Assembly: GCF_016613415.1 (NCBI RefSeq)
Contig: NZ_JACWCT010000100.1
Coordinates: 1 to 64,000, forward strand
Length of the DNA stretch: 64,000 bases
Origin: Methylobacterium ajmalii
GTDB taxonomy: Bacteria > Pseudomonadota > Alphaproteobacteria > Rhizobiales > Beijerinckiaceae
Reading direction: 5' to 3'
Shown: positions 1 through 64,000 of the stretch, one piece after another
How positions within the stretch are numbered: position 1 is the stretch's first letter
Layout of the letters: each line of letters starts with the position of its first letter
Program-made: the position numbers and the translations under genes
Notes under the pieces: model-generated
What the model was told of the DNA's origin: nothing
The model's database searches: none
Seen by the model: only the letters and a program-made list of their open reading frames with translations

Positions 1-108
<108 letters not shown>

Positions 109-188
109 GCGTCCAGGCGCTTCCACGAGCGGACAGGTGACGGGGCGGGCCTCGTGCCCGCCCCATCCCGTCGCGAGGTAGACATCAC

Positions 189-497
189 ATGAACGGCCAG
201 AACATCCGTATTCGCCTGAAGGCGTTCGATCATCGCATCCTGGATTCGTCGACCCGCGAGATCGTCTCGACGGCGAAGCGGACCGGCGCCCAGGTCCGCG
301 GGCCCATCCCGCTGCCGACCCGGATCGAGCGCTTCACCGTCAACCGCTCGCCCCACATCGACAAGAAGTCGCGTGAGCAGTTCGAGATGCGCACCCACAA
401 GCGCGTGCTCGACATCGTCGATCCGACGCCCCAGACCGTGGACGCGCTGATGAAGCTCGACCTCGCCGCTGGCGTCGACGTGGAGATCAAGCTCTAG
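189..497 (+). CDS. rpsJ: 30S ribosomal protein S10
   Basis: This 102-residue protein is full length for S10, a 30S head protein that also acts as NusE in transcription antitermination. The sequence begins [19 protein letters not shown] and holds the conserved loop region [20 protein letters not shown]. It is the first gene of the S10 cluster and is preceded by GAGGTAG a few bases before the ATG. The promoter of the operon is not between tuf and this gene in any form I can recognise, so it is probably co-transcribed with tuf or starts further upstream. Confidence 0.98.
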
Positions 498-515
498 GCG
501 ATCCCGCGGGATCGC
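498..515. repeat. Perfect 18-bp palindrome between rpsJ and rplC
   Basis: The sequence GCGATCCCGCGGGATCGC is its own reverse complement and starts directly after the rpsJ stop codon. In RNA it could form a short hairpin. There is no T-run, so it is not an obvious terminator. A role in mRNA processing or in balancing rpsJ and rplC expression is only a guess. Confidence 0.6.
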
Positions 516-548
516 TTGGAGCTTCACTAGGCTGCGCGGGGGAGAACC

Positions 549-1289
549 ATGCGCTCAGGAGTCATTGCACAGAAGGTCGGCATGACCCGCGTCTTCACGG
601 ACGCCGGCGAGCATGTTCCGGTCACGGTGCTCAAGGTCGATCAGTGCCAGGTGGTGGCCCACCGCACGGTCGAGAAGAACGGCTACGTCGCGCTCCAGGT
701 GGGCGTGGGCAAGGCCAAGGTCAAGAACGTGTCAAAGGCCCAGCGCGGCCACTTCGCCGTCGCGAAGGTCGAGCCGAAGCGCAAGCTGGCCGAGTTCCGC
801 GTCACCGAGGATGCGATCATCCCGGTCGGCGCCGAGATCACCGCGGACCACTTCCTGGAGGGTCAGTTCGTCGACGTGACGGGCACGACCACCGGTAAGG
901 GCTTCGCCGGCGGCATGAAGCGCTGGAACTTCGGCGGTCTGCGCGCCACCCACGGCGTGTCGATCTCGCACCGCTCGATCGGTTCGACCGGTGGCCGTCA
1001 GGACCCGGGCAAGACCTTCAAGAACAAGAAGATGCCGGGTCATCTCGGTGTCGAGCGGGTCACGACCCAGAACCTGCGCGTCGTGCGCACCGATGTCGAG
1101 CGCGGCCTGATCCTGGTCGAGGGCTCGGTCCCGGGCGTCGACGGCGGCTGGATCTTCGTCCGTGACGCCGTGAAGCGCAAGCTGCCGGCCGACGTGCCGA
1201 TGCCGGGCAAGTTCCGCGAGCAGACCTCTGCGCCGGCGGACAGCCAGGTCGAGGCTCCCGCGGCTCCGGCCACCGAGGAGAACGCGTGA
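549..1289 (+). CDS. rplC: 50S ribosomal protein L3
   Basis: At 246 residues this is a long L3 typical of alphaproteobacteria, with an Ala/Glu-rich tail after about residue 225. L3 is an early 50S assembly protein whose long loop reaches the peptidyl transferase centre. The loop motif [18 protein letters not shown] is present and includes the glutamine that PrmB methylates in E. coli. The gene ends in the TGA of the string GTGATG, so it overlaps the first base of the rplD ATG and the two are translationally coupled. Confidence 0.98.
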
Positions 1290-1909
1290 TGAAGTTCGAG
1301 ATCACCACGCTCGACGGCGCCGAGGCCGGCTCGGTCGAGCTCGACGAGGCCATCTTCGGCCTCGAGCCCCGCGCCGACCTGCTGCAGCGCTGCGTCCGCT
1401 GGCAGCTCGCCAAGCGCCAGGCTGGTACCCACCAGACCAAGCAGCGCGGCGAGATCGCCCGTACGACGAAGAAGCTCTACAAGCAGAAGGGCACCGGCAA
1501 CGCCCGTCACGGCGCGGCATCCGCTCCGCAGTTCCGCGGCGGCGCCCGGGCCCACGGCCCGGTCACCCGCTCGCACGCCCACGACCTGCCCAAGAAGGTC
1601 CGGGCGCTGGCGCTGCGCCACGCGCTCTCGGCCAAGGTCAAGAGCGCCGAGCTGATCGTCATGGACGACGCCCGCCTCGATGAGGGCAAGACCAAGGCGC
1701 TCAAGGAGCGCTTCGGCAAGCTGGCTCTCTCGAACGCCCTGATCATCGGTGGCGCCGAGCTCGACCAGAACTTCGCCCGTGCGGCCCGCAACCTGCCGCA
1801 GATCGACGTCCTGCCGGTGCAGGGCATCAACGTCTACGACATCCTGCGCCGCGAGAAGCTCGTGCTGACCCGCGCCGCCGTCGATGCGCTGGAGGCGCGA
1901 TTCAAATGA
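1289..1909 (+). CDS. rplD: 50S ribosomal protein L4
   Basis: L4 lines the nascent peptide tunnel and in E. coli also represses the S10 operon. The product is 206 residues from the ATG at 1289, which overlaps the rplC stop; a GTG three bases upstream would add one Met and is less likely. The conserved segment [15 protein letters not shown], part of the tunnel loop, is intact. The end overlaps rplW by four bases (ATGA). Whether L4 autoregulation operates here cannot be judged because the S10 leader is not recognisable. Confidence 0.97.
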
Positions 1910-2202
1910 GCGCTGATCCGCGCCACTACGACGTGATCGTCTCCCCGGTCATCACCGAGAAGGCGACGAACCTCTCGGAGCTCAACAAGGTTGTGTTCCG
2001 GGTGGCCCCGAAGGCCACGAAGCCGCAGATCAAGGAAGCGGTCGAGAAGCTGTTCGAGGTCAAGGTGAAGAGCGTCAACACGCTCGTCACCAAGGGCAAG
2101 GCCAAGATGTTCCGCGGTCAGCGCGGTCAGCGTTCGGACGTGAAGAAGGCGATCGTCACCCTCGAAGAGGGCCAGACGATCGACGTCACGACCGGGCTCT
2201 GA
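1906..2202 (+). CDS. rplW: 50S ribosomal protein L23
   Basis: This 98-residue protein is L23, located at the exit of the peptide tunnel, where trigger factor and SRP dock. The N-terminal motif [14 protein letters not shown] and the RNA-binding segment with [15 protein letters not shown] are typical. The ATG overlaps the rplD stop as ATGA, so translation is coupled. Length and sequence match the family without insertions. Confidence 0.98.
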
Positions 2203-2227
2203 GGGAACGGCGTAAGGAAACAAGCCA

Positions 2228-3064
2228 ATGGCTTTGAAGACATTCAAGCCGGTCACGCCGAGCCTTCGCCAGCTCGTGATCGTGGACCGTTCGGAGCTCT
2301 ACAAGGGCAAGCCGGTCAAGGCGCTGACGGTGGGCAAGTCGTCCACCGGCGGCCGCAACAACCTCGGCCGCATCACCGTCCGCTTCCGCGGCGGTGGCCA
2401 CAAGCGGACGCTGCGCCTCATCGACTTCAAGCGGCGTGAGCACGCCGGCAAGGTCGGGACCGTCGAGCGGATCGAGTACGATCCCAACCGCACGGCATTC
2501 ATCGCCCTCGTCAGCTACGAGGGCGGCGCGCAGAGCTACATCCTGGCTCCGCAGCGCGTGAAGGCCGGCGACAAGGTCGTCTCGGGCGACCAGGTCGACA
2601 TCAAGCCCGGCAACGCCATGCCGCTCGGCAGCATGCCGGTCGGCACGATCGTGCACAACGTCGAGCTGAAGATCGGCAAGGGCGGGGCGATCGCCCGGTC
2701 CGCGGGCAACTACGCCCAGATCGTCGGCCGCGACCAGGGCTACGTCACGCTGCGCCTGAACTCGGGCGAGCAGCGCCTGGTGCACGGCCAGTGCTACGCC
2801 ACGGTGGGCGCGGTCTCGAACCCCGACCACATGAACATCTCGCTCGGCAAGGCCGGTCGGAACCGCTGGCTCGGCAAGCGTCCGCACAACCGCGGCGTCG
2901 CGATGAACCCGGTCGACCACCCGCACGGCGGCGGCGAGGGTCGTACGTCGGGCGGTCGTCATCCGGTCACGCCGTGGGGTGTCCCCACCAAGGGCAAGAA
3001 GACCCGCTCGAACAAGCGCACCGACACGTTCATCGTGTCGAGCCGCCACAACCGCAAGAAGTAG
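2228..3064 (+). CDS. rplB: 50S ribosomal protein L2
   Basis: L2, 278 residues, helps form the peptidyl transferase centre and joins the subunits. The family signature around residues 220-240, [18 protein letters not shown], is intact, including the conserved His of HPHGGG. The N-terminal half has the [14 protein letters not shown]-binding stretch. GTAAGGAAAC lies just before the ATG. It sits between rplW and rpsS as in all S10 clusters. Confidence 0.98.
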
Positions 3065-3076
3065 GGGCGTCGTCCC

Positions 3077-3355
3077 ATGGCACGTTCAATCTGGAAGGGG
3101 CCGTTCATCGACGGCTACCTCCTCAAGAAGGCGGACGCCGCGCGCGGCGCGAGCCGCAACGAGGTGATCAAGATCTGGAGCCGTCGCTCCACGATCCTTC
3201 CGCATTTCGTTGGCCTGACCTTCGGGGTCTACAACGGGCAGAAGCACATCCCGGTCTACGTTTCCGAGGAAATGGTCGGTCACAAGTTCGGCGAGTTCTC
3301 GCCGACCCGCACCTTCCACGGTCACGCGGCCGACAAGAAGGCGAAGAGGCGCTAA
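3077..3355 (+). CDS. rpsS: 30S ribosomal protein S19
   Basis: S19 forms a complex with S13 in the 30S head near the A site. The product is 92 residues, normal length, and starts [18 protein letters not shown]. The conserved stretch [17 protein letters not shown] is present. It is separated from rplB by 12 bases and from rplV by a single base, so it is transcribed with both. Confidence 0.98.
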
Positions 3356-3356
3356 G

Positions 3357-3740
3357 ATGGGCAAGGCAGCAGCATCCCGCGCGCTCCCCGAGAACGAGGC
3401 CAAGGCCGTGGCGCGCATGCTGCGCGTCAGCCCGCAGAAGCTGAACCTCGTGGCTCAGCTCATCCGCGGCAAGAAGGTCTCGCACGCGCTCGCCGACCTG
3501 CAGTTCTCGCGCAAGCGGATCGCGGTCGACGTCCGCAAGTGCCTCGAGAGCGCCATCGCCAACGCCGAGAACAACCACGACCTGGACGTGGACGATCTCG
3601 TCGTGAAGGAGGCCTATGTCGGCAAGGCGCTGGTTCTCAAGCGCTTCCACGCCCGCGCCCGCGGCCGTGGCGCCCGCATCCTGAAGCCGTTCGCGAACCT
3701 CACCATCGTGGTGCGCGAAGTTCCGGCCGAAGTTGCCTGA
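3357..3740 (+). CDS. rplV: 50S ribosomal protein L22
   Basis: L22, 127 residues, binds 23S rRNA early and sends a beta-hairpin into the exit tunnel near the macrolide site. The hairpin segment [17 protein letters not shown] is conserved. The N-terminus [20 protein letters not shown] carries the usual short alphaproteobacterial extension. The stop codon runs into the ribosome binding site of rpsC (TGAGGAGGAATCG). Confidence 0.97.
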
Positions 3741-3750
3741 GGAGGAATCG

Positions 3751-4485
3751 ATGGGACAGAAAGTCAATCCGATCGGTCTTCGGCTCGGCATCAACCGGAC
3801 CTGGGACTCGCGCTGGTACGCCAACAAGGGCGAGTACGCCCGCCTGATGCACGAGGACGTCGCGATCCGCAAAGCGCTGCTCAAGCAGCTCAAGCAGGCC
3901 GCGGTCTCCAAGATCGTCATCGAGCGCCCGCACAAGAAGTGCCGCGTCACCATCCACTCGGGCCGTCCGGGCGTGGTGATCGGCAAGAAGGGTGCGGACA
4001 TCGAGAAGCTGCGCAAGCTGGTCAACTCGATGACCAAGGCCGACGTGACGATCAACATCGTCGAGGTGCGCAAGCCCGAGATCGACGCCACCCTGGTGGC
4101 CGATTCGATCGCGCAGCAGCTCGAGCGCCGCGTCGCCTTCCGTCGTGCCATGAAGCGCGCCGTGCAGTCGGCGATGCGTCTGGGCGCCGAGGGCATCCGG
4201 ATCAACTGCGCCGGCCGCCTCGGCGGCGCCGAGATCGCCCGGCTCGAGTGGTATCGCGAGGGCCGCGTGCCCCTGCACACCCTGCGCGCCGACGTCGATT
4301 ACGGCACGGCCACGGCGTTCACGACCTACGGCACCTGCGGCATCAAGGTGTGGGTGTTCAAGGGCGAGATCCTCGAGCACGACCCGATGGCCCAGGACAA
4401 GCGCGCGCACGAGGAGGGCGGCCGTTCGGGCGGACGTCGCGACCGTGAGCGCGGCGAGCGCGGCGGACGGGACGCGGCGGCCTAA
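3751..4485 (+). CDS. rpsC: 30S ribosomal protein S3
   Basis: S3, 244 residues, lies at the mRNA entry channel and contributes to helicase activity. The start is the ATG of [20 protein letters not shown], with GAGGAGG seven bases upstream; an in-frame upstream codon overlapping rplV exists but would bury the Shine-Dalgarno. The KH type 2 domain with [15 protein letters not shown] is at about residues 70-90. The C-terminus is a short charged tail rich in Gly, Arg and Glu. Confidence 0.98.
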
Positions 4486-4525
4486 GGGCCGCCCGTCTCC
4501 CGCCCTTCAGTTTTGAGAGGCTGCC

Positions 4526-4939
4526 ATGCTGCAACCCAAGAAGACGAAGTTCCGCAAGCAGTTCAAGGGCCGCATCCACGGCGCCGCGAAGGGCGGAACC
4601 GATCTGAACTTCGGCTCCTACGGCCTCAAGGCCATGGAGCCGGAGCGGATCACCGCGCGTCAGATCGAGGCGGCCCGCCGCGCGATCACCCGCGAGATGA
4701 AGCGTCAGGGCCGGGTCTGGATCCGGATCTTCCCCGACGTCCCCGTGACCGCGAAGCCGACCGAGGTCCGCATGGGCTCCGGTAAGGGTGCGCCCGAGTA
4801 CTGGGCCGCCCGCGTGCATCCGGGCCGCATCATGTTCGAGATCGACGGCGTGGCCGAGGACATCGCCCGCGAGGCGCTGCGCCTGGGTGCCGCCAAGCTG
4901 CCGGTCCGCACGCGCTTCATCCAGCGCATCGCCGACTGA
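4526..4939 (+). CDS. rplP: 50S ribosomal protein L16
   Basis: L16, 137 residues, sits near the A site and the central protuberance. The start [19 protein letters not shown] and the conserved AFGSYGLKA-type segment (here [16 protein letters not shown]) are typical. The motif [19 protein letters not shown], which contains the arginine hydroxylated in E. coli L16, is intact. It lies between rpsC and rpmC as expected. Confidence 0.98.
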
Positions 4940-4953
4940 GGAGAATATTCGAG

Positions 4954-5169
4954 ATGAAGTCGAGCCAGAGGCTGTCTGACCTGAGCGCGCTGTCGCCGGA
5001 TCAGCTCGGCGAGGAGCTCCTGAACCTGAAGAAGGAGCAGTTCAACCTGCGCTTCCAGCGGGCCACGGGTCAGCTCGAGAACGTCGCCCGGGTGCGCGAA
5101 GTGCGCCGCGACATCGCCCGCGTCCGCACTCTGCAGCGCCAGAAGACGCTGCAGGCCGCGCAGGGCTAA
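4954..5169 (+). CDS. rpmC: 50S ribosomal protein L29
   Basis: L29 is a small helical-hairpin protein at the tunnel exit next to L23. The 71-residue product contains the family signature [29 protein letters not shown] precedes the ATG. It is followed after 13 bases by rpsQ in the same operon. Confidence 0.97.
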
Positions 5170-5182
5170 GGGAGTTACCACC

Positions 5183-5437
5183 ATGCCGAAGCGCGTGCTG
5201 CAGGGCGTCGTCGTCAGCGACAAGCAGGACAAGACCGTCGTCGTGAAGGTGGAGCGTCGCTTCACCCACCCGGTGATGAAGAAGACCATCCGCCGGTCGA
5301 AGAACTACCACGCCCACGACGAGAACAACGTCGCCAAGGTCGGCCAGACGGTGTTCATCGAGGAGTCGCGGCCCTACTCCAAGCTCAAGACCTGGAAGCT
5401 GGTCGAGGGCGAGGCCGCCGCGACCGTCGAGGCGTAA
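5183..5437 (+). CDS. rpsQ: 30S ribosomal protein S17
   Basis: S17, 84 residues, is an OB-fold primary binder of 16S rRNA. It starts [20 protein letters not shown] and contains the conserved [13 protein letters not shown] segment near the end. It is the last gene of the S10 part of the cluster; a 288-base gap with strong hairpins separates it from rplN. Confidence 0.98.
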
Positions 5438-5588
5438 GTCGGACGCCTTCGGGCTTCCGATGCCTCCGCTCGGACCCGGGAGCCGTCACCGGCGGTCCCG
5501 GGCCTTGCCAGGACGGCCGATCCGTTGTAGACGGCCGGCCTCCACCGAAACATGAAGGGCGTGTGACGCGCCCCTCATCGCGTTCGTT

Positions 5589-5630
5589 GACCGCGCCAGC
5601 GCGAGCAATCGCGCTGCAGCGCGGTCTTTT
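5589..5630 (+). terminator. Strong hairpin with T-run between rpsQ and rplN
   Basis: An outer stem GACCGCGC/GCGCGGTC and an inner stem CAGCGCG/CGCGCTG close on the loop AGCAAT, with only two unpaired bases (CA) on the 3' side. TTTTAA follows at once. This has the form of an intrinsic terminator or attenuator. It divides the S10 and spc gene groups. A second, bulged hairpin (CCGTC, GGGCA/TGCCC, GACGG) lies about 40-70 bases downstream. Whether transcription really stops here is not known. Confidence 0.7.
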
Positions 5631-5725
5631 AATGGACGGGGACGCGAGATCCCCATCAGGCTGCCGTCCGCCGGGCAATCGTGCCCGACGGAGACCTGCC
5701 TGAAACAAGGAAAGGGCGTTAGGCC

Positions 5726-6094
5726 GTGATCCAGATGCAGACGAATCTGGACGTCGCCGACAATTCCGGCGCACGTCGCGTGATGTGCATCAAGGTGCTC
5801 GGCGGTTCCAAGCGCAAGTATGCCGGCGTCGGCGACATCATCGTGGTGTCGGTGAAGGAGGCTATTCCGCGGGGCCGCGTGAAGAAGGGCGACGTCATGA
5901 AGGCGGTCGTCGTTCGCACCGCCAAGGACGTCCGTCGGGCCGACGGTTCGGTGATCCGCTTCGACCGCAACGCGGCGGTGCTGATCAACAACCAGAAGGA
6001 GCCGATCGGCACCCGTATCTTCGGACCGGTGCCGCGCGAGCTGCGTGCTCGCAACCACATGAAGATCATCTCGCTGGCGCCGGAGGTGCTGTAA
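5726..6094 (+). CDS. rplN: 50S ribosomal protein L14
   Basis: L14, 122 residues, is the first gene of the spc group and bridges to 16S rRNA. The GTG at 5726 gives [20 protein letters not shown], the expected N-terminus; AAGGAAAGG lies about 10 bases upstream. The conserved [11 protein letters not shown] segment near the C-terminus is intact. The stop shares its last A with the rplX ATG, so translation is coupled. Confidence 0.98.
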
Positions 6095-6411
6095 TGGCTG
6101 CGAAGGTGAAGAAGGGCGACAAGGTCGTCGTCCTGACCGGCCGCGACAAGGGTCGCACCGGCGAGGTCATCCAGGTGATGCCGAAGGAAGACCGGGCGCT
6201 CGTCCGGGGGATCAACCTGGTGAAGCGCCACACGCGCCAGACCCAGACCTCTGAGGGCGGGATCATCTCCAAGGAGGCGGCGATCCACCTGTCGAACCTG
6301 GCGGTCGCCGACCCCAAGGACGGCAAGCCCACCCGGGTTGGTTTTCGCATTCTGGAAGACGGGCGCAAGGTTCGCTTCGCGAAGCGCTCGGGAGATCTGA
6401 TCGATGGCTGA
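6094..6411 (+). CDS. rplX: 50S ribosomal protein L24
   Basis: L24 starts 50S assembly by binding the 5' domain of 23S rRNA. The 105-residue product begins [20 protein letters not shown], a KOW motif, and continues with [20 protein letters not shown]. The ATG overlaps the rplN stop by one base, and the last eight bases overlap the start of rplE. An in-frame upstream extension into rplN is not needed and has no family support. Confidence 0.97.
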
Positions 6412-6970
6412 GGCGCTCAAGGACGGGTACACCCCGCGGCTCAAGAAGCACTACGAGGAAGTGGTGCGTCCCAAGCTGATCGAGGAGTTCGGCTACACGA
6501 ATCCGATGCAGGTGCCGACGATCGAGAAGATCGTCGTCAACATGGGCGTCGGTGAGTCGACCCAGGACTCCAAGAAGGCGACCGTCGCCGCCGAGGATCT
6601 CGGCCTGATCGTCGGCCAGAAGCCGGTCATCACCCGGGCCCGCAAGGCGATCGCGACCTTCAAGGTCCGCGAGAACATGCCGATCGGCTGCAAGGTCACG
6701 CTGCGCAAGCAGCGGATGTACGAGTTCATGGATCGCCTGATCACCATCGCGCTGCCGCGCGTGCGTGACTTCCGCGGCCTGAACCCGAAGTCGTTCGACG
6801 GGCGCGGCAACTACGCCCTCGGGATCAAGGAGCACCTGGTGTTCCCCGAGATCAACTACGACAAGGCCCAGAACACCTGGGGCATGGACATCGTCGTGGC
6901 GACCACCGCCAAGACCGATGCCGAGGCCCGGGCGCTCCTGAAGCACTTCAACTTCCCGTTCCGGCAGTGA
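6404..6970 (+). CDS. rplE: 50S ribosomal protein L5
   Basis: L5, 188 residues, binds 5S rRNA in the central protuberance. It contains the conserved [19 protein letters not shown] and GVKEH-like (GIKEH) segments. The ATG lies inside the end of rplX (8-base overlap), a coupling also seen in related genomes. It is followed by rpsN after about 40 bases. Confidence 0.98.
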
Positions 6971-7010
6971 GGGCCGACCGCCCCCATACGCGGACACTGG
7001 AGAGCTAGAT

Positions 7011-7316
7011 ATGGCTAAGACGAGCAAGATCGAGAAGAACAAGCAGCGGCGGGAGCTGGTGAAGCTCTACGCGCCGAAGCGCGAGGCGCTTCTGGCGACC
7101 GCCAACGACGAGTCGCTGTCGATGGAGGAGCGCTTCGAGGCGCGCCTCAAGCTGGCGGAGCTGCCCCGCAACTCCAGCGCGACCCGCATCCGCAACCGGT
7201 GCGAGATGACCGGCCGTCCCCGCGCTTACTACCGTAAGCTCGGCATCTCCCGCGTCGCGCTCCGCGACCTGGGTTCCCGGGGTCTGATCCCCGGCCTGGT
7301 CAAGTCCAGCTGGTAA
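7011..7316 (+). CDS. rpsN: 30S ribosomal protein S14 (zinc-independent type)
   Basis: The product has 101 residues and the C-terminal core [18 protein letters not shown]. The four-cysteine zinc ribbon of the short S14 form is absent, so this is the long, zinc-independent type. S14 is a late-assembling 30S head protein. The gene lies between rplE and rpsH as in all spc operons, with GGAGAG before the ATG. Confidence 0.98.
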
Positions 7317-7332
7317 GGGGAGGGCGCCACAG

Positions 7333-7728
7333 ATGATCAACGATCCCGTGGGCGATATGCTCACCCGCATCCGCAACGGCCAGATGCGTCGTCGCAACGT
7401 CGTGCAGACCCCCGGCTCCAAGCTGCGGGCGCGCGTCCTCGACGTCCTCAAGTCCGAGGGCTACATCCGCGACTACGCCACGACCGATTACGGCAACGGG
7501 CGCACCGAGTTCGCGATCGAGCTCAAGTACTTCGACGGCCAGCCGGTGATCCGCTCGATCGAGCGCGTCTCCAAGCCTGGCCGCCGGGTCTACTCGTCGG
7601 TCGATACCCTGCCGCGCGTCGCCGACGGCCTGGGCATCACCATCGTCTCCACCCCTCAGGGCGTCATGGCCGACCACGAGGCGCGCGAGCGCAACGTCGG
7701 CGGCGAGGTGCTCTGCAAGGTCTTCTGA
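7333..7728 (+). CDS. rpsH: 30S ribosomal protein S8
   Basis: S8, 131 residues, is a primary binder of 16S rRNA helix 21 and in E. coli represses the spc operon by binding near rplE. It starts [20 protein letters not shown]. The C-terminal signature [20 protein letters not shown] is present. Spacing to rpsN is 16 bases, with GGGGAGGG as the ribosome binding site. Confidence 0.98.
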
Positions 7729-7764
7729 CCTGCAGACCCTGACAGCCGAAAAGGAAAGACGAGC

Positions 7765-8298
7765 ATGTCCCGCGTAGGCAAGAAGCCCGTGACCGTCCCG
7801 GCCGGCGTGACCGCCACCGTCGACGGCCAGAACGTCAAGATCAAGGGCCAGAAGGGCGAGCTGCAGTTCCGGGTGCCCGACCAGGTGTCGGTCGCGCACG
7901 AGAACGGCGCGATTTCGGTCCAGCCCCGGTCGCAGTCCAAGGAGGCCCGCGCGATGTGGGGTCTCTCCCGCGCCCAGGTTTCCAACCTGGTCGAGGGCGT
8001 CACCAAGGGCTACGAGAAGAAGCTCGAGATCAACGGCGTCGGCTACCGTGCCGCGGTCGCCGGCAAGGTCCTGAAGCTGTCGCTCGGCTACAGCCACGAC
8101 ATCGAGTACGCGATCCCGGAAGGGATCACGATCGCCACTCCCCGGCCGGTCGAGATCATCGTCACCGGGATCGACAAGCAGCGCGTCGGTCAGGTCGCGG
8201 CGGAGATCCGCGATTATCGCGGCCCCGAGCCCTACAAGGGCAAGGGCGTCAAGTACGCCGGCGAGTTCATCTTCCGCAAGGAAGGCAAGAAGAAGTAA
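7765..8298 (+). CDS. rplF: 50S ribosomal protein L6
   Basis: L6, 177 residues, has two related domains near the factor-binding site. It starts [20 protein letters not shown] and the C-terminal domain holds [20 protein letters not shown], the family signature region. AAAGGAAAG lies before the ATG. It is followed after nine bases by rplR. Confidence 0.98.
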
Positions 8299-8307
8299 GG
8301 GCCGCCG

Positions 8308-8670
8308 ATGTCTCGCAAAATCGAACTGCTCGACCGGCGCCGCGCGCGCGTCCGGCGGGCGATCCGCAAGGCGGCCAACGGTCGTCCGCGGCTCTCGGTG
8401 TTCCGCTCCTCCAAGCAGATCTACGTCCAGGTCATCGACGACGCGACCGGCCGCACGCTGGCCGCCGCCTCGAGCCTGGAGAAGGACCTGCGCGGCCGTC
8501 TCAAGACCGGCGCCGACAAGGCCGCCGCGACCGAGGTCGGCAAGCTGGTGGCGGAGCGGGCCAAGGCGGCCGGCGTGAGCCAGGTCATCTTCGACCGCTC
8601 GGGCTACCTCTATCACGGCCGGGTCAAGGCCCTGGCCGACGCGGCCCGCGAGGGCGGCCTGGACTTCTGA
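8308..8670 (+). CDS. rplR: 50S ribosomal protein L18
   Basis: L18, 120 residues, brings 5S rRNA to the 50S subunit together with L5. The motif [18 protein letters not shown] and the C-terminal [17 protein letters not shown] are family hallmarks. The basic N-terminus ([13 protein letters not shown]) contacts 5S rRNA. A gap of 159 bases separates it from rpsE. Confidence 0.98.
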
Positions 8671-8686
8671 TCCCGCGAGAGGGGAG

Positions 8687-8703
8687 GGCGCTCGTCGAGC
8701 GCC
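8687..8703 (+). other. Short hairpin in the rplR-rpsE gap
   Basis: GGCGCTC and GAGCGCC pair around a three-base loop (GTC). No T-run follows, so it is not a convincing terminator. The rest of the 159-base gap shows no gene and no promoter I can defend. Confidence 0.4.
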
Positions 8704-8829
8704 GCCCCGTCCGGGTTCGGCACGATGTCCCATGAGATGAGGGGGCCGACGAGGCTCCCTCTCTCGTTACGGCGGATCGAAACTTTGCGAGCGGGACCGC
8801 CGCCCGCGTCAGTCGAATGGACATGACAC

Positions 8830-9411
8830 ATGGCACGTGAGCGTGAGGGTCGTCGCCGCGACGACCGCGAGGAGCGCGACAGCGAGTTCGTGGACAAGCT
8901 CGTCCACATCAACCGCGTCGCCAAGGTGGTGAAGGGCGGCCGTCGCTTCGGTTTCGCGGCGCTCGTCGTCGTCGGCGACCAGAAGGGCCGCGTCGGCTTC
9001 GGTCACGGCAAGGCCCGTGAGGTTCCCGAGGCCATCCGCAAGGCGACGGAAGCCGCCAAGCGCGGTCTCGTCCGCGTTGCGCTCCGCGAGGGCCGCACCC
9101 TGCACCACGACGTCCAGGGCCGTCACGGCGCCGGCAAGGTCATCCTGCGCGCCGCCCCGGCCGGTACCGGCATCATCGCCGGCGGCCCGATGCGCGCCGT
9201 CTTCGAGACCTTAGGGATGCAGGACGTCGTGGCGAAGTCGCTCGGCTCCTCGAACCCCTACAACCTCGTGCGCGCCACCTTCGATGCGCTGAAGAACGAG
9301 GATTCCCCCCGTTCGGTCGCGGCCCGCCGCGGTCTCAAGGTGTCGGCCCTCCAGGCCCGCCGTCGTGACGCCGACTCGGCCGCCTCGGCCGATTCTGCCG
9401 ACGCGGCGTAA
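8830..9411 (+). CDS. rpsE: 30S ribosomal protein S5
   Basis: S5, 193 residues, controls decoding accuracy and lies at the mRNA entry channel. The dsRBD-like domain with [19 protein letters not shown] follows a charged N-terminus ([20 protein letters not shown]). The C-terminus is Ala/Ser/Asp-rich, a mild lineage extension. RpmD follows after 12 bases with AAGGAGG as its ribosome binding site. Confidence 0.98.
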
Positions 9412-9423
9412 GGAGGCGCTCCG

Positions 9424-9618
9424 ATGGCAGACAAGAAGACCGTCCGCGTGCAGCAGATCGGCTCGCCGATCCGCCGCGAGGCCAGCCAGCGTCAGACGCT
9501 GATCGGCCTGAAGCTGAACAAGATGCACCGCATCGCGACGCTGGAGGACACCCCCTCGGTGCGCGGCATGATCGCGAAGGTGCATCACCTCGTGCGCGTT
9601 CTCGACGACGCGGCTTGA
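9424..9618 (+). CDS. rpmD: 50S ribosomal protein L30
   Basis: L30 is a 64-residue protein of the 50S subunit. It shows the family pattern [20 protein letters not shown] followed by [20 protein letters not shown]. It is found between rpsE and rplO, the usual site. The short length is normal. Confidence 0.97.
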
Positions 9619-9628
9619 GGAGGGCATC

Positions 9629-10117
9629 ATGAAGCTCAACGAAATCCGTGACAACGAAGGCGCAACCAAGAACCGGATGCGCGTCGGCCGTGGTATCGGC
9701 TCCGGCAAGGGCAAGACCGGCGGCCGCGGCGTGAAGGGCCAGAAGGCGCGCTCCGGCGTCGCCATCAAGGGCTTCGAGGGCGGCCAGATGCCGCTCCACC
9801 GTCGCCTGCCCAAGCGCGGCTTCAACAACCCGGGCGCGACCGACCTCAACGCGGTCAACGTCGGGCGCATCCAGCAAGCGGTGGATGCCGGCAAGCTGGA
9901 CGTCTCGGCTCCCGTGACCGTTGAGGCGCTCATCGCCGCCGGCGTGGTCTCCAAGGCCCGCGACGGCGTGAAGATCCTCGGCGTCGGCGAGCTCACCGCG
10001 AAGCTGACCTTCCAGGTTTCCCGGGCGTCGAAGTCGGCGGTCGAGGCGATCGAGAAGGCCGGCGGCTCGGTGACCCAGTCGCTCGCCGCCGCCGACGACG
10101 CGGTTGCGTCGGCCTAA
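9629..10117 (+). CDS. rplO: 50S ribosomal protein L15
   Basis: L15, 162 residues, is a late 50S assembly protein. It has the Gly-rich N-terminus ([20 protein letters not shown]) and the basic segment [28 protein letters not shown] lies before the ATG. It is the last ribosomal protein before secY. Confidence 0.98.
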
Positions 10118-10143
10118 GGCACACTTTAAGTCACCGATCATCG

Positions 10144-10186
10144 GCGGCGGCCCGTGCTTCCAGCGCGAGGCCGCCGCACGTGTTTT
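10144..10186 (+). other. GC hairpin followed by TGTTTT in the rplO-secY gap
   Basis: GCGGCGGCC (10144-10152) can pair with GGCCGCCGC (10169-10177), and TGTTTT follows at 10181. It looks like a weak terminator or attenuator just upstream of secY. The long loop (16 bases) lowers confidence. It may adjust secY expression relative to the ribosomal genes, which is inference only. Confidence 0.4.
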
Positions 10187-10249
10187 GGGGGATGCTCGTG
10201 CATCCCAGACCGCGCTCGTCGCGGACCCGACCCCGAGGACGCTTAACCC

Positions 10250-11587
10250 ATGGCCTCTGCAGCCGAGCAGCTCGCCGCCAACCTCAACTTCGGCGCCATC
10301 GCCAAGGCCGAAGAGCTCAAGAAGCGGATCTGGTTCACGCTTGGCGCCCTGATCGTCTACCGGCTCGGGACCTACATCCCGCTGCCCGGCATCGATCCCG
10401 ACGCTTTGCGCCAGAGCTTCGCCAACGCGCAGGGCGGCGTGCTCGGCCTGTTCAACATGTTCTCCGGCGGTGCCGTCGAGCGCATGGCTATCTTCGCGCT
10501 CAACATCATGCCGTACATCTCGGCCTCGATCATCGTGCAGCTGCTCACCTCGGTGGTGCCGTCGCTCGAGGGGCTGAAGAAGGAGGGCGAGTCCGGCCGC
10601 AAGGTCCTCAACCAGTACACCCGCTACCTCACGGTGGTGCTGGCGATCTTCCAGGCCTGGGGCATCGCGGTCGGCCTGCAGAGCTCCGGCGGCATCGTAC
10701 AGGATCCGGGGCCGTTCTTCCTGGTCTCGACCGTCATCACGCTGACCGGCGGCACTCTGTTCCTGATGTGGATCGGCGAGCAGATCACGTCGCGCGGCAT
10801 CGGCAACGGCTCCTCGCTCATCATCTTCGCCGGCATCGTCGCCCACCTGCCCTCGGCCATCGCCGGCACCCTCGAGCTCGGTCGCCAGGGGGCGCTCTCG
10901 ACCGTGGTGATCCTCGGCGTGGTGGTGATGGCAGCGGCCGTCGTCTACTTCATCGTGTTCATGGAGCGCGCCCAGCGCCGTCTCCTGATCAACTACCCCA
11001 AGCGCCAGGTCGGCAACCGGATGTACGAGGGCCAGACCTCGTTCCTGCCACTCAAGCTCAACACCTCGGGCGTCATCCCGCCGATCTTCGCCTCCTCGCT
11101 GCTGCTGCTGCCCGCCACCGCCGCGAGCTTCCAGACCGATCCGAACGGCACCGGGATCATCGCCACCCTGGCGACCTATCTCGGCCACGGCCGGCCGCTC
11201 TACATGCTGCTCTACGCGGCGCTGATCATCTTCTTCGCCTTCTTCTACACCGCGGTGGTGTTCAACCCGCAGGAGACGGCCGACAACCTGAAGAAGCATG
11301 GCGGCTTCATCCCGGGCATCCGGCCGGGCGAGCGCACTGCCGAGTTCATCGACAAGGTCCTGTCGCGCATCACGGTGATCGGCGCGGCCTACCTGACGGT
11401 GATCTGCCTGATCCCGGAGATCCTGGTCTCCTACGCCTCTCTGCCGTTCTACTTCGGCGGCACCTCGCTGCTGATCGTGGTCTCGGTGACCATGGATACG
11501 GTGGCGCAGGTCCACGGCCACCTGCTGGCGCACCAGTACGAGGGCCTGGTCAAGAAGGCCAAGCTGCGCGGCGCCCGCCGGCGCTGA
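10250..11587 (+). CDS. secY: Preprotein translocase subunit SecY
   Basis: SecY is the channel-forming subunit of the SecYEG translocase in the inner membrane. The 445-residue product has about ten hydrophobic segments, starting near residue 30 (FTLGALIVYRLGTYIPLPGI), the plug and pore motifs, and the signature GERTAEFIDKVLSRITVIGA. The family segment RGIGNGSSLIIFAGIV is intact. It is in its standard place after rplO and before adk. A 253-base gap with hairpins separates it from adk, and rpmJ is not found there. Confidence 0.98.
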   Translation: MASAAEQLAANLNFGAIAKAEELKKRIWFTLGALIVYRLGTYIPLPGIDPDALRQSFANAQGGVLGLFNMFSGGAVERMAIFALNIMPYISASIIVQLLTSVVPSLEGLKKEGESGRKVLNQYTRYLTVVLAIFQAWGIAVGLQSSGGIVQDPGPFFLVSTVITLTGGTLFLMWIGEQITSRGIGNGSSLIIFAGIVAHLPSAIAGTLELGRQGALSTVVILGVVVMAAAVVYFIVFMERAQRRLLINYPKRQVGNRMYEGQTSFLPLKLNTSGVIPPIFASSLLLLPATAASFQTDPNGTGIIATLATYLGHGRPLYMLLYAALIIFFAFFYTAVVFNPQETADNLKKHGGFIPGIRPGERTAEFIDKVLSRITVIGAAYLTVICLIPEILVSYASLPFYFGGTSLLIVVSVTMDTVAQVHGHLLAHQYEGLVKKAKLRGARRR

Positions 11588-11707
11588 GCCCGCGGGGCGC
11601 CCACTGCCCGGAGCCCGTCCCGGGCGGGGGAGCCGCCCTCGCGAGACCGCCCTTGCGCCGGAGCCCGGCTCTGGCGCATGGTCGCAGCCCTTGCGCCCTC
11701 CGGGCAT

Positions 11708-11727
11708 GCGCCGACGGGGGTCGGCGC
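11708..11727 (+). other. Hairpin in the secY-adk gap
   Basis: GCGCCGAC and GTCGGCGC pair around GGGG. The string GCGCATGGTCG occurs twice in the same gap, near 11675 and near 11732. No T-run follows. The gap (11588-11840) holds no gene that I can support; an in-frame upstream start for adk at 11736 has no family support. Confidence 0.4.
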
Positions 11728-11840
11728 CTTAGCGCATGGTCGGATTTCGGGTGCAACCGATCCCGGGCTACAACGAGCAGACAGGCCGCGCCGAGGACGA
11801 AGGATCCCAGGCAGAACGCGGCGAAGGGGAGAGACAGGTT

Positions 11841-12440
11841 ATGCGGATCATTCTGCTCGGCCCGCCAGGCGCCGGGAAGGGCACCCAATCGGCGCGCATC
11901 GTCGAGCGGTTCGGAATCCCGCAGCTCTCGACCGGCGACATGCTGCGCGCCGCCGTCGCGGCCGGCACCCCGGTCGGCCTCAAGGCCAAGGCCCTGATGG
12001 AGAGCGGGGCCCTCGTCTCCGACGAGATCGTGATCGGCATCGTCGCCGACCGGATCGAGGAGGCGGATGCCCGCTCGGGCTTCATCCTCGACGGTTTCCC
12101 GCGCACGGTCGCCCAGGCGGTCGCCCTCGAGACGATGCTGTCGCAGAAAGGCCTGCGCCTCGACGCGGTGGTCGAGTTCAAGGTCGACGAAGACGCCCTG
12201 GTCGGTCGCATCGCCAAGCGCGCCGCCGAGACCGCCGCCCGCGGCGAGCCGGTGCGCAAGGACGACACGCCGGAGGTATTCAAGACCCGACTCGAGGCCT
12301 ACCGGGCCCAGACGGCGCCGCTCTCGGCGCATTACGCCGGCACCGGCCTTCTGCAGCAGGTCGACGGCATGGCGCCGATCGACGAGGTGACGAAGCAGCT
12401 GGAGACGATGCTGGCCCCGTTCCAGGCCGTCTCCGCCTGA
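11841..12440 (+). CDS. adk: Adenylate kinase
   Basis: Adk interconverts ATP + AMP and 2 ADP in the cytoplasm. The ATG at 11841 gives [20 protein letters not shown], with the P-loop at residues 7-16 directly behind the start, and GAGAGACAGG upstream. The AMP-binding motif STGDMLRA and the segment [10 protein letters not shown] are intact. At 199 residues it is the shorter, zinc-free form lacking the long LID insertion. Its place between secY and rpsM is common in alphaproteobacteria. Confidence 0.97.
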
Positions 12441-12453
12441 GGGTGGCTCGCGG

Positions 12454-12482
12454 TTGACAAGCCGGCGCGCCCGCGCTAGTGG
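12454..12482 (+). promoter_or_regulatory. Candidate sigma-70 promoter for the rpsM (alpha) operon
   Basis: TTGACA at 12454-12459 is followed after exactly 17 bases by TAGTGG at 12477-12482. The -35 box is perfect and the -10 box matches only its first two positions. It starts just after adk and would give a 5' leader of about 160 bases before rpsM. A separate promoter for the alpha group fits the large gap. Confidence rests on the -35 and the spacing. Confidence 0.55.
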
Positions 12483-12648
12483 GCGCTCCTTCGTTCAGAC
12501 CCGGACGGCCCGGCGTGCCTCTCTGGAGGCCGCTCCGGGCCGATTTGCCGTCGGGACGGCGCGCAGGGGCCGGGCTCCACCGGACGCGCGCGACACCCAG
12601 AAGCATCGTCCCGGCCGCGGCCGCGGACGCGATGGAGAGCAGGACACC

Positions 12649-13017
12649 ATGGCCCGTATTGCCGGCGTCAATATCCCGACCAACAAGCGCGTCGTCATCG
12701 CGCTCCAGTACATTCACGGCATCGGCGCCAAGAAGGCCGAGGAGATCACCGAGAAGGTCGGCATCCCGGCCGAGCGCCGCGTGAACCAGCTCACCGACGC
12801 CGAGGTGCTGCAGATCCGCGAGACCATCGACCGCGACTACGTCGTCGAGGGCGACCTGCGTCGCGAAGTCTCGATGAACATCAAGCGCCTGATGGATCTC
12901 GGCTGCTACCGCGGCCTGCGTCACCGCCGCAACCTGCCGGTCCGCGGCCAGCGCACCCACACCAACGCCCGCACCCGCAAGGGCAAGGCGAAGCCGATCG
13001 CCGGCAAGAAGAAGTAA
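12649..13017 (+). CDS. rpsM: 30S ribosomal protein S13
   Basis: S13, 122 residues, contacts the P-site tRNA and bridges to the 50S subunit. The ATG at 12649 gives [20 protein letters not shown], the normal start; upstream in-frame codons back to 12454 are not part of the family. The C-terminal [17 protein letters not shown] is the family signature. It opens the alpha operon. Confidence 0.98.
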
Positions 13018-13165
13018 GCCGCGATCAGCGTAGGATCGGCGGGTTCTGGGCCTCGGGCCCGGGGCCTGCCCGACACCGGCGGCGCGTGAGCGCCGCTCAC
13101 GACACCCGCAAGACACGTCCCGAGCGCCTGGCACCACGGGCGCGCCTGAAGGATCGAAAGACAGT

Positions 13166-13555
13166 ATGGCCAAGGAAGCAACCCGCGTCCGCCGTCGCGA
13201 ACGCAAGAACATCGTGTCGGGCGTCGCCCACGTGAACGCCTCGTTCAACAACACGATGATCACCATCACGGACGCTCAGGGCAACACGATCTCGTGGTCG
13301 TCCGCCGGCGCCATGGGCTTCAAGGGCTCCCGCAAGTCGACGCCCTACGCCGCCCAGGTCGCGGCCGAGGATGCCGGCCGCAAGGCCGCCGAGCACGGCA
13401 TGCGCACCCTCGAGGTCGAGGTCTCGGGCCCCGGTTCGGGCCGCGAGTCGGCGCTGCGCGCGCTGCAGGCCGCGGGCTTCACGGTGACGTCGATCCGCGA
13501 CGTGACCCCGATCCCGCACAACGGCTGCCGTCCGCGCAAGCGTCGCCGCGTCTGA
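13166..13555 (+). CDS. rpsK: 30S ribosomal protein S11
   Basis: S11, 129 residues, lies on the 30S platform near the Shine-Dalgarno helix. It contains [18 protein letters not shown] and the C-terminal [18 protein letters not shown]. The gap to rpsM is 148 bases with GC-rich palindromes. rpsD, which follows rpsK in many bacteria, is absent here, as usual in alphaproteobacteria. Confidence 0.98.
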
Positions 13556-13568
13556 TCGTCCCCACGTC

Positions 13569-13595
13569 CCGGGGAGCCCTTCGCGGGCTCCCCGG
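13569..13595 (+). other. Strong hairpin after rpsK
   Basis: CCGGGGAGCCC and GGGCTCCCCGG form an 11-bp perfect stem with loop TTCGC, starting 13 bases after the rpsK stop. No T-run follows. It separates the ribosomal genes from the inserted hydrolase gene and could stabilise the rpsK mRNA end or reduce read-through; both are inferences. Confidence 0.55.
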
Positions 13596-13619
13596 CCGAC
13601 GGCCCGCGAAGAGGATTGC

Positions 13620-14504
13620 GTGTCGATAGCCCCCACCGCCGACTTCGCCCGGCCCGGCGTCCTGCCCTGGACGCTGGGCAATCGCGTTGTGGTCGCCCTG
13701 AACGACGGCCATCTCGTGGCCACGCTCGGGCTGGTGCAGGGCATTCCCGCCGACGAGGCGGGGCGGCTGCAGGAAGAGGGGTTCCGCGATACCGTCGCGC
13801 CGCGGATCACCGTCAACGCCTTCCTGATCCTCGGCGGGGACAAGCCCGTGCTGGTCGATGCCGGGATGGGTTCCGGCGGCCCCGAGACCCTGGGTCACCT
13901 GCCGGAGGCGCTCGCCGCCTGCGGCGTGGCGCCCGAGGACGTCGGCACGGTGCTGGTGACCCACCTGCATTCCGATCACATCGGCGGCCTGATCGCGCGG
14001 GACGGCGCCGTGGCGTTCCCGAACGCCGAAGTGGTGATCCCGGAGGCGGAGGCCGCCTACTGGCTCGCCGAGGGCGCCGAGGCGCGGGCTCCCGAGGGCG
14101 CCCGGGCGGGCTTCCGTCGCGCCCACGCGCTCGTCGCGGCCTATGGCGACCGGATCCGTCGAGCCGGCGAGGGCGAGGTGCTGCCGGGGATCGAGGCGAT
14201 CCTGGCGCCCGGCCACACGCCGGGCCACACCGCCTACCGGGTCCAGTCGGGAGACCGCTCCCTGCTGATCTGGGGCGACGTGGTTCATCTGCCGGCGATC
14301 CAGCTCCCCCGTCCGGAGGTCGGCCTGACCTTCGACGTCGACCGCGAGGTGGCGGCCGCCACCCGCAAGCGCATCCTCGACCAGGTCGCCGCCGAGCGGA
14401 GCCTGGTCGCCGGGATGCATCTCGAGTTTCCGGCCCTCGGCTACGTACGGCGCGCTGGCGCCGGCTTCGCCTGGGTCCCGGAGCAGTGGAGCGCGGCGTC
14501 CTGA
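13620..14504 (+). CDS. MBL-fold metallo-hydrolase inserted in the alpha operon
   Basis: This is a metallo-beta-lactamase fold hydrolase of 294 residues. The metal motif HLHSDH is at residues 115-120, a second ligand motif GHTPGH at 198-203, and the bridging Asp follows in IWGD near 220; a further His is in GMHLEF near 267. These are the expected ligands for a two-metal site. It resembles lactonase or general hydrolase members rather than beta-lactamases, but the substrate is unknown. The GTG start has GAAGAGG upstream. It lies in the same direction between rpsK and rpoA, 64 bases after rpsK, and no signal peptide is visible, so a cytoplasmic role is likely. Confidence 0.88.
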
Positions 14505-14622
14505 CCGCCCCTGCTTCGAACGTGTGAGAGGTCAGGACGGCGAGACTTCCCGGGCGCGGGAGGGATCGCGAGGGGAGGGCTCCTCGGAGCCGCCCCTGTG
14601 TAAGTTGGCGAGAGGTGCGAAC

Positions 14623-15642
14623 GTGGTCATTCAGAAGAACTGGCAAGAGCTGATCAAGCCGAACAAGCTCGAGGTCACCCCCGGGCACGACCCGAAGCGG
14701 ATCGCCACCGTGGTGGCCGAGCCGCTGGAGCGCGGCTTCGGCACCACCCTCGGCAACTCGCTGCGTCGGGTCCTCCTGTCGTCGCTCCAGGGCGCGGCCG
14801 TCACCGCCGTCCAGATCGACGGCGTGCTGCACGAGTTCTCCTCGATCCCGGGCGTGCGCGAGGACGTCACCGACATCGTCCTCAACATCAAGACGATCGC
14901 GATCCGCTCCTCGAGCGATACGCCCAAGCGCATGACCCTGCGCAAGACCGGTCCGGGCCTCGTCACCGCCGGCGACATCGCCACGATCGGCGACGTGCAG
15001 ATCCTCAACCCTGATCTGGTGCTCTGCACGCTGGACGACGGCGCCGAGATCCGCATGGAGTTCACGGTCTCGGCCGGCAAGGGCTACGTCCCGGCCGACC
15101 GCAACCGTCCAGAGGACGCCCCGATCGGCCTGATCCCGGTCGATGCGCTGTTCTCGCCGGTCACCAAGGTGTCCTACCGCATCGAGAACACCCGCGAGGG
15201 CCAGGATCTCGACAAGGACAAGCTGACCATGACGGTCGAGACCAACGGTGCGGTCTCGCCCGAGGATGCGCTGGCCTACGCCGCCCGCATCATCCAGGAC
15301 CAGCTCCAGATCTTCGTGAACTTCGAGGAGCCCCGCAAGGAGGAGGCCGCGCCGCTGGCGCCGCAGCTGCCCTTCAATCCGGCGCTGCTCAAGAAGGTCG
15401 ACGAGCTCGAGCTGTCGGTCCGCTCGGCCAACTGTCTCAAGAACGACAACATCGTCTACATCGGCGACCTCATCCAGAAGACCGAGGCGGAGATGCTCCG
15501 CACCCCGAACTTCGGCCGCAAGTCGCTCAACGAGATCAAGGAAGTGCTGGCCGCGATGGGCCTGCACCTCGGCATGGACGTTCCCGGCTGGCCGCCGGAG
15601 AACATCGAGGATCTCGCCAAGCGCTTCGAAGAGCACTACTGA
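14623..15642 (+). CDS. rpoA: DNA-directed RNA polymerase subunit alpha
   Basis: RpoA nucleates core RNA polymerase assembly and its C-terminal domain contacts promoters and activators. The GTG at 14623 gives [18 protein letters not shown], 339 residues, the usual alphaproteobacterial start. The N-terminal dimerisation domain has [20 protein letters not shown]; the C-terminal domain has [17 protein letters not shown] and [17 protein letters not shown]. An in-frame upstream extension to 14524 has no family support. Two strong hairpins follow the stop codon. Confidence 0.98.
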
Positions 15643-15651
15643 GCCGGGCCC

Positions 15652-15722
15652 GCGGCGCGGGACGCAACGTCCCGCGCCGCCACTCCGGATGCGCCTCCAT
15701 GACGGGCGCATCCGGAGTGGCG
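15652..15722 (+). other. Two tandem perfect hairpins between rpoA and rplQ
   Basis: The first stem pairs GCGGCGCGGGACG with CGTCCCGCGCCGC around CAA (15652-15680). The second pairs 18 bases at 15678-15695 with 15705-15722 around a nine-base loop (left arm starts CGCCACTCCGG, right arm ends CCGGAGTGGCG). The two share three bases, so they compete at their junction. Neither has a T-run. They occupy half of the 150-base gap and could act in mRNA processing or pausing. Confidence 0.65.
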
Positions 15723-15792
15723 GTTCACCGCCCTCGCACCACAAAGGACGGCCGACCCGTGGCACGGCGGCCGAGAACCAAAGGAGAGAGCC

Positions 15793-16215
15793 ATGCGTCA
15801 CGGTTTCCGGGGTCGTCGCTTCAACCGCACCGTCGAGCATCGCAAGGCGATGTTCTCGAACATGTCGGCCGCGCTGATCAAGCACGAGCAGATCATCACC
15901 ACCCTGCCGAAGGCCAAGGACCTGCGTCCGGTCGTCGAGAAGCTGATCACGCTGGGCAAGCGCGGCGACCTGCACGCCCGCCGTCAGGCGATCGCGGCTC
16001 TGCGCGGCGACGAGGTGATGGTCAAGAAGCTGTTCGACGTGCTCGGCCCCCGCTACGAGGGCCGTCCGGGCGGCTACTGCCGCATCATGAAGGCCGGCTT
16101 CCGCTACGGCGACAACGCCCCGATGGCGGTGATCGAGTTCGTCGATCGCGACGTCGACGCCCGCGGCAAGGATTCCGGCCCGGTCCAGGTCGCCGACGAG
16201 ACCCCGGCGGAGTAA
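15793..16215 (+). CDS. rplQ: 50S ribosomal protein L17
   Basis: L17, 140 residues, lies near the tunnel exit. It starts [28 protein letters not shown]-type sequence is the family hallmark. AAAGGAGAGAGCC precedes the ATG. It is the last gene of the alpha operon, and a clear intrinsic terminator follows 23 bases after the stop codon. Confidence 0.98.
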
Positions 16216-16238
16216 TCCGCCCCCTCTCGACACCTTCC

Positions 16239-16270
16239 AAGGCGGCCCTCGCGGGCCGCCTTTCTTGTTT
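16239..16270 (+). terminator. Intrinsic terminator of the alpha operon
   Basis: AAGGCGGCCC and GGGCCGCCTT form a 10-bp perfect stem around TCGC, followed by TCTTGTTT. It lies directly downstream of rplQ and upstream of an unrelated gene, as expected for the end of the ribosomal cluster. Confidence 0.85.
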
Positions 16271-16342
16271 GGGCGGAACCTCGCGCGCCGGCGCACGATC
16301 TCCCTGCGGCATCCACCGCCAGCGAAGGGAGACGTGAACCCC

Positions 16343-16606
16343 ATGACCAAGCTGACCATCCCGGCCGTCGCGGCCCTGATCCTCGCCGGCACCGGCACGG
16401 CAGCCCTCGCCGACAAGGTCGGGGCCGACTGGATGCCGATCGGCCAGGTGATCCAGAAGGTCGAGGCCGCCGGCTACACCCAGATCTCCGAGATCGAGGC
16501 CGATGACGGCCACTGGGAGGGCGAGGGGATGAAGGACGGCAAGCCGATGAAGTTCAAGGCCGATCCCCGCACCGGCGCCATCCTGTCGGAGAAGGCCGGC
16601 AAGTAG
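16343..16606 (+). CDS. Small secreted PepSY-domain protein
   Basis: The product of 87 residues starts with a Sec signal peptide (KLTIPAVAALILAGTGTAALA) and then one PepSY-like domain: PIGQVIQKVEAAGYTQISEI and later MKFKADPRTGAILSEKAGK. PepSY domains are periplasmic and are thought to bind or inhibit peptidases or to sense ligands. The ATG at 16343 has GGGAGA about ten bases upstream; a GTG at 16334 is too close to it. It is a single gene just downstream of the ribosomal terminator. The function is unknown. Confidence 0.8.
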   Translation: MTKLTIPAVAALILAGTGTAALADKVGADWMPIGQVIQKVEAAGYTQISEIEADDGHWEGEGMKDGKPMKFKADPRTGAILSEKAGK

Positions 16607-16801
16607 GCCCCCGGCAAGGAGGCCCCCGGCAAACAGGGACCGGCAGGGAGACGCTGGAAAGCGGAAGGGTCCCGGCCGCTCCGGCCGCGCCTCGTCGGCC
16701 GGAGCATGCCGCAGGGGAGCTCTGTCGGCAAAATGCTGGATTCCCGCGGGCGGGAGGCGCAAAGGTGACGCGCCTCTCCGTCCACCAGCGAACGTCCGAC
16801 C

Positions 16802-18073
16802 ATGACCGCCATTCCTGCGCTTGCCGACCTCCAGGCCCGTTACGCCGACCTGCAGGGGCGCGGCCTCAAGCTCGACATGACCCGGGGCAAGCCGGCTCCC
16901 GAGCAGCTCGACCTGTCCGACGACCTGTTCACCCTGCCGGGCAACCGCGACCACCGCACCGAGAGCGGCGAGGACGCCCGCAATTACGGCGGCGTGCAGG
17001 GACTGGCCGAGGTGCGGGCCCTGTTCGCGCCGGTGCTCGGGGCGTCGCCCGACCGGATCGCCGTCGGCAACAATTCGAGCCTCGCGCTCATGCACGATTG
17101 CATCGCCTACGCGCTCCTGAAGGGCGTGCCCGGCGGGACGAGGCCGTGGGCCAAGGAGGAGGAGATCCGCTTCCTCTGCCCGGTACCCGGCTACGACCGC
17201 CACTTCGCCCTGTGCGAGACCTACGGCATCGGCATGATCCCGGTGCCGATGACCGCCGACGGTCCCGACATGGAGATGGTCGAGCGCGAGGTCCGCGATC
17301 CCCGGGTGAAGGGGATGTGGGCGGTGCCGCAATACTCGAACCCCGGTGGCGAGACCTATTCCGACGCCACCGTCGAGCGCCTCGCCCGGATGGAGACCGG
17401 CGCGCCGGACTTCCGGCTCTTTTGGGACAACGCCTACGCGCTGCACCACCTGACCGAGCGCCGCCCGACCCTGCGCAACGTCCTCGACGCTTGCGCGGAG
17501 GCCGGCAACCCGGACCGGGCGATCGTCTTCGCGTCGACCTCGAAGGTGACGCTCGCCGGCGCGGGCCTGGCGATGCTGGCCTCCTCGGAGGGCAACATCC
17601 GCTGGTACCTCGCCAATGCCGGCAAGCGCAGCATCGGGCCGGACAAGCTCAACCAGCTGCGCCACGTCCGCTTCCTGCGCGACCAGGGCGGGCTCGACGC
17701 GCTGATGGACGGCCACCGCCGCCTGCTGGCGCCGAAGTTCAAGGCCGTCACCGAGACCCTGGCCCGGCACCTCGGCGGCACCGGCGTCGCGCGCTGGAGC
17801 GAGCCGGAGGGCGGCTACTTCATCCTGCTCGAGGTGCCGGAGGGCTGCGCCACCCGGGTGGTCAAGCTCGCCGCCGCCTGCGGCCTCGCGCTGACGCCGG
17901 CCGGCGCCACCCATCCCTACGGCCGCGACCCGCAGGACAAGCTGCTGCGCCTCGCCCCGTCCTATCCGAAGCCCGCCGAGGTCGAGGCCGCGGCCGAGGT
18001 GGTGGCGGTCTGCGTGCTCCTGGCGGCGGCCGAGAGCCGCGAGGCCGGGGGCAGCGGGCAGGTGGCGGCGTAA
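16802..18073 (+). CDS. Aminotransferase class I/II, aspartate aminotransferase Ic type
   Basis: This PLP-dependent enzyme has 423 residues and starts MTAIPALADLQARYADLQGR. The segment LDMTRGKPAPEQLDLSDD and the PLP lysine in STSKVTLAGAGLAM (near residue 248) match the aspartate aminotransferase subclass Ic group (the Pfam family once labelled alanine-glyoxylate aminotransferase). Members transaminate aspartate with 2-oxoglutarate, but substrate range varies, so the exact reaction is not certain. It is a lone gene: the next gene begins 359 bases downstream. No signal peptide is seen, so it is cytoplasmic. Confidence 0.88.
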   Translation: MTAIPALADLQARYADLQGRGLKLDMTRGKPAPEQLDLSDDLFTLPGNRDHRTESGEDARNYGGVQGLAEVRALFAPVLGASPDRIAVGNNSSLALMHDCIAYALLKGVPGGTRPWAKEEEIRFLCPVPGYDRHFALCETYGIGMIPVPMTADGPDMEMVEREVRDPRVKGMWAVPQYSNPGGETYSDATVERLARMETGAPDFRLFWDNAYALHHLTERRPTLRNVLDACAEAGNPDRAIVFASTSKVTLAGAGLAMLASSEGNIRWYLANAGKRSIGPDKLNQLRHVRFLRDQGGLDALMDGHRRLLAPKFKAVTETLARHLGGTGVARWSEPEGGYFILLEVPEGCATRVVKLAAACGLALTPAGATHPYGRDPQDKLLRLAPSYPKPAEVEAAAEVVAVCVLLAAAESREAGGSGQVAA

Positions 18074-18432
18074 GCGGCCGCGCCGGATCTCCACCGCGCA
18101 CCAGCGGGCAAGCGGCTTTGCGCCGTTGTCCGTCGGAACCGATGGCTCGACCGGCGGCGCGTGCCGCCGGGCGGGCTGCCCGGTATACGGGGCCACGGCC
18201 GATCGTGACGGCACGGGACGCGTCTCGCTTCGGTATCTCGAACCGAGCGTCAAATCGACGCCGATGGTGACGCTGCAGGCTGACGGTTTCACGCCCCGCC
18301 CGGGGTGCCGACGACACTCCGCCGTAGCTGCCGACTCGTACGTTCAATACTCGACATAGCATCCCGGGGTGCTGCAAGGCGCCGCGGGCGGCGCGCCGTT
18401 GACGCAGCGCAGCACCGCGCGATGTCGCCGGC
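18074..18432. other. Intergenic region with GC hairpins, no gene recognised
   Basis: The stretch holds a perfect hairpin CCGGCGGC/GCCGCCGG at 18151-18170, a neighbouring CCGGGC/GCCCGG hairpin, and a bulged one near 18225-18250. These may end transcription of the aminotransferase gene, although no T-run follows. Short open frames (up to about 77 codons) have no family match that I recognise and no convincing ribosome binding site. The promoter of the downstream hydrolase-GMC-SDR operon should be here but I cannot identify it. Confidence 0.5.
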
Positions 18433-19836
18433 ATGATTGACGAACCCGTCCTCTTCTGCCTGCACTTCCTCGGAGGCAGCGCCCGTGAATGGCGCCCCCT
18501 CGCCGAGCGTCTCGGGCCTCACGCGCGCTGCGTCGCCGTCGACCTGCCGGGCTTCGGCGACGCGGCCGACCATCCCGGCGGCGACGTCGCCGCCATGGCC
18601 GACCACGTCGCCGCCCGCATCATGGCCGAGGGCCCGTCCGGGCCCTGGCTCGTCGCCGGCAACAGCATGGGGGCGAAGGTCGCCCTGGCGCTCGCCCGCC
18701 GCCACGAGGACGGCGACCCCACCCTCGCGGGTCTCGCCGGGCTGGTCCTGCTCGCCGGCTCGCCGCCATGCCCTGAGCCGATGGCGGAGGAGCGCCGCCG
18801 GGCGATGATCGCCTGGATCGACGCCGACCCGGAGACCCGCCGGCGGGAGGCCGAGGCTTTCGTGTCGGCGAATGTCGGCGCGCCGCTCTCTCCCGAGGAC
18901 CACGCCCGAACGGTCGAGGACGTGCTGCGCGCCAACCCGCAGGCCTGGAAAGCCTGGCTCGCGGGCGGCGCCAACGAGGATTGGCGCGAGCGCATCGGCA
19001 CCCTTCGCATTCCGGCGCTGGTGGTGAGCGGGGCACAGGACGGCGACCTCGGGCCGGAGGCGCAGGCCGCCCTGACCCTGCCCCACCTCGCCCGCCACCG
19101 TCACGTCGTAGCGCTCGGCGCCGGTCACCTGCTGCCGCTCGAGCGGCCGGACGAGATGGCCGGGCTGATCCGCGACTTCCTGGCGGCGCCGCCGGAGACC
19201 GCCGAGGCCCCGACCCTGCCGCCGGCCTTCGCGGCCCTGATCGGTTCGGAGCGGGTCAACACCCGCCTGCGCACGACGCTGCGCGAGCGGATGCGCGAGC
19301 CCGACGGCCCGTTCTGCTTGAGCGCGGAGGCCCGCGCGACGCTCGCCGCCTGCCTCGACCGGGTGCTGCCGCAGGCGGGTGCGGGGAAGATCGACCTCGC
19401 CCGCCGCATCGACGCGCGGCTGGCCTCCGGCGCCGGCGACGGCTGGCGCTTCGCCGCCCTGCCGCCGGACGCGGAGGCCTACGAGCGGGCGCTCCGCAGC
19501 CTCGACGCCGCCGCCCGCGCCGCCCATGGCCGCGCCTTCGCCGACCTCGACGACACCGACCGGGATGGTCTCCTCGAGGCTGCTGCGGCCGGGCGCCTGC
19601 CCGAGAGCCCCGGCGGGCTCGCACCCGACCTGATGACCTGCTGGTTCGAGGAATTGCGGGGCGAGGCGGTGCGCACCTTCCTCGCCCATCCGGCCGGCCT
19701 CGCGGCGATCGGCTTCACCGGCATCGGTGCCGGGGGCGACGAGGCCGAGGCCCTGCCGGGCTACCGCCTGACTGGCCTGAACGCGCGCGAACCCTGGGAA
19801 GCCCCGATCCTCGACACCGTGGGAGACGCCCGATGA
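18433..19836 (+). CDS. Alpha/beta hydrolase fused to gluconate 2-dehydrogenase subunit 3 domain
   Basis: The 467-residue product has two parts. Residues 1-255 form an alpha/beta hydrolase: [10 protein letters not shown] near the oxyanion hole, nucleophile elbow GNSMGA with Ser78, an acid in SGAQDGD near 203 and His in [11 protein letters not shown] near 231. Residues about 260-467 match the gluconate 2-dehydrogenase subunit 3 family: a helical domain with [11 protein letters not shown] and [20 protein letters not shown], ending NAREPWEAP. In classical enzymes this subunit is separate, carries a Tat signal and partners a GMC flavoprotein. No signal peptide is visible here. The stop overlaps the ATG of a GMC gene (ATGA), which supports the assignment. 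The reaction is unknown; a lactone or ester hydrolase joined to a polyol or sugar dehydrogenase is a reasonable guess. Confidence 0.85.
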
Positions 19837-21386
19837 ACCTCTCGGGGCAGAAGCGCTACAGCACCGACGAGGTCGTCGACGTCGTGGTGGTCGGCACCGG
19901 GGCGGGCGGCGGGCCGCTGCTGGCCGAGCTGGCGGCAGCCGGCCTCAAGGTCGTGGCCCTGGAGGCCGGGCCGAACTTCGATCCGGCCGGGTACGGCTTC
20001 GACGAGACGCTGGCCGACGAGATCTACTGGACCGAGGAGCGCCTGAGCGGCGGCTCGACCCCGGAGGCCTTCGGGGGCAACAACAGCGGCACCGGCGTCG
20101 GCGGCTCGACCCTGCACTGGGGCGCCTTCGTGCCCCGGGCCGATCCGCGCGATTTCCGCCTCAACACCGAGAGCGGCGAGGGCTGCGACTGGCCGATCGA
20201 CCACGCCGAGCTGGTGCCGTTCTACGACCGGGTCGAGGCCTTCATCGGCACGTCGGGTCCGACGCCCTACCCATGGGACGAGGCCCGTCGCTTCCCGCTG
20301 CCGCCGGTCCTGCGCAACGGGCCGGCCCAGCTGATGGCGGCGGCGTGCGACCGCCTCGGCATCACCGCGACCGACGCGCCGGCGGCGGTGGTCTCGCGCG
20401 ACTTCACCGTCGATCCGTCGGTGCCGGAGCGCAAGGCCTGCATCAATTGCGGCTTTTGCCACCAGGGCTGCCGCACCCGCGCCAAGGCCAGCATGGACGT
20501 GACCTACCTGCCGCTGGCGGTGGCACGGGGCGCCGAGATCCGCGCCGAGGCTCGTGTGCACGGGGTCGAGCGCGACAAGGCCGGGCGGATCACGGCCGTG
20601 ATCTACCGCAGCGGCGGCCGCGATCACCGCCAGCGTTGCGCCCACCTGATCCTGTGCGCCGGCGCCGTCGAGACGCCCCGCCTCCTGCTCCATCTCGGGC
20701 TCGCCACCGGCAGCGGCCAGGTCGGGCGGAACTACATCGGCCACGTCGCCACGCAGGTCTGGGGCACCTTCGCCGACGAGGTCGGAATGAACCGGGGCTA
20801 CCCGTCCTCGCTCATCACCGAGGATTACACCCGGCCTGAAGGCGCGGACTTTGCCGGCGGCTACCTGGTCCAGAGCCTCGGCGTCGAGCCGCTGACCTGG
20901 GCCAACTCCGTCGCCCGCGGCCGCGGCCTGTGGGGCACGGCGCTCACCGACTACTTGAAGCGGTACAACCGCGTCGCCGGCATCGGCATCAACGGCGAGA
21001 CCCTGCCGTGCGACGCGAATATCTTGACGCTCTCGGACGAGACCGACGCGATCGGGATGCGCAAGGCGCGGATCGATTTCGGCTACGGCTCGAACGAGGA
21101 CCGCCTCAACGCCCACGCCACGAAGGTGATGCGCGAGATCTGGGAGGCGGCGGGCGCGACGGACATCTGGGTCCTGGAGCGCGTCGCCCACACGCTCGGC
21201 ACCTGCCGGATGGGACGGAACCCGGACACCTCGGTGGTCGATGTCGAGGGGCGCAGCCACGAGGTCGAGAACCTCTGGATCTGCGACGGGTCGGTCTTCC
21301 CGAGCTCGCTCGCGGCCAATCCGGCGCTCACCATCATGGCGCTCTCGCTGCGCACCGCCGGCGCGTTCCTGAAAGGCCCCCGATGA
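19833..21386 (+). CDS. GMC family oxidoreductase (gluconate-dehydrogenase-like flavoprotein)
   Basis: This FAD enzyme has 517 residues. The dinucleotide-binding motif [17 protein letters not shown] begins near residue 17. A cysteine cluster [11 protein letters not shown] near residue 205 is typical of the branch that works with a subunit-3 protein. The C-terminus has GTCRMG and [20 protein letters not shown], the GMC C-terminal signature. The ATG overlaps the stop of the hydrolase-subunit 3 fusion, so the two are probably made together and form one complex. A cytochrome c subunit, found in membrane-bound gluconate dehydrogenase, is not encoded nearby. The substrate (sugar, aldonate or alcohol) cannot be read from sequence. 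Confidence 0.92.
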
Positions 21387-22261
21387 GCGACGATCCCCGC
21401 ACGGCCTATCCCCGGCCGCCCTTCCCGGGCGCGCAGCAGCAACCGCGCCCCGGCCTCACCGGCCCGATGGACCCGGCCCCGGACCACGGCGAGGAGAGCT
21501 ACGTCGGCAAGGGCCTGCTGACCGACAGGATCGCGCTCGTCACCGGGGGCGATTCCGGCATCGGCCGGGCGGTCGCCATCGCGTATGCCCGCGAGGGCGC
21601 CCACCTGGCGATCTCCTACCTCGACTCCGAGGAGGAGGACGCGCAGGAGACCAAGGCCTGGGTCGAGAAGGCCGGCCGGCGCTGCCTGCTCCTGCCGGGC
21701 GACCTGCGCGACGAGGCGCATTGCCGGGCGATCGTGCAGAAGACCGTGGCTGAGTTCGGCCGCATCGACGTGCTCGTCAACAACGCCGCCGCGCAGGTGG
21801 TGAACGAGGGCCTCGACGACGTCACCGCCCACGACGTCGAGGGCTCGTTCCGCGCCAACGTCTTCGCGATGATCTACCTGGCGCAGGAAGCGGTGCCGCA
21901 CATGCGGCCGGGTTCGGCGATCGTGAACTCGACCAGCCAGCAGGCCAAGGTCGCGGATGCGAGCATGCTGGTCTACGCCGCCACCAAGGGGGCGATCAGC
22001 ACCCTGACCGTCGGGCTGTCGAACCTGCTCGCCCCGAAGGGTATCCGGGTCAATTGCGTCGCCCCCGGCCCGGTCTGGACGCCGATCCAGCCGATCGTGA
22101 AGAAGCCCGAGCAGATGGAGCAGCTCGGCGCCGACACGCCCCTCGGTCGGGCCGGCCAGCCGGCGGAGCTGGCCCCGGCCTACGTGCTGCTGGCCTCGCG
22201 GGAGGGCAGCTACATGACCGGCGCGCTCGTGCCCGTCACCGGTGGCCAGCCGATGCTCTGA
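21383..22261 (+). CDS. SDR family oxidoreductase (YghA / general stress protein 39 type)
   Basis: The 292-residue protein is a classical short-chain dehydrogenase with an N-terminal extension (YPRPPFPGAQQQPRPGLTG) typical of the YghA/GSP39 branch. The cofactor motif TGGDSGIGRAVA, the NNAA motif and the catalytic Ser in NSTSQQ with YAATK are all intact, so it should be active with NAD(P)H. The ATG overlaps the GMC stop (ATGA), making it the third coupled gene of the operon. Members are linked to stress survival and act on alcohols or aldehydes; the exact substrate is unknown. Confidence 0.93.
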   Translation: MSDDPRTAYPRPPFPGAQQQPRPGLTGPMDPAPDHGEESYVGKGLLTDRIALVTGGDSGIGRAVAIAYAREGAHLAISYLDSEEEDAQETKAWVEKAGRRCLLLPGDLRDEAHCRAIVQKTVAEFGRIDVLVNNAAAQVVNEGLDDVTAHDVEGSFRANVFAMIYLAQEAVPHMRPGSAIVNSTSQQAKVADASMLVYAATKGAISTLTVGLSNLLAPKGIRVNCVAPGPVWTPIQPIVKKPEQMEQLGADTPLGRAGQPAELAPAYVLLASREGSYMTGALVPVTGGQPML

Positions 22262-22405
22262 CGGAAGGTCAGGGTTTCGCCCGGCGGGGTGTCCGGCCGG
22301 ATACCCCGCCCTAATTTTTTTTCCAAAGGACGGACCCGTTTCGGGACCGTCCGCCCGGCCCGCTCGAAAAGACCGGGATGGGACACGAAACCTCGCCGCA
22401 GCATC

Positions 22406-22430
22406 GGAACGGCCGCTCCCCGGCCCCGTT
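22406..22430 (+). promoter_or_regulatory. Sigma-EcfG type promoter upstream of dps
   Basis: GGAAC (22406-22410) and CGTT (22427-22430) are 16 bases apart, matching the alphaproteobacterial general stress response promoter GGAAC-N16/17-CGTT read by EcfG under PhyR-NepR control. The CGTT lies 28 bases before the dps ATG. Dps is a known member of this regulon in Methylobacterium-type bacteria, which supports the match. Confidence 0.7.
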
Positions 22431-22458
22431 GTTGCGGGAAATCTACGGAGTAACCGAC

Positions 22459-23013
22459 ATGGCGGATTCCAAGGGCAAGGCCGGCGAGCCGCGCCAGCAC
22501 CGTACCCGCAACGACACCGACTCGAACGCCAAGCGCGTCTCGATCGAGACCCTGAACGCGCGCCTCGCCGACGGCATCGACTTGGCGCTCAACATCAAGC
22601 AGGCGCACTGGAACCTGAAGGGCCCGCAATTCATCGGCATCCACGAGATGCTCGACGGGTTCCGCACCGAGATCGACGACCTCAACGACAAGGTCGCGGA
22701 GCGGGCCGTGCAGCTCGGTGCCACCGCGCTCGGCACCGCCTCGGTGGTCGCCGCCTCCTCGAAGCTCGCTCCCTATCCGACCGACGTCTACGCCATCGCC
22801 GACCACCTCTCGGCCCTGATCGATCGCTACGCGGCCTACGCGAACGCCGTGCGCGAGAACATCGACCAGACCGACGAGGCGGGCGATGCCGGCACCGCCG
22901 ACCTGTTCACCGAGGTCTCCCGCGCGGTCGACAAGCAGCTGTGGTTCCTCGAGGCCCACGTCCAGGAGCCGACCGGCGCGATGCGTGACGGGGACGGCAA
23001 GGGCGCGCGCTGA
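22459..23013 (+). CDS. dps: Dps/ferritin-like DNA-binding protein from starved cells
   Basis: Dps dodecamers oxidise Fe(II) with peroxide, store iron and shield DNA. The product is 184 residues. The inter-subunit ferroxidase ligands are visible in KQAHWNLKG and HEMLDGFRTEIDD. The lysine/arginine-rich N-terminus (MADSKGKAGEPRQHRTRND) could bind DNA. The ATG has GGAG nine bases upstream; a longer in-frame start at 22378 would place the coding region over the promoter and is unlikely. A GGAAC-N16-CGTT promoter lies just upstream and a terminator lies 94 bases downstream. Confidence 0.93.
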   Translation: MADSKGKAGEPRQHRTRNDTDSNAKRVSIETLNARLADGIDLALNIKQAHWNLKGPQFIGIHEMLDGFRTEIDDLNDKVAERAVQLGATALGTASVVAASSKLAPYPTDVYAIADHLSALIDRYAAYANAVRENIDQTDEAGDAGTADLFTEVSRAVDKQLWFLEAHVQEPTGAMRDGDGKGAR

Positions 23014-23106
23014 GCGGGCTTTCGGTCGCCGGGGCTCGCGATTGAGACGGCCCCCGGCTCTGAGTTCGACATTTGTCCACCCACGCTGAACTATTCGAGC
23101 GTGGCC

Positions 23107-23136
23107 TGCCTCCCCCGCCTCGGGGGAGGCATTTTT
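23107..23136 (+). terminator. Intrinsic terminator downstream of dps
   Basis: TGCCTCCCCCG and CGGGGGAGGCA make an 11-bp perfect stem with loop CCT, followed by TTTTT. The distance of 94 bases from the dps stop is long but no gene lies between. It ends the plus-strand transcript. Confidence 0.85.
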
Positions 23137-23209
23137 ATGCGTGGAGACGGACATCGACGGTGGAGGGGCGTTCGATTGCGCCAGATCATGAAGCGATGAG
23201 GCCATTCGC

Positions 23210-23380
23210 GTGACCGAGGCGACGCCCGATGCAACGGAGATCGCTGCGCACCGCAAGCACACGGCGAAGCGCCTGAACGAACATATCAAGCTGTCGACAG
23301 CCTACGTGAACGCCATTGCAATGGCCGTCGCTGGCACAGCCGGCATCGCAGCGTTGGCTAGCAAATTTGCGCTGGTTTGA
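23210..23380 (+). CDS. Putative 56-residue single-helix membrane microprotein
   Basis: A GTG with GAGG eight bases upstream opens a 56-codon frame. The N-terminal half is charged and His/Lys-rich (TEIAAHRKHTAKRLNEHIKL); residues 31-56 form one long uncharged helix (AYVNAIAMAVAGTAGIAALA then SKFALV) that fits a membrane span. Codon use includes ATT, GCA, AAA and TTT, which is unusual for this genome and suggests foreign origin or lack of selection. It is flanked by the dps terminator and a repeat. I do not recognise a family, and it could be spurious. Confidence 0.5.
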   Translation: MTEATPDATEIAAHRKHTAKRLNEHIKLSTAYVNAIAMAVAGTAGIAALASKFALV

Positions 23381-23416
23381 ATTCTCAAAAATAAATATAA
23401 ACAGGAGATATCCTGC

Positions 23417-23545
23417 CTTCTGCCTCATCCTGAGGTGTTAGTCGATCCAAGATCGACTGACCTCAAAGGAGGGCTCCAGAATTCGCCGAGATCCCTGGAA
23501 CCCTCCTTCGAGGCCGCTACGCGGCACATCAGGATGAGGCAGAAG
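23417..23545. repeat. Nested inverted-repeat element, cloverleaf-like
   Basis: A 21-base outer arm at 23417-23437 (starts CTTCTGCCTCATCCTGAG) pairs with 23525-23545 with one mismatch. Inside, 23461-23479 pairs with 23495-23513 with two mismatches (arms CCTCAAAGGAGGG and CCCTCCTTCGAGG). A third small stem GTCGAT/ATCGAC is at 23441-23457. The CCTCATCCTGAGG and GAAGGAGGG cores are familiar from short intergenic repeats of Methylobacterium and Bradyrhizobium genomes. It carries no gene. Nearby sequence (23381-23416, 23570-23620) is unusually AT-rich. Confidence 0.75.
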
Positions 23546-23628
23546 GGTGGGATGACCCAGCCTCTCTCAAGTCTTGAGCTAAAAAATTTACTTGGTACGC
23601 CGTTCACCGTTTCGAGAAGAAATACGGC

Positions 23629-23656
23629 CGGGCGGGGCGCACCGGAACCCCGCCCG
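23629..23656 (-). terminator. Intrinsic terminator of ilvBN
   Basis: On the minus strand CGGGCGGGG and CCCCGCCCG pair around TTCCGGTGCG, followed within a few bases by GTATTTCTTCTC. It lies 16 bases beyond the ilvN stop codon and so should end the ilvBN transcript. Confidence 0.65.
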
Positions 23657-23671
23657 CCGAGTAGCTAAGCG

Positions 23672-24214
23672 TTACATCGGCTCCGCGCCGCGCCCCATGG
23701 CGGCGACGCCGGTGCGCGAGACCTCGACCAGCCCCACCGACGCCATCAGCTTGACGAAGCGGTCGATCTCCTCCGTCGAGCCGGTCAGCTCGAACACGAA
23801 CGAGTTCAGCGTCGCGTCGAGGGTGCGGGCACCGAAAGCGGCGGCGAGCCGCATCGCCTCGACCCGGTGGTCGCCCTTGCCGGCGACCTTCACCAGCGCC
23901 AGCTCCCGCTCGAGCGAGTCGCCCTGGAGCGTCAGGTCGACCACCCGGTGCACCGGCACCAGCCGGTCGAGCTGCGCCTTGATCTGATCGATCACCGCGT
24001 TGGTGCCGGCCGTCACGATGGTGATGCGCGAGATGTGCCGGGCGTGCTCGGTCTCCGAGACCGTCAGGCTCTCGATGTTGTAGCCGCGGCCCGAGAACAG
24101 GCCGGCGATGCGGGCGAGCACGCCGGGCTCGTTGTCGACGATGACCGCCAGGGTGTGGCGGTTCACCGGCTCGACGCGGACCGGATCAGGGTAGTGGGTG
24201 TTCATGGCGTTCAT
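23672..24214 (-). CDS. ilvN: Acetolactate synthase small (regulatory) subunit
   Basis: IlvN binds valine and controls the acetolactate synthase that begins branched-chain amino acid synthesis. The product is about 180 residues. An ACT domain covers residues 20-95 (HTLAVIVDNEPGVLARIAGL), followed by the C-terminal domain with KVAGKGDHRVEAMRLAAAFG. The start is chosen at the ATG at 24214; another ATG at 24205 (MNTHYPDP) is equally possible, and a TTG at 24223 is less likely. It lies 21 bases after ilvB in the same operon. It falls under the attenuator found upstream of ilvB. Confidence 0.95.
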   Translation of the reverse strand: MNAMNTHYPDPVRVEPVNRHTLAVIVDNEPGVLARIAGLFSGRGYNIESLTVSETEHARHISRITIVTAGTNAVIDQIKAQLDRLVPVHRVVDLTLQGDSLERELALVKVAGKGDHRVEAMRLAAAFGARTLDATLNSFVFELTGSTEEIDRFVKLMASVGLVEVSRTGVAAMGRGAEPM

Positions 24215-24235
24215 CGTCCTCAAACCCTCGCCCGA

Positions 24236-26014
24236 TCAGACCAGCATCTTGCCTTCGTCCGAGATGACGTCGCCCAGATCCGCCCCGGTCTCGCCGAGGT
24301 AGTCCGAGAGAAGCATCTCGTTGTGCGCCTTGCCCGACGGGATCATCGGGAAGCAGTTCTCGGTCTTGTCGACGATGCAGTCGAAGATCACCGGGCCGTC
24401 GTAGTCCAGCATCTCGGCGATCGCCGCATCGAGGCTGCCGGGATCGGAGCAGCGGATGCCCTTGGCGCCGTAGGCCTCGGCCAGCTTGACGAAGTCGGGC
24501 AGGCTCTCGGAGTAGCTCTCGGAGTAGCGCGAGCCGTGCAGCAATTGCTGCCACTGGCGCACCATGCCCATGTACTCGTTGTTCAGGATGAAGATCTTGA
24601 CCGGCAGGCGGTACTGCACGGCGGTCGACATCTCCTGGATGTTCATCTGGATCGAGGCTTCGCCGGCGATGTCGATCACCAGCGCGCCGCGATGCGCCAG
24701 CTGGGCGCCGATCGCCGCCGGCAGGCCGTAGCCCATGGTGCCGAGGCCCCCGGAGGTCATCCAGCGGTTCGGCTCGTCGAACTTGTAGTACTGGGCCGCC
24801 CACATCTGGTGCTGGCCGACCTCCGTGGTGACGTAGGTCTCGCGGTCCTTGGTCGCCTCGTAGAGGCGCTGGACCGCGTATTGCGGCTTGATGGTGGTGC
24901 CCGACGGCCAGTAGCCGAGGCATTCCCGCGCCTTCCAGCCGCGGATCTTCGACAGCCACTCGGTCAGGCGGCCCTGATCGGGCTCCGGCGTGATCGCGCG
25001 CCACTCGCGCAGCATGTCGGAGAGCACCGAGCCGCAATCACCGACGATGCCGATATCGGCCTTGACGGTCTTGTTGATCGAGGAGGCGTCGATGTCGACG
25101 TGGATCTTCTTGGAGAACGGCGAGAAGGCGTCGAGCCGGCCGGTGATGCGGTCGTCGAAGCGCGCGCCGATGCAGATCATGACGTCGCATTCGTGCATCG
25201 CCAGGTTGGCCTCGTAGGTCCCGTGCATGCCGAGCATGCCGAGGAACTGCGGGTCCGAGCCCGGGAAGGCTCCCAAGCCCATCAGCGTCGAGGTGACAGG
25301 GAAGCCGGTGGCGCGGGCGAGCTCGCGCAGCAGCTCGGAGGCCTCGGGCCCCGCGTTGATGACGCCGCCGCCGGTATAGAAGACCGGCCGGCGCGCACCC
25401 GCCATCAGCGCCACGGCGGCGCGGATCTTCTCAGGGTCGCCCTGCGTCTGCGGGTTGTAGGTCTTGTGGCTGTTGTCGACCGGGCGGCGGTAGACGCCGC
25501 TCGCGAACTGGATGTCCTTCGGCAGGTCGACGACCACCGGGCCGGGCCGGCCGTGCGAGGCGACGTAGAACGCCTCGTGCAGGATCCGCGGCAGGTCCTC
25601 GATCGATTTGACCAGGTAGTTGTGCTTGGTGCAGCTGCGGGTGATGCCGACCGTGTCGCATTCCTGGAACGCATCGGAGCCGATCAGGTGGGTCGGCACC
25701 TGGCCGGTGATGCAGACGAGCGGGATCGAATCGAGCAGCGCGTCGGTGAGACCGGTGACGATGTTGGTAGCGCCCGGCCCCGAGGTGACGAGCACGCAGC
25801 CGACCTTGCCGGACGAGCGGGCATAGCCCTCGGCCGCGTGGACCGCGCCCTGCTCGTGGCGGACCAGGATGTGCTTCACGGATTCCTGGTGGAAGAGCGC
25901 GTCGTAGATCGGCAGCACCGCGCCGCCCGGATAGCCGAACAGGGTGTCGACCCCCTGATCCTGAAACGCCCGGATCACCATCTCGGCGCCCGTCATGACC
26001 TCGCCCGCACTCAT
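24236..26014 (-). CDS. ilvB: Acetolactate synthase large (catalytic) subunit
   Basis: This ThDP enzyme condenses two pyruvates, or pyruvate and 2-oxobutyrate, to acetohydroxy acids. The ATG at 26014 gives [17 protein letters not shown] and 592 residues; GGGAG lies seven bases before it. The catalytic Glu is in [20 protein letters not shown] near residue 53. The ThDP motif reads [10 protein letters not shown], a variant of the usual GDGS...N. The herbicide-site and FAD-binding region ([20 protein letters not shown]) is typical. Transcription passes through a leader peptide and terminator hairpin at 26070-26175, so it is regulated by attenuation. Confidence 0.96.
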
Positions 26015-26069
26015 CGTCGCGCTCCCGTTCCTTGGTCTCGTCCGCGCTCTCGGGTCCGTTTTACGCAAC

Positions 26070-26093
26070 AAAAAAGGGCCCCGAAGGACCCTT
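26070..26093 (-). terminator. ilvBN attenuator (terminator hairpin)
   Basis: On the minus strand AAGGGTCC pairs with GGGCCCTT around TTCG and is followed by TTTT. It lies 56 bases before the ilvB ATG and 32 bases after the leader peptide stop. An upstream hairpin GCGCCACC/GGTGGCGC (26141-26148 with 26098-26105) overlaps the leader codons, and CAAGGGT is duplicated in both halves, so the RNA can fold in alternative ways. This is the layout of a branched-chain amino acid attenuator. Confidence 0.85.
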
Positions 26094-26124
26094 GCACGCG
26101 CCACCCTTGGGATGCCGAGCTGTG

Positions 26125-26175
26125 TTAAGCCCGTCCCGTCGGTGGCGCTTCCGCTACAATAAGGACCGCACGCAT
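26125..26175 (-). CDS. ilvBN leader peptide (16 residues, Val-Leu-Ile-Val)
   Basis: ATG at 26175 on the minus strand opens [16 protein letters not shown] and then TAA. Residues 4-7 are Val (GTC), Leu (CTT), Ile (ATT) and Val (GTA) in a row, and several of these codons are rare in this GC-rich genome. The coding region overlaps the first arm of a hairpin (GCGCCACC) whose partner lies just before the terminator. Ribosome stalling at these codons when branched-chain tRNAs are uncharged would disturb that pairing and allow read-through into ilvB. AAGGGCAGG is upstream but 11 or more bases away. Confidence 0.8.
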
Positions 26176-26211
26176 GCTGTGAGAAAGCCTGCCCTTGAGA
26201 GAGTGGCGGGG

Positions 26212-26240
26212 ACCCTACGCGCCTCGACTCGCAGGGTCAA
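26212..26240 (-). promoter_or_regulatory. Sigma-70 promoter of the ilv leader-ilvBN operon
   Basis: On the minus strand TTGACC (26240-26235) is followed after 17 bases by TAGGGT (26217-26212). The start of RNA is expected near 26205, giving about 30 bases before the leader peptide ATG. The position fits attenuation control. It lies just downstream of the bioY stop codon. Confidence 0.7.
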
Positions 26241-26270
26241 CCGGTTTCGGCAACGGCGGAAAGTACGGGT

Positions 26271-26816
26271 CTAGCGGGCCCGGAGCGTCGGATAGGCCCG
26301 CCGCACGGCCCGCGCAATCAGCACGACGAGCACCACCTTCACGGCGTCGCCCGGCAGGAACCAGGCCGAGCCGAGCGCCGCCTTGGCGAGGTCGACCCGC
26401 GCCACCGCGGCGATCCACGGGATGCCGACCGCGTAGGTGAGCACGACGCCGCCGAGCACGAGGATCAGGACTTCCTTCCAAACCGTCAGCGTGCCCAGGG
26501 CGCGCTCGTACAGGTAGCCGATCACGAAGGCGGCGACCGGCCACATCAGCACGAAGCCGCCGCCCGGCCCCATGACGATGCCGAGCCCGCCGCGCCCGCC
26601 CGCCATCAGCGGCAGCCCGGCGCAGACCAGGACGACGAACAGGGCGAGCGCCGCCCCGCCGCGCACCGCGCCGGCCAGGGCGCCGGCGAGCATCACCCCC
26701 ATCGACTGCGCGGTGATCGGCACGCCGACGACCGGAAGCGTCACGGGCGGGAACAGGCCGAGCGCGGCCGTGAGGGCGGCGAAGAGCGCGACGAAGACGA
26801 TGTCACGGGTCGACAT
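26271..26816 (-). CDS. bioY: Biotin ECF transporter S component BioY
   Basis: BioY is the substrate-binding membrane subunit of the biotin energy-coupling factor transporter. The 181-residue product has about six hydrophobic helices, starting IVFVALFAALTAALGLFPPV. The BioY segments PITAQSMGVMLAGALAG and GGRGGLGIVMGPGGGFVLMW match family hallmarks. The ATG at 26816 (MSTRDIVF) overlaps the bioN end by 14 bases; upstream in-frame codons reach into bioN and lack support. It is last in a bioM-bioN-bioY operon. Confidence 0.93.
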   Translation of the reverse strand: MSTRDIVFVALFAALTAALGLFPPVTLPVVGVPITAQSMGVMLAGALAGAVRGGAALALFVVLVCAGLPLMAGGRGGLGIVMGPGGGFVLMWPVAAFVIGYLYERALGTLTVWKEVLILVLGGVVLTYAVGIPWIAAVARVDLAKAALGSAWFLPGDAVKVVLVVLIARAVRRAYPTLRAR

Positions 26817-27462
26817 GGGGGTCCTTGGAGAGCCTCGTTCGAGGGGAGGGGGGGCGGCCGTCGGTTCCGTCCGGGTCGTAGGAGCGCGCATCGATCGCCG
26901 CCGCGATGTCGTCGCTCATCTTCAGCATCCGCACCACGACCGGGACGGTCAGCGCCACGAGGCTGCGCTCCAGGCCGCGCGCGCGCTGCGCCTCGCGCAC
27001 CTCCGCGGCGATGGCGGCCAGCACCGGAATGAACCGCAGGGTCAGCGCGATGGCGAGGCCGACCTTGGCGGGGTTGACCCCGACAAACCTCAGCCAGGCG
27101 AGGCCGCGTTGCAGCGCCTCGATGAGGTCGGCGCTGCGGGTCGTCAGGGTCACGAGGCCGGCGAGCAGCACGAGCGCGGCGAGGCGGGCCGCCACCAGAA
27201 GCCCGGCGAGCCAGCCGTCGAGGGCGACCTGGACGAGGACGAGGACGGCGAGGATCCAGGCGAGCGGGCGCAATTGGTCAAGGACGAGGCGGGCCGGGAT
27301 GCCGGCCATCCCGTAGAGCAGACCCGCAAGCCCGAGCGCCGCGAGCGCGAGGTCGAGCCGCGGCCATGCGAACAGCACGCTGCCGGCACCGACGAGCAGG
27401 AGGATCTTGCGCCCCGGCGGGCAGCGATGGACCGGGCTATCCCCCGGGACGTACGGGGTCAC
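26803..27462 (-). CDS. bioN: Biotin ECF transporter T component BioN
   Basis: BioN is the transmembrane coupling subunit that links the ATPase to BioY. It has 219 residues from the GTG at 27462, which overlaps the bioM TGA. Hydrophobic helices cover residues 20-120. The coupling helices contain AQRARGLE (Ala-x-x-Ala-Arg-Gly type) and later [13 protein letters not shown], the two short Arg-containing motifs that contact the ATPase. The end overlaps bioY. Confidence 0.9.
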
Positions 27463-28133
27463 GACATCATCGCGACGTAGGCCGGCAGGGCGACCGCGGG
27501 GCGGTCGTCGATCGCGACCCGGCCGTCCTCGAACACCAGCACCCGGTCGAAATGCTCCAGGAAGGCGAGGTCGTGCGAGACTACGATCGCGCGCTGCGGC
27601 AGGGCGTCGATGGCCTGCGCGATCCGGCGCTTGTTGCGCAGGTCGAGCAGCGTCGTCGGCTCGTCGAACACGATCGCCTCGGGCGCCATCGCCAGCACGC
27701 CGGCAATCGCCAGGAGCTGCTTCTGCCCGCCGCTGAGGAGGTGGGCCGGGTGGTCGCGCAAGGGCCGCAGGTCGTAGCGGTCGAGGGCCTCGTCGACGCG
27801 CCGGCCGATCTCGTCCTTCGGCAGCCCGAGGTTCTTCAGCCCGAAGGCGAGGTCTTCCGCGACCACCGGCAGCACGATCTGGTTGTCGGGGTTCTGGAAC
27901 ACGAAGCCGACCTTGCGGCGCACCGCCTTGCCGTCGCGGCGCGTGTCGAGCCCGTCGACCCGCACGGTGCCGCTGTTCGGCACCAGGAGGCCGTTGAGCA
28001 GGCGCGCGAAGGTGCTCTTGCCGCTGCCGTTGGCCCCCACCACCGCGATGCGCCGCTCCGACAGGTCGAGGGTGAGGTCGCGCAGGACGGTGCGCTCCCC
28101 GAAGGCATGGCCGACCTGCCTGATCTCGATCAC
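27459..28133 (-). CDS. bioM: Biotin ECF transporter ATPase BioM
   Basis: BioM powers biotin uptake. The product is 224 residues, normal for ECF ATPases. The Walker [10 protein letters not shown] is at about residues 35-43, a Q-loop FQNPDNQ follows, then the signature LSGGQKQ, Walker B IVFDEP and a switch His in VVSHDL. It is the first gene of the minus-strand bioMNY operon. The 236-base region to the divergent cheW has no BioR-type box (TTATMKATAA) that I can find, so control of this operon is unknown. Confidence 0.93.
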
Positions 28134-28369
28134 GACGCCACCGCTCCCGCCCCGGTCCGGGCGGGCGCCTCTTAAGCATCATTCGCCTCGAGGGTCACCG
28201 GCTCGGCGACGAAAATGATGCGGGCGCGGGCCGCGAAGCGCCGGTGCCCCGTGGCCCTGCGGCGCGCCATTCCCGGCGCCGGCCGGCAGGGGCGCCCGCG
28301 CGGTTTGGAAACCGCGCCGGGCTCCCCTATGTGACGCGGCGGCGGTGTGGTCCGCCCGAGGGGGACGGG

Positions 28370-28861
28370 ATGACGACCGGAACGGCCTACCTTCTGGTCG
28401 ATGTCGCCGGGACGGAATGCGCCCTGCCGCGCCGGGCGGTGCGGGAGATCCTGCCCCTGCCGCGCCTGTGGCGCCCGCCGGGCGCCCCCCCGACGCTCGC
28501 CGGCTTCCTCAACCTCGCGGGCGCCGCGGTGCCGGTCCTCGACCTCGCGGCGCTGTTCGGCCTCGGCCGGCCGGTCACGGCCCGCCAGGCGCTCTACCGC
28601 CACCTGGTGCTGCTCCACGGCGATTCGCCCCTGGCCCTGATGGTCGACCGCGTCGCCGACTTCGTCCGGGTCGAGCCCGAGCGGGTCCGGCCGGTAGCCG
28701 ACGGGGCGACGCTGAACGGCTGCGTCGCCGCCGAGATGCGGATCGGCGACCGGCTGGTCCACGGCCTCTCGGTCGACCGCATCCTGCTCGCCGAGGAGCG
28801 CGACCGCCTGGCGGCGCAGACCCGGGAGGCGCAGGCGCGCCTCGCCGAGTGGGCGGCCTGA
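28370..28861 (+). CDS. cheW: CheW-type coupling protein (first of two)
   Basis: CheW proteins link chemoreceptors to the CheA kinase. The 163-residue product has the CheW fold: FLNLAGAAVPVLDLAALFGL and later MVDRVADFVRVEP. The C-terminus is a short Ala/Arg/Glu helix. GAGGGGGACGG precedes the ATG. It opens an eight-gene unit with cheR, a second cheW, MCP, cheA, cheB and two histidine kinases. In Wsp-type systems the two CheW copies play different roles; this one corresponds in position to WspB. Confidence 0.9.
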   Translation: MTTGTAYLLVDVAGTECALPRRAVREILPLPRLWRPPGAPPTLAGFLNLAGAAVPVLDLAALFGLGRPVTARQALYRHLVLLHGDSPLALMVDRVADFVRVEPERVRPVADGATLNGCVAAEMRIGDRLVHGLSVDRILLAEERDRLAAQTREAQARLAEWAA

Positions 28862-28869
28862 GCCGGATC

Positions 28870-30312
28870 ATGCCGACCGCACGGCCGATCCCGGGGCCGG
28901 CCCCGACCGCCGACCCGGCCTTCGCGGCGCTGAAATCGCGCCTCGTCGCCCGCACCGGCCACCATTACTACGCAGACAAGGACGATCTCCTGTGGGAACG
29001 GGTCGGCCGGCGCATGCGCGTCCGGGGCGTGCCCGATCCCGCCGGCTACCTCGCGCTGCTGGAGGAATCCGAGGCCGAATGGGCGGCCCTCGAATCCGAG
29101 ATCACCATCGGGGAGACGTTCTTCTTCCGCTACGCCGAGCAGTTCGCGGCCCTGCGCGGCACGATCCTGCCCGAGCGCATCGCGGCGCGCAGCAACGAGC
29201 GGCGCCTGCGGATCTGGAGCGCGGGCTGCTCGACCGGGCCGGAGACCCACTCGGTCGCGATCGTGCTGCGCGAGCTCCTCGGCGAGCGCCTGCCCGACTG
29301 GCGCATCGGGCTCACCGGCACCGACATCAACCGCGACGTGCTGGCGGTGGCGCGCCGCGCCGTCTACGGCGCCTGGGCCCTGCGCACCCTCGGGCCCGAG
29401 GAGCGCGAGCGCTACTTCCGGCCCGGGCCGCGGGAGGGCACCTTCGCGCTGCGGCCGGAATACCGGGGCCTTGCCCGGTTCGAGCCGCAGAACCTGATGA
29501 GCCTGCTCGACGGTACCGCCTCCCTGGCGCTCACCGACTACGACCTCATCCTGTGCCGCAACGTCCTGATCTACTTCCATCCGGACGTGGTGCAGGCCCT
29601 GGTGCGGGCCCTGGCGCAGCGCCTGCGGCCCGGCGGCTGGCTGCTCCTCGGCCATGCCGAGCCGAACCCGGCCTTCGCGGAGTTCCTGGAGGCGGTCGCG
29701 CTCCCGGGCACCGCCGCCTACCGGCGTCCGGGGGAGGGCGCGGTGCCGGACCTGCCGCCGCCGGCCCGTCTGGACCCGGTCCCGGATACGGTCCCGGGCC
29801 CGGAGGCGGCCTGGGCGCCGCTGCTGCCGCCGGAGTCGGCCGCCCGGGAGGTCGGGGCTGCGCCGATCCGGCTCCGCGCGCCCCTCGCCGTCCCGCCATC
29901 CGTGCCGCCCGCCGAGGGAGGGCCCCTCGCCGTCGTGCGGGCGCTCGCCGATGCCGGCGACCTCGAGGCGAGCTGGCGGGCCTGCCGGGCGGCTCTGGCC
30001 GAGGCCCCGACCGATCCGCGCCTGCGCTACTACGAAGGTCTGCTCGCCCGCGCCCGCGCCCGGCCGGACGAGGCGGAACGCGCCTTTCGCGGCGCGCTCT
30101 ACCTCGATAAGGGCTTCGTCATGGCGCATTACCATCTCGGGCTGACCCTGGTCGCCGCCGGCCGCGCCGAGGCCGGCCGTCGCGCGCTGGCCAACGCCCT
30201 GCGGCTCGCCGCGACCCTGCCCGCCGACGCGGCCCTGCCGGAGGGCGACGGGCTCACCGCCGCCGAGCTGTCGGGCGCCGCCCGGCCGCTCCTCGGCGAC
30301 GAGGCCGCCTGA
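28870..30312 (+). CDS. cheR: CheR methyltransferase with C-terminal TPR region
   Basis: CheR methylates glutamates of the MCP using SAM. The 480-residue product has the CheR N-terminal helical domain, then the SAM-binding domain with AGCSTGPETHSVAIVLREL (the usual GEEPYS reads GPETHS), GTDINRDVLAVARRAVYG and LILCRNVLIYFHPDVVQAL. After a Pro-rich linker (about 285-350), residues 355-440 form a TPR-like pair (LRYYEGLLARARARPDEAER, VMAHYHLGLTLVAAGR). CheR with TPRs is typical of WspC-like proteins of alternative-function arrays. The ATG at 28870 is used; a GTG at 28849 overlapping cheW is possible. Confidence 0.92.
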   Translation: MPTARPIPGPAPTADPAFAALKSRLVARTGHHYYADKDDLLWERVGRRMRVRGVPDPAGYLALLEESEAEWAALESEITIGETFFFRYAEQFAALRGTILPERIAARSNERRLRIWSAGCSTGPETHSVAIVLRELLGERLPDWRIGLTGTDINRDVLAVARRAVYGAWALRTLGPEERERYFRPGPREGTFALRPEYRGLARFEPQNLMSLLDGTASLALTDYDLILCRNVLIYFHPDVVQALVRALAQRLRPGGWLLLGHAEPNPAFAEFLEAVALPGTAAYRRPGEGAVPDLPPPARLDPVPDTVPGPEAAWAPLLPPESAAREVGAAPIRLRAPLAVPPSVPPAEGGPLAVVRALADAGDLEASWRACRAALAEAPTDPRLRYYEGLLARARARPDEAERAFRGALYLDKGFVMAHYHLGLTLVAAGRAEAGRRALANALRLAATLPADAALPEGDGLTAAELSGAARPLLGDEAA

Positions 30313-30905
30313 TGCCGCGGAACGCCGCCGCCGGCCCGGCCCTGCCCGGCGAGGCCGACCTCGACGCCGCCCGGATCGACGCGATCCTGGACGCCCGCAC
30401 CCGCGCCCTCGCGGCCCGCGTCGCGGCGGCACCGGCGCGCCCGACCCGGGCGCTGCTGCTCTGCCGCGCCGGCACCGAGCGGGTCGGCCTGCCGCTGGAA
30501 GCGGTCGCCGAGGTGTTTCCGTTCCGGCCCTGCACCCCGGTGCCGGGGGCGCCCGCGGCGCTGATCGGCCTCACCGGGCGGGGCGGCCTCCTCGTCAGCG
30601 TTCTCGATCTCGCGACGGCGCTGGGCCAGCCGGCCGGCGGGCGCCCGGAGGCGGCCGGCGGCCACGTCGTCGTCCTGCGCCGCGACGGCCCGCGCATCGG
30701 CCTCAGGGTCGAGCGGGTGCTGGCGGTGACCGACGCGGTGGTCGAGGCCGAAGGGCTGGGCAGGCGGGCGGTGGCGGGCTATGTCGACGCCGCACCGACG
30801 GGCTCCCGTCGGGAATCGGACAAAACCGACGCGGGGTTCGCCGTGATCGACGTATCGGCCCTGCTGGCGCCGCTCCTCGCCGCCGGCCCGTCCCGGCCGG
30901 CCTGA
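30312..30905 (+). CDS. cheW: CheW-type coupling protein (second copy)
   Basis: The 197-residue product has an N-terminal helix-forming extension of about 50 residues ([20 protein letters not shown]) and then a CheW domain with [40 protein letters not shown] and [13 protein letters not shown]. The extension is common in the WspD-like second CheW. The ATG shares its first base with the last of the cheR stop, so it is coupled to cheR. Its likely role is to join the MCP and CheA in this dedicated array. Confidence 0.9.
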
Positions 30906-30939
30906 CCCCGCCCGCCATTCCAACCACAGGGAAGCCCGC

Positions 30940-32616
30940 GTGTCGCTCTCGATCGGGAACCGCATCCTCCTCGGCTTCTCCGCCGTCGTCCTGGTGATCG
31001 TGGCGCTCGGCGTCTACGCGGTCGGGCAGATCGGCGAGGTGCGCAACGCCACCGACATCATCGTCACCCGCGACCTGACGGTGATGCACCAGCTCGAGAA
31101 CATCCGCGAGGCGCAGCGCCGGATGAGCGACCTGCGCGACGAGGCGACCACCCGCTACTACCTCCGCGCGCTCGGCCGCGAGCCGACGGCCAAGGAGGAG
31201 CCGACGGTGACCTGGCGGCGCAACGCGGCGAATGCCGAGACCGCGCTCGCCGGCGCGATCACCACCGCCAACGACTACCGGGCGCAGTCGCTCTCGGCCG
31301 ACCGCGCCGCCGCCTGGCAGCGCATCGCCGAATTGCTGGTCGCGGCCGGCGCCGAATTGCGCACCACCCGCACCGCCACCGAGCGCCAGTTCGAGGCGCT
31401 CAACGCCAACGACGTGCCGGGCATCCAGGCGGCCGAGACCGCCCTCGACCAGTCGGGCGACAACTTCGTGCGCACCATGGGCAATGCCCGCGACGCCCTC
31501 GACGGGGCGATCACCGCCGGGCAGCGCCGGGTCGGGGCGATCTACGAGGAGAGCCGGCTCTCGACCCTGGTGGCGCTCGCCGTCTGCGTCGTCATGGCCC
31601 TCGTCATCACGGTGCTGATCCGCCGCTCGGTGGTCCAGCCCCTCGACGCGGTGATGGCCTTCGTCGGCAAGGTCGGGAGCGGCGACCTCACCGGGCGCAT
31701 CGCCGAGACCAGCCGCGACGAGCTCGGGCGCTTGGGGGGCGTCCTCAACCAGATGGTCGAGGGCCTGCGCCAGCTCGCCAGCCAGAACCGCGCCTCGACC
31801 TCGAACCTCAACGCGGCGGCGGCCGAGATCCGCGCCTCGGCCCAGGAGCAGGCGGCGAGCGTCGAGGAGCAGTTCGCCGCCGTGCAGGAGACCGCCGCCA
31901 CCGTCGACGAGATCACCCATGCGGGCGCCCAGATCGGCAAGCGGGCCCAGGAGGTCATCGCCACCGCCCAGGCCACGGCTCAGACGTCGAGCGCAGGGCT
32001 TCGCGCCGTCGACGAGACGGCGCGCGCCATGGATGCGATCCGCGAGCAGAGCGAGGCGGTGGCCGAGAACATCGTGGCGCTGAGCGAGAAGACGCAGGCC
32101 ATCGGCGAGATCATCGCCACCGTCAACGACGTCTCGGAGCGCACGCATCTGCTCGCGCTCAACGCCGCCATCGAGGCGGCGGCGGCCGGCGAGAGCGGGC
32201 GCAGCTTCGCGGTGGTGGCCTCCGAGATGAAGGCGCTCGCCGACCAGGCCAAGGAGGCGACCGGCCAGGTGCGGGCGATCCTCGGCGACATCCAGCGCGG
32301 CATCAACGCCTCGGTGATGCTGACGGAGGAGGCGGTCAAGCGCGTGGCGGTGGGCAAGGAGCGCACCGACACCACCCACGCGACGATCGAGGAGATCACC
32401 GCCCGGGTGCAGGAGAGCGTGCAGACCTTCCAGCAGATCGTCGCCTCGACCAACCAGCAGCAGCTCGGCATCGAGCAGGTGATGGGCGCGCTCCAGAACA
32501 TCCGCCAGGCGAGCCAGCAGACCGCCGCCGGCACCCGCCAGGTCGAGGCCGCGGCCGCCAACCTGAGTGAACTCGCCAGCGCCCTCCTGGCGCTCGCCGA
32601 GCGTTACCGGCTCTGA
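30940..32616 (+). CDS. Methyl-accepting chemotaxis protein
   Basis: The receptor of the array has 558 residues. TM1 is at about 7-29 and TM2 at about 208-227 ([18 protein letters not shown]). Between them lies a periplasmic four-helix bundle sensor (about 180 residues). A HAMP domain follows ([20 protein letters not shown]) and then a methylation helix bundle and the kinase-contact tip [20 protein letters not shown]. The C-terminus (ALAERYRL) lacks the NWETF-type CheR tether. The signal is unknown. GTG start with CAGGGAAG upstream. Confidence 0.93.
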
Positions 32617-32647
32617 CGCGCCCACCCGAGGAACCCGGCCCGCGCCG

Positions 32648-34948
32648 ATGGACGACATCCGCCAGCTCCTCCTCGCGGCCTTCGACGCCGAGCACCGCGA
32701 GCACATCGCGGCGATCCGGGTCGCCCTCGCCGCGGCCGAGACCGGCCGGCCCGCGGACTGGAACGACGTGTTTCGCCGCGCCCACAGCCTGAAGGGCGCC
32801 GCCCGGGCCGTGGACCTGCCGGCGGTGGAGGAGGTCGCCCACCGGCTCGAGGCCCTGTTCGACCGGGTGGTGCAGGGTCGCCACGGCCTCGACCGGGCCA
32901 CCGCCGGCGTGGTCGACCTCGCCCTCGACCGCATCGAGGGCCTGGTGGCAGGCCTCGCCGAGACGCCCGAGCCGGCGGCGCCGGCGGACGCCATCGCGGC
33001 CCTCGACGCCTGCCTGTCCGGCGCGCCGATCCCCGGGGCGGCAGAGCCCGCGGCGGCGACGGAGCAGGCGCCCGAGCCGGCGGCGCCGGCAGCTCCCCAA
33101 ACGACCGCCCAGACGACCATCCAGACATCCACCCCGCAGGACGGGGCCGTCGCCTACCTGCGCATCGCCAGCGACCAGGTCGAGGCCCTGTCGAAGGCGG
33201 TGCACGACCTGAACGCGGCGCTCCAGGGCCAGGAGACCGTCGCGGCCGCGGTGGCGGGGCTCGAATCCGGTGCCCGGACCCTGCGCCGCAGCGTCGACAC
33301 GGTGCAGGGCCGCACCGGCGAGATGGTGGCGCTCGCCCGCCGCCTGCGCGAGGCCGGCGATCCGGCGGGCGCCGCCCTCGACGGCTTCGTCGATCGGGTG
33401 CGCCGCCTCGACGGCGACCTGCGCGGCGTGATCCGCGGCATCTCGGGCCTTGCCCGGGTGCAGAGCCGCAGCACCGGCGTGGTCGACGGCGCGCTCCGGC
33501 GCCTGCGCGACGATTCCGACCGCCTGCTCCTCGTCCCGGCCGAGACGGTGTTCGGCGGCTACGGCCGGATGGTGCGGGAGATCGCCCGCGAGGCCGGCCT
33601 CGCCGTCGAGGTGCGCCTCCACGGCCTCGACCTCCAGGTCGATCGCGGCCTGCTCCAGGCCCTCAAGGACCCGGTGCTGCACGCGCTGCGCAACACCATC
33701 AGCCACGGGGCGGAGCCCGAGCCGGCGCGCCGCGCCGCCGGCAAGCCGGAGGCGCTCGGCGTCACCCTGTCGGTCGCCTCGAAGGGCAGCCAGCTCGTCG
33801 TGACGATCCGGGACGACGGCCGGGGGCCCGACCTCGCCCGCATCCTCGAGACCGGCCGGCGCCAGGGGCTGGTCCCGCCGGGGGCCGAGCCCACCCCCGA
33901 CGAGATCCTCGACCTCGTCTTCGCGCCGGGCTTCTCCACCGCCCCCGCCGTCGACCGGATCGCCGGGCGCGGCATGGGCCTGTCGGTGGTGGCGGAGGCC
34001 GCCCGGGCGCTGCGCGGCCGCGCGACCTTGCGGGCGGCCGCGCCCCACGGCGCCGAGGTCGTGATCGCGGTGCCGCTCTCCGCCGCGCGCCAGCCGGTGC
34101 TGCTGGTCGAGGCGGCGCTGAGCCCCGGGGCGCCGCCGCAGACCTTCGGCCTGCCGAGCGGCGCCGTCGCGCAGCTCCTGCGGCTTTCCGGCCGCGACCT
34201 CGCGTCCGTGGCGGGAGAGCCGGCGGCGAGGATCAACCAGGGGGGGCGGGACGTTGTCGTGCCGCTCGTTCCCCTCGCGTCTCTCCTCGGTTCCGGTGTC
34301 GTTCCCCTTCCTCTCCATGACGGCGTGGTCCGCGCCGTGCTGCTGCGCTGCGGCGCCTCGCTCTGCGCCGTCGCGGTCGACCGGCTGCTCGACGTGCGGG
34401 TGCTCCTCGTCGGGCCGGCCCCGCCGCTCGGCGGCGATCCCGCGCTGATGTCCGGCACCGTGATGCTCGCCGACGAGACCCCCGCCCTGGTGCTCGACCC
34501 CGAGGGCCTGTGCGTCCGCGCCCGGGCCGGCGGCCTGGTGGCGGCGCCGGTCGCGGCGCCGGAGCGCCGCAAGGCGCGGGTCCGCACCGTGCTCGTCGTC
34601 GACGATTCGATCACCACCCGCACCCTCGAGAAGAGCATCCTGGAGGCGCATGGCTACCGGGTCTTCGTCTGCGTCGACGGGCAGGACGCCCTCGACCGCC
34701 TGCGCCGGGACGGCGGCGACGTCGACCTCGTTGTCGCCGACGTCGAGATGCCGCGCCTCGACGGGTTCGGCCTGCTCCAGGCGGTCAAGGCCGATCCGGG
34801 CTTGACGCGGCTGCCGGTGATCCTGATGACCTCCCGCGGCGATCCCGCCGACATCCGCCGGGGCCTCGATCTCGGGGCCGACGCCTACATCACCAAGCAG
34901 AAGTTCGACCAGCGCGAGCTTCTCGACACGATCGGTCAGCTGCTGTGA
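32648..34948 (+). CDS. cheA: Hybrid chemotaxis kinase CheA-REC
   Basis: This histidine kinase of 766 residues is the core of the array. The HPt domain has His46 in RAHSLKGAAR. After a Pro/Ala-rich linker come a dimerisation domain, the ATP domain (LHALRNTISHGAEPE, IRDDGRGPDL and AGRGMGLSVV) and a CheW-like domain. A receiver domain ends the protein (about 646-766) with DD at 652-653, phospho-Asp698 and Lys750. CheA fused to REC is the WspE type. No separate CheY is found in the cluster, so signal may pass to its own receiver, CheB and the two downstream kinases. Confidence 0.94.
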   Translation: MDDIRQLLLAAFDAEHREHIAAIRVALAAAETGRPADWNDVFRRAHSLKGAARAVDLPAVEEVAHRLEALFDRVVQGRHGLDRATAGVVDLALDRIEGLVAGLAETPEPAAPADAIAALDACLSGAPIPGAAEPAAATEQAPEPAAPAAPQTTAQTTIQTSTPQDGAVAYLRIASDQVEALSKAVHDLNAALQGQETVAAAVAGLESGARTLRRSVDTVQGRTGEMVALARRLREAGDPAGAALDGFVDRVRRLDGDLRGVIRGISGLARVQSRSTGVVDGALRRLRDDSDRLLLVPAETVFGGYGRMVREIAREAGLAVEVRLHGLDLQVDRGLLQALKDPVLHALRNTISHGAEPEPARRAAGKPEALGVTLSVASKGSQLVVTIRDDGRGPDLARILETGRRQGLVPPGAEPTPDEILDLVFAPGFSTAPAVDRIAGRGMGLSVVAEAARALRGRATLRAAAPHGAEVVIAVPLSAARQPVLLVEAALSPGAPPQTFGLPSGAVAQLLRLSGRDLASVAGEPAARINQGGRDVVVPLVPLASLLGSGVVPLPLHDGVVRAVLLRCGASLCAVAVDRLLDVRVLLVGPAPPLGGDPALMSGTVMLADETPALVLDPEGLCVRARAGGLVAAPVAAPERRKARVRTVLVVDDSITTRTLEKSILEAHGYRVFVCVDGQDALDRLRRDGGDVDLVVADVEMPRLDGFGLLQAVKADPGLTRLPVILMTSRGDPADIRRGLDLGADAYITKQKFDQRELLDTIGQLL

Positions 34949-36014
34949 GCACCCCCGTCCGCGTCATGCTGGTGGAGGATTCGCTGGTGGTGCGCCAGCT
35001 CCTCGCCCACATCGTCAGCCGCGATCCCCGCCTCGCCCTCGTCGCCGCGGTCGATTCCGGCGAGGAGGCCCTGCGCGAGATCCACCGGGTCCAGCCCGAC
35101 GTGATCTCGATGGACATCCGCCTGCCGGGCATCGACGGGCTGGAGACCACCCGGCGGATCATGGCCGAGCGCCCGACCCCGATCGTCGTCGTCGCCGACG
35201 CGATCGAGGATTCCTCGCTCAAGATCTCGATGAACGCCCTGCGGGCCGGCGCGCTCAGCGTGGTCGAGAAGCCGGTCGGCACCGGCCACCGCGCCTACGA
35301 GGCGATCGCCGACCAGATCTGCACCCAGCTGCGCATCATGAGCCAGGTGCCGGTGATCCGGCGCCGGCCGATCGGCGCCGAGCGCCTGGCCCGCTCCGAC
35401 GCGCCCCGGGAGGAGTTCCGCGGGACGATTCCCGCCACCCAGGCCCCGAGCGTGCTGGCGGTGGCGGCCTCGACCGGCGGGCCGCCGGCCTTCGCCAAGC
35501 TGCTCGGCGCCCTCCCGGCGGATTTTGCCTTGCCGGTGCTCCTCGTCCAGCACATGGGCGCGGCCTTCATGGAGGGTTTCGCCGACTGGCTGAACGGCGT
35601 CGTGCCGCTCACCGTCGTCATCGCCCGCGAGGGCGTGCGGCCTCAAGGGGGCCACGTCTACGTGGCGCCGGGCGACCGCCACCTCACCCTCGGGCCCGGC
35701 GGGCTCCTCGCCCTGGTCGACGAGCCGCCGGTCGGCGGCCAGCGTCCCTCGGCGACCGTGCTGTTCCGCTCGGTCGCGCGGGCCGCCGGGCCGCGGGGCC
35801 TCGGCGTGCTCCTCACCGGCATGGGCGAGGACGGTGCCGCCGGCCTCCTCGACATGCACGTCGCGGGGGCCGCCACCATCGCCGAGCACGAGAGCTCGGC
35901 GGTCGTCTACGGCATGCCGGCGGCGGCGGTGCGCCTGCGGGCGGCGGGCCACGTGCTGCCCCTCGACCTGATCGCCCCGCGGATCCTGCGGGCGCTGCAG
36001 CCGGGTCTCGCGCC

Positions 36015-36018
<4 letters not shown>
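34945..36018 (+). CDS. cheB: CheB protein-glutamate methylesterase
   Basis: CheB removes methyl groups from MCPs when phosphorylated by CheA. The 357-residue protein has a REC domain with Asp57 in SMDIRLPG and a C-terminal esterase domain with the catalytic Ser (AASTGGP), His (VQHM) and Asp (MGEDGA). The GTG start overlaps the cheA TGA, so it is coupled to cheA. Its position is that of WspF. It gives the array an adaptation loop together with cheR. Confidence 0.95.
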
Positions 36019-37864
<1,846 letters not shown>

Positions 37865-37868
<4 letters not shown>

Positions 37869-39778
37869 GCGTGGGCATGACGACCAACGCGACGAAGCCG
37901 ACCTTGCGCGGGACGATCCTGGCGGTCGACGACGAACCCGACATCTTGGTGGCCCTCGAGGATCTGCTCGAGGACGAGTACCGGGTGCTCACCACCAGCC
38001 GGCCGGCCGAGGCCCTGGAGATGATCGCGGCCGAGCCCGACATCGACGTCATCCTGTCCGACCAGCGCATGCCGGGCCTGACCGGCGACGCCCTGCTGGC
38101 GCAGGCGCGCGAGATCTCGGACGCGCAGGCGATCCTGCTCACGGGCTACGCCGACATCTCGGCGGTGGTCTCGGCACTCAACCGCGGCGGCATCACCGGC
38201 TACGTCACCAAGCCCTGGGATCCCTCGCTGCTGCGCAACGCCGTGCGGGCCGCCCACGAGCGCCACCGCCTGGCCCGCGAGCTCGCCACCGAGCGGGCGC
38301 TGCTGCGCGGCCTCCTCGACCATTCGGGCGACGCCATCGCGTTCAAGGACGCGCAAGGCCGCTTCCTGCGGCTCAACTCCCGCATGGCGACCCGCCTCGG
38401 CGCGCCCTCGTCCGAGGCGTGCCTCGGCCGCCGCGAGGCGGAGGTCGCCGGCCCCGGGAGCGAGGCCGCCGAGGCCGCGGTCGCTGCCGATTTGGCGGCG
38501 ATCGCCTCCGGCGCGCCGACCGAGACGATGGTGGCGAGCGGTCCCGAGGCGGCCCAGACCTGGAGCCAGGTCACCCGGGTGCCGATCCGCGACGCGGCCG
38601 GCGCGGTGGTCAACCTCGCGGTGATCGAGCGCGACGTCACCGAGCAGCGCCTGCTCGAGATGCGCCTGCGCCAGGCCGACAAGATGCAGGCGCTCGGAAC
38701 CCTGGCGGGCGGCGTCGCGCACGACTTCAACAACCTGCTGACCGCGATCCTCGGCAGCCTCGAGCTCGCCCTGCCGAAGGTGGCGGGGGATGCCCGGCTG
38801 TCGCGGCTGATGACCAACGCCACCCAGGCGGCGCAGCGCGGCGCGGCGCTGACCAAGCGCCTGCTCACCTTCAGCCACCGCCGCGACCTCCAGGCCCGCG
38901 TGGTCGACGTCAACGCGGTGATTCGCGGCATGGACGACCTGCTCGGGCGCAGCCTGGGGGGCTTCGTGCAGGTCGAGCGCGCCCTCGACGACGACGTGTG
39001 GCCGGCCCGCGTCGATCCCGACCAGCTCGAACTCGCGATCCTCAACCTCTGCATCAACGGCCGCGACGCGATGCCGGAGGGTGGCGTCGTCGCGCTCTCG
39101 ACCCGCAACGAAGTGGTGCGGGCGAGCGCCGATCCGAACCTGAAACCCGGCGACTACGCGGTGATCGCGATCCGCGACACCGGCACCGGCATTCCGCCCG
39201 AGATCCTCGGCCGGGTGTTCGAGCCGTTCTTCACCACCAAGGGCGTCGGTCAGGGCACGGGCCTCGGCCTTGCCATGGTGTTCGGCCTCGTGCAGCAATC
39301 CGGCGGCACGATCCGCATCGACAGCGAGGTCGGCCACGGCACCACGGTGCTGCTCTACCTGCCGCGCTCCCACGAGGCGGTCGAGCCGGTGCAGGCCGCG
39401 GGCGCCGCGCCGGCGCCGGCGCCGCGCCGGGCCCGCGTCCTGGTGGTCGACGACGACCCCCAGGTCCGCCACGTCACCGCGTCGTTCCTCAACGGCTTCG
39501 GCTACGACGAGGCCGAGGTGCCGAGCGGCGAGGCGGCCCTGGAGCGCCTCGCGGCCGAGCCGTTCGACCTCGTGGTCGCCGACCTGGCGATGCCGGGCAT
39601 GAGCGGCCTCGACCTCGCCGAGGCGGTGCGGACGCACTGGCCGGCCCTGCCGTTCCTGCTCGTCACCGGCCACGCCGAGGCGGCCCGCATCCCGGCGGAT
39701 TTCTCGGTGCTGGAAAAACCGTTCCCCTCCGCCGACCTGGCAGCCCGGGTCGCGGCCCTGCTCACCCAGGACGTGTGA
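37865..39778 (+). CDS. Hybrid histidine kinase REC-PAS-HK-REC
   Basis: The 637-residue protein begins with a receiver (about 15-130) with Asp66 in SDQRMPG and the YVTKPWD end common to RpfG/HupR-type receivers. A PAS domain follows (about 145-260, [20 protein letters not shown]), then HisKA with His286 ([11 protein letters not shown]), an ATP domain ([24 protein letters not shown]) and a C-terminal receiver (522-637) with Asp573 in ADLAMPG. It has no membrane span. The ATGA overlap with the previous kinase places it in the same unit. It could hand the signal to an unlinked regulator; no DNA-binding or GGDEF output is found in the operon. Confidence 0.92.
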
Positions 39779-39982
39779 GAGGCGCGCCGCCGGCCAATCC
39801 AGGATGGTCGATCCCGTGCGGCCGAGTGTATCGCGGGCGGCACAGCCGGCCCGGAACTGTCCGGGCGCGACTTTCATTCACGCTTGCGTCAGCGAAAGCG
39901 GCTAGATGTTGCCCGCGCGTTGCGGATCGGTCATCTCCGTCGCGCCAAAGCACTGCGCCCGCCGACGAAGAGTGTGACGCCC

Positions 39983-41209
39983 ATGGCCCGGACGCTGAGA
40001 CTGAGCACCCAAGTCGTGGTCCTGGCCGTGGCGGCCGCCGGCGCGGTCTTCGCCTACCCGTACCTGCGCCCGGCGCACCGCCAGGAGCCGATCGTGGCCT
40101 TCGCGGACGTGCCGGCGAGGCCGCAGGCCGGCAGGGCGTTCACCCTCACGGCCTCGCAGCTCGCCACGGTGTCTAGCGAGCCGGTGGTCAAGCGCCAGTT
40201 CTTCGAGGAGATCGCCACCGAGGGTAAGATCGGGGTCGACGAGTACCAGGCGACGCCGGTCTTCTCGCCCTATCCCGGCCGCGTCATCGCGATCTTCGCC
40301 CGCACCGGCGAGCAGGTGAAGCGCGGCCAGCCGCTGTTCTCGGTCCAGGCCAACGAGATGGTCCAGGCGCAGAACGACTACCTCGCCGCCCTCAACGTGC
40401 TGAACAAGAGCCGCTCGCAGCTCACCTTCGCGCAGGCCGCCGAGAAGAGGCAGCGCGACCTCTACGAGACCCGCACCACGACCCTGCGCGAGCTGCAGGT
40501 CGCCCAGAACGACCTCACGTCGGCCACCAACGACAACCGCACCGCCGAGGTCGGGCTCGAGGCGGTGCGCAACCGCCTTCGCATCCTCGGGCTTCGCGAC
40601 GAGGAGATGGCGGCCCTCTCGAAGGGCTCGGCGATCAACCCCGACACCCCGATCAACGCGCCGCTCAGCGGCACCATCATCCAGCGCAAGATCGGCCCGG
40701 GCCAGTATGTCGGGTCGAGCGGCGAGCCGTCCTACATCATCGGCGATCTGTCGAAGGTCTGGCTCATCGCGCAGCTGCGCGAGGCCGACGCCGCCAAGGT
40801 CGAGATCGGCGAGAAGATCACCTTCCAGGTGCCCGCCCACCCCGACAAGACCTTCGAGGGACGGATCAACTTCATCGGCACTTCCGTCGATCCGGCGACG
40901 CGGCGCATCACCGTGCGGGCCGAGATCGGCAACAAGGACGGCCTGCTCAAGCCGGAAATGTACGCCAGCGTGCGCATCATCAACGAGCGCGAGAACCTGT
41001 CCCACGCCGTGCCCCGCGCCGCGGTGATCCTCGAGGGCAACAAGGCCAGCGTCTGGGTGCTGCGGGCCGACAACTCGGTCGAGAACCGGCCGGTCCGGGC
41101 CGGCATCGTCGAGGGCTCCACCGTCGAGATCCTCGACGGGCTGCGGGAAGGCGAGCGGGTGATCTCCCGCGGCTCGCTCTTCATCGACCGGATGTCGACC
41201 CAGAGCTGA
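39983..41209 (+). CDS. RND efflux periplasmic adaptor (HlyD/CusB family)
   Basis: This 408-residue protein joins the inner membrane pump to an outer membrane channel. A membrane anchor or signal (VVVLAVAAAGAVFAYPYLRP) is at residues 11-30. The barrel-sandwich half IGVDEYQATPVFSPYPGRVI, a coiled-coil hairpin (about 125-195), and the second sandwich half (INAPLSGTIIQRKIGPGQYV) follow in order. The ATG at 39983 is preceded by a 204-base gap from the kinase gene. It is placed with an HME-type pump, so export of a metal cation is likely. Confidence 0.9.
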   Translation: MARTLRLSTQVVVLAVAAAGAVFAYPYLRPAHRQEPIVAFADVPARPQAGRAFTLTASQLATVSSEPVVKRQFFEEIATEGKIGVDEYQATPVFSPYPGRVIAIFARTGEQVKRGQPLFSVQANEMVQAQNDYLAALNVLNKSRSQLTFAQAAEKRQRDLYETRTTTLRELQVAQNDLTSATNDNRTAEVGLEAVRNRLRILGLRDEEMAALSKGSAINPDTPINAPLSGTIIQRKIGPGQYVGSSGEPSYIIGDLSKVWLIAQLREADAAKVEIGEKITFQVPAHPDKTFEGRINFIGTSVDPATRRITVRAEIGNKDGLLKPEMYASVRIINERENLSHAVPRAAVILEGNKASVWVLRADNSVENRPVRAGIVEGSTVEILDGLREGERVISRGSLFIDRMSTQS

Positions 41210-41252
41210 CGCGCCCCCACCTCATCGATCCCGCATACCCGGATAAACGGCC

Positions 41253-44200
41253 ATGACCGGCATCGTCGGCCTCGCCCTGCGCCAGCGCGCCCTCGTCGTC
41301 CTGGCCTTCGTGGCCCTGATGCTCGGCGGGCTCGCGGCGTTCCAGAGCCTCAACATCGAGGCCTATCCCGACCCGACGCCGCCGATGGTGAACGTCATCA
41401 CCCAGGCGCCGGGCCTCTCGGGCGAGGAGATCGAGCGCTACATCACGGTGCCGATCGAGGTCATCACCTCGGGGCTGCCCGACCTCAAGCAGGTCCGCAC
41501 CGTCTCGCTCTACGGCCTGTCCGACGTGAAGCTGCAATTCGGCTTCGCCAACAGCTACCGCGAGGCCGAGCAGCAGGTGCTCAATCGCCTCGCCCAGCTC
41601 GACACCCTGCCGAACGGCGCCAAGCCGACGATCTCGCCGGTGAGCCCGATCGGCGAGATCTTCCGCTACAAGCTCGTCGCGCCGGACGGCTACAGCGTCC
41701 TCGACCTGAAGACGCTGCAGGACTGGGTGCTGCGCAAGCGCTTCCGCGCCGTGCCGGGCGTCATCGACGTGATCGGCTGGGGCGGCAAGACCAAGACCTT
41801 CGAGATCGGCGTCGACCTCGACCGGCTGATGGCCCACGGGCTCACCCTGTCGGGCGTGGTCAAGACCCTCAACGACAGCAACCTCAACGTCGGCGGCAAC
41901 CGCATCACGCTCGGGAGCCAGTCGGCGGTGGTGCGCGGCGTCGGCCTGATCCGCTCGGTCGACGACATCGGCGAGACGGTGCTGTCGCAATCGGGCGGCG
42001 CGCCGGTGCTGGTGAAGGACGTCGCCACCATCACCATCGGCCACCAGCCGCGGCTCGGCATCGCCGGCATGAACGAGGACGACGACATCGTCCAGGGCAT
42101 CGTGCTGATGCGCCGGGGCGAGCGCTCGACCCCGTCGATCGAGGCGGTGAAGGCCGAGGTGGCGAAGATCGAGGCCGCCGGCATCCTGCCGCCGGGCGTC
42201 AGGATCGAGCGGATCTACGACCGCGCCGACCTCATCGCCGTCACCACCCACACCGTGCTGCACAACATGATGGTCGGCATCCTGCTGATCCTGGTGGTGC
42301 AGTGGCTGTTTCTCGGCAACCTGAGGAGCGCGCTCATCGTCGTCGCGACGATCCCCTTCGCGCTGTTCTTCGCCGTCATCATCCTGGTGGTGCGGGGCGA
42401 ATCCGCCAACCTGCTCTCCGTCGGCGCGCTCGATTTCGGCCTGATCGTCGACGGCACGGTCATCATGGTCGAGGCGATCTTCCGCCGCCTCTCGGGCCAC
42501 GGGCCGCCGCTGGCGCCGGGGCTCGCCGGGGCCAAGGGCATGCCGCGTAAGCTCGGGCTGATCGCGCTCGCCTCCTCCGACGTGAGCCGCTCGATCGTCT
42601 TTGCCGCCATCATCATCGTCACCGGCTTCCTGCCGCTGTTCACGCTGTCGGGCGTCGAGGGCAACATCTTCGGGCCGATGGCCCAGACCTACGCCTACGC
42701 GCTCCTGGGCGGCCTGATCGCCACCTTCACGGTGACGCCGGTGCTCTCGGCCTACCTGCTGCCCGACCACATCCACGAGGTCGAGACGATCCTGGTCCGC
42801 ACCCTCGACCGGCTCTACCGGCCGGTGATCCGGGCGGCCTTGGCCCACCGCACCCTGACGCTGGGGCTGGCCGGTCTCATCTTCCTCGGCGTCGCCGTGG
42901 AAGGGCGCAACCTCGGCCTCGAATTCCTGCCCAAGCTGGAAGAGGGCAACCTCTGGATCCGCGCCACCATGCCGGCGACGATCTCGCTGGAGGAGGGCAA
43001 CCTCTACGTCAACCGCATCCGCCGGGTGATCGCCGAGGTGCCGGAGGTCGAGCGCGTGGTCTCGCAGCACGGCCGGCCCGACGACGGCACCGACGCCGCC
43101 GGCTTCTTCAACGGCGAGTTCTTCGCGCCCCTGAAGCCCGCCGAGCAGTGGCGCGAGGGCATGTCGAAGGACGCGATGACCGGCGCCCTGCTGGAGCGGC
43201 TGCGCACCGAGTTCCCGGGCGTCGAGTTCAACCTGTCGCAGTATCTCCAGGACAACGTCGCCGAGGCGGTCTCGGGCATCAAGGGCGAGAACTCGTTCAA
43301 GGTGTTCGGGCCCGACCTGCAGAAGCTCACCGACGTGGCGCGCGAGGTCGAGGCGGTCTTGAAGCGCGTGCCCGGCGTCACCGATCTCGGCGTCTTCACC
43401 TCGCTCGGCCAGCCGACGGTGCAGATCAACGTCGACCGCATCCGGGCCGCCCGATACGGCCTGACGCCGGGCGACATCAACACCACGGTGCGCACCGCCA
43501 TCGGCGGCGATTCGGCGGGCGAACTCTACGACACCGGCAGCGAGCGCCACTACCCGATCATCGTGCGGCTGGCCTCGCAGTACCGCCAGAGCGTGCGGGC
43601 CATCCGCGAGCTGCGCATCGCCGGCCAGACCCAGAGCGGGGCGAACGTCCAGATCCCGCTCAACGCCGTCGCCGACGTCGAGCTGGTGTCGGGGCCGGCC
43701 TACATCTACCGCGAGGGCCAGGAGCGCTACCTGCCGGTCAAGTTCAGCGTGCGCGACCGCGACCTCGGCAGCACGATCATCGAGGCGCGCGAGCGGGTGG
43801 CGCAGGAGGTCAAGCTGCCGCCGGACTACCGGCTCGAGCTCGTCGGCGAGTTCAACAACATGCAGGGGGCGCTCGCCCGCCTCTCGCTCACCGTGCCGCT
43901 GGCGATCCTGCTGATCGCGGTGCTGCTCTTCGTCAATTTCGGTTCGGTCGTCGACACGCTGCTCGCGCTCTCGGTGATCCCGATGGCGGTGGCCGGCGGC
44001 GTGGTGGCGCTCGCCGTCACCGAGACGCCATTCTCGGTCTCGGCGGCGATCGGCTTCATCGCGCTCCTGGGCATCGCCGTGATGGACGGCATCATCGTGC
44101 TCACCCACTACAACGGGCTCATCGCCCGCGGCGAGGCGCGGGCCGAGGCGATGCTGAAGACCTGCTATACCCAGATGCGCCCGGTGGTGATGACCTGCGT

Positions 44201-44423
44201 CGTCGCCGGCGTCGGCCTCCTGCCGGCGGCCTTCTCGCAGGGCGTCGGCTCGCAGGTCCAGAAGCCGCTCGCCCTGGTGGTCGTCGGCGGCATGAGTCTG
44301 GCGCCGGTCCTGATCCTGATCATCCTGCCGGTCCTGATCCTGCTGTTCTCCCGCCGTCGGCCGGCGCAGGCGCACCTCTCGGCCGAGTCGGGGGCCGCGA
44401 TGCCTGCGGCGGCGATGCACTGA
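41253..44423 (+). CDS. CzcA/CusA-type heavy-metal RND efflux pump
   Basis: The 1056-residue inner membrane pump has the RND layout: TM1 near residue 12, a large periplasmic loop, TM2-6, a second loop and TM8-12. The proton-path motif of the heavy-metal branch, DFGLIVDGTVIMVE, is at about residues 391-405. The N-terminus (LRQRALVVLAFVALMLGGLA) matches CzcA/CusA proteins. Substrate metal (Co/Zn/Cd or Cu/Ag) cannot be told from the residues I can see. No CzcC-type outer membrane factor is found here, so a channel must be supplied elsewhere. A terminator follows. Confidence 0.93.
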   Translation: MTGIVGLALRQRALVVLAFVALMLGGLAAFQSLNIEAYPDPTPPMVNVITQAPGLSGEEIERYITVPIEVITSGLPDLKQVRTVSLYGLSDVKLQFGFANSYREAEQQVLNRLAQLDTLPNGAKPTISPVSPIGEIFRYKLVAPDGYSVLDLKTLQDWVLRKRFRAVPGVIDVIGWGGKTKTFEIGVDLDRLMAHGLTLSGVVKTLNDSNLNVGGNRITLGSQSAVVRGVGLIRSVDDIGETVLSQSGGAPVLVKDVATITIGHQPRLGIAGMNEDDDIVQGIVLMRRGERSTPSIEAVKAEVAKIEAAGILPPGVRIERIYDRADLIAVTTHTVLHNMMVGILLILVVQWLFLGNLRSALIVVATIPFALFFAVIILVVRGESANLLSVGALDFGLIVDGTVIMVEAIFRRLSGHGPPLAPGLAGAKGMPRKLGLIALASSDVSRSIVFAAIIIVTGFLPLFTLSGVEGNIFGPMAQTYAYALLGGLIATFTVTPVLSAYLLPDHIHEVETILVRTLDRLYRPVIRAALAHRTLTLGLAGLIFLGVAVEGRNLGLEFLPKLEEGNLWIRATMPATISLEEGNLYVNRIRRVIAEVPEVERVVSQHGRPDDGTDAAGFFNGEFFAPLKPAEQWREGMSKDAMTGALLERLRTEFPGVEFNLSQYLQDNVAEAVSGIKGENSFKVFGPDLQKLTDVAREVEAVLKRVPGVTDLGVFTSLGQPTVQINVDRIRAARYGLTPGDINTTVRTAIGGDSAGELYDTGSERHYPIIVRLASQYRQSVRAIRELRIAGQTQSGANVQIPLNAVADVELVSGPAYIYREGQERYLPVKFSVRDRDLGSTIIEARERVAQEVKLPPDYRLELVGEFNNMQGALARLSLTVPLAILLIAVLLFVNFGSVVDTLLALSVIPMAVAGGVVALAVTETPFSVSAAIGFIALLGIAVMDGIIVLTHYNGLIARGEARAEAMLKTCYTQMRPVVMTCVVAGVGLLPAAFSQGVGSQVQKPLALVVVGGMSLAPVLILIILPVLILLFSRRRPAQAHLSAESGAAMPAAAMH

Positions 44424-44469
44424 CGGAGGGGGCCGGCGCGGTCCGCGCCGGCCACATCCCGAACGCGAG

Positions 44470-44507
44470 AAGGGCCGGTCCGACATCCGTCGAACCGGCC
44501 CTTTTCG
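44470..44507 (+). terminator. Intrinsic terminator of the RND operon
   Basis: AAGGGCCGGT pairs with ACCGGCCCTT, with an inner CGAC/GTCG stem around ATCC, followed by TTC. It lies 47 bases past the pump stop codon. The minus-strand side has no T-run, so it acts for the plus strand. Confidence 0.8.
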
Positions 44508-44532
44508 TATCCGGACCAGGCCTCGCCCTCGA

Positions 44533-44563
44533 CGCCCCGCGGCCCGGGAAGGGCCGCGGGGCG
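44533..44563 (-). terminator. GC-only hairpin downstream of ilvC
   Basis: CGCCCCGCGGCCC and GGGCCGCGGGGCG form a 13-bp perfect stem with a five-base loop. It lies ten bases beyond the ilvC stop on the minus strand. There is no T-run, so it may stop transcription poorly or act mainly to stabilise the 3' end. Confidence 0.5.
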
Positions 44564-44572
44564 CGGTGCGAC

Positions 44573-45685
<1,113 letters not shown>

Positions 45686-45806
45686 TCAGGGAATAGGCGA
45701 TGCGCGTCAAGCTGCACATGGCTGCCAAGTTCGGTGCGCGCGGACGGCCGGGCCGGCTGCGTCCACCGTGCGGGAAGGGCCGGTTCCGGCCGCGTTGGAG
45801 GCCGGC

Positions 45807-46355
45807 ATGACGCAACGGGCGACGCCCGCCGAACTGGTGGAGTTCTGGCGCGGGGCCGGAATCGACCGCTGGTTCACCGCCGACCCGGCCTTCGACGACG
45901 CCTGCCGGGCCTACCGGTCGCTGCACGAGGCGGCGGCGCGCGGCGGGCTCGGGCCCTGGGAGGAGACGCCGGAGGGCGCGCTCGCCCTGGTGCTGCTCCT
46001 CGACCAGTTCCCCCGCAACCTCTTCCGCGGCACGTCCCGGGCCTGGGCGACCGACGCCGCGGCGCTGGCGGTGGCAGAGCGGGCCCTCTCCCGCGGCCAC
46101 GACCGGGCGATCGAGCCGGCCTTGCGCATCTTCCTCTACATGCCGCTGACCCATGCCGAGGATCCCGGGTTGCAGGAGCGCAGCGTCGCGCTCTTTGCCG
46201 CCCTCGGCCTGCCCGTGCACCTCGCCGCGGCGATCGAGCACCGCGACCTCATCCGCCGCTTCGGCCGGTTTCCCCACCGCAACGCGGTGCTCGGCCGCCC
46301 GGAGACGGCGGCGGAGCGGGACTACCTCGCGGGGGAGGGCGCGTTCCGGGGGTAG
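45807..46355 (+). CDS. DUF924 family protein
   Basis: The 182-residue helical protein carries the DUF924 hallmark LLLDQFPRNLFRGTSRAWAT and later FLYMPLTHAEDPGLQERSVA. The family is widespread and TPR-like, with no agreed biochemical role. The ATG at 45807 has GGAG six bases upstream; a longer start at 45768 has no family support. It is divergent from ilvC and convergent with the glutathione transferase gene, so it is probably a single-gene unit. Confidence 0.88.
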   Translation: MTQRATPAELVEFWRGAGIDRWFTADPAFDDACRAYRSLHEAAARGGLGPWEETPEGALALVLLLDQFPRNLFRGTSRAWATDAAALAVAERALSRGHDRAIEPALRIFLYMPLTHAEDPGLQERSVALFAALGLPVHLAAAIEHRDLIRRFGRFPHRNAVLGRPETAAERDYLAGEGAFRG

Positions 46356-46374
46356 GAGACCCGGCGCGGCCTCC

Positions 46375-47022
46375 TCACGCCGGCAGCGGCAGCCCCTCGC
46401 GGGCGAAGGCGCGCTGCACCGCCGGGCGCGCGGCCATGCGGCGGGCGTGATCGGTCCAGTACGGGAACTGGCGGGCCATGTCGTAGCCGAGCACCCGGCC
46501 GCGGCCCCAGGTCCAGAACACCAGCAGGTAGGGATCGGCGACGCTGTAGCGCTCGCCGGCGGCCCAGCCGCCGCGGGAGAGCCCGACCTCGATCATCGTC
46601 CACAGGTCGGCGCAGGTCTCGACGCCCTTGGCCTTCACGTCCTCGATCGCCACCTCGTCGGTGGCGTAGCGCTCGGCCCGGCGGATATGGGCGTAGGCGG
46701 GGTGGATGGTGGAGGACAGCCAGGCCAGCCATTCGGCGCACCGGGCCTCCTCGCGCGGGTCCTCCGGCCACAGGCCCGCCTGGGGATTCTTGCGCGCGAT
46801 GTAGCGCAGGATCGCCGGGTTCTCGGTCAGCACCCAGTCGCCCTCGGCGAGAGCCGGCACCCGGCCCTTCTGGTTGACGGCGAGGTAGCGGCCGCCGCGC
46901 TGCTCGGCCGTGGCGAAATCGATCTTCACCGCCTCGAAGGCCGCACCGGTCTCCTCGAGGGCGATGTGGGGCGCGAGCGAGCAGGCGCCCGGCGAGTAGT
47001 AGAGCGTGAGGGTGTCGGACAA
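46375..47022 (-). CDS. Glutathione S-transferase, beta-class-like
   Basis: The 215-residue protein has the thioredoxin-fold N-terminus LTLYYSPGACSLAPHIALEE, with the Cys of PGACS that marks bacterial beta-class GSTs. The glutathione-contact segment reads KGRVPALAEGDWVLTENPAI. The helical C-terminal domain covers about 85-215 (GERYSVADPYLLVFWTWGRG). It probably conjugates or reduces electrophiles in the cytoplasm. The gene ends 19 bases from the convergent DUF924 gene; a Rhizobiales-type repeat lies upstream. Confidence 0.92.
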   Translation of the reverse strand: MSDTLTLYYSPGACSLAPHIALEETGAAFEAVKIDFATAEQRGGRYLAVNQKGRVPALAEGDWVLTENPAILRYIARKNPQAGLWPEDPREEARCAEWLAWLSSTIHPAYAHIRRAERYATDEVAIEDVKAKGVETCADLWTMIEVGLSRGGWAAGERYSVADPYLLVFWTWGRGRVLGYDMARQFPYWTDHARRMAARPAVQRAFAREGLPLPA

Positions 47023-47082
47023 GGGGGCCTCCCGGCGCGAGCCGCCACAAGCCCCGGTCGCGAGGGGCGGTGCCTTCCTCCT

Positions 47083-47152
47083 TAGAGCATTGTCCGACGC
47101 AGCGGGTACCGGTTCGTCGACAGGAAATGCGGCAAGATCAAAAGCATAGAGC
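47083..47152. repeat. Rhizobiales-type intergenic repeat
   Basis: The stretch begins TTAGAGCATTGTCCGACG, continues with ACCGGTTCGTCG and GGAAATGCGGCAAGATCAAA, and ends CATAGAGC. This pattern is familiar from many copies in Methylobacterium, Bradyrhizobium and related genomes, usually with TAGAGC at each end. It lies in the 209-base gap between the GST and the iron permease genes and encodes nothing. I give no family name, because I recognise it only by pattern. Confidence 0.55.
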
Positions 47153-47231
47153 AGCGCCCGGCGGCGAGGCGATCGGGCTCCGCTCTAGCGCCGAGCGGCC
47201 CGCATGCGGGACCGTCTCTCGGCGCGAGGCT

Positions 47232-48059
47232 TCAGCGGGAGGCTTGCGGGCGAGACACCTGCGGCCGCGCCGCCATCCCGGCCTCCGGGCGGGATCGCTG
47301 CATCGCCAGCCAGGCCACCGCGCAGAGCACGATCACGCCCTGGACGGCCAGGGCTTCCCAGCTGCCGTTGAAGCCGAGCTCGGTGACGAAGTCCGGCACG
47401 CCGTCGTTGTGCACCGGCACCAGCACCTGCTCCTGCAATTCCTGGATCGCCGCGCCGACGAGGCGCAGGCCCATCACGAACAGGAAGGCCGAGGTGAGAA
47501 GGAAGACCGGGCGAAGCGGCAACCGCAGGGCCAGCCACTGCATCGCCACGAACATCGCCGCGAGCGCGAGGGCCGCCACCACGAGACCGCCGAGCAGCGA
47601 GGCGTCGAAGCCGCCGACGGTGCGGGCGAGCGCGTGAAGGAACAGAACCGTCTCGGCGCCCTCGCGAAACACCGCCAGGAAGGCGATGCCGGCGAGCGAC
47701 AGCACGGTGCCGGCGCTCATCGCCCGCTCGGCCATGCGGTTGATCTCGGCCTTCCAGGCCGCCGGGTCCTGGCGCAGGAAGAGCCAGCCGCTCATCGTGA
47801 ACATCAGCGCGGCAGCCACCACGATGACGCCGGCCTCGATCAGGTCGTTGTGGTTGCCGTCGAAGAAGGTCTCGAACACCCAGGCGAGGCCGAAGCTCGC
47901 CAGCACGGCGAGGCCGGCCCCGGCATAGATCGGGCGGATCTTCTCGGCCGCGCCGGCCCGGCGCAGGAAGGCCGCGAGCGCCGCCACGACCAGCATCGCT
48001 TCCAGGCCTTCGCGGAACAGGATGGTGAAGGCCTGCGCGAAGGTGGATCCGTCGGCCAT
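47232..48059 (-). CDS. Ftr1/EfeU family high-affinity iron permease
   Basis: The 275-residue inner membrane protein has seven hydrophobic segments. Two REGxE iron-transfer motifs are present: LFREGLEAML near residue 14 and VFREGAETVLF near residue 121. The ATG at 48059 has AGGAG upstream; a longer in-frame start at 48125 has no signal. Ftr1/EfeU proteins import ferric or ferrous iron, normally with EfeO and EfeB or a ferroxidase. Neither partner is encoded next to it. An Irr-like box lies upstream, consistent with control by iron. Confidence 0.9.
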   Translation of the reverse strand: MADGSTFAQAFTILFREGLEAMLVVAALAAFLRRAGAAEKIRPIYAGAGLAVLASFGLAWVFETFFDGNHNDLIEAGVIVVAAALMFTMSGWLFLRQDPAAWKAEINRMAERAMSAGTVLSLAGIAFLAVFREGAETVLFLHALARTVGGFDASLLGGLVVAALALAAMFVAMQWLALRLPLRPVFLLTSAFLFVMGLRLVGAAIQELQEQVLVPVHNDGVPDFVTELGFNGSWEALAVQGVIVLCAVAWLAMQRSRPEAGMAARPQVSRPQASR

Positions 48060-48456
48060 GGGGTACTCCTCGTTCGGCGCAGGACAATCCGGGCTCGTCC
48101 GGACGGGCGCCGTCGCGCCGCGCATCCGGCGTCCTCTTAGGCGAGGTGGTCCCGGCTTTCAAACACAATATCCTTGTTTTGCATTGTTCTAAATTGGATC
48201 GAAACAAACGGAAACTATCGGATCTGCGCCCCGTACGACGACGATCGGTTGGTCTTCTCAAGATGATCCGGCGAAGTCTATTCGTGGCGGCGGCCTCTGC
48301 CCGAGTACCGGAGGGGCCGTCGGATCGGAGCCTCGCACCGGGCGTCGGCGGCCATCCCCAGCGCTTGCCGGGGAGCCGTGCCGGCAATCTGGACGCTCCC
48401 GCTCCGCGTCCTTACGGTTCCCTCACGCGGGATGCGTTCGACGGGGAGTGGGGTTC
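48060..48456. other. Divergent intergenic region between the permease and solute-binding protein genes
   Basis: This 397-base region is AT-rich in 48160-48230, unlike the genome. It holds the Irr-like box and candidate permease promoter on the minus strand. Bases 48250-48440 are GC-rich with no gene or promoter that I can support for the plus-strand gene. Confidence 0.5.
48177..48193 (-). promoter_or_regulatory. Possible Irr box (ICE) upstream of the iron permease
   Basis: On the minus strand TTTAGAA-CAA-TGCAAAA matches the published ICE pattern TTTAGAA-N3-TTCTAAA at all of the first half and five of seven positions of the second. TTTAGA is also 17 bases before TATTGT, a fair -35/-10 pair, so the box would overlap the -35. 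It lies about 120 bases upstream of the permease ATG. Irr represses iron uptake-related genes in the presence of haem or under set iron levels. Confidence 0.55.
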
Positions 48457-49245
48457 ATGGAAGCGGGTTCGGTGAGGTCGCGCCTGATGGCGGGCGCGAT
48501 GCTGGTCCTCTCGGCGACGCGGGCATTCGCGGCCGACGAGCCCTCGCGCCTCGATCAGGTCGTCGAGCGCAAGGTCCTCAACGTCTGCACGACCGGCGAC
48601 TACCGCCCGTTCTCGTACCGCCCCGACGGCGCCAACGACTTCGTCGGCATCGACATCGATCTCGGGCGCTCGCTCGCCAAGTCGCTCGATGCCGAGGCGG
48701 TGTTCGTCCAGACCAAGTGGTCGAACCTCATGCCCGACTTCAAGGCCAAGTGCGACATCGCGATGAGCGGCATCTCCGTGACGCTGCCGCGCCAGCGCGA
48801 GGCCTTCTTCAGCGAGATGTACCTGGTGAACGGCAAGGCGCCGATCGTGCGCTGCGACGAGGTCGCGAAGTACCAGACGACCGACGCGATCAACCAGCCC
48901 TCCACCCGCGTCGTCGTCAATCCGGGCGGCACCAACGAGAAGTTCGCCCGCGCCAACCTGGCCAAGGCGCAGATCCAGCTCTTCCCCGACAACCGCGTGA
49001 TCTGGCGGGAGATCGCCGAGAACCGCGCCGACGTGATGGTCGCCGAGTCCGTCGAGGTGAAGCTCCAGGAGACGCTGCATCCGGGCTTGTGCGCGGTGAA
49101 TCCCGATCGGCCGCTCCAATACGGCGAAATGGGCTTCCTGCTGCCGCGCGGCGACACGGTGTTCAAGGCCTACGTCGACCAGTGGCTGCACCTCGCCAAG
49201 GCCACGGGCGAGTTCGATCGGATCGTCGGCGCCAACATGAAGTAA
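48457..49245 (+). CDS. Periplasmic solute-binding family 3 protein, PheC-like
   Basis: The 262-residue protein has an N-terminal signal peptide (SRLMAGAMLVLSATRAFAA) and one periplasmic-binding-protein fold. The first strand VLNVCTTGDYRPFSYRPDG and FVGIDIDLGRSLAKSLDAEA match cyclohexadienyl/arogenate dehydratase PheC as well as ABC amino acid-binding proteins. ATG at 48457 has GGGGAG about eight bases upstream; a GTG at 48448 is an alternative. No permease or ATPase genes lie beside it, which favours an orphan enzyme such as PheC. Substrate is unproven. Confidence 0.8.
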   Translation: MEAGSVRSRLMAGAMLVLSATRAFAADEPSRLDQVVERKVLNVCTTGDYRPFSYRPDGANDFVGIDIDLGRSLAKSLDAEAVFVQTKWSNLMPDFKAKCDIAMSGISVTLPRQREAFFSEMYLVNGKAPIVRCDEVAKYQTTDAINQPSTRVVVNPGGTNEKFARANLAKAQIQLFPDNRVIWREIAENRADVMVAESVEVKLQETLHPGLCAVNPDRPLQYGEMGFLLPRGDTVFKAYVDQWLHLAKATGEFDRIVGANMK

Positions 49246-49620
49246 AGGACGGCCGCATTCCGGTCGCGCTCCACCCGGACCGGCGACGCGATCGCGCGCC
49301 GGGCCTTCGATCCTGCGTCGTTGCCTTCCGCAAGCCTGTGCCCCCGTCGTCGAGCCCAGCTTCCACGCACCGGTGATCGCGGTTCCGGCCGCGAGACGCC
49401 TCGCACCGACGGCGTCCCGACAAAGGCGCCGGCCCGGTCGAGGGGCCCGGCAGAGCGCTGAGTGCACCTCACAAAACTCCCGCCGCAATGTCTCTGCCAC
49501 AGCAAGCCGAGGCGGTGATCGGGAGTTTTGTGAGAGACGCCAAGACGGGTCCGTGTCACCCCGGCGTTCGGGGCGTTCGGGGCGTCGGGGCGGCCCGTCC
49601 CGAGGCGCGAACGGACGAGG
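49246..49620. other. Intergenic region holding a 15-bp inverted repeat
   Basis: Apart from the inverted repeat at 49468-49534 this 375-base stretch shows no gene, ribosome binding site or T-rich terminator. Both flanking genes end here (convergent), so it holds their 3' ends. Confidence 0.6.
49468..49534. repeat. Inverted repeat between convergent genes
   Basis: CTCACAAAACTCCCG at 49468-49482 is the exact reverse complement of 49520-49534. Inner bases GCCGC (near 49482-49486) and GCGGT (near 49512-49516) can extend the stem. The TTTT on the right arm and AAAA on the left could allow bidirectional termination. It is AT-rich compared with its surroundings. Confidence 0.7.
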
Positions 49621-52554
49621 TCACGCCGCCTCGGGCGCCGCTCCCACCAGCTGCCGCGCCTGCAGCACCGACATCGGCTCGCCGAAGGCGAAGCCCTGCG
49701 CGTAGTCGCAGCCGATCTCGGCCAGCGCGAGCGCGTCGGCCTCCGACTCGGCGCCCTCGGCCACGATCTCGAGGCCGAGTTCCTGCGCCATGCGGACGAT
49801 CGAGCGCAGGATGCCGGAGCGGCCGTTCGCCATCTGGCGCACGAAGGACTGGTCGATCTTGATCGTGTCGAAGGGGAAGCGCTGCATGTAGGTCAGCGCC
49901 GAGTAGCCGGTACCGAAATCGTCGAGGCAGAGACCCGCGCCGAGCTCGTGGATGCGGGCGAGCATCTGGGCGGCGTATTCCGGGTTCTCCATCACCAGGG
50001 CTTCGGTCAGCTCGAGCTTGAGCGAGCCGGGGACGACGCCGGTGCGGGCGAGCACGGTCTTCACGTCGTGCAGGAGGTCGTGGCGCAGGAGCTGGCGCGA
50101 GGACAGGTTGACCGAGGCGAAGATCGGCGGCTCGACCACCAGCGCCTGCTGCCAGGCGGCCAGCTCCGCGGCGGTGCGCTCGAGCGCGAAGACGCCGAGA
50201 TTGACGATCAGGCCGGATTCTTCCGCGATCGGCAGGAAGACCTGGGGGACGACGCGGCCGAGCCGCGGGTGGTCCCAGCGCAGCACGGTCTCGAAGCCCG
50301 CCACGGTGCGGTCCTCCAGGCGCACGATCGGCTGGAACAGCACCTTGATCTCGTTGCGCTCCAGCGCCCGGCGCAGGTCGCTCTCCAGCATCATCCGCTC
50401 GCCGCGGTCGGAGCGCATCGTCGGGCGGTAGACCTCGATCCGGTCGCCGCCCTGGCGCTTGCCGTTGATCATCGCGAGCTCGGCGTTCTTCACCACGTCC
50501 TCGCGCTTCACCACCGCGCCCGCCTCGTGCAGGGCGACGCCGATCGAGGGCGTCAGGAAGATCTCGCGGTCGGCGTAGGTGATCGGCGTGGTGATCGCCC
50601 GGCGGATGCTGTCGGCGAACGCGATGATCCGGTCCGGGTCGCGCTCGGAGAGGAGGATGACGGCGAACTCGTCGCCGGCGATGCGGGCGAGCGTGTCCTG
50701 CGGCCGCAGCAGCCGGTTGAGGCGGCGCGACAGGGTCAGCAGGATCGAATCGCCCGCCGAGAGCCCGATCGCGTCGTTGACCTGCTTGAAGCGGTCGATG
50801 TCGACGACGAACAGGGTCGGCTTCAGGCGCGGGTCCTGGCTCGCCAGGGCGATCGCGGCGTCGAGCCGGTCGTTGAACAATTCGCGGTTGGGCAGACCGG
50901 TGAGATTGTCGTGGACCGCATCGTGGAGCAGGCGCTCCTCGGCGATCTTCGCTTCGGTCACGTCCGCGATGGTGCCGACGATGCGCACCACCTCGCCGTC
51001 GGTGCCGATCACCGGCCGTGCCTTGAGGCGGAACCAGTAATAGGGCCCTGCGGCCGAGCGCAGGCGGAAATCCTGCGAGATCCGGCCGCGGCGCTCCTCG
51101 ATCACGGTGTCGAGGGCGGCCGAGTAGCGCTCGACGTCGAAGGGATGGAGCAGGGAGAGCCAGCTCGCCTGCGGCCCCTCCAGCGCCCCGCGCTTGAGAC
51201 CCAACTGCCCCTCGATCTCCGGACCGGCGAAGACCCGGTCGCCCGGCACGTCCCAGTCGAAGACGACGTCGCCGGCACCCGTGAGGGCCAGCGCACGGCG
51301 CTCGGTGTCGGAGACGAGGCTGTTGCCGATCCCGCCGCCCGCGAAGGCGTGCTGGAGCACCGTGAAGCCGATCAGCATCACGATCAGCACGAGGCCGCCG
51401 ATGAGGGCCGGCTGGACGAGGTCGTTGTGGAGCTGGCCGGTGATGGCAAAGCCCGCCGCCACCACCCAGGCGAGCAGCAGCAGCCAGGTCGGGATCAGCA
51501 GGATCGCCCGGTCGTAGCCGTTGTGGATGGCGAGATAGACGATGAGGAGCAGGCCGACGCCCGCCACGGTCGCCACCGAGATGCGCGCCACGCCCGCCGC
51601 CACCGGCGGGTCGATGACCGCCAGGCCCACGAGCCCGGCGAGGAACAGCAGCCAGATCAGCGCGACGTGGCTGTAGCGCACGTGCCAGCGGGCGAGGTTG
51701 AGATAGGCGAACAGGAACACCAGCAGCGTGGCGCCGAGCACGGCCTCCGCGGAGGCGCGGTAGATCCGCTCGGCCGCCTCGGTCGTCGGGAAGATCCTCT
51801 GGAAGAACCCGAAATCGATGCAGGCATAGGCCAGCACCGCCCAGGCGAGCGCGGCCGCCGCCGGGAAGATGATCGCGCCCTTGACCACGAACACGATGGT
51901 GAGGAACAGGGCGAGCAGCCCCGCGATGCCGATGATGATGCCCTTGTAGAGGGTGAGCCCGGTCGCCTTCTTGCGGTAGGCGTCCTGGTCCCAGAGGTAG
52001 ACCTGCGGCACGTTGGGAGTGCGAAGCTCCGCCACGAAGGTGACGGTGGTGCCGGGATCGAGCGTGATGACGAACTGGTCGGCGTCCGGGCTCTCGTCGC
52101 GCTCGGGCCGGATGCCCTGGCTCGCCGTGATGGCGGCGATGCGCGAGCCGCCGAGATCGGGCCACACCACGCCCGAGCCGACGAGGCGGAAATGCGGGGC
52201 GACCAGCAGGCGGTCGATCTGCTCGTCGGTGTCGTTGGTGAGCGCGAACACCATCCAGTCCGGGCGGGCGCCCGTCTCGCGCGCCTTCACGGCGATGCGG
52301 CGCACGATGCCGTCCTTGCCCGGCGCGGTCGAGATCTGGATCAGGTCGCCGTCGGAGCGGTAGCGCTCGATCGCCGGGGTGAGGTCGATGGCCTGCGAGT
52401 CGAGGGTGACGCGCACGGCCTCGACCGCGCGGGCCTGCGGCGCGGCGAGGACCAGCCCGACGAGGGCGGCGAGGCAGGCGAGGACGAGTGAGTACGTGCG
52501 CAAGCTTCGGGGTCTTCCGGCCGGACGGAGGCGGCCACGGCCACGGGGCGGCAT
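49621..52554 (-). CDS. Membrane 7TM-PAS-GGDEF-EAL cyclic-di-GMP protein
   Basis: This large c-di-GMP enzyme has about 977 residues. A signal or TM (LVLACLAALVGLVLAAPQA) is followed by a periplasmic domain (about 45-210) and seven hydrophobic segments, the 7TMR-DISM layout. A PAS domain with PAC motif (about 410-530) precedes GGDEF, read here as RIAGDEFAVI, and EAL. The EAL motif reads FETVLRW, so Ala-Leu are replaced but Glu and Arg are kept; NLSS, ELTEALVMEN, DDFGTGYSAL, KIDQSFV and AEGAES keep the catalytic set. Phosphodiesterase activity is likely; cyclase activity is uncertain. The ATG at 52554 is the best start, although TTG at 52596 is possible. Confidence 0.88.
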   Translation of the reverse strand: MPPRGRGRLRPAGRPRSLRTYSLVLACLAALVGLVLAAPQARAVEAVRVTLDSQAIDLTPAIERYRSDGDLIQISTAPGKDGIVRRIAVKARETGARPDWMVFALTNDTDEQIDRLLVAPHFRLVGSGVVWPDLGGSRIAAITASQGIRPERDESPDADQFVITLDPGTTVTFVAELRTPNVPQVYLWDQDAYRKKATGLTLYKGIIIGIAGLLALFLTIVFVVKGAIIFPAAAALAWAVLAYACIDFGFFQRIFPTTEAAERIYRASAEAVLGATLLVFLFAYLNLARWHVRYSHVALIWLLFLAGLVGLAVIDPPVAAGVARISVATVAGVGLLLIVYLAIHNGYDRAILLIPTWLLLLAWVVAAGFAITGQLHNDLVQPALIGGLVLIVMLIGFTVLQHAFAGGGIGNSLVSDTERRALALTGAGDVVFDWDVPGDRVFAGPEIEGQLGLKRGALEGPQASWLSLLHPFDVERYSAALDTVIEERRGRISQDFRLRSAAGPYYWFRLKARPVIGTDGEVVRIVGTIADVTEAKIAEERLLHDAVHDNLTGLPNRELFNDRLDAAIALASQDPRLKPTLFVVDIDRFKQVNDAIGLSAGDSILLTLSRRLNRLLRPQDTLARIAGDEFAVILLSERDPDRIIAFADSIRRAITTPITYADREIFLTPSIGVALHEAGAVVKREDVVKNAELAMINGKRQGGDRIEVYRPTMRSDRGERMMLESDLRRALERNEIKVLFQPIVRLEDRTVAGFETVLRWDHPRLGRVVPQVFLPIAEESGLIVNLGVFALERTAAELAAWQQALVVEPPIFASVNLSSRQLLRHDLLHDVKTVLARTGVVPGSLKLELTEALVMENPEYAAQMLARIHELGAGLCLDDFGTGYSALTYMQRFPFDTIKIDQSFVRQMANGRSGILRSIVRMAQELGLEIVAEGAESEADALALAEIGCDYAQGFAFGEPMSVLQARQLVGAAPEAA

Positions 52555-52674
52555 GAGGAGAGGCCGGACCGTACTGACGCCCAAGCTTGCGGGCAAGGCG
52601 GAGGTCCCGGATCTCCCCGGCCGTCCGCGAGCGCGGCCGTCGACGGGCTTCGATCGCTCCGCTTTGCGGCCAAA

Positions 52675-53733
52675 TCAAGTTGAGGCGGTCGTTCCGCGGC
52701 GGGACGCGGCGGGCTCGGCCGCCGATACCACCTCCCAGCATTCCGGGTGGCGCATCAGCTCGGTCAGGAACGCGAAGGTCAGCGCGTGGGTCGGGCAGTT
52801 GGCCACGATGCGCCCGAGGATCGGCCGGCCGGCGAGGCTCAGGTCCCCGACGAGGTCGAGGGTCTTGTGCCGTACGGGCTCGTCGGGAAAGCGCGCCCCG
52901 CCGAGCACCCGTCCGCCGAGCAGGATCGCCACCCGCCCGGGGCGGGCGCCGCGCAGAAGCGGCTCGCGGTCGCGCGGGTGCATCCGCGCGTCGGTGTCCG
53001 GGCCGATCGGGCGGCTGTGCTCGGGCCGCGATCGGGTCGGCTCCGGCCCGTCGCCGCGCACCGTCTGGGCGTCGAAGGAGCGGGCCCAGAGCCGGTCCCG
53101 GGTCGCGGCCGGCAGGAGCGTGCGGGCGAGCCGGGTCTTGAGCAGCGTGCGCCAGATCAGCGAGGCGTTGCCGAAGCTGCGGCTCGGGGCGATCTCGGCC
53201 CGGAACGAGGCGGGATCGACCGGGCCGCCCCAGCGCAGGACGCCGAAGCCCGGCAGCCGGTCGGTGCTGACGTCGACGGCGAACCCCTCGGCCGGCTCGG
53301 CGCGCAGGAAGCCGTGCATCCCGTCGACCTGGAACGGCGCCCGGATGCGCAGGAACTCCCGCGGCCTGTCCTGCACCACCCGCCCGGCCGCGTCGATCAG
53401 CGCGCACCAGCGCGAGGCGGAGCCATCGAGGATCGGGATCTCGGTGCCCTCGACGGTCACCTCGGCGTTGTCGATGCCGGAGGCCGAGAGCGCCGCCATC
53501 AGGTGCTCGATCGTGCGCAGCTTGCGCCCGTCGGCGAGCGCCAGCGCGGTGCACATCCGGCTCGCGATCCAGGGCGCGGTGGTGGCCGGCACCGCGGGCC
53601 CGGCCCCCGGCACCGTGAAGCGGATGCCGTGGCCGGGCGGGGCGGGCGCGATCGTCACGCGGGCGACGCGGCCGGTATGCATCCCGGGCCCGCGCACCGA
53701 CACGCTCCGGCCGAGCGTCGCCTCGCGCCGCAT
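52675..53733 (-). CDS. Divergent LpxC-like UDP-3-O-acyl-N-acetylglucosamine deacetylase
   Basis: LpxC makes the committed step of lipid A synthesis. This protein of 352 residues keeps the zinc and catalytic set: His77 and Glu76 in TIEHLMAAL, His289 and Asp293 in VRHKTLDLVGD, and His316 in CPTHALTF. It differs from classical LpxC (about 305 residues) by roughly 50 extra residues between 195 and 280 and by loss of the RTFGF motif (SRSFGN here). It lies after an M16 protease gene, not in the ftsZ region where lpxC usually lies, so a second copy is likely. It may act on another sugar nucleotide. Confidence 0.85.
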   Translation of the reverse strand: MRREATLGRSVSVRGPGMHTGRVARVTIAPAPPGHGIRFTVPGAGPAVPATTAPWIASRMCTALALADGRKLRTIEHLMAALSASGIDNAEVTVEGTEIPILDGSASRWCALIDAAGRVVQDRPREFLRIRAPFQVDGMHGFLRAEPAEGFAVDVSTDRLPGFGVLRWGGPVDPASFRAEIAPSRSFGNASLIWRTLLKTRLARTLLPAATRDRLWARSFDAQTVRGDGPEPTRSRPEHSRPIGPDTDARMHPRDREPLLRGARPGRVAILLGGRVLGGARFPDEPVRHKTLDLVGDLSLAGRPILGRIVANCPTHALTFAFLTELMRHPECWEVVSAAEPAASRRGTTAST

Positions 53734-53737
53734 CGCG

Positions 53738-55033
53738 TCAGGCTCCCCGCAGCGCCTTGCCCACGGCGTCGAGGCTCTGCAGCGTCTTGATCGGCCCGAT
53801 CGCCGCCAGGGTCGGGGCCCCGGCGATCAGCGCGCGGCCGGCCGCCCGCACGTCGTCGGTCGTCACGGCGTCGACCTTGGCGATCACCTCGGCGGCGGGG
53901 ATCACCCGGCCCCAGGCGAGGAGCTGGCGCGCCGTGCGCTCGATGCGCCCGCCGGGGGTCTCCAGCGCCGAGAGCAGCGCGACCTTGAGCTGGGCCTTCG
54001 CCCGGGCGAGCTCGGCCTCGTCCACGGTGTCGGCGGCGTCGCGCAGGCAGGCGAGCGTCACGTCGACGAGGCCCGGCAGGTCGGCGCCCGCGGTGCCGGC
54101 ACCGATGCCGAACAGGCCGCAATCGCTGAACGGCCAGTGGAAGGCGTGGATCTCGTAGGCCAGGCCCCGGGTCTCGCGCACCTCGTGCCAGAGCCGCGAT
54201 GTCAGCCCGCCGCCGAGCACCTGGGCGAACAGGTGGGTGGCGTAATACTTGTCGTCGCGGAACGACAGGCCGGGCAGGCCGAGCACCAGGTTGGCCTGTT
54301 CGAGCTTGCGCTTCATCCGGCGCTCGCCGCCGCGATACTGCCCGGGCACCGCCTCGGGCGCCTCGCTGGCCGGCATCGCGCCGAAATGCTTCTCCGCCGC
54401 CGCCACGATGGCGTCGTGCTCGACCGCGCCGGCGGCGGCCAGCACCATCCGGCCCGGCGTGTACTCGCGGGCGAGATAGGCCTCGATCGCCGCGCGGTCG
54501 AAGCTCTGGATCGTCTCGGGCCGCCCGAGGATCGGCCGGCCGATCGGCTGGTCGGGGAAGGCGGCCTCCGTGAAGGCGTCGTAGACCACGTCGTCGGGGG
54601 TGTCCTCGACGGCGGCGTATTCCTGCAGGATCACGCCCTTCTCGCGGGCGAGCTCGCCGGCCTCGAAGACCGAGCGGGTCAGGATGTCGCCGAGCACGTC
54701 GAGGGCGACCTCGGCGTCCTCGCCCAGTACCCGGGCGGTGTAGCTCGTCTGCTCGACGCTGGTGGCGGCGTTGATCTCGCCGCCGACATTCTCGATGTCC
54801 TCGGCGATCTGGCGGGCCGAGCGCGTCGCCGTGCCCTTGAACGCCATGTGCTCGATGAGGTGGCTGAGCCCGTGCTCCTCGGGCCGCTCGTTGCGCGAGC
54901 CGGCCCCGACCCAGACCCCGAGGGTCGCGGTGGCGAGCCCCGGCATCGCCTCGGTGGCGACGGTGAGCCCGTTGGCAAGCCGCGTGATCTTGAGGTCCGG
55001 CGAGGCGCCGAGCGTCGCGAAATGCTGGTTCAT
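53738..55033 (-). CDS. M16 family zinc metalloprotease
   Basis: This 431-residue protein has two M16 domains. The inverted zinc motif HLIEH is at residues 58-62, with the distal Glu about 75 residues on (EKGVILQEYAAVEDTP), so it is the catalytic type, close to mitochondrial processing peptidase beta and bacterial PqqL/YmxG proteins. The C-terminal domain carries LGGGLTSRLWHEVRE. The ATG overlaps the thrC TGA, a pairing conserved in alphaproteobacteria. No signal peptide is visible. It probably degrades peptides. Confidence 0.93.
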   Translation of the reverse strand: MNQHFATLGASPDLKITRLANGLTVATEAMPGLATATLGVWVGAGSRNERPEEHGLSHLIEHMAFKGTATRSARQIAEDIENVGGEINAATSVEQTSYTARVLGEDAEVALDVLGDILTRSVFEAGELAREKGVILQEYAAVEDTPDDVVYDAFTEAAFPDQPIGRPILGRPETIQSFDRAAIEAYLAREYTPGRMVLAAAGAVEHDAIVAAAEKHFGAMPASEAPEAVPGQYRGGERRMKRKLEQANLVLGLPGLSFRDDKYYATHLFAQVLGGGLTSRLWHEVRETRGLAYEIHAFHWPFSDCGLFGIGAGTAGADLPGLVDVTLACLRDAADTVDEAELARAKAQLKVALLSALETPGGRIERTARQLLAWGRVIPAAEVIAKVDAVTTDDVRAAGRALIAGAPTLAAIGPIKTLQSLDAVGKALRGA

Positions 55034-56442
55034 GCGGCACTCCTCAGGATGCGGGCGCGCTCGCGGATCGCCCGCTCCACGGCCGCCTCGTCGTTCGGCA
55101 GCACGGTGAAGCGCTCGCGCCGCTCCAGGAGATCCGACAGATGCGGCGGCAGGGCCGGGCGCACGCCGGTCGCGGCCTCGACCGCATCCGGGAACTTGGC
55201 GGCATGCGCGGTGGCGAGCGCCACCACGGGGGTCGCCGGATCCTCGGCGAGGAGCCTGCGGGCGGCGCGCACGCCGATGGCGCTGTGGGGATCGATGATC
55301 TGGCCGGTGCCCTCGTAGACGTCGCGGATCTCGGCGACGACCGCGTCCTCGGGCACCGCCGCCGCGTCGAACTCGGCTCGGATCCGCCCCAGCGTCCGCT
55401 CGTCGAGGGTGAAGGCGCCGGACTGCTTGAGACCCGCCATCAGCCGGTTCACGGACGCCGCGTCGCGGTCGAGCGCCTCGAACAGCAGCCGCTCGAAGTT
55501 CGAGGAGACCTGGATGTCCATCGACGGCGAGGTGGTGGGCGCCACGCCCCGCACCTCGTAGGAGCCGGTGGCGAGCGTGCGCGCCAGGATGTCGTTGGCG
55601 TTGGTGGCGACCATCAGCCGGCCGACCGGCAGGCCCATGCGCTTGGCGGCCCAGCCGGCCAGGATGTCGCCGAAATTGCCCGTCGGCACCGAGAACGAGA
55701 CCGGGCGGTGCGGGCTCCCGAGCGCCACCGCGCTGGTGAAGTAGTAGACGGCCTGCGCGGCGACCCGGGCCCAGTTGATCGAGTTGACGCCCGAGAGCCG
55801 GACCTCGTCGGCGAAGCGCGGGTGCTGGAAGAGCGCCTTCACGATCGCCTGGCAATCGTCGAACGTGCCCTCGACCGCGAGCGCGTGGATGTTGTGCGCA
55901 TCCACCGTGGTCATCTGCCGGCGCTGCACCTCCGACACCCGGCCATGCGGGTAGAGGATGAACACGTCGACGTTGTCGAGGCCGCGGAACGCCTCGACGG
56001 CGGCGCTGCCGGTATCGCCCGAGGTGGCGCCCACGATGGTGGCGCGGCTGCCCTTGGCCTTCAGCGCGTGGTCCATCAGCCGGCCCAGCAGCTGCATCGC
56101 CACGTCCTTGAACGCGAGCGTCGGACCGTGATGCAGCTCGAGCAGGAAGAGGTTGTCGCCGAGCTGGGTCAGCGGGCAGACCGCCGGGTGCCGGAAGGTC
56201 GCGTAGGCCTCGTCGATCATCCGGTCGAAATCGGCCTGCGCGATCTCGCCGTCGACGAGCGGCGACAGCACGGCCTTGGCGGCCTCCGCGTAGGGGCGCC
56301 CGGCGAGACCCGCGATCGTCTCGCGGGAGATCTGCGGCCAGCTCTGCGGGATGTACAGGCCGCCGTCGCGGGCGAGGCCCGCCAGCAGCGCGTCGGTGAA
56401 GGTCAGCGGCGCGGCGGCGCCGCGGGTCGAGACATGGAGCAC
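55030..56442 (-). CDS. thrC: Threonine synthase
   Basis: ThrC is a PLP enzyme that converts O-phosphohomoserine to threonine. The 470-residue product is the long class II form of proteobacteria and fungi. The PLP lysine lies in LAFKDVAMQLLG near residue 115, and GATSGDTGSAAVEAFRGL is the phosphate-binding loop. SVPTGNFGDILAGWAAKRMG completes the cofactor site. It is coupled to the M16 protease gene downstream. A DUF4864 gene lies 65 bases upstream in the same direction. Confidence 0.97.
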   Translation of the reverse strand: MLHVSTRGAAAPLTFTDALLAGLARDGGLYIPQSWPQISRETIAGLAGRPYAEAAKAVLSPLVDGEIAQADFDRMIDEAYATFRHPAVCPLTQLGDNLFLLELHHGPTLAFKDVAMQLLGRLMDHALKAKGSRATIVGATSGDTGSAAVEAFRGLDNVDVFILYPHGRVSEVQRRQMTTVDAHNIHALAVEGTFDDCQAIVKALFQHPRFADEVRLSGVNSINWARVAAQAVYYFTSAVALGSPHRPVSFSVPTGNFGDILAGWAAKRMGLPVGRLMVATNANDILARTLATGSYEVRGVAPTTSPSMDIQVSSNFERLLFEALDRDAASVNRLMAGLKQSGAFTLDERTLGRIRAEFDAAAVPEDAVVAEIRDVYEGTGQIIDPHSAIGVRAARRLLAEDPATPVVALATAHAAKFPDAVEAATGVRPALPPHLSDLLERRERFTVLPNDEAAVERAIRERARILRSAA

Positions 56443-56506
56443 GGTGATCAGTCCTGAGGCTGACGCGAGGCCCTACACGAATCCGGACCGCGCGTCAGCC
56501 CGCGGG

Positions 56507-56923
56507 TCAGGCGCTGCTGCCGGGCGCCTTGCGCAGGCGGCAGCCGGTGATCCGCCAGGCGCCGTCCGCGTCCCGCTCCAGGGTGTAGAGCGCTTCCCAG
56601 TCGGTGCCGTCCTGGTCCTGGATCCGCACTCCCTGCGCCAGGCTCCCGTCGGGCAGTTCCTCGTCGGTACCGAACTCGAAGCGACGGTTGCGGTAGACCG
56701 CCGCGTAGGCCTGCCGGACCATGCCGACGAACAGCTCCGGCGTGCCGAAGATCGACCGGATCGCGGGAGCGGCCTGGGCGTAGGCCGTGGCCGCGTCGTC
56801 CTGCCGGAAGGCCTCCTGCTGGCGCCGGATCACCGTCCGCGCCGCCTCGCGGTCGCCGCTGCCGGCGGCGAGCGCGCCCTGGCCGACGGCCAGAAGGGTC
56901 ATCAGGGCGACGAGGGTGCGCAC
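56507..56923 (-). CDS. Secreted DUF4864-type protein
   Basis: The product is 138 residues from the GTG at 56923, with GGGAGG six bases upstream, followed by a signal peptide (TLVALMTLLAVGQGALAA). The mature part contains QQEAFRQDDAATAYAQAAPA and ELFVGMVRQAYAAVYRNRRF, the pattern of the DUF4864 family (cystatin/SnoaL-like fold). Its function is not known. A longer open frame to 57001 would hide the signal peptide behind 26 residues and is less likely. It may share a transcript with thrC. Confidence 0.75.
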   Translation of the reverse strand: MRTLVALMTLLAVGQGALAAGSGDREAARTVIRRQQEAFRQDDAATAYAQAAPAIRSIFGTPELFVGMVRQAYAAVYRNRRFEFGTDEELPDGSLAQGVRIQDQDGTDWEALYTLERDADGAWRITGCRLRKAPGSSA

Positions 56924-57060
56924 GGGCCCTCCCGGAACACGTCGGTGGCGGATGCCGCAGCGTAGCAGGGCGATCCCGTGTGCACAACTGGAAGTCGTCA
57001 TCGCGAATGATCCGGCAAATCGCCCCGATGACGTTCGACGACGAACAGTCGTGACGGCGA

Positions 57061-58494
<1,434 letters not shown>

Positions 58495-58534
58495 GGCAAT
58501 CGCTCCTGGCTCGTCAGGGTTCGGGTCGTCGGGT

Positions 58535-59260
58535 TCAGGACTTGGTGCGGCGGTAGACGGTCGTGAAGCTGACGTTCATGCCGCCGCAATTCATGTTGTC
58601 CTCGGCGAGGAGGAAGGGCGGCAGCAGCCTGAGACGAATCCGGCAATCGCCCGGCTCGCCGGCCGTGAAGGGCAGGGTGCCCTTGTTCCCCATCGTGAAG
58701 GCGAGGGACGCCCCGCTCGGGGCCGTCGTGCCCTCGACGGTGCCGAGATTGACCGCGCCGCGGCGGACGCGATCGGGGTCGAGGGCGCCGTAGGTCGCGT
58801 CGCCCTTGACCGAAAGCGTGCCGGCGGCCTTGCCCGGCCGGATCGCCAGGGTCTGTTCCGGGGCGCTCCAGGTGCCGGTCCAGTCCGTCGGGCCGGGCGC
58901 CGGCTCCGGGGCACGCTCCACCGCGCTCGCCGGCAGCCAGCCGGCGCGCACCGCGCCGGTCCTGCCGACATAGGTCGCGCAGACGTAGCCCGGCCTCGCG
59001 GCGCCGAGGATCACGGCGTCGCCCGCCACCACGAAGGCCTTCTCGCGGCAGGCCGGATCGGCGCCGGGGCAGCCCTTGCGGTCGGACGCGCCCTGCACGA
59101 ACGGCACGCGGGCCTCGCCGGCCTTGACCGTGCCGAGGCCCGGGCCGGCATCGAGCGCGCCGTAATCGAAGCAATCGCCCTCCGCGGCGAGCGCGGCTCC
59201 CTGCCCGGCGAGCCAGGCCAGGACGAACAGCCCCGCGCCCCGTCGTGTCCCGCCCCGCAT
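58535..59260 (-). CDS. Hypothetical secreted protein
   Basis: The 241-residue product begins with a signal peptide (GLFVLAWLAGQGAALAAEG). The first half has four Cys (about 30-95) and an SH3-like trace ending VRAGWLPASAVERAPEP; the second half is beta-rich (DWTGTWSAPEQTLAIRPGKA) and ends with NMNCGGMNVSFTTVY. I do not recognise a family. GGAGGG lies about ten bases before the ATG. It is 40 bases upstream of pyk on the same strand. Confidence 0.7.
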   Translation of the reverse strand: MRGGTRRGAGLFVLAWLAGQGAALAAEGDCFDYGALDAGPGLGTVKAGEARVPFVQGASDRKGCPGADPACREKAFVVAGDAVILGAARPGYVCATYVGRTGAVRAGWLPASAVERAPEPAPGPTDWTGTWSAPEQTLAIRPGKAAGTLSVKGDATYGALDPDRVRRGAVNLGTVEGTTAPSGASLAFTMGNKGTLPFTAGEPGDCRIRLRLLPPFLLAEDNMNCGGMNVSFTTVYRRTKS

Positions 59261-59435
59261 CCTCGCCGTCCCTCCGTTGCGCCGAAAGCTAGGGCACCTT
59301 GGACCAAAGGAGCACCCGTCGGAGACGCAATCGCATCGTCTGCCGCGGCGCCACGCTCTTGACGCCGGTTATGCTGCAACGCACCCTGTCTCCAAGAAAC
59401 GTTCCGGCGACGATACGTAGGGGGTATCGACGGTC

Positions 59436-59807
59436 ATGCTGTTTCAGCCGCCCGTGTTCGAGACGATCTTCCGCACACCCGTCGAGCATCGTCTGGTGAT
59501 CCGGGGGTCGCGCAGCCGCGGCGCCCCGCTCGACGGCGTACGCTGGTACCACGACGAGTTCGATGCCGCCGGCGCCCTGGTGGCCCGCTACGAGACCTAC
59601 GACGAGACCGACGCGGCGGGCCAGGCGCGCTGCGGCTGGCGCCGCTACGATGCGGCGGGGCGCCTCGCCGCCCGCCACGAGGTGGCGATGCGCTGGTCGG
59701 CCCTCGTCGCCCTGAAGCAATCCCGGCGCAACGCCGAGATCGCGCTGCAGCGGGCCGGTATCCCGAGTTCGTCGGCGCCGCTGTCCCGCCGGGTGCTGGC
59801 GGCCTGA
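59436..59807 (+). CDS. Hypothetical protein, 123 residues
   Basis: The predicted protein starts MLFQPPVFETIFRTPVEHRL and contains two similar YDxxG-type strands (DEFDAAGALVARYETY and RRYDAAGRLAARHEV), like short beta-repeat units. The rest is helical and basic (KQSRRNAEIALQRAG). No signal peptide, membrane span or known family can be seen. The short palindrome CGATAC/GTATCG lies just before the ATG, in place of an ideal ribosome binding site. Confidence 0.65.
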   Translation: MLFQPPVFETIFRTPVEHRLVIRGSRSRGAPLDGVRWYHDEFDAAGALVARYETYDETDAAGQARCGWRRYDAAGRLAARHEVAMRWSALVALKQSRRNAEIALQRAGIPSSSAPLSRRVLAA

Positions 59808-59991
59808 CGCGGCCTCGCCGCTTGACCCCGGGGTCGGCACCGGCCCCGATCCCGACCATGACTTTCCCGCTTCACGTCGCCTTGCCGCTCCGAATTATCC
59901 ACCCGGCCCGATAAGTCGGGCCGGGTTTGGCTGTTCGCGATCCCGTGAAGTGCTGTTGGTGCCTCCTGCCACCCGGAAGGTCTGTCCCGTC

Positions 59992-60489
59992 ATGTTCGAT
60001 ACCGATGCAGTGCTGCACCTCCTGTGCGGCAAGATCTCCGCTGGAAAATCGACGCTCGCGGCCCGCCTCGCCGCCGAGCCCGCGACGATCCTGGTCCGGG
60101 AGGACCAGTGGCTCGCCGGGCTCTATCCGGGCGAACAGAACAGCCTCGCCGACTACGTCCGCAACGCCGGGCGCCTGCGCGGCGTGATGGCGCCGCACCT
60201 CGTCGCGCTGCTGCGGGCGGGGCTGTCCGTCGTGCTCGACTGTCCGGCGAACACCCCGGAGAGCCGGGCCTGGATGCGGACGATCGTCCACGAGGCGGAG
60301 GTGGCGCATCGGCTCCACTACCTCGAAGCCGACGACGCGCTGTGCAAGGCGCGCCTGCGCGCCCGCAACGCCGCCGGCACGCACGAATTCAGGGTGGACG
60401 ACGCGACGTTCGACCTGTTCACCCGCTACTTCGTGCCGCCGGCCCCGGAGGAGGGGTTCGACGTGGTGCTGCACCGGCAGGAGGCGTAG
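59992..60489 (+). CDS. P-loop ATP-binding kinase-like protein (AAA_33 type)
   Basis: The 165-residue product has a Walker A LLCGKISAGKSTLAARLAAE near residue 12, a catalytic-type Asp in VLDCPANTPESRAWM and a lid with RARLRARNAA. This matches the AAA_33 family of small P-loop kinases (zeta toxin and chloramphenicol phosphotransferase-like). The ATG at 59992 has GGAAGG about ten bases upstream; the longer frame to 59950 has no family support. No antitoxin gene is adjacent. The substrate is unknown. Confidence 0.82.
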   Translation: MFDTDAVLHLLCGKISAGKSTLAARLAAEPATILVREDQWLAGLYPGEQNSLADYVRNAGRLRGVMAPHLVALLRAGLSVVLDCPANTPESRAWMRTIVHEAEVAHRLHYLEADDALCKARLRARNAAGTHEFRVDDATFDLFTRYFVPPAPEEGFDVVLHRQEA

Positions 60490-60517
60490 GGCTCCGCTGT
60501 CGGGGCGGGCCCTCGCC

Positions 60518-61408
60518 TCACCCGGGCGTCAGCATCACGAAATGTCCGTCCGGGTCGCGCAGCAGGGCGGCACCGCCCGTGGCGGGCTGAGACGTCGACC
60601 CGGCCGGAACGAGCCGGCGGGCATGGGTGGCGCAGGCGGCTGCGAGAGCCTCGCCGTCGGCCATCGCGATCACCAGCCGGGTCGCCGCCACGTCGCCGAC
60701 CGTGAGGTCGGAGACCGGGCGCGGATGGTCGCCGCGGTAGCACAACAGCTCGACATGCGGCGGCCGCCCGTCTGGGAAGCCCAGCCCCGTCACCTCGACG
60801 GTCGGGGCGGGGACGGCATCGAGGCGGGCCTGTTCGGGCCCGGTATTGAGCGAGCGCGACACGACCGAGAGCCCGAGGGATTCGTAGAACGCCACGCTGC
60901 GGGCGGTGTCGGCGACCGAGATCGCCGAGTGGTCGAGACCGAGGCAAGGACCCGCCGCTCCCGGCCGTCGCCACGCCTCCGGGATCGCGTCCGGCGGGAA
61001 GGCCAGGAATTCGAGCGGGTGGCCCTCGGGGTCGCGGAACTTGAACGCCGTCACGCCGCCCGAGGCGGCGGGCAGCCGCACCGGGCCGTCGGTCGAGATC
61101 GGGCGCCAGCCCGGATGCGCCGACAGGCGGGCATGGGCCGCCGCCATGTCGGCGACGATGATGGCGCAATGCTGGAACAGCGGGCTGAAGCCCGGCACCT
61201 CGCCCGGATAGGGGCGGCCGTCGGGCGCCGCCACGAGGTCGAGGCGCTGGTCGCCGAGGCGCAGGGGCACGACCCGCGCCGGCCCGGCCCCGATCGCCTC
61301 TGCGTCGCGAAAGCCGAGCGCCGCGCGGTAGAACACCGCCAGCCTCTCCGGGTCGGTGGCGTTGAGCGCGATCCGGGCGAGGCGCCGGGCTCCTTCGAGG
61401 GCGCTCAC
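60518..61408 (-). CDS. VOC family protein with two glyoxalase-like domains
   Basis: The 296-residue product has two vicinal oxygen chelate modules. Domain 1 (about 8-140) has RIALNATDPERLAVFYRAAL and KFRDPEGHPLEFLAFP; domain 2 (about 150-295) has LDHSAISVADTARSVAFYES and LLRDPDGHFVMLTPG. The His/Glu metal-ligand pattern is visible, so a metal-dependent lyase or dioxygenase is possible. The GTG start overlaps the SMP-30 stop (GTGA). It ends the DoxX-cupin-SMP-30-VOC unit. Confidence 0.88.
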   Translation of the reverse strand: MSALEGARRLARIALNATDPERLAVFYRAALGFRDAEAIGAGPARVVPLRLGDQRLDLVAAPDGRPYPGEVPGFSPLFQHCAIIVADMAAAHARLSAHPGWRPISTDGPVRLPAASGGVTAFKFRDPEGHPLEFLAFPPDAIPEAWRRPGAAGPCLGLDHSAISVADTARSVAFYESLGLSVVSRSLNTGPEQARLDAVPAPTVEVTGLGFPDGRPPHVELLCYRGDHPRPVSDLTVGDVAATRLVIAMADGEALAAACATHARRLVPAGSTSQPATGGAALLRDPDGHFVMLTPG

Positions 61409-62307
61409 GGCGTCTGCACCCCGCGCCGGTCGAGGAAGATCGCATAGAGCGTGTGCGAGCCGCCGATGAACAGGCGGTTCTTGGTCGGGCCGCCGAAGGT
61501 GATGTTCGAGACCGGATGCGGCACCAGGATCTTGCCCATCAGCTTGCCCTCCGGGCTGATGCAATGCACCCCGTCGGCCGCGCTCGACCAGACGTTGCCG
61601 TCCTCGTCGACCCGCATCCCGTCGCAATAGCCGGGCTCGATCTTGTGGAAGATGTCGCCGCCCGACAAGGCGCCGTCGGGCGAGACGTCGAAGACGCGGA
61701 TGTACTGGCGCGGATCCGGCTTCGACTGGTCGCCGGTCTCGGCGACGTAGAGCCGGCGCTCGTCGGGCGAGAAGGCGAGGCCGTTCGGCCCGTCGAAGTC
61801 GCCGGCCATCACCTGGATCTCGCCCGTCCGCGGGTCGAGGCGGTAGAGGGCGGGCGGCTGCTCGGAACGCTGCCGCCCGCCCTCGTAGTCGTTCGCGATG
61901 CCGTAGACCGGATCGCTGAACCAGATCGTCCCGTCGGACTTCACCACCACGTCGTTCGGCGAATTCAGGCGCTTGCCGGCATGGCGCTCGACCAGCGTCG
62001 TGACCGTGCCGTCGTACTCGGTGCGGGTTAGGCAGCGGCCGCGATGCGAGCAGGCGATCAGCCGGCCCTCGCGGTCCCGGGTCTGGCCGTTGGCGTAGTT
62101 CGAGGGCGCGCGGTAGACCGAGAAGCCCGCTCCCTCGATCCACCGCATCGTGCGGTTGCGCGGCAGGTCCTGGAACAGCAGGCAGTCGGCGTCGCCCATC
62201 CAGACCGGGCCCTCGATCCAGCGGAAGCCGGAACCCAGCTCCTCCAGCGGCGCGTTCGCCAGGACGTAGTGCTTGAAGCGCTCGTCGTGGATCTCGAACC
62301 CGTCCAT
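61405..62307 (-). CDS. SMP-30/gluconolactonase family lactonase
   Basis: The 300-residue protein is a six-bladed propeller. The metal ligands are visible: Glu in WIEGPVWMGDADCLLFQDLP near residue 30, Asn in LNSPNDVVVKSDGTIWFSDP, Asn in DGPNGLAFSPDE and Asp in DGMRVDEDGNVWSSAADG. Members hydrolyse sugar lactones to aldonic acids. It is coupled with VOC (overlap) and four bases from the cupin gene. With the neighbouring GMC oxidoreductase, a sugar oxidation and lactone hydrolysis pair is plausible. Confidence 0.92.
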   Translation of the reverse strand: MDGFEIHDERFKHYVLANAPLEELGSGFRWIEGPVWMGDADCLLFQDLPRNRTMRWIEGAGFSVYRAPSNYANGQTRDREGRLIACSHRGRCLTRTEYDGTVTTLVERHAGKRLNSPNDVVVKSDGTIWFSDPVYGIANDYEGGRQRSEQPPALYRLDPRTGEIQVMAGDFDGPNGLAFSPDERRLYVAETGDQSKPDPRQYIRVFDVSPDGALSGGDIFHKIEPGYCDGMRVDEDGNVWSSAADGVHCISPEGKLMGKILVPHPVSNITFGGPTKNRLFIGGSHTLYAIFLDRRGVQTP

Positions 62308-62311
62308 GCGA

Positions 62312-62758
62312 TCACCGGAACCGGCAGGCCGCGCCGGTGGTCGGCGCCGAATCGTACTGGATGATCATCAGGACCGCCGGCTCGTCCCCGACCGTGCCGG
62401 AGCGGTGGCCCGTCTTGCCGTCGCGCTCGCGGACGTTCTGGTCCTCGCCGAACGAGATCTCGCCCGGACCCATCTCGACCCGGGTGCCATCCATCGATTC
62501 GACGAACCAGCGGCCCGACAGCGGGACGATCCATTGAGGTTTCGGGTTCGGGTGCCAGTCGCCGGTCCAGCCGACGGGCTGCACGGTCACGAACACCGTG
62601 GCGCCGTCATGGGTCTTCTGCCCCTGCCATTGCGGCGGGGCCGGCGGCGACATCGACTTCTTCTCGAACTCGGTGAAGGCGCATCGCGTCTGGTGGCTGA
62701 TCCCGTCCGCGTCGGCCCAGAGGTGCCAGTAGGGGACGGTGGGGCTCGCATCGCTCAT
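62312..62758 (-). CDS. Cupin-domain protein
   Basis: The 148-residue product has one cupin beta barrel: VQPVGWTGDWHPNPKPQWIV and GPGEISFGEDQNVRERDGKT. The His of DWHPN could bind metal, but the usual HxH set is incomplete. The ATG overlaps the DoxX stop (ATGA) and the gene ends four bases before SMP-30, so it is co-translated with both. A sensing or binding role for a small acid or sugar is possible; activity cannot be stated. Confidence 0.82.
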   Translation of the reverse strand: MSDASPTVPYWHLWADADGISHQTRCAFTEFEKKSMSPPAPPQWQGQKTHDGATVFVTVQPVGWTGDWHPNPKPQWIVPLSGRWFVESMDGTRVEMGPGEISFGEDQNVRERDGKTGHRSGTVGDEPAVLMIIQYDSAPTTGAACRFR

Positions 62759-63225
62759 CGGGCGGTCTCGCTGACGCTGTAGGGCTTCGACGAGGCGAAG
62801 GGGTGCGAGAAGAACGTCTCGACCGTCGCCGCCCCGGTGCCGAAGGTGACGAGCAGAAACCCGCCGGCGAGCGCGAGGTTCTTCCAGAAATCCCAGAAAA
62901 GCTCGCGCCCCTTGCCGCCGGACCAGAAATCGCCCGGCTTCCAGAACTGCTTCCACAGGAGCGCCGTGACGCCGCAATAGCCGGCGAGCACGAAGGCGGC
63001 GAAGCGGTCGGCGATGCCGGTGAGGACGCCGAGCGACATCACGATCTCGACGAACAGGCCGGCGAGGATCAGCGCCGTGGCGGGGGCGGTGGCATGCACC
63101 GCCTGTTTCGCCTGCCCTACCGCCCCGCGAAAATTCAGGATCTTGTCGAGGGCACTGAACGGCAGGAACAGCAACACCAAAAGGAGCCGGACCCCGAAGG
63201 CGACCGCGATGCTGAGAGATGCCAT
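62755..63225 (-). CDS. DoxX family membrane protein
   Basis: The 156-residue product has four hydrophobic helices: IAVAFGVRLLLVLLFLPFSA, ALILAGLFVEIVMSLGVLTG, FAAFVLAGYCGVTALLWKQF and LALAGGFLLVTFGTG. This is the DoxX/YphA-type layout; such proteins are often linked to quinone-coupled oxidations. The longer in-frame region to 63954 lies opposite the GMC gene and is not coding. It is the first gene of the minus-strand unit and is divergent from the GMC gene, with 147 bases between them. Confidence 0.88.
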   Translation of the reverse strand: MASLSIAVAFGVRLLLVLLFLPFSALDKILNFRGAVGQAKQAVHATAPATALILAGLFVEIVMSLGVLTGIADRFAAFVLAGYCGVTALLWKQFWKPGDFWSGGKGRELFWDFWKNLALAGGFLLVTFGTGAATVETFFSHPFASSKPYSVSETAR

Positions 63226-63372
63226 CCGTGTCCGACCCCGCCGCCCTGTTTCGCGTGTGCGAAAAGCTAAGTGGGGCGGGTCGACGTTGGCGCCAGCCCC
63301 GCCATATCCGCTTCGCACGGGCGAGCGGCCCTGCGTCATCCTGCGGCTTTCCGCAGCGGAGGGGACCCGCCG

Positions 63373-64000
63373 ATGAGCGAGAACCGGCACTACGACGTCG
63401 TCATCGTCGGCTCGGGGCCGGGTGGCGGCACCATGGCGTGGCGGCTGGCCCAGACCGGCAAGCGCATCCTGCTGCTCGAGCGCGGCGACTACCTGCCGCG
63501 CGAGCGGGAGAACTGGGACAGCCAAGCGGTCTTCGTCGATGCCCGCTACCAGGCGCCCGAGACCTGGTACGGCGCCGACGGGTCGAGCTTCCATCCCGGC
63601 CTGCACTACTTCGTCGGCGGCAACAGCAAGGTCTACGGCTCGGTCCTGCTCCGCCTGCGCGAGAAGGATTTCGGTCAGATCCGCCACCCGGACGGTATCT
63701 CGCCGGAATGGCCGGTGAAGTACGACGTGTTCGAGCCCTACTACCAGGCGGCGGAGGAACTCTACTACGTCCATGGCCAGCGCGGCGAGGATCCGACCGA
63801 GCCGCCATCCTCGAAACCCTACGCCTACCCGCCGATCACCCACGAACCCCGGATCCAGGAGCTGTTCGACGGGCTGAAGCGCGAGGGCCATCACCCGTTC
63901 CACCTGCCGGTCGGGGTGCGGCTCGACGAGCGGGACGGCAAGCCCCTGCCGCACTCGGCCTGCATCCGCTGCGACGCCTTCGACGGCTATCCGTGCATCA
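63373..64000 (+). CDS. GMC family oxidoreductase (cut by the window end)
   Basis: The first 209 codons are present. The FAD motif VVIVGSGPGGGTMAWRLAQT begins at about residue 9. FVGGNSKVYGSVLLRLREKD is the GMC substrate/flavin region, and a cysteine-bearing stretch ACIRCDAFDGYPCI ends the visible part, as in GMC enzymes of the gluconate-dehydrogenase branch. The ATG at 63373 is chosen; upstream sequence up to the DoxX start is non-coding. It faces away from the DoxX-cupin-SMP-30-VOC unit. The C-terminus and any subunit 3 gene lie outside. Confidence 0.93.
   Translation, partial: MSENRHYDVVIVGSGPGGGTMAWRLAQTGKRILLLERGDYLPRERENWDSQAVFVDARYQAPETWYGADGSSFHPGLHYFVGGNSKVYGSVLLRLREKDFGQIRHPDGISPEWPVKYDVFEPYYQAAEELYYVHGQRGEDPTEPPSSKPYAYPPITHEPRIQELFDGLKREGHHPFHLPVGVRLDERDGKPLPHSACIRCDAFDGYPCI

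Follow-up and report, generated by a model that had tools for sequence, protein, structure and literature searches.

A hydrolase fused to gluconate 2-dehydrogenase subunit 3 beside a GMC flavoprotein in Methylobacterium: a candidate cytoplasmic dehydrogenase-hydrolase unit

What is the small subunit of a dehydrogenase doing at the end of a serine hydrolase? Gluconate 2-dehydrogenase is a three-subunit, membrane-bound enzyme whose small subunit (PF13618, with a Tat signal), GMC subunit and cytochrome c subunit are encoded in one operon. In the 64,000-nucleotide stretch of Methylobacterium ajmalii DNA analysed here (the window), a PF13618 subunit and a GMC flavoprotein subunit are likewise encoded alongside each other; unlike in that enzyme, however, subunit 3 is internal to a fusion with an alpha/beta hydrolase and has no Tat signal, and no cytochrome c of the PF13442 or PF00034 families lies on the contig.

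The locus and its fused protein

The locus comprises a fused gene, a GMC flavoprotein gene and a short-chain dehydrogenase/reductase (SDR) gene (Table 1), with an ATGA overlap at both junctions. The coordinates and ATGA joins that an earlier sequence-only reading of the window had given for the three genes are exact, and the domain border that it placed at about 19230 is close to the one found here, at approximately residue 256-262 (about 19200).

Table 1. Features of the locus, in window positions.
Feature	Position	Strand	Remarks
Fused alpha/beta hydrolase and Gluconate_2-dh3 gene	18433-19836	+	467 aa, one ORF
Alpha/beta hydrolase domain, residues 1-255	18433..19197	+	Pfam Abhydrolase_6/1; triad S78, D203, H232
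Linker and Gluconate_2-dh3 (subunit 3) domain, residues 256-467 plus stop	19198..19836	+	PF13618
GMC flavoprotein dehydrogenase	19833..21386	+	517 aa; PF00732, PF05199 (GMC_oxred_N/C)
SDR family oxidoreductase (PRK06701/PRK06128-like), optional member	21383..22261	+	292 aa; adh_short_C2

Pfam matches to Abhydrolase_6 (71 bits, cut-off 26.3) and to Gluconate_2-dh3 (64.8 bits, cut-off 23.4) are found in the same polypeptide, the latter spanning residues 299-432, and the fused protein is the sole PF13618 match in the window's genome. Just N-terminal of this Pfam domain, a stretch of 15 residues resembles, by eye, the N-terminus of the unfused subunit 3 of relatives. The SDR scores 359.5 bits against NCBIfam NF005214, below the cut-off of 413. 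Both halves of the fusion are under purifying selection, with dN/dS values of 0.21-0.28 for the hydrolase and 0.23-0.35 for the linker plus subunit 3 in six pairs; in every one of these, the GMC protein evolves more slowly than the subunit-3 half. In the three annotated plasmid records examined, the fusion is named just “alpha/beta hydrolase” or “alpha/beta fold hydrolase”, and with such hydrolase-only names its second half is easily missed.

An in-frame stop lies 11 codons 5' of M1 and thus leaves no space for an upstream signal peptide, while the first hydrolase strand already begins at residue 6 of the structure model. A motif pattern, run without a positive control and complemented by hydropathy for two unfused subunits only, finds the first 45 residues free of a twin-arginine motif. 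Judged from its sequence, the fused protein is probably cytoplasmic; the upstream stop and the lack of a twin-arginine motif agree with the sequence-only reading, which had seen no signal peptide and proposed the same location.

Distribution of the fusion and its unfused relatives

In 76 of the 111 genus genomes (rows counted by hand), a single stop-free reading frame carries the fusion, covering it from residue 5 or earlier to residue 461 or beyond. Beyond these 76, it is present in two frames in G103, on two contigs in G093 and partially in G077, and it also occurs in other genera, including on Sphingomonas and Comamonadaceae plasmids. The hydrolase-subunit 3 pair, which the sequence-only reading proposed to seek in other genomes and whose absence from close relatives would have spoken against it, is therefore widespread in them. 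The same distribution rules out a sequencing error at about 19230 joining two separate genes, an explanation whose probability is practically nil. The fusion is real and old.

The GMC proteins and the subunit-3 domains of the fused class each form one group in their trees (support 99/98 and 100/99, respectively; both trees have L112 on a branch flagged as long), a pattern best read as one fusion event with later spread. Three stand-alone copies (L025, L111 and L084) sit among the fused ones in the tree of the hydrolases, on poorly resolved branches, with four changes between the fused and stand-alone states and 0% of bootstrap trees having one change; loss or fission afterwards is therefore likely, and a single fusion is not shown by that tree alone. 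No ancestral split pair, in which a hydrolase gene would lie beside a separate subunit-3 gene, was found in the loci examined. Our literature search found no paper joining “gluconate 2-dehydrogenase subunit 3” with Methylobacterium and a hydrolase, or with GMC, and InterPro/Pfam architecture lists may include the fusion.

Methylobacterium and its relatives also possess unfused pairs, in which a PF13618 protein of about 215-220 aa is encoded directly 5' of a GMC gene, as in the fused class, yet no hydrolase is attached. Their GMC proteins are about 41-43% identical to those of the fused class in class A (e.g., L066) and 57-58% identical in class B (L094, L095). Among the matches listed, an unfused subunit 3 apparently lacking a Tat signal occurs in at least 18 of the 111 genus genomes, so that the earlier description of subunit 3 as normally Tat-exported was overstated; if these signal-less copies hold up, the subunit has a role beyond secretion. 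The excerpted texts of PMC6719666 and PMC9727119 describe the small subunits of such dehydrogenases as Tat hitchhikers. A looser Tat pattern gave hits to subunit 3 as called in L058, L063 and L073, each with a called start placed too far 5', and to that of L067 and L069, where it picked up RRFFV in the protein body near residue 40.

Class A operons contain an SMP-30/gluconolactonase-like gene in 17 of 25 loci, an aldonate-dehydratase-like enzyme of the enolase family in 20, a TPP enzyme in 21 and an extra membrane protein gene in 23, a content that would suit a route from sugar through lactone to aldonate. No gluconolactonase-like gene was found by tblastn near the 32 fused loci. These and the other neighbour counts were made by tblastn because the gene caller overlooked several true genes or put them in the wrong place; in the window, it preferred the antisense strand of the GMC gene.

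The hydrolase half and its dehydrogenase partner

The hydrolase half belongs to the alpha/beta hydrolase superfamily by its fold and its Ser-Asp-His triad residues. Beyond the intact serine nucleophile reported earlier, the whole triad is invariant in all 32 fused proteins (24/24, plus 8/8 more distant ones), down to 41% identity. Its nearest NCBIfam families are the 3-oxoadipate enol-lactonases PcaD and the bifunctional PcaDC, the latter, going by its NCBIfam name, likewise joining a lactonase to another enzyme of its pathway; however, the scores fall far under the cut-offs (61.9 vs. 255.85 bits for the PcaD equivalog, 86.2 vs. 390 for PcaDC), and the partner domain of the fusion is unrelated. 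Foldseek matches comprise esterases, thioesterases and a PcaD-like lactonase (2xua, TM 0.78 by target), and alpha/beta hydrolases are too varied for the substrate to be read from the fold.

The invariant triad bears on whether the hydrolase half has become a mere scaffold or cytoplasmic anchor for subunit 3, its linked catalysis lost. Stand-alone hydrolases, 42-58% identical, occur without such a dehydrogenase alongside, no subunit 3 or GMC gene being found in the loci of Pseudoroseomonas L025, Roseomonas mucosa L111, L084 and L123-L125, and the chemistry need therefore not depend on the GMC protein. The retention of S78, D203 and H232 across the fused proteins, together with a hydrolase-half dN/dS below that of the subunit-3 half in four of the six pairs, nevertheless makes a loss of catalysis very unlikely.

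A second alternative concerns the order of the reactions: the hydrolase would act first, freeing an alcohol from an ester (for example, a plant acyl or phenolic ester), the GMC protein would oxidise this alcohol and the SDR, where present, would continue. The solved relatives of the hydrolase, by sequence and by fold, are indeed esterases, including a feruloyl esterase and the Pseudomonas fluorescens aryl esterase. Two of the four plasmid hosts come from plants (one from an Arabidopsis leaf, one from Chinese cabbage), and polysaccharide genes lie nearby in some loci: GH15 on the Comamonadaceae plasmid, a pectinesterase and GH95 in S. insulae, GH43 and a beta-glucosidase in S. parapaucimobilis. 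This plant link is anecdotal, however, since S. insulae is a soil isolate and the M. bullatum record gives no source, and the gluconolactonase-like and aldonate-dehydratase-like neighbours of the unfused relatives fit a lactone better; an ester as the first substrate is accordingly rated as rather doubtful.

In all 32 loci, drawn from at least four genera, tblastn places the GMC gene directly 3' of the fusion; the coupling of the two genes proposed from the window is thus a constant pairing. Among proteins of solved structure, the GMC protein is most similar to the large subunits of fructose dehydrogenase and glucose dehydrogenase; its presumed active-site pair is H453/N496. A four-cysteine motif, C203-x2-C206-x2-C209-x3-C213, is shared by all 71 fused-class rows (repeats included); class A proteins differ in having three cysteines rather than four (22/22 rows). 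The CGFCH string belongs to this motif and is not read as a heme site, a heme c in the GMC protein being rejected. In the FAD glucose dehydrogenase of Burkholderia, the 3Fe-4S cluster is bound by Cys212, 218 and 222, as given in the excerpted text of PMC6719666. By spacing and alignment, C203, C209 and C213 fit this ligand pattern, C(0), C(+6), C(+10), and a cluster is predicted here.

Like fructose dehydrogenase and the Burkholderia enzyme, the unit described here thus combines a GMC flavoprotein, three candidate cluster cysteines whose spacing matches theirs and a small partner; unlike there, the partner sits behind a hydrolase, and the alignment places no cysteine of the GMC protein at the position of Cys213, which in the excerpted account forms the inter-subunit disulphide. 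The missing cysteine would suit a reducing cytoplasm. The subunit-3 domain has no sequence match to the solved small (gamma) subunits at E values up to 1, and its model has no Foldseek match to them at E values up to 0.001 and is absent among the VIA-align rows; the docking mode of the Burkholderia enzyme is therefore not confidently transferable. The solved gamma subunits presumably belong to a Pfam family different from PF13618.

A profile search of the window's genome for cytochromes places none of its 15 PF13442 and none of its 18 PF00034 matches on the 121-kb contig of the window, in keeping with the earlier remark that no cytochrome subunit is encoded. In L005, L007, L008 and L082, called genes bearing CxxCH were observed, each at a distance above 2 kb from the unit.

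Proposed reaction and variable neighbours

The C-terminal half of the fusion would be the partner (subunit 3) of the adjoining GMC flavoprotein, and by binding it would bring the serine hydrolase next to the dehydrogenase. The GMC protein would make a lactone by oxidising a cyclic hemiacetal (an aldose or a comparable compound), electrons would pass from FAD to the putative cysteine-bound iron-sulphur cluster, and the docked hydrolase would then open the lactone. Such a cytoplasmic two-protein dehydrogenase-hydrolase unit, deduced from sequence comparison, is plausible, if tentative; the gluconolactonase-like and aldonate-dehydratase-like genes of the unfused operons favour a lactone-producing dehydrogenase whose lactone is opened, in the fused class, by the hydrolase. 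Speaking against the model are the low PcaD score, the failure to find gluconolactonase-like genes around the fused loci, the lack of a match between subunit 3 and the solved small subunits, the faster evolution of the subunit-3 half and the stand-alone hydrolases that have no such dehydrogenase for a neighbour. If true, this would be a natural dehydrogenase with a tethered product hydrolase, useful for sensors and for aldonic-acid chemistry.

A broader proposal, which we hold to be somewhat doubtful, would place both classes in a branch of the gluconate-dehydrogenase-like flavoproteins that is cytoplasmic and works without a cytochrome, and in which subunit 3 would serve as a docking module and not in export. 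In the fused class, the hydrolase would remove the lactone of the dehydrogenase; in the unfused class, electrons would leave via the adjoining unnamed membrane protein with conserved histidines.

The remaining neighbours vary. The SDR is joined by ATGA to the GMC gene in the window, as the sequence-only reading stated, but the unit does not always include it: a homologue (at least 48% identity, within 3 kb) accompanies 13 of the 32 fused loci, and these 13 represent at least three genera. Of seven genomes compared, G000, G056, G193 and G981 have a close SDR in the vicinity of the fusion, and G090, G238 and G754 have none there.

A Dps gene follows in all ten loci of the clade to which the window belongs; in both Sphingomonas plasmids, a different Dps gene adjoins the fusion in divergent orientation. 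The Dps genes of the four loci tested, the window's among them, each have an exact GGAAC-N16-CGTT site, within GGAAC-N15..18-NGTT, which we take to be the general-stress promoter consensus. These features would suit a detoxification or stress unit whose task, in starvation or oxidative stress, would be to dispose of a reactive aldehyde or a damaged sugar and not to supply carbon. No Dps gene was found by tblastn in the sequence analysed for the other 20 of the 32 fused loci, however, and a general-stress promoter upstream of the fusion was rejected for Methylobacterium, where none of 25 loci has an exact site (L017 has one with a single mismatch); overall, one exact match occurs in 31 loci (L112). 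A stress role for the unit is on this evidence unlikely. Both Sphingomonas loci have a site with a single mismatch at -53/-54, against a background of 254 in 2932 windows with at most one mismatch.

The fused protein and its partner genes

The gene set described by the sequence-only reading, an alpha/beta hydrolase fused to subunit 3 and followed by a GMC flavoprotein gene and an SDR gene, is confirmed in its coordinates, in the ATGA overlap at both junctions and in both domains of the fusion. Abhydrolase_6 covers residues 9-243 of the fused protein (71 bits) and Gluconate_2-dh3 residues 299-432 (64.8 bits), each above its cut-off; the latter is the sole Gluconate_2-dh3 match of the genome. 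An in-frame stop 11 codons 5' of M1 rules out a longer start. A further GMC_oxred_C match lies directly past the window end (G000:C38:64735-64896, same contig).

Genes of the fused locus in the window
Feature	Position	Strand	Domain matches
Fused protein, 467 aa	18433-19836	+	Abhydrolase_6, Gluconate_2-dh3
GMC protein, 517 aa	19833-21386	+	GMC_oxred_N, GMC_oxred_C
SDR, 292 aa	21383-22261	+	SDR family

A first scan of genome contigs gave 24 relatives, namely 23 fused Methylobacterium loci and, from Pseudoroseomonas, one locus of a stand-alone hydrolase. Hydrolase residues S78, D203 and H232 are unchanged in 24 of 24 sequences aligned and in all of eight further fused proteins; D205 is not invariant. 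The predicted model of the fused protein has a pLDDT of 83.5 and a pTM of 0.63, and Foldseek on the hydrolase returned esterases, thioesterases and PcaD. Modelled alone, the subunit-3 half is a predicted helical domain (pLDDT 81.7, pTM 0.77) for which no clear structural match was obtained; this says nothing against the family assignment.

Distribution and descent of the fusion

The hydrolase-subunit 3 fusion is real and old. A sequencing error joining two genes is refuted by the single stop-free open frame carrying the fusion in 76 of the 111 genomes of the genus (rows counted by hand) and by its occurrence beyond the genus. Remains of the fusion are present in three genomes (G103, two frames; G093, two contigs; G077, partial), and no match of this kind was found in the other 32. 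Outside the genus, where counts are lower bounds because the samples overlap and the three wider searches scored no more than four candidates in each genome, the fusion occurs in two genomes from a single further genus within the family (G238 and G193; 347 searched, Methylobacterium included), in another family of the class (G754; 385 searched) and in another family of the phylum (G981; 398 searched). Plasmid-borne fusions occur in a Comamonadaceae leaf isolate, two Sphingomonas and M. bullatum; at least 80% of the query is covered in 4 of the 65 plasmid records having a match. All eight further fused proteins scanned pass the hydrolase cut-off and six pass that of Gluconate_2-dh3; those of loci L109 and L129 fall under it (16.8 and 12.9 versus 23.4 bits), yet their alignment is continuous.

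Unfused subunit 3 and GMC pairs lacking an evident Tat signal form two classes, A and B. In trees of 33 author-chosen sequences each, the fused class occupies one side of a single branch (support 99/98 for GMC, 100/99 for subunit 3; 100% of bootstrap trees), and its nearest neighbour in the GMC tree is class B; locus L112 is flagged as a long branch in both. The class B loci, L093-L095, carry unfused subunit 3 with GMC, and the GMC proteins of L094 and L095 are 57-58% identical to that of the window. The hydrolase tree (35 rows) places three stand-alone hydrolases inside the fused set on weak branches, for which loss or fission at a later stage is the best reading. Over six pairs, dN/dS is 0.21-0.28 for the hydrolase, 0.23-0.35 for linker plus subunit 3 and 0.07-0.18 for GMC.

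Constant and optional neighbours

The unit of fusion, GMC and SDR stands in its first two members: by tblastn, each of the 32 fused loci has a GMC gene immediately after the fusion on the same strand, and GMC is also beside the fusion in the 30 loci L026-L055 of the 111-genome search. The SDR is not fixed and is an optional member, found by tblastn (at least 48% identity, within 3 kb) near 13 of the 32, on the same strand in six loci of the window's clade and convergent in L011, L015, L018 and L019. It also lies near the fusion in L083, L108 and L129, all from other genera, and near two of 28 unfused pairs (L073, L074). As SDRs this similar number only two or three per genome (seven genomes, E up to 1e-60), a chance association across genera is unlikely.

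In the window's clade, 10 loci have a Dps gene downstream; in both Sphingomonas loci a Dps gene is divergent. An exact GGAAC-N16-CGTT site, which we take to be of the general-stress sigma type, precedes Dps in the window at 22406-22430 and likewise in L002, L005 and L009; because this site falls inside the ORF called from 22378, the true Dps start is probably 22459.

Unfused relatives and possible function

GMC residue counts refer to alignment rows, some loci being entered more than once: H453 is present in 96 of 96 rows, N496 in all 90 having a letter (six gaps), and C203, C206, C209 and C213 in 71 fused-class rows and, as the same pattern, in three class B rows; 22 class A rows have three cysteines. 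For the Burkholderia enzyme (PMC6719666), the ligands of a 3Fe-4S cluster are Cys212, Cys218 and Cys222, and a disulphide links Cys213 to the small subunit. The window's GMC shares the ligand spacing (0, +6, +10) but has no counterpart of the disulphide cysteine; by analogy it may hold such a cluster.

Outside the fusion, the subunit-3 domain occurs in 18 of 111 genus genomes among the matches listed. The unfused loci examined, 25 of class A and three of class B, have a GMC gene, mostly preceded directly by a subunit-3 gene of about 215-220 aa, which the gene caller missed or mis-started in several. For proteins with a clear start, the motif pattern, backed by hydropathy for two and with no positive control, gave no signal-like N-terminus; the premise that subunit 3 is normally Tat-exported is weakened by these motif-based cases. 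The proposed cytoplasmic multi-step oxidation unit is partly supported: the fusion, GMC pairing and triad residues favour it, while a fixed SDR and a general Tat premise were overstated. Tat export and cytochrome c define gluconate 2-dehydrogenase; the fused subunit 3 shows no Tat signal, and contig C38, which holds the window, has no PF13442 or PF00034 match, so by these features the unit is not that enzyme, though it may work like it minus the respiratory part.

Three further genes recur in class A: one for a gluconolactonase-like protein is present in 17 of 25 loci (identity to a single query 25-100%), one for an enolase-family enzyme resembling aldonate dehydratases in 20, and one for a TPP enzyme in 21. 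This content suggests a route from sugar through lactone and aldonate to a 2-keto-3-deoxy acid, and hence points to a lactone-forming GMC enzyme. By analogy, the fused hydrolase would act as the tethered lactonase of the fused class; carrying the lactone reading over from class A is the weakest link. Of the 25 class A loci, 23 (among L056-L075, L098-L101, L130 and L131) encode a membrane-like protein lacking a Pfam or NCBIfam match, a candidate electron acceptor; the other two are cut by contig ends. By tblastn of neighbourhoods, it and the gluconolactonase-like protein were found near none of the 32 fused loci, and a search without positive control gave no match to the membrane protein in the window's genome. 

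In L066 this protein (about 350 aa; 4780-5934) lies upstream of subunit 3 and GMC, a place it also takes in the other class A loci that have it. An internal duplication is visible by eye (HYRG.. / LLHFRG..; FHAYNVGKR / FHAYGV.R), and three histidines are conserved in all 21 aligned copies, with a fourth conserved in 20 of them. TPP-enzyme matches also lie near the fusion in the window's clade and are probably the acetolactate-synthase-like gene (24236-26104 in the window). At L109, an enolase-family match was obtained, and a gene annotated L-fuconate dehydratase lies some kilobases from the fusion. Glycoside hydrolase family 15 genes adjoin the stand-alone hydrolase of Roseomonas mucosa (L111:3953-5791) and lie near the fusion on the Comamonadaceae plasmid (L108:5999-7744), a possible hint at substrate.
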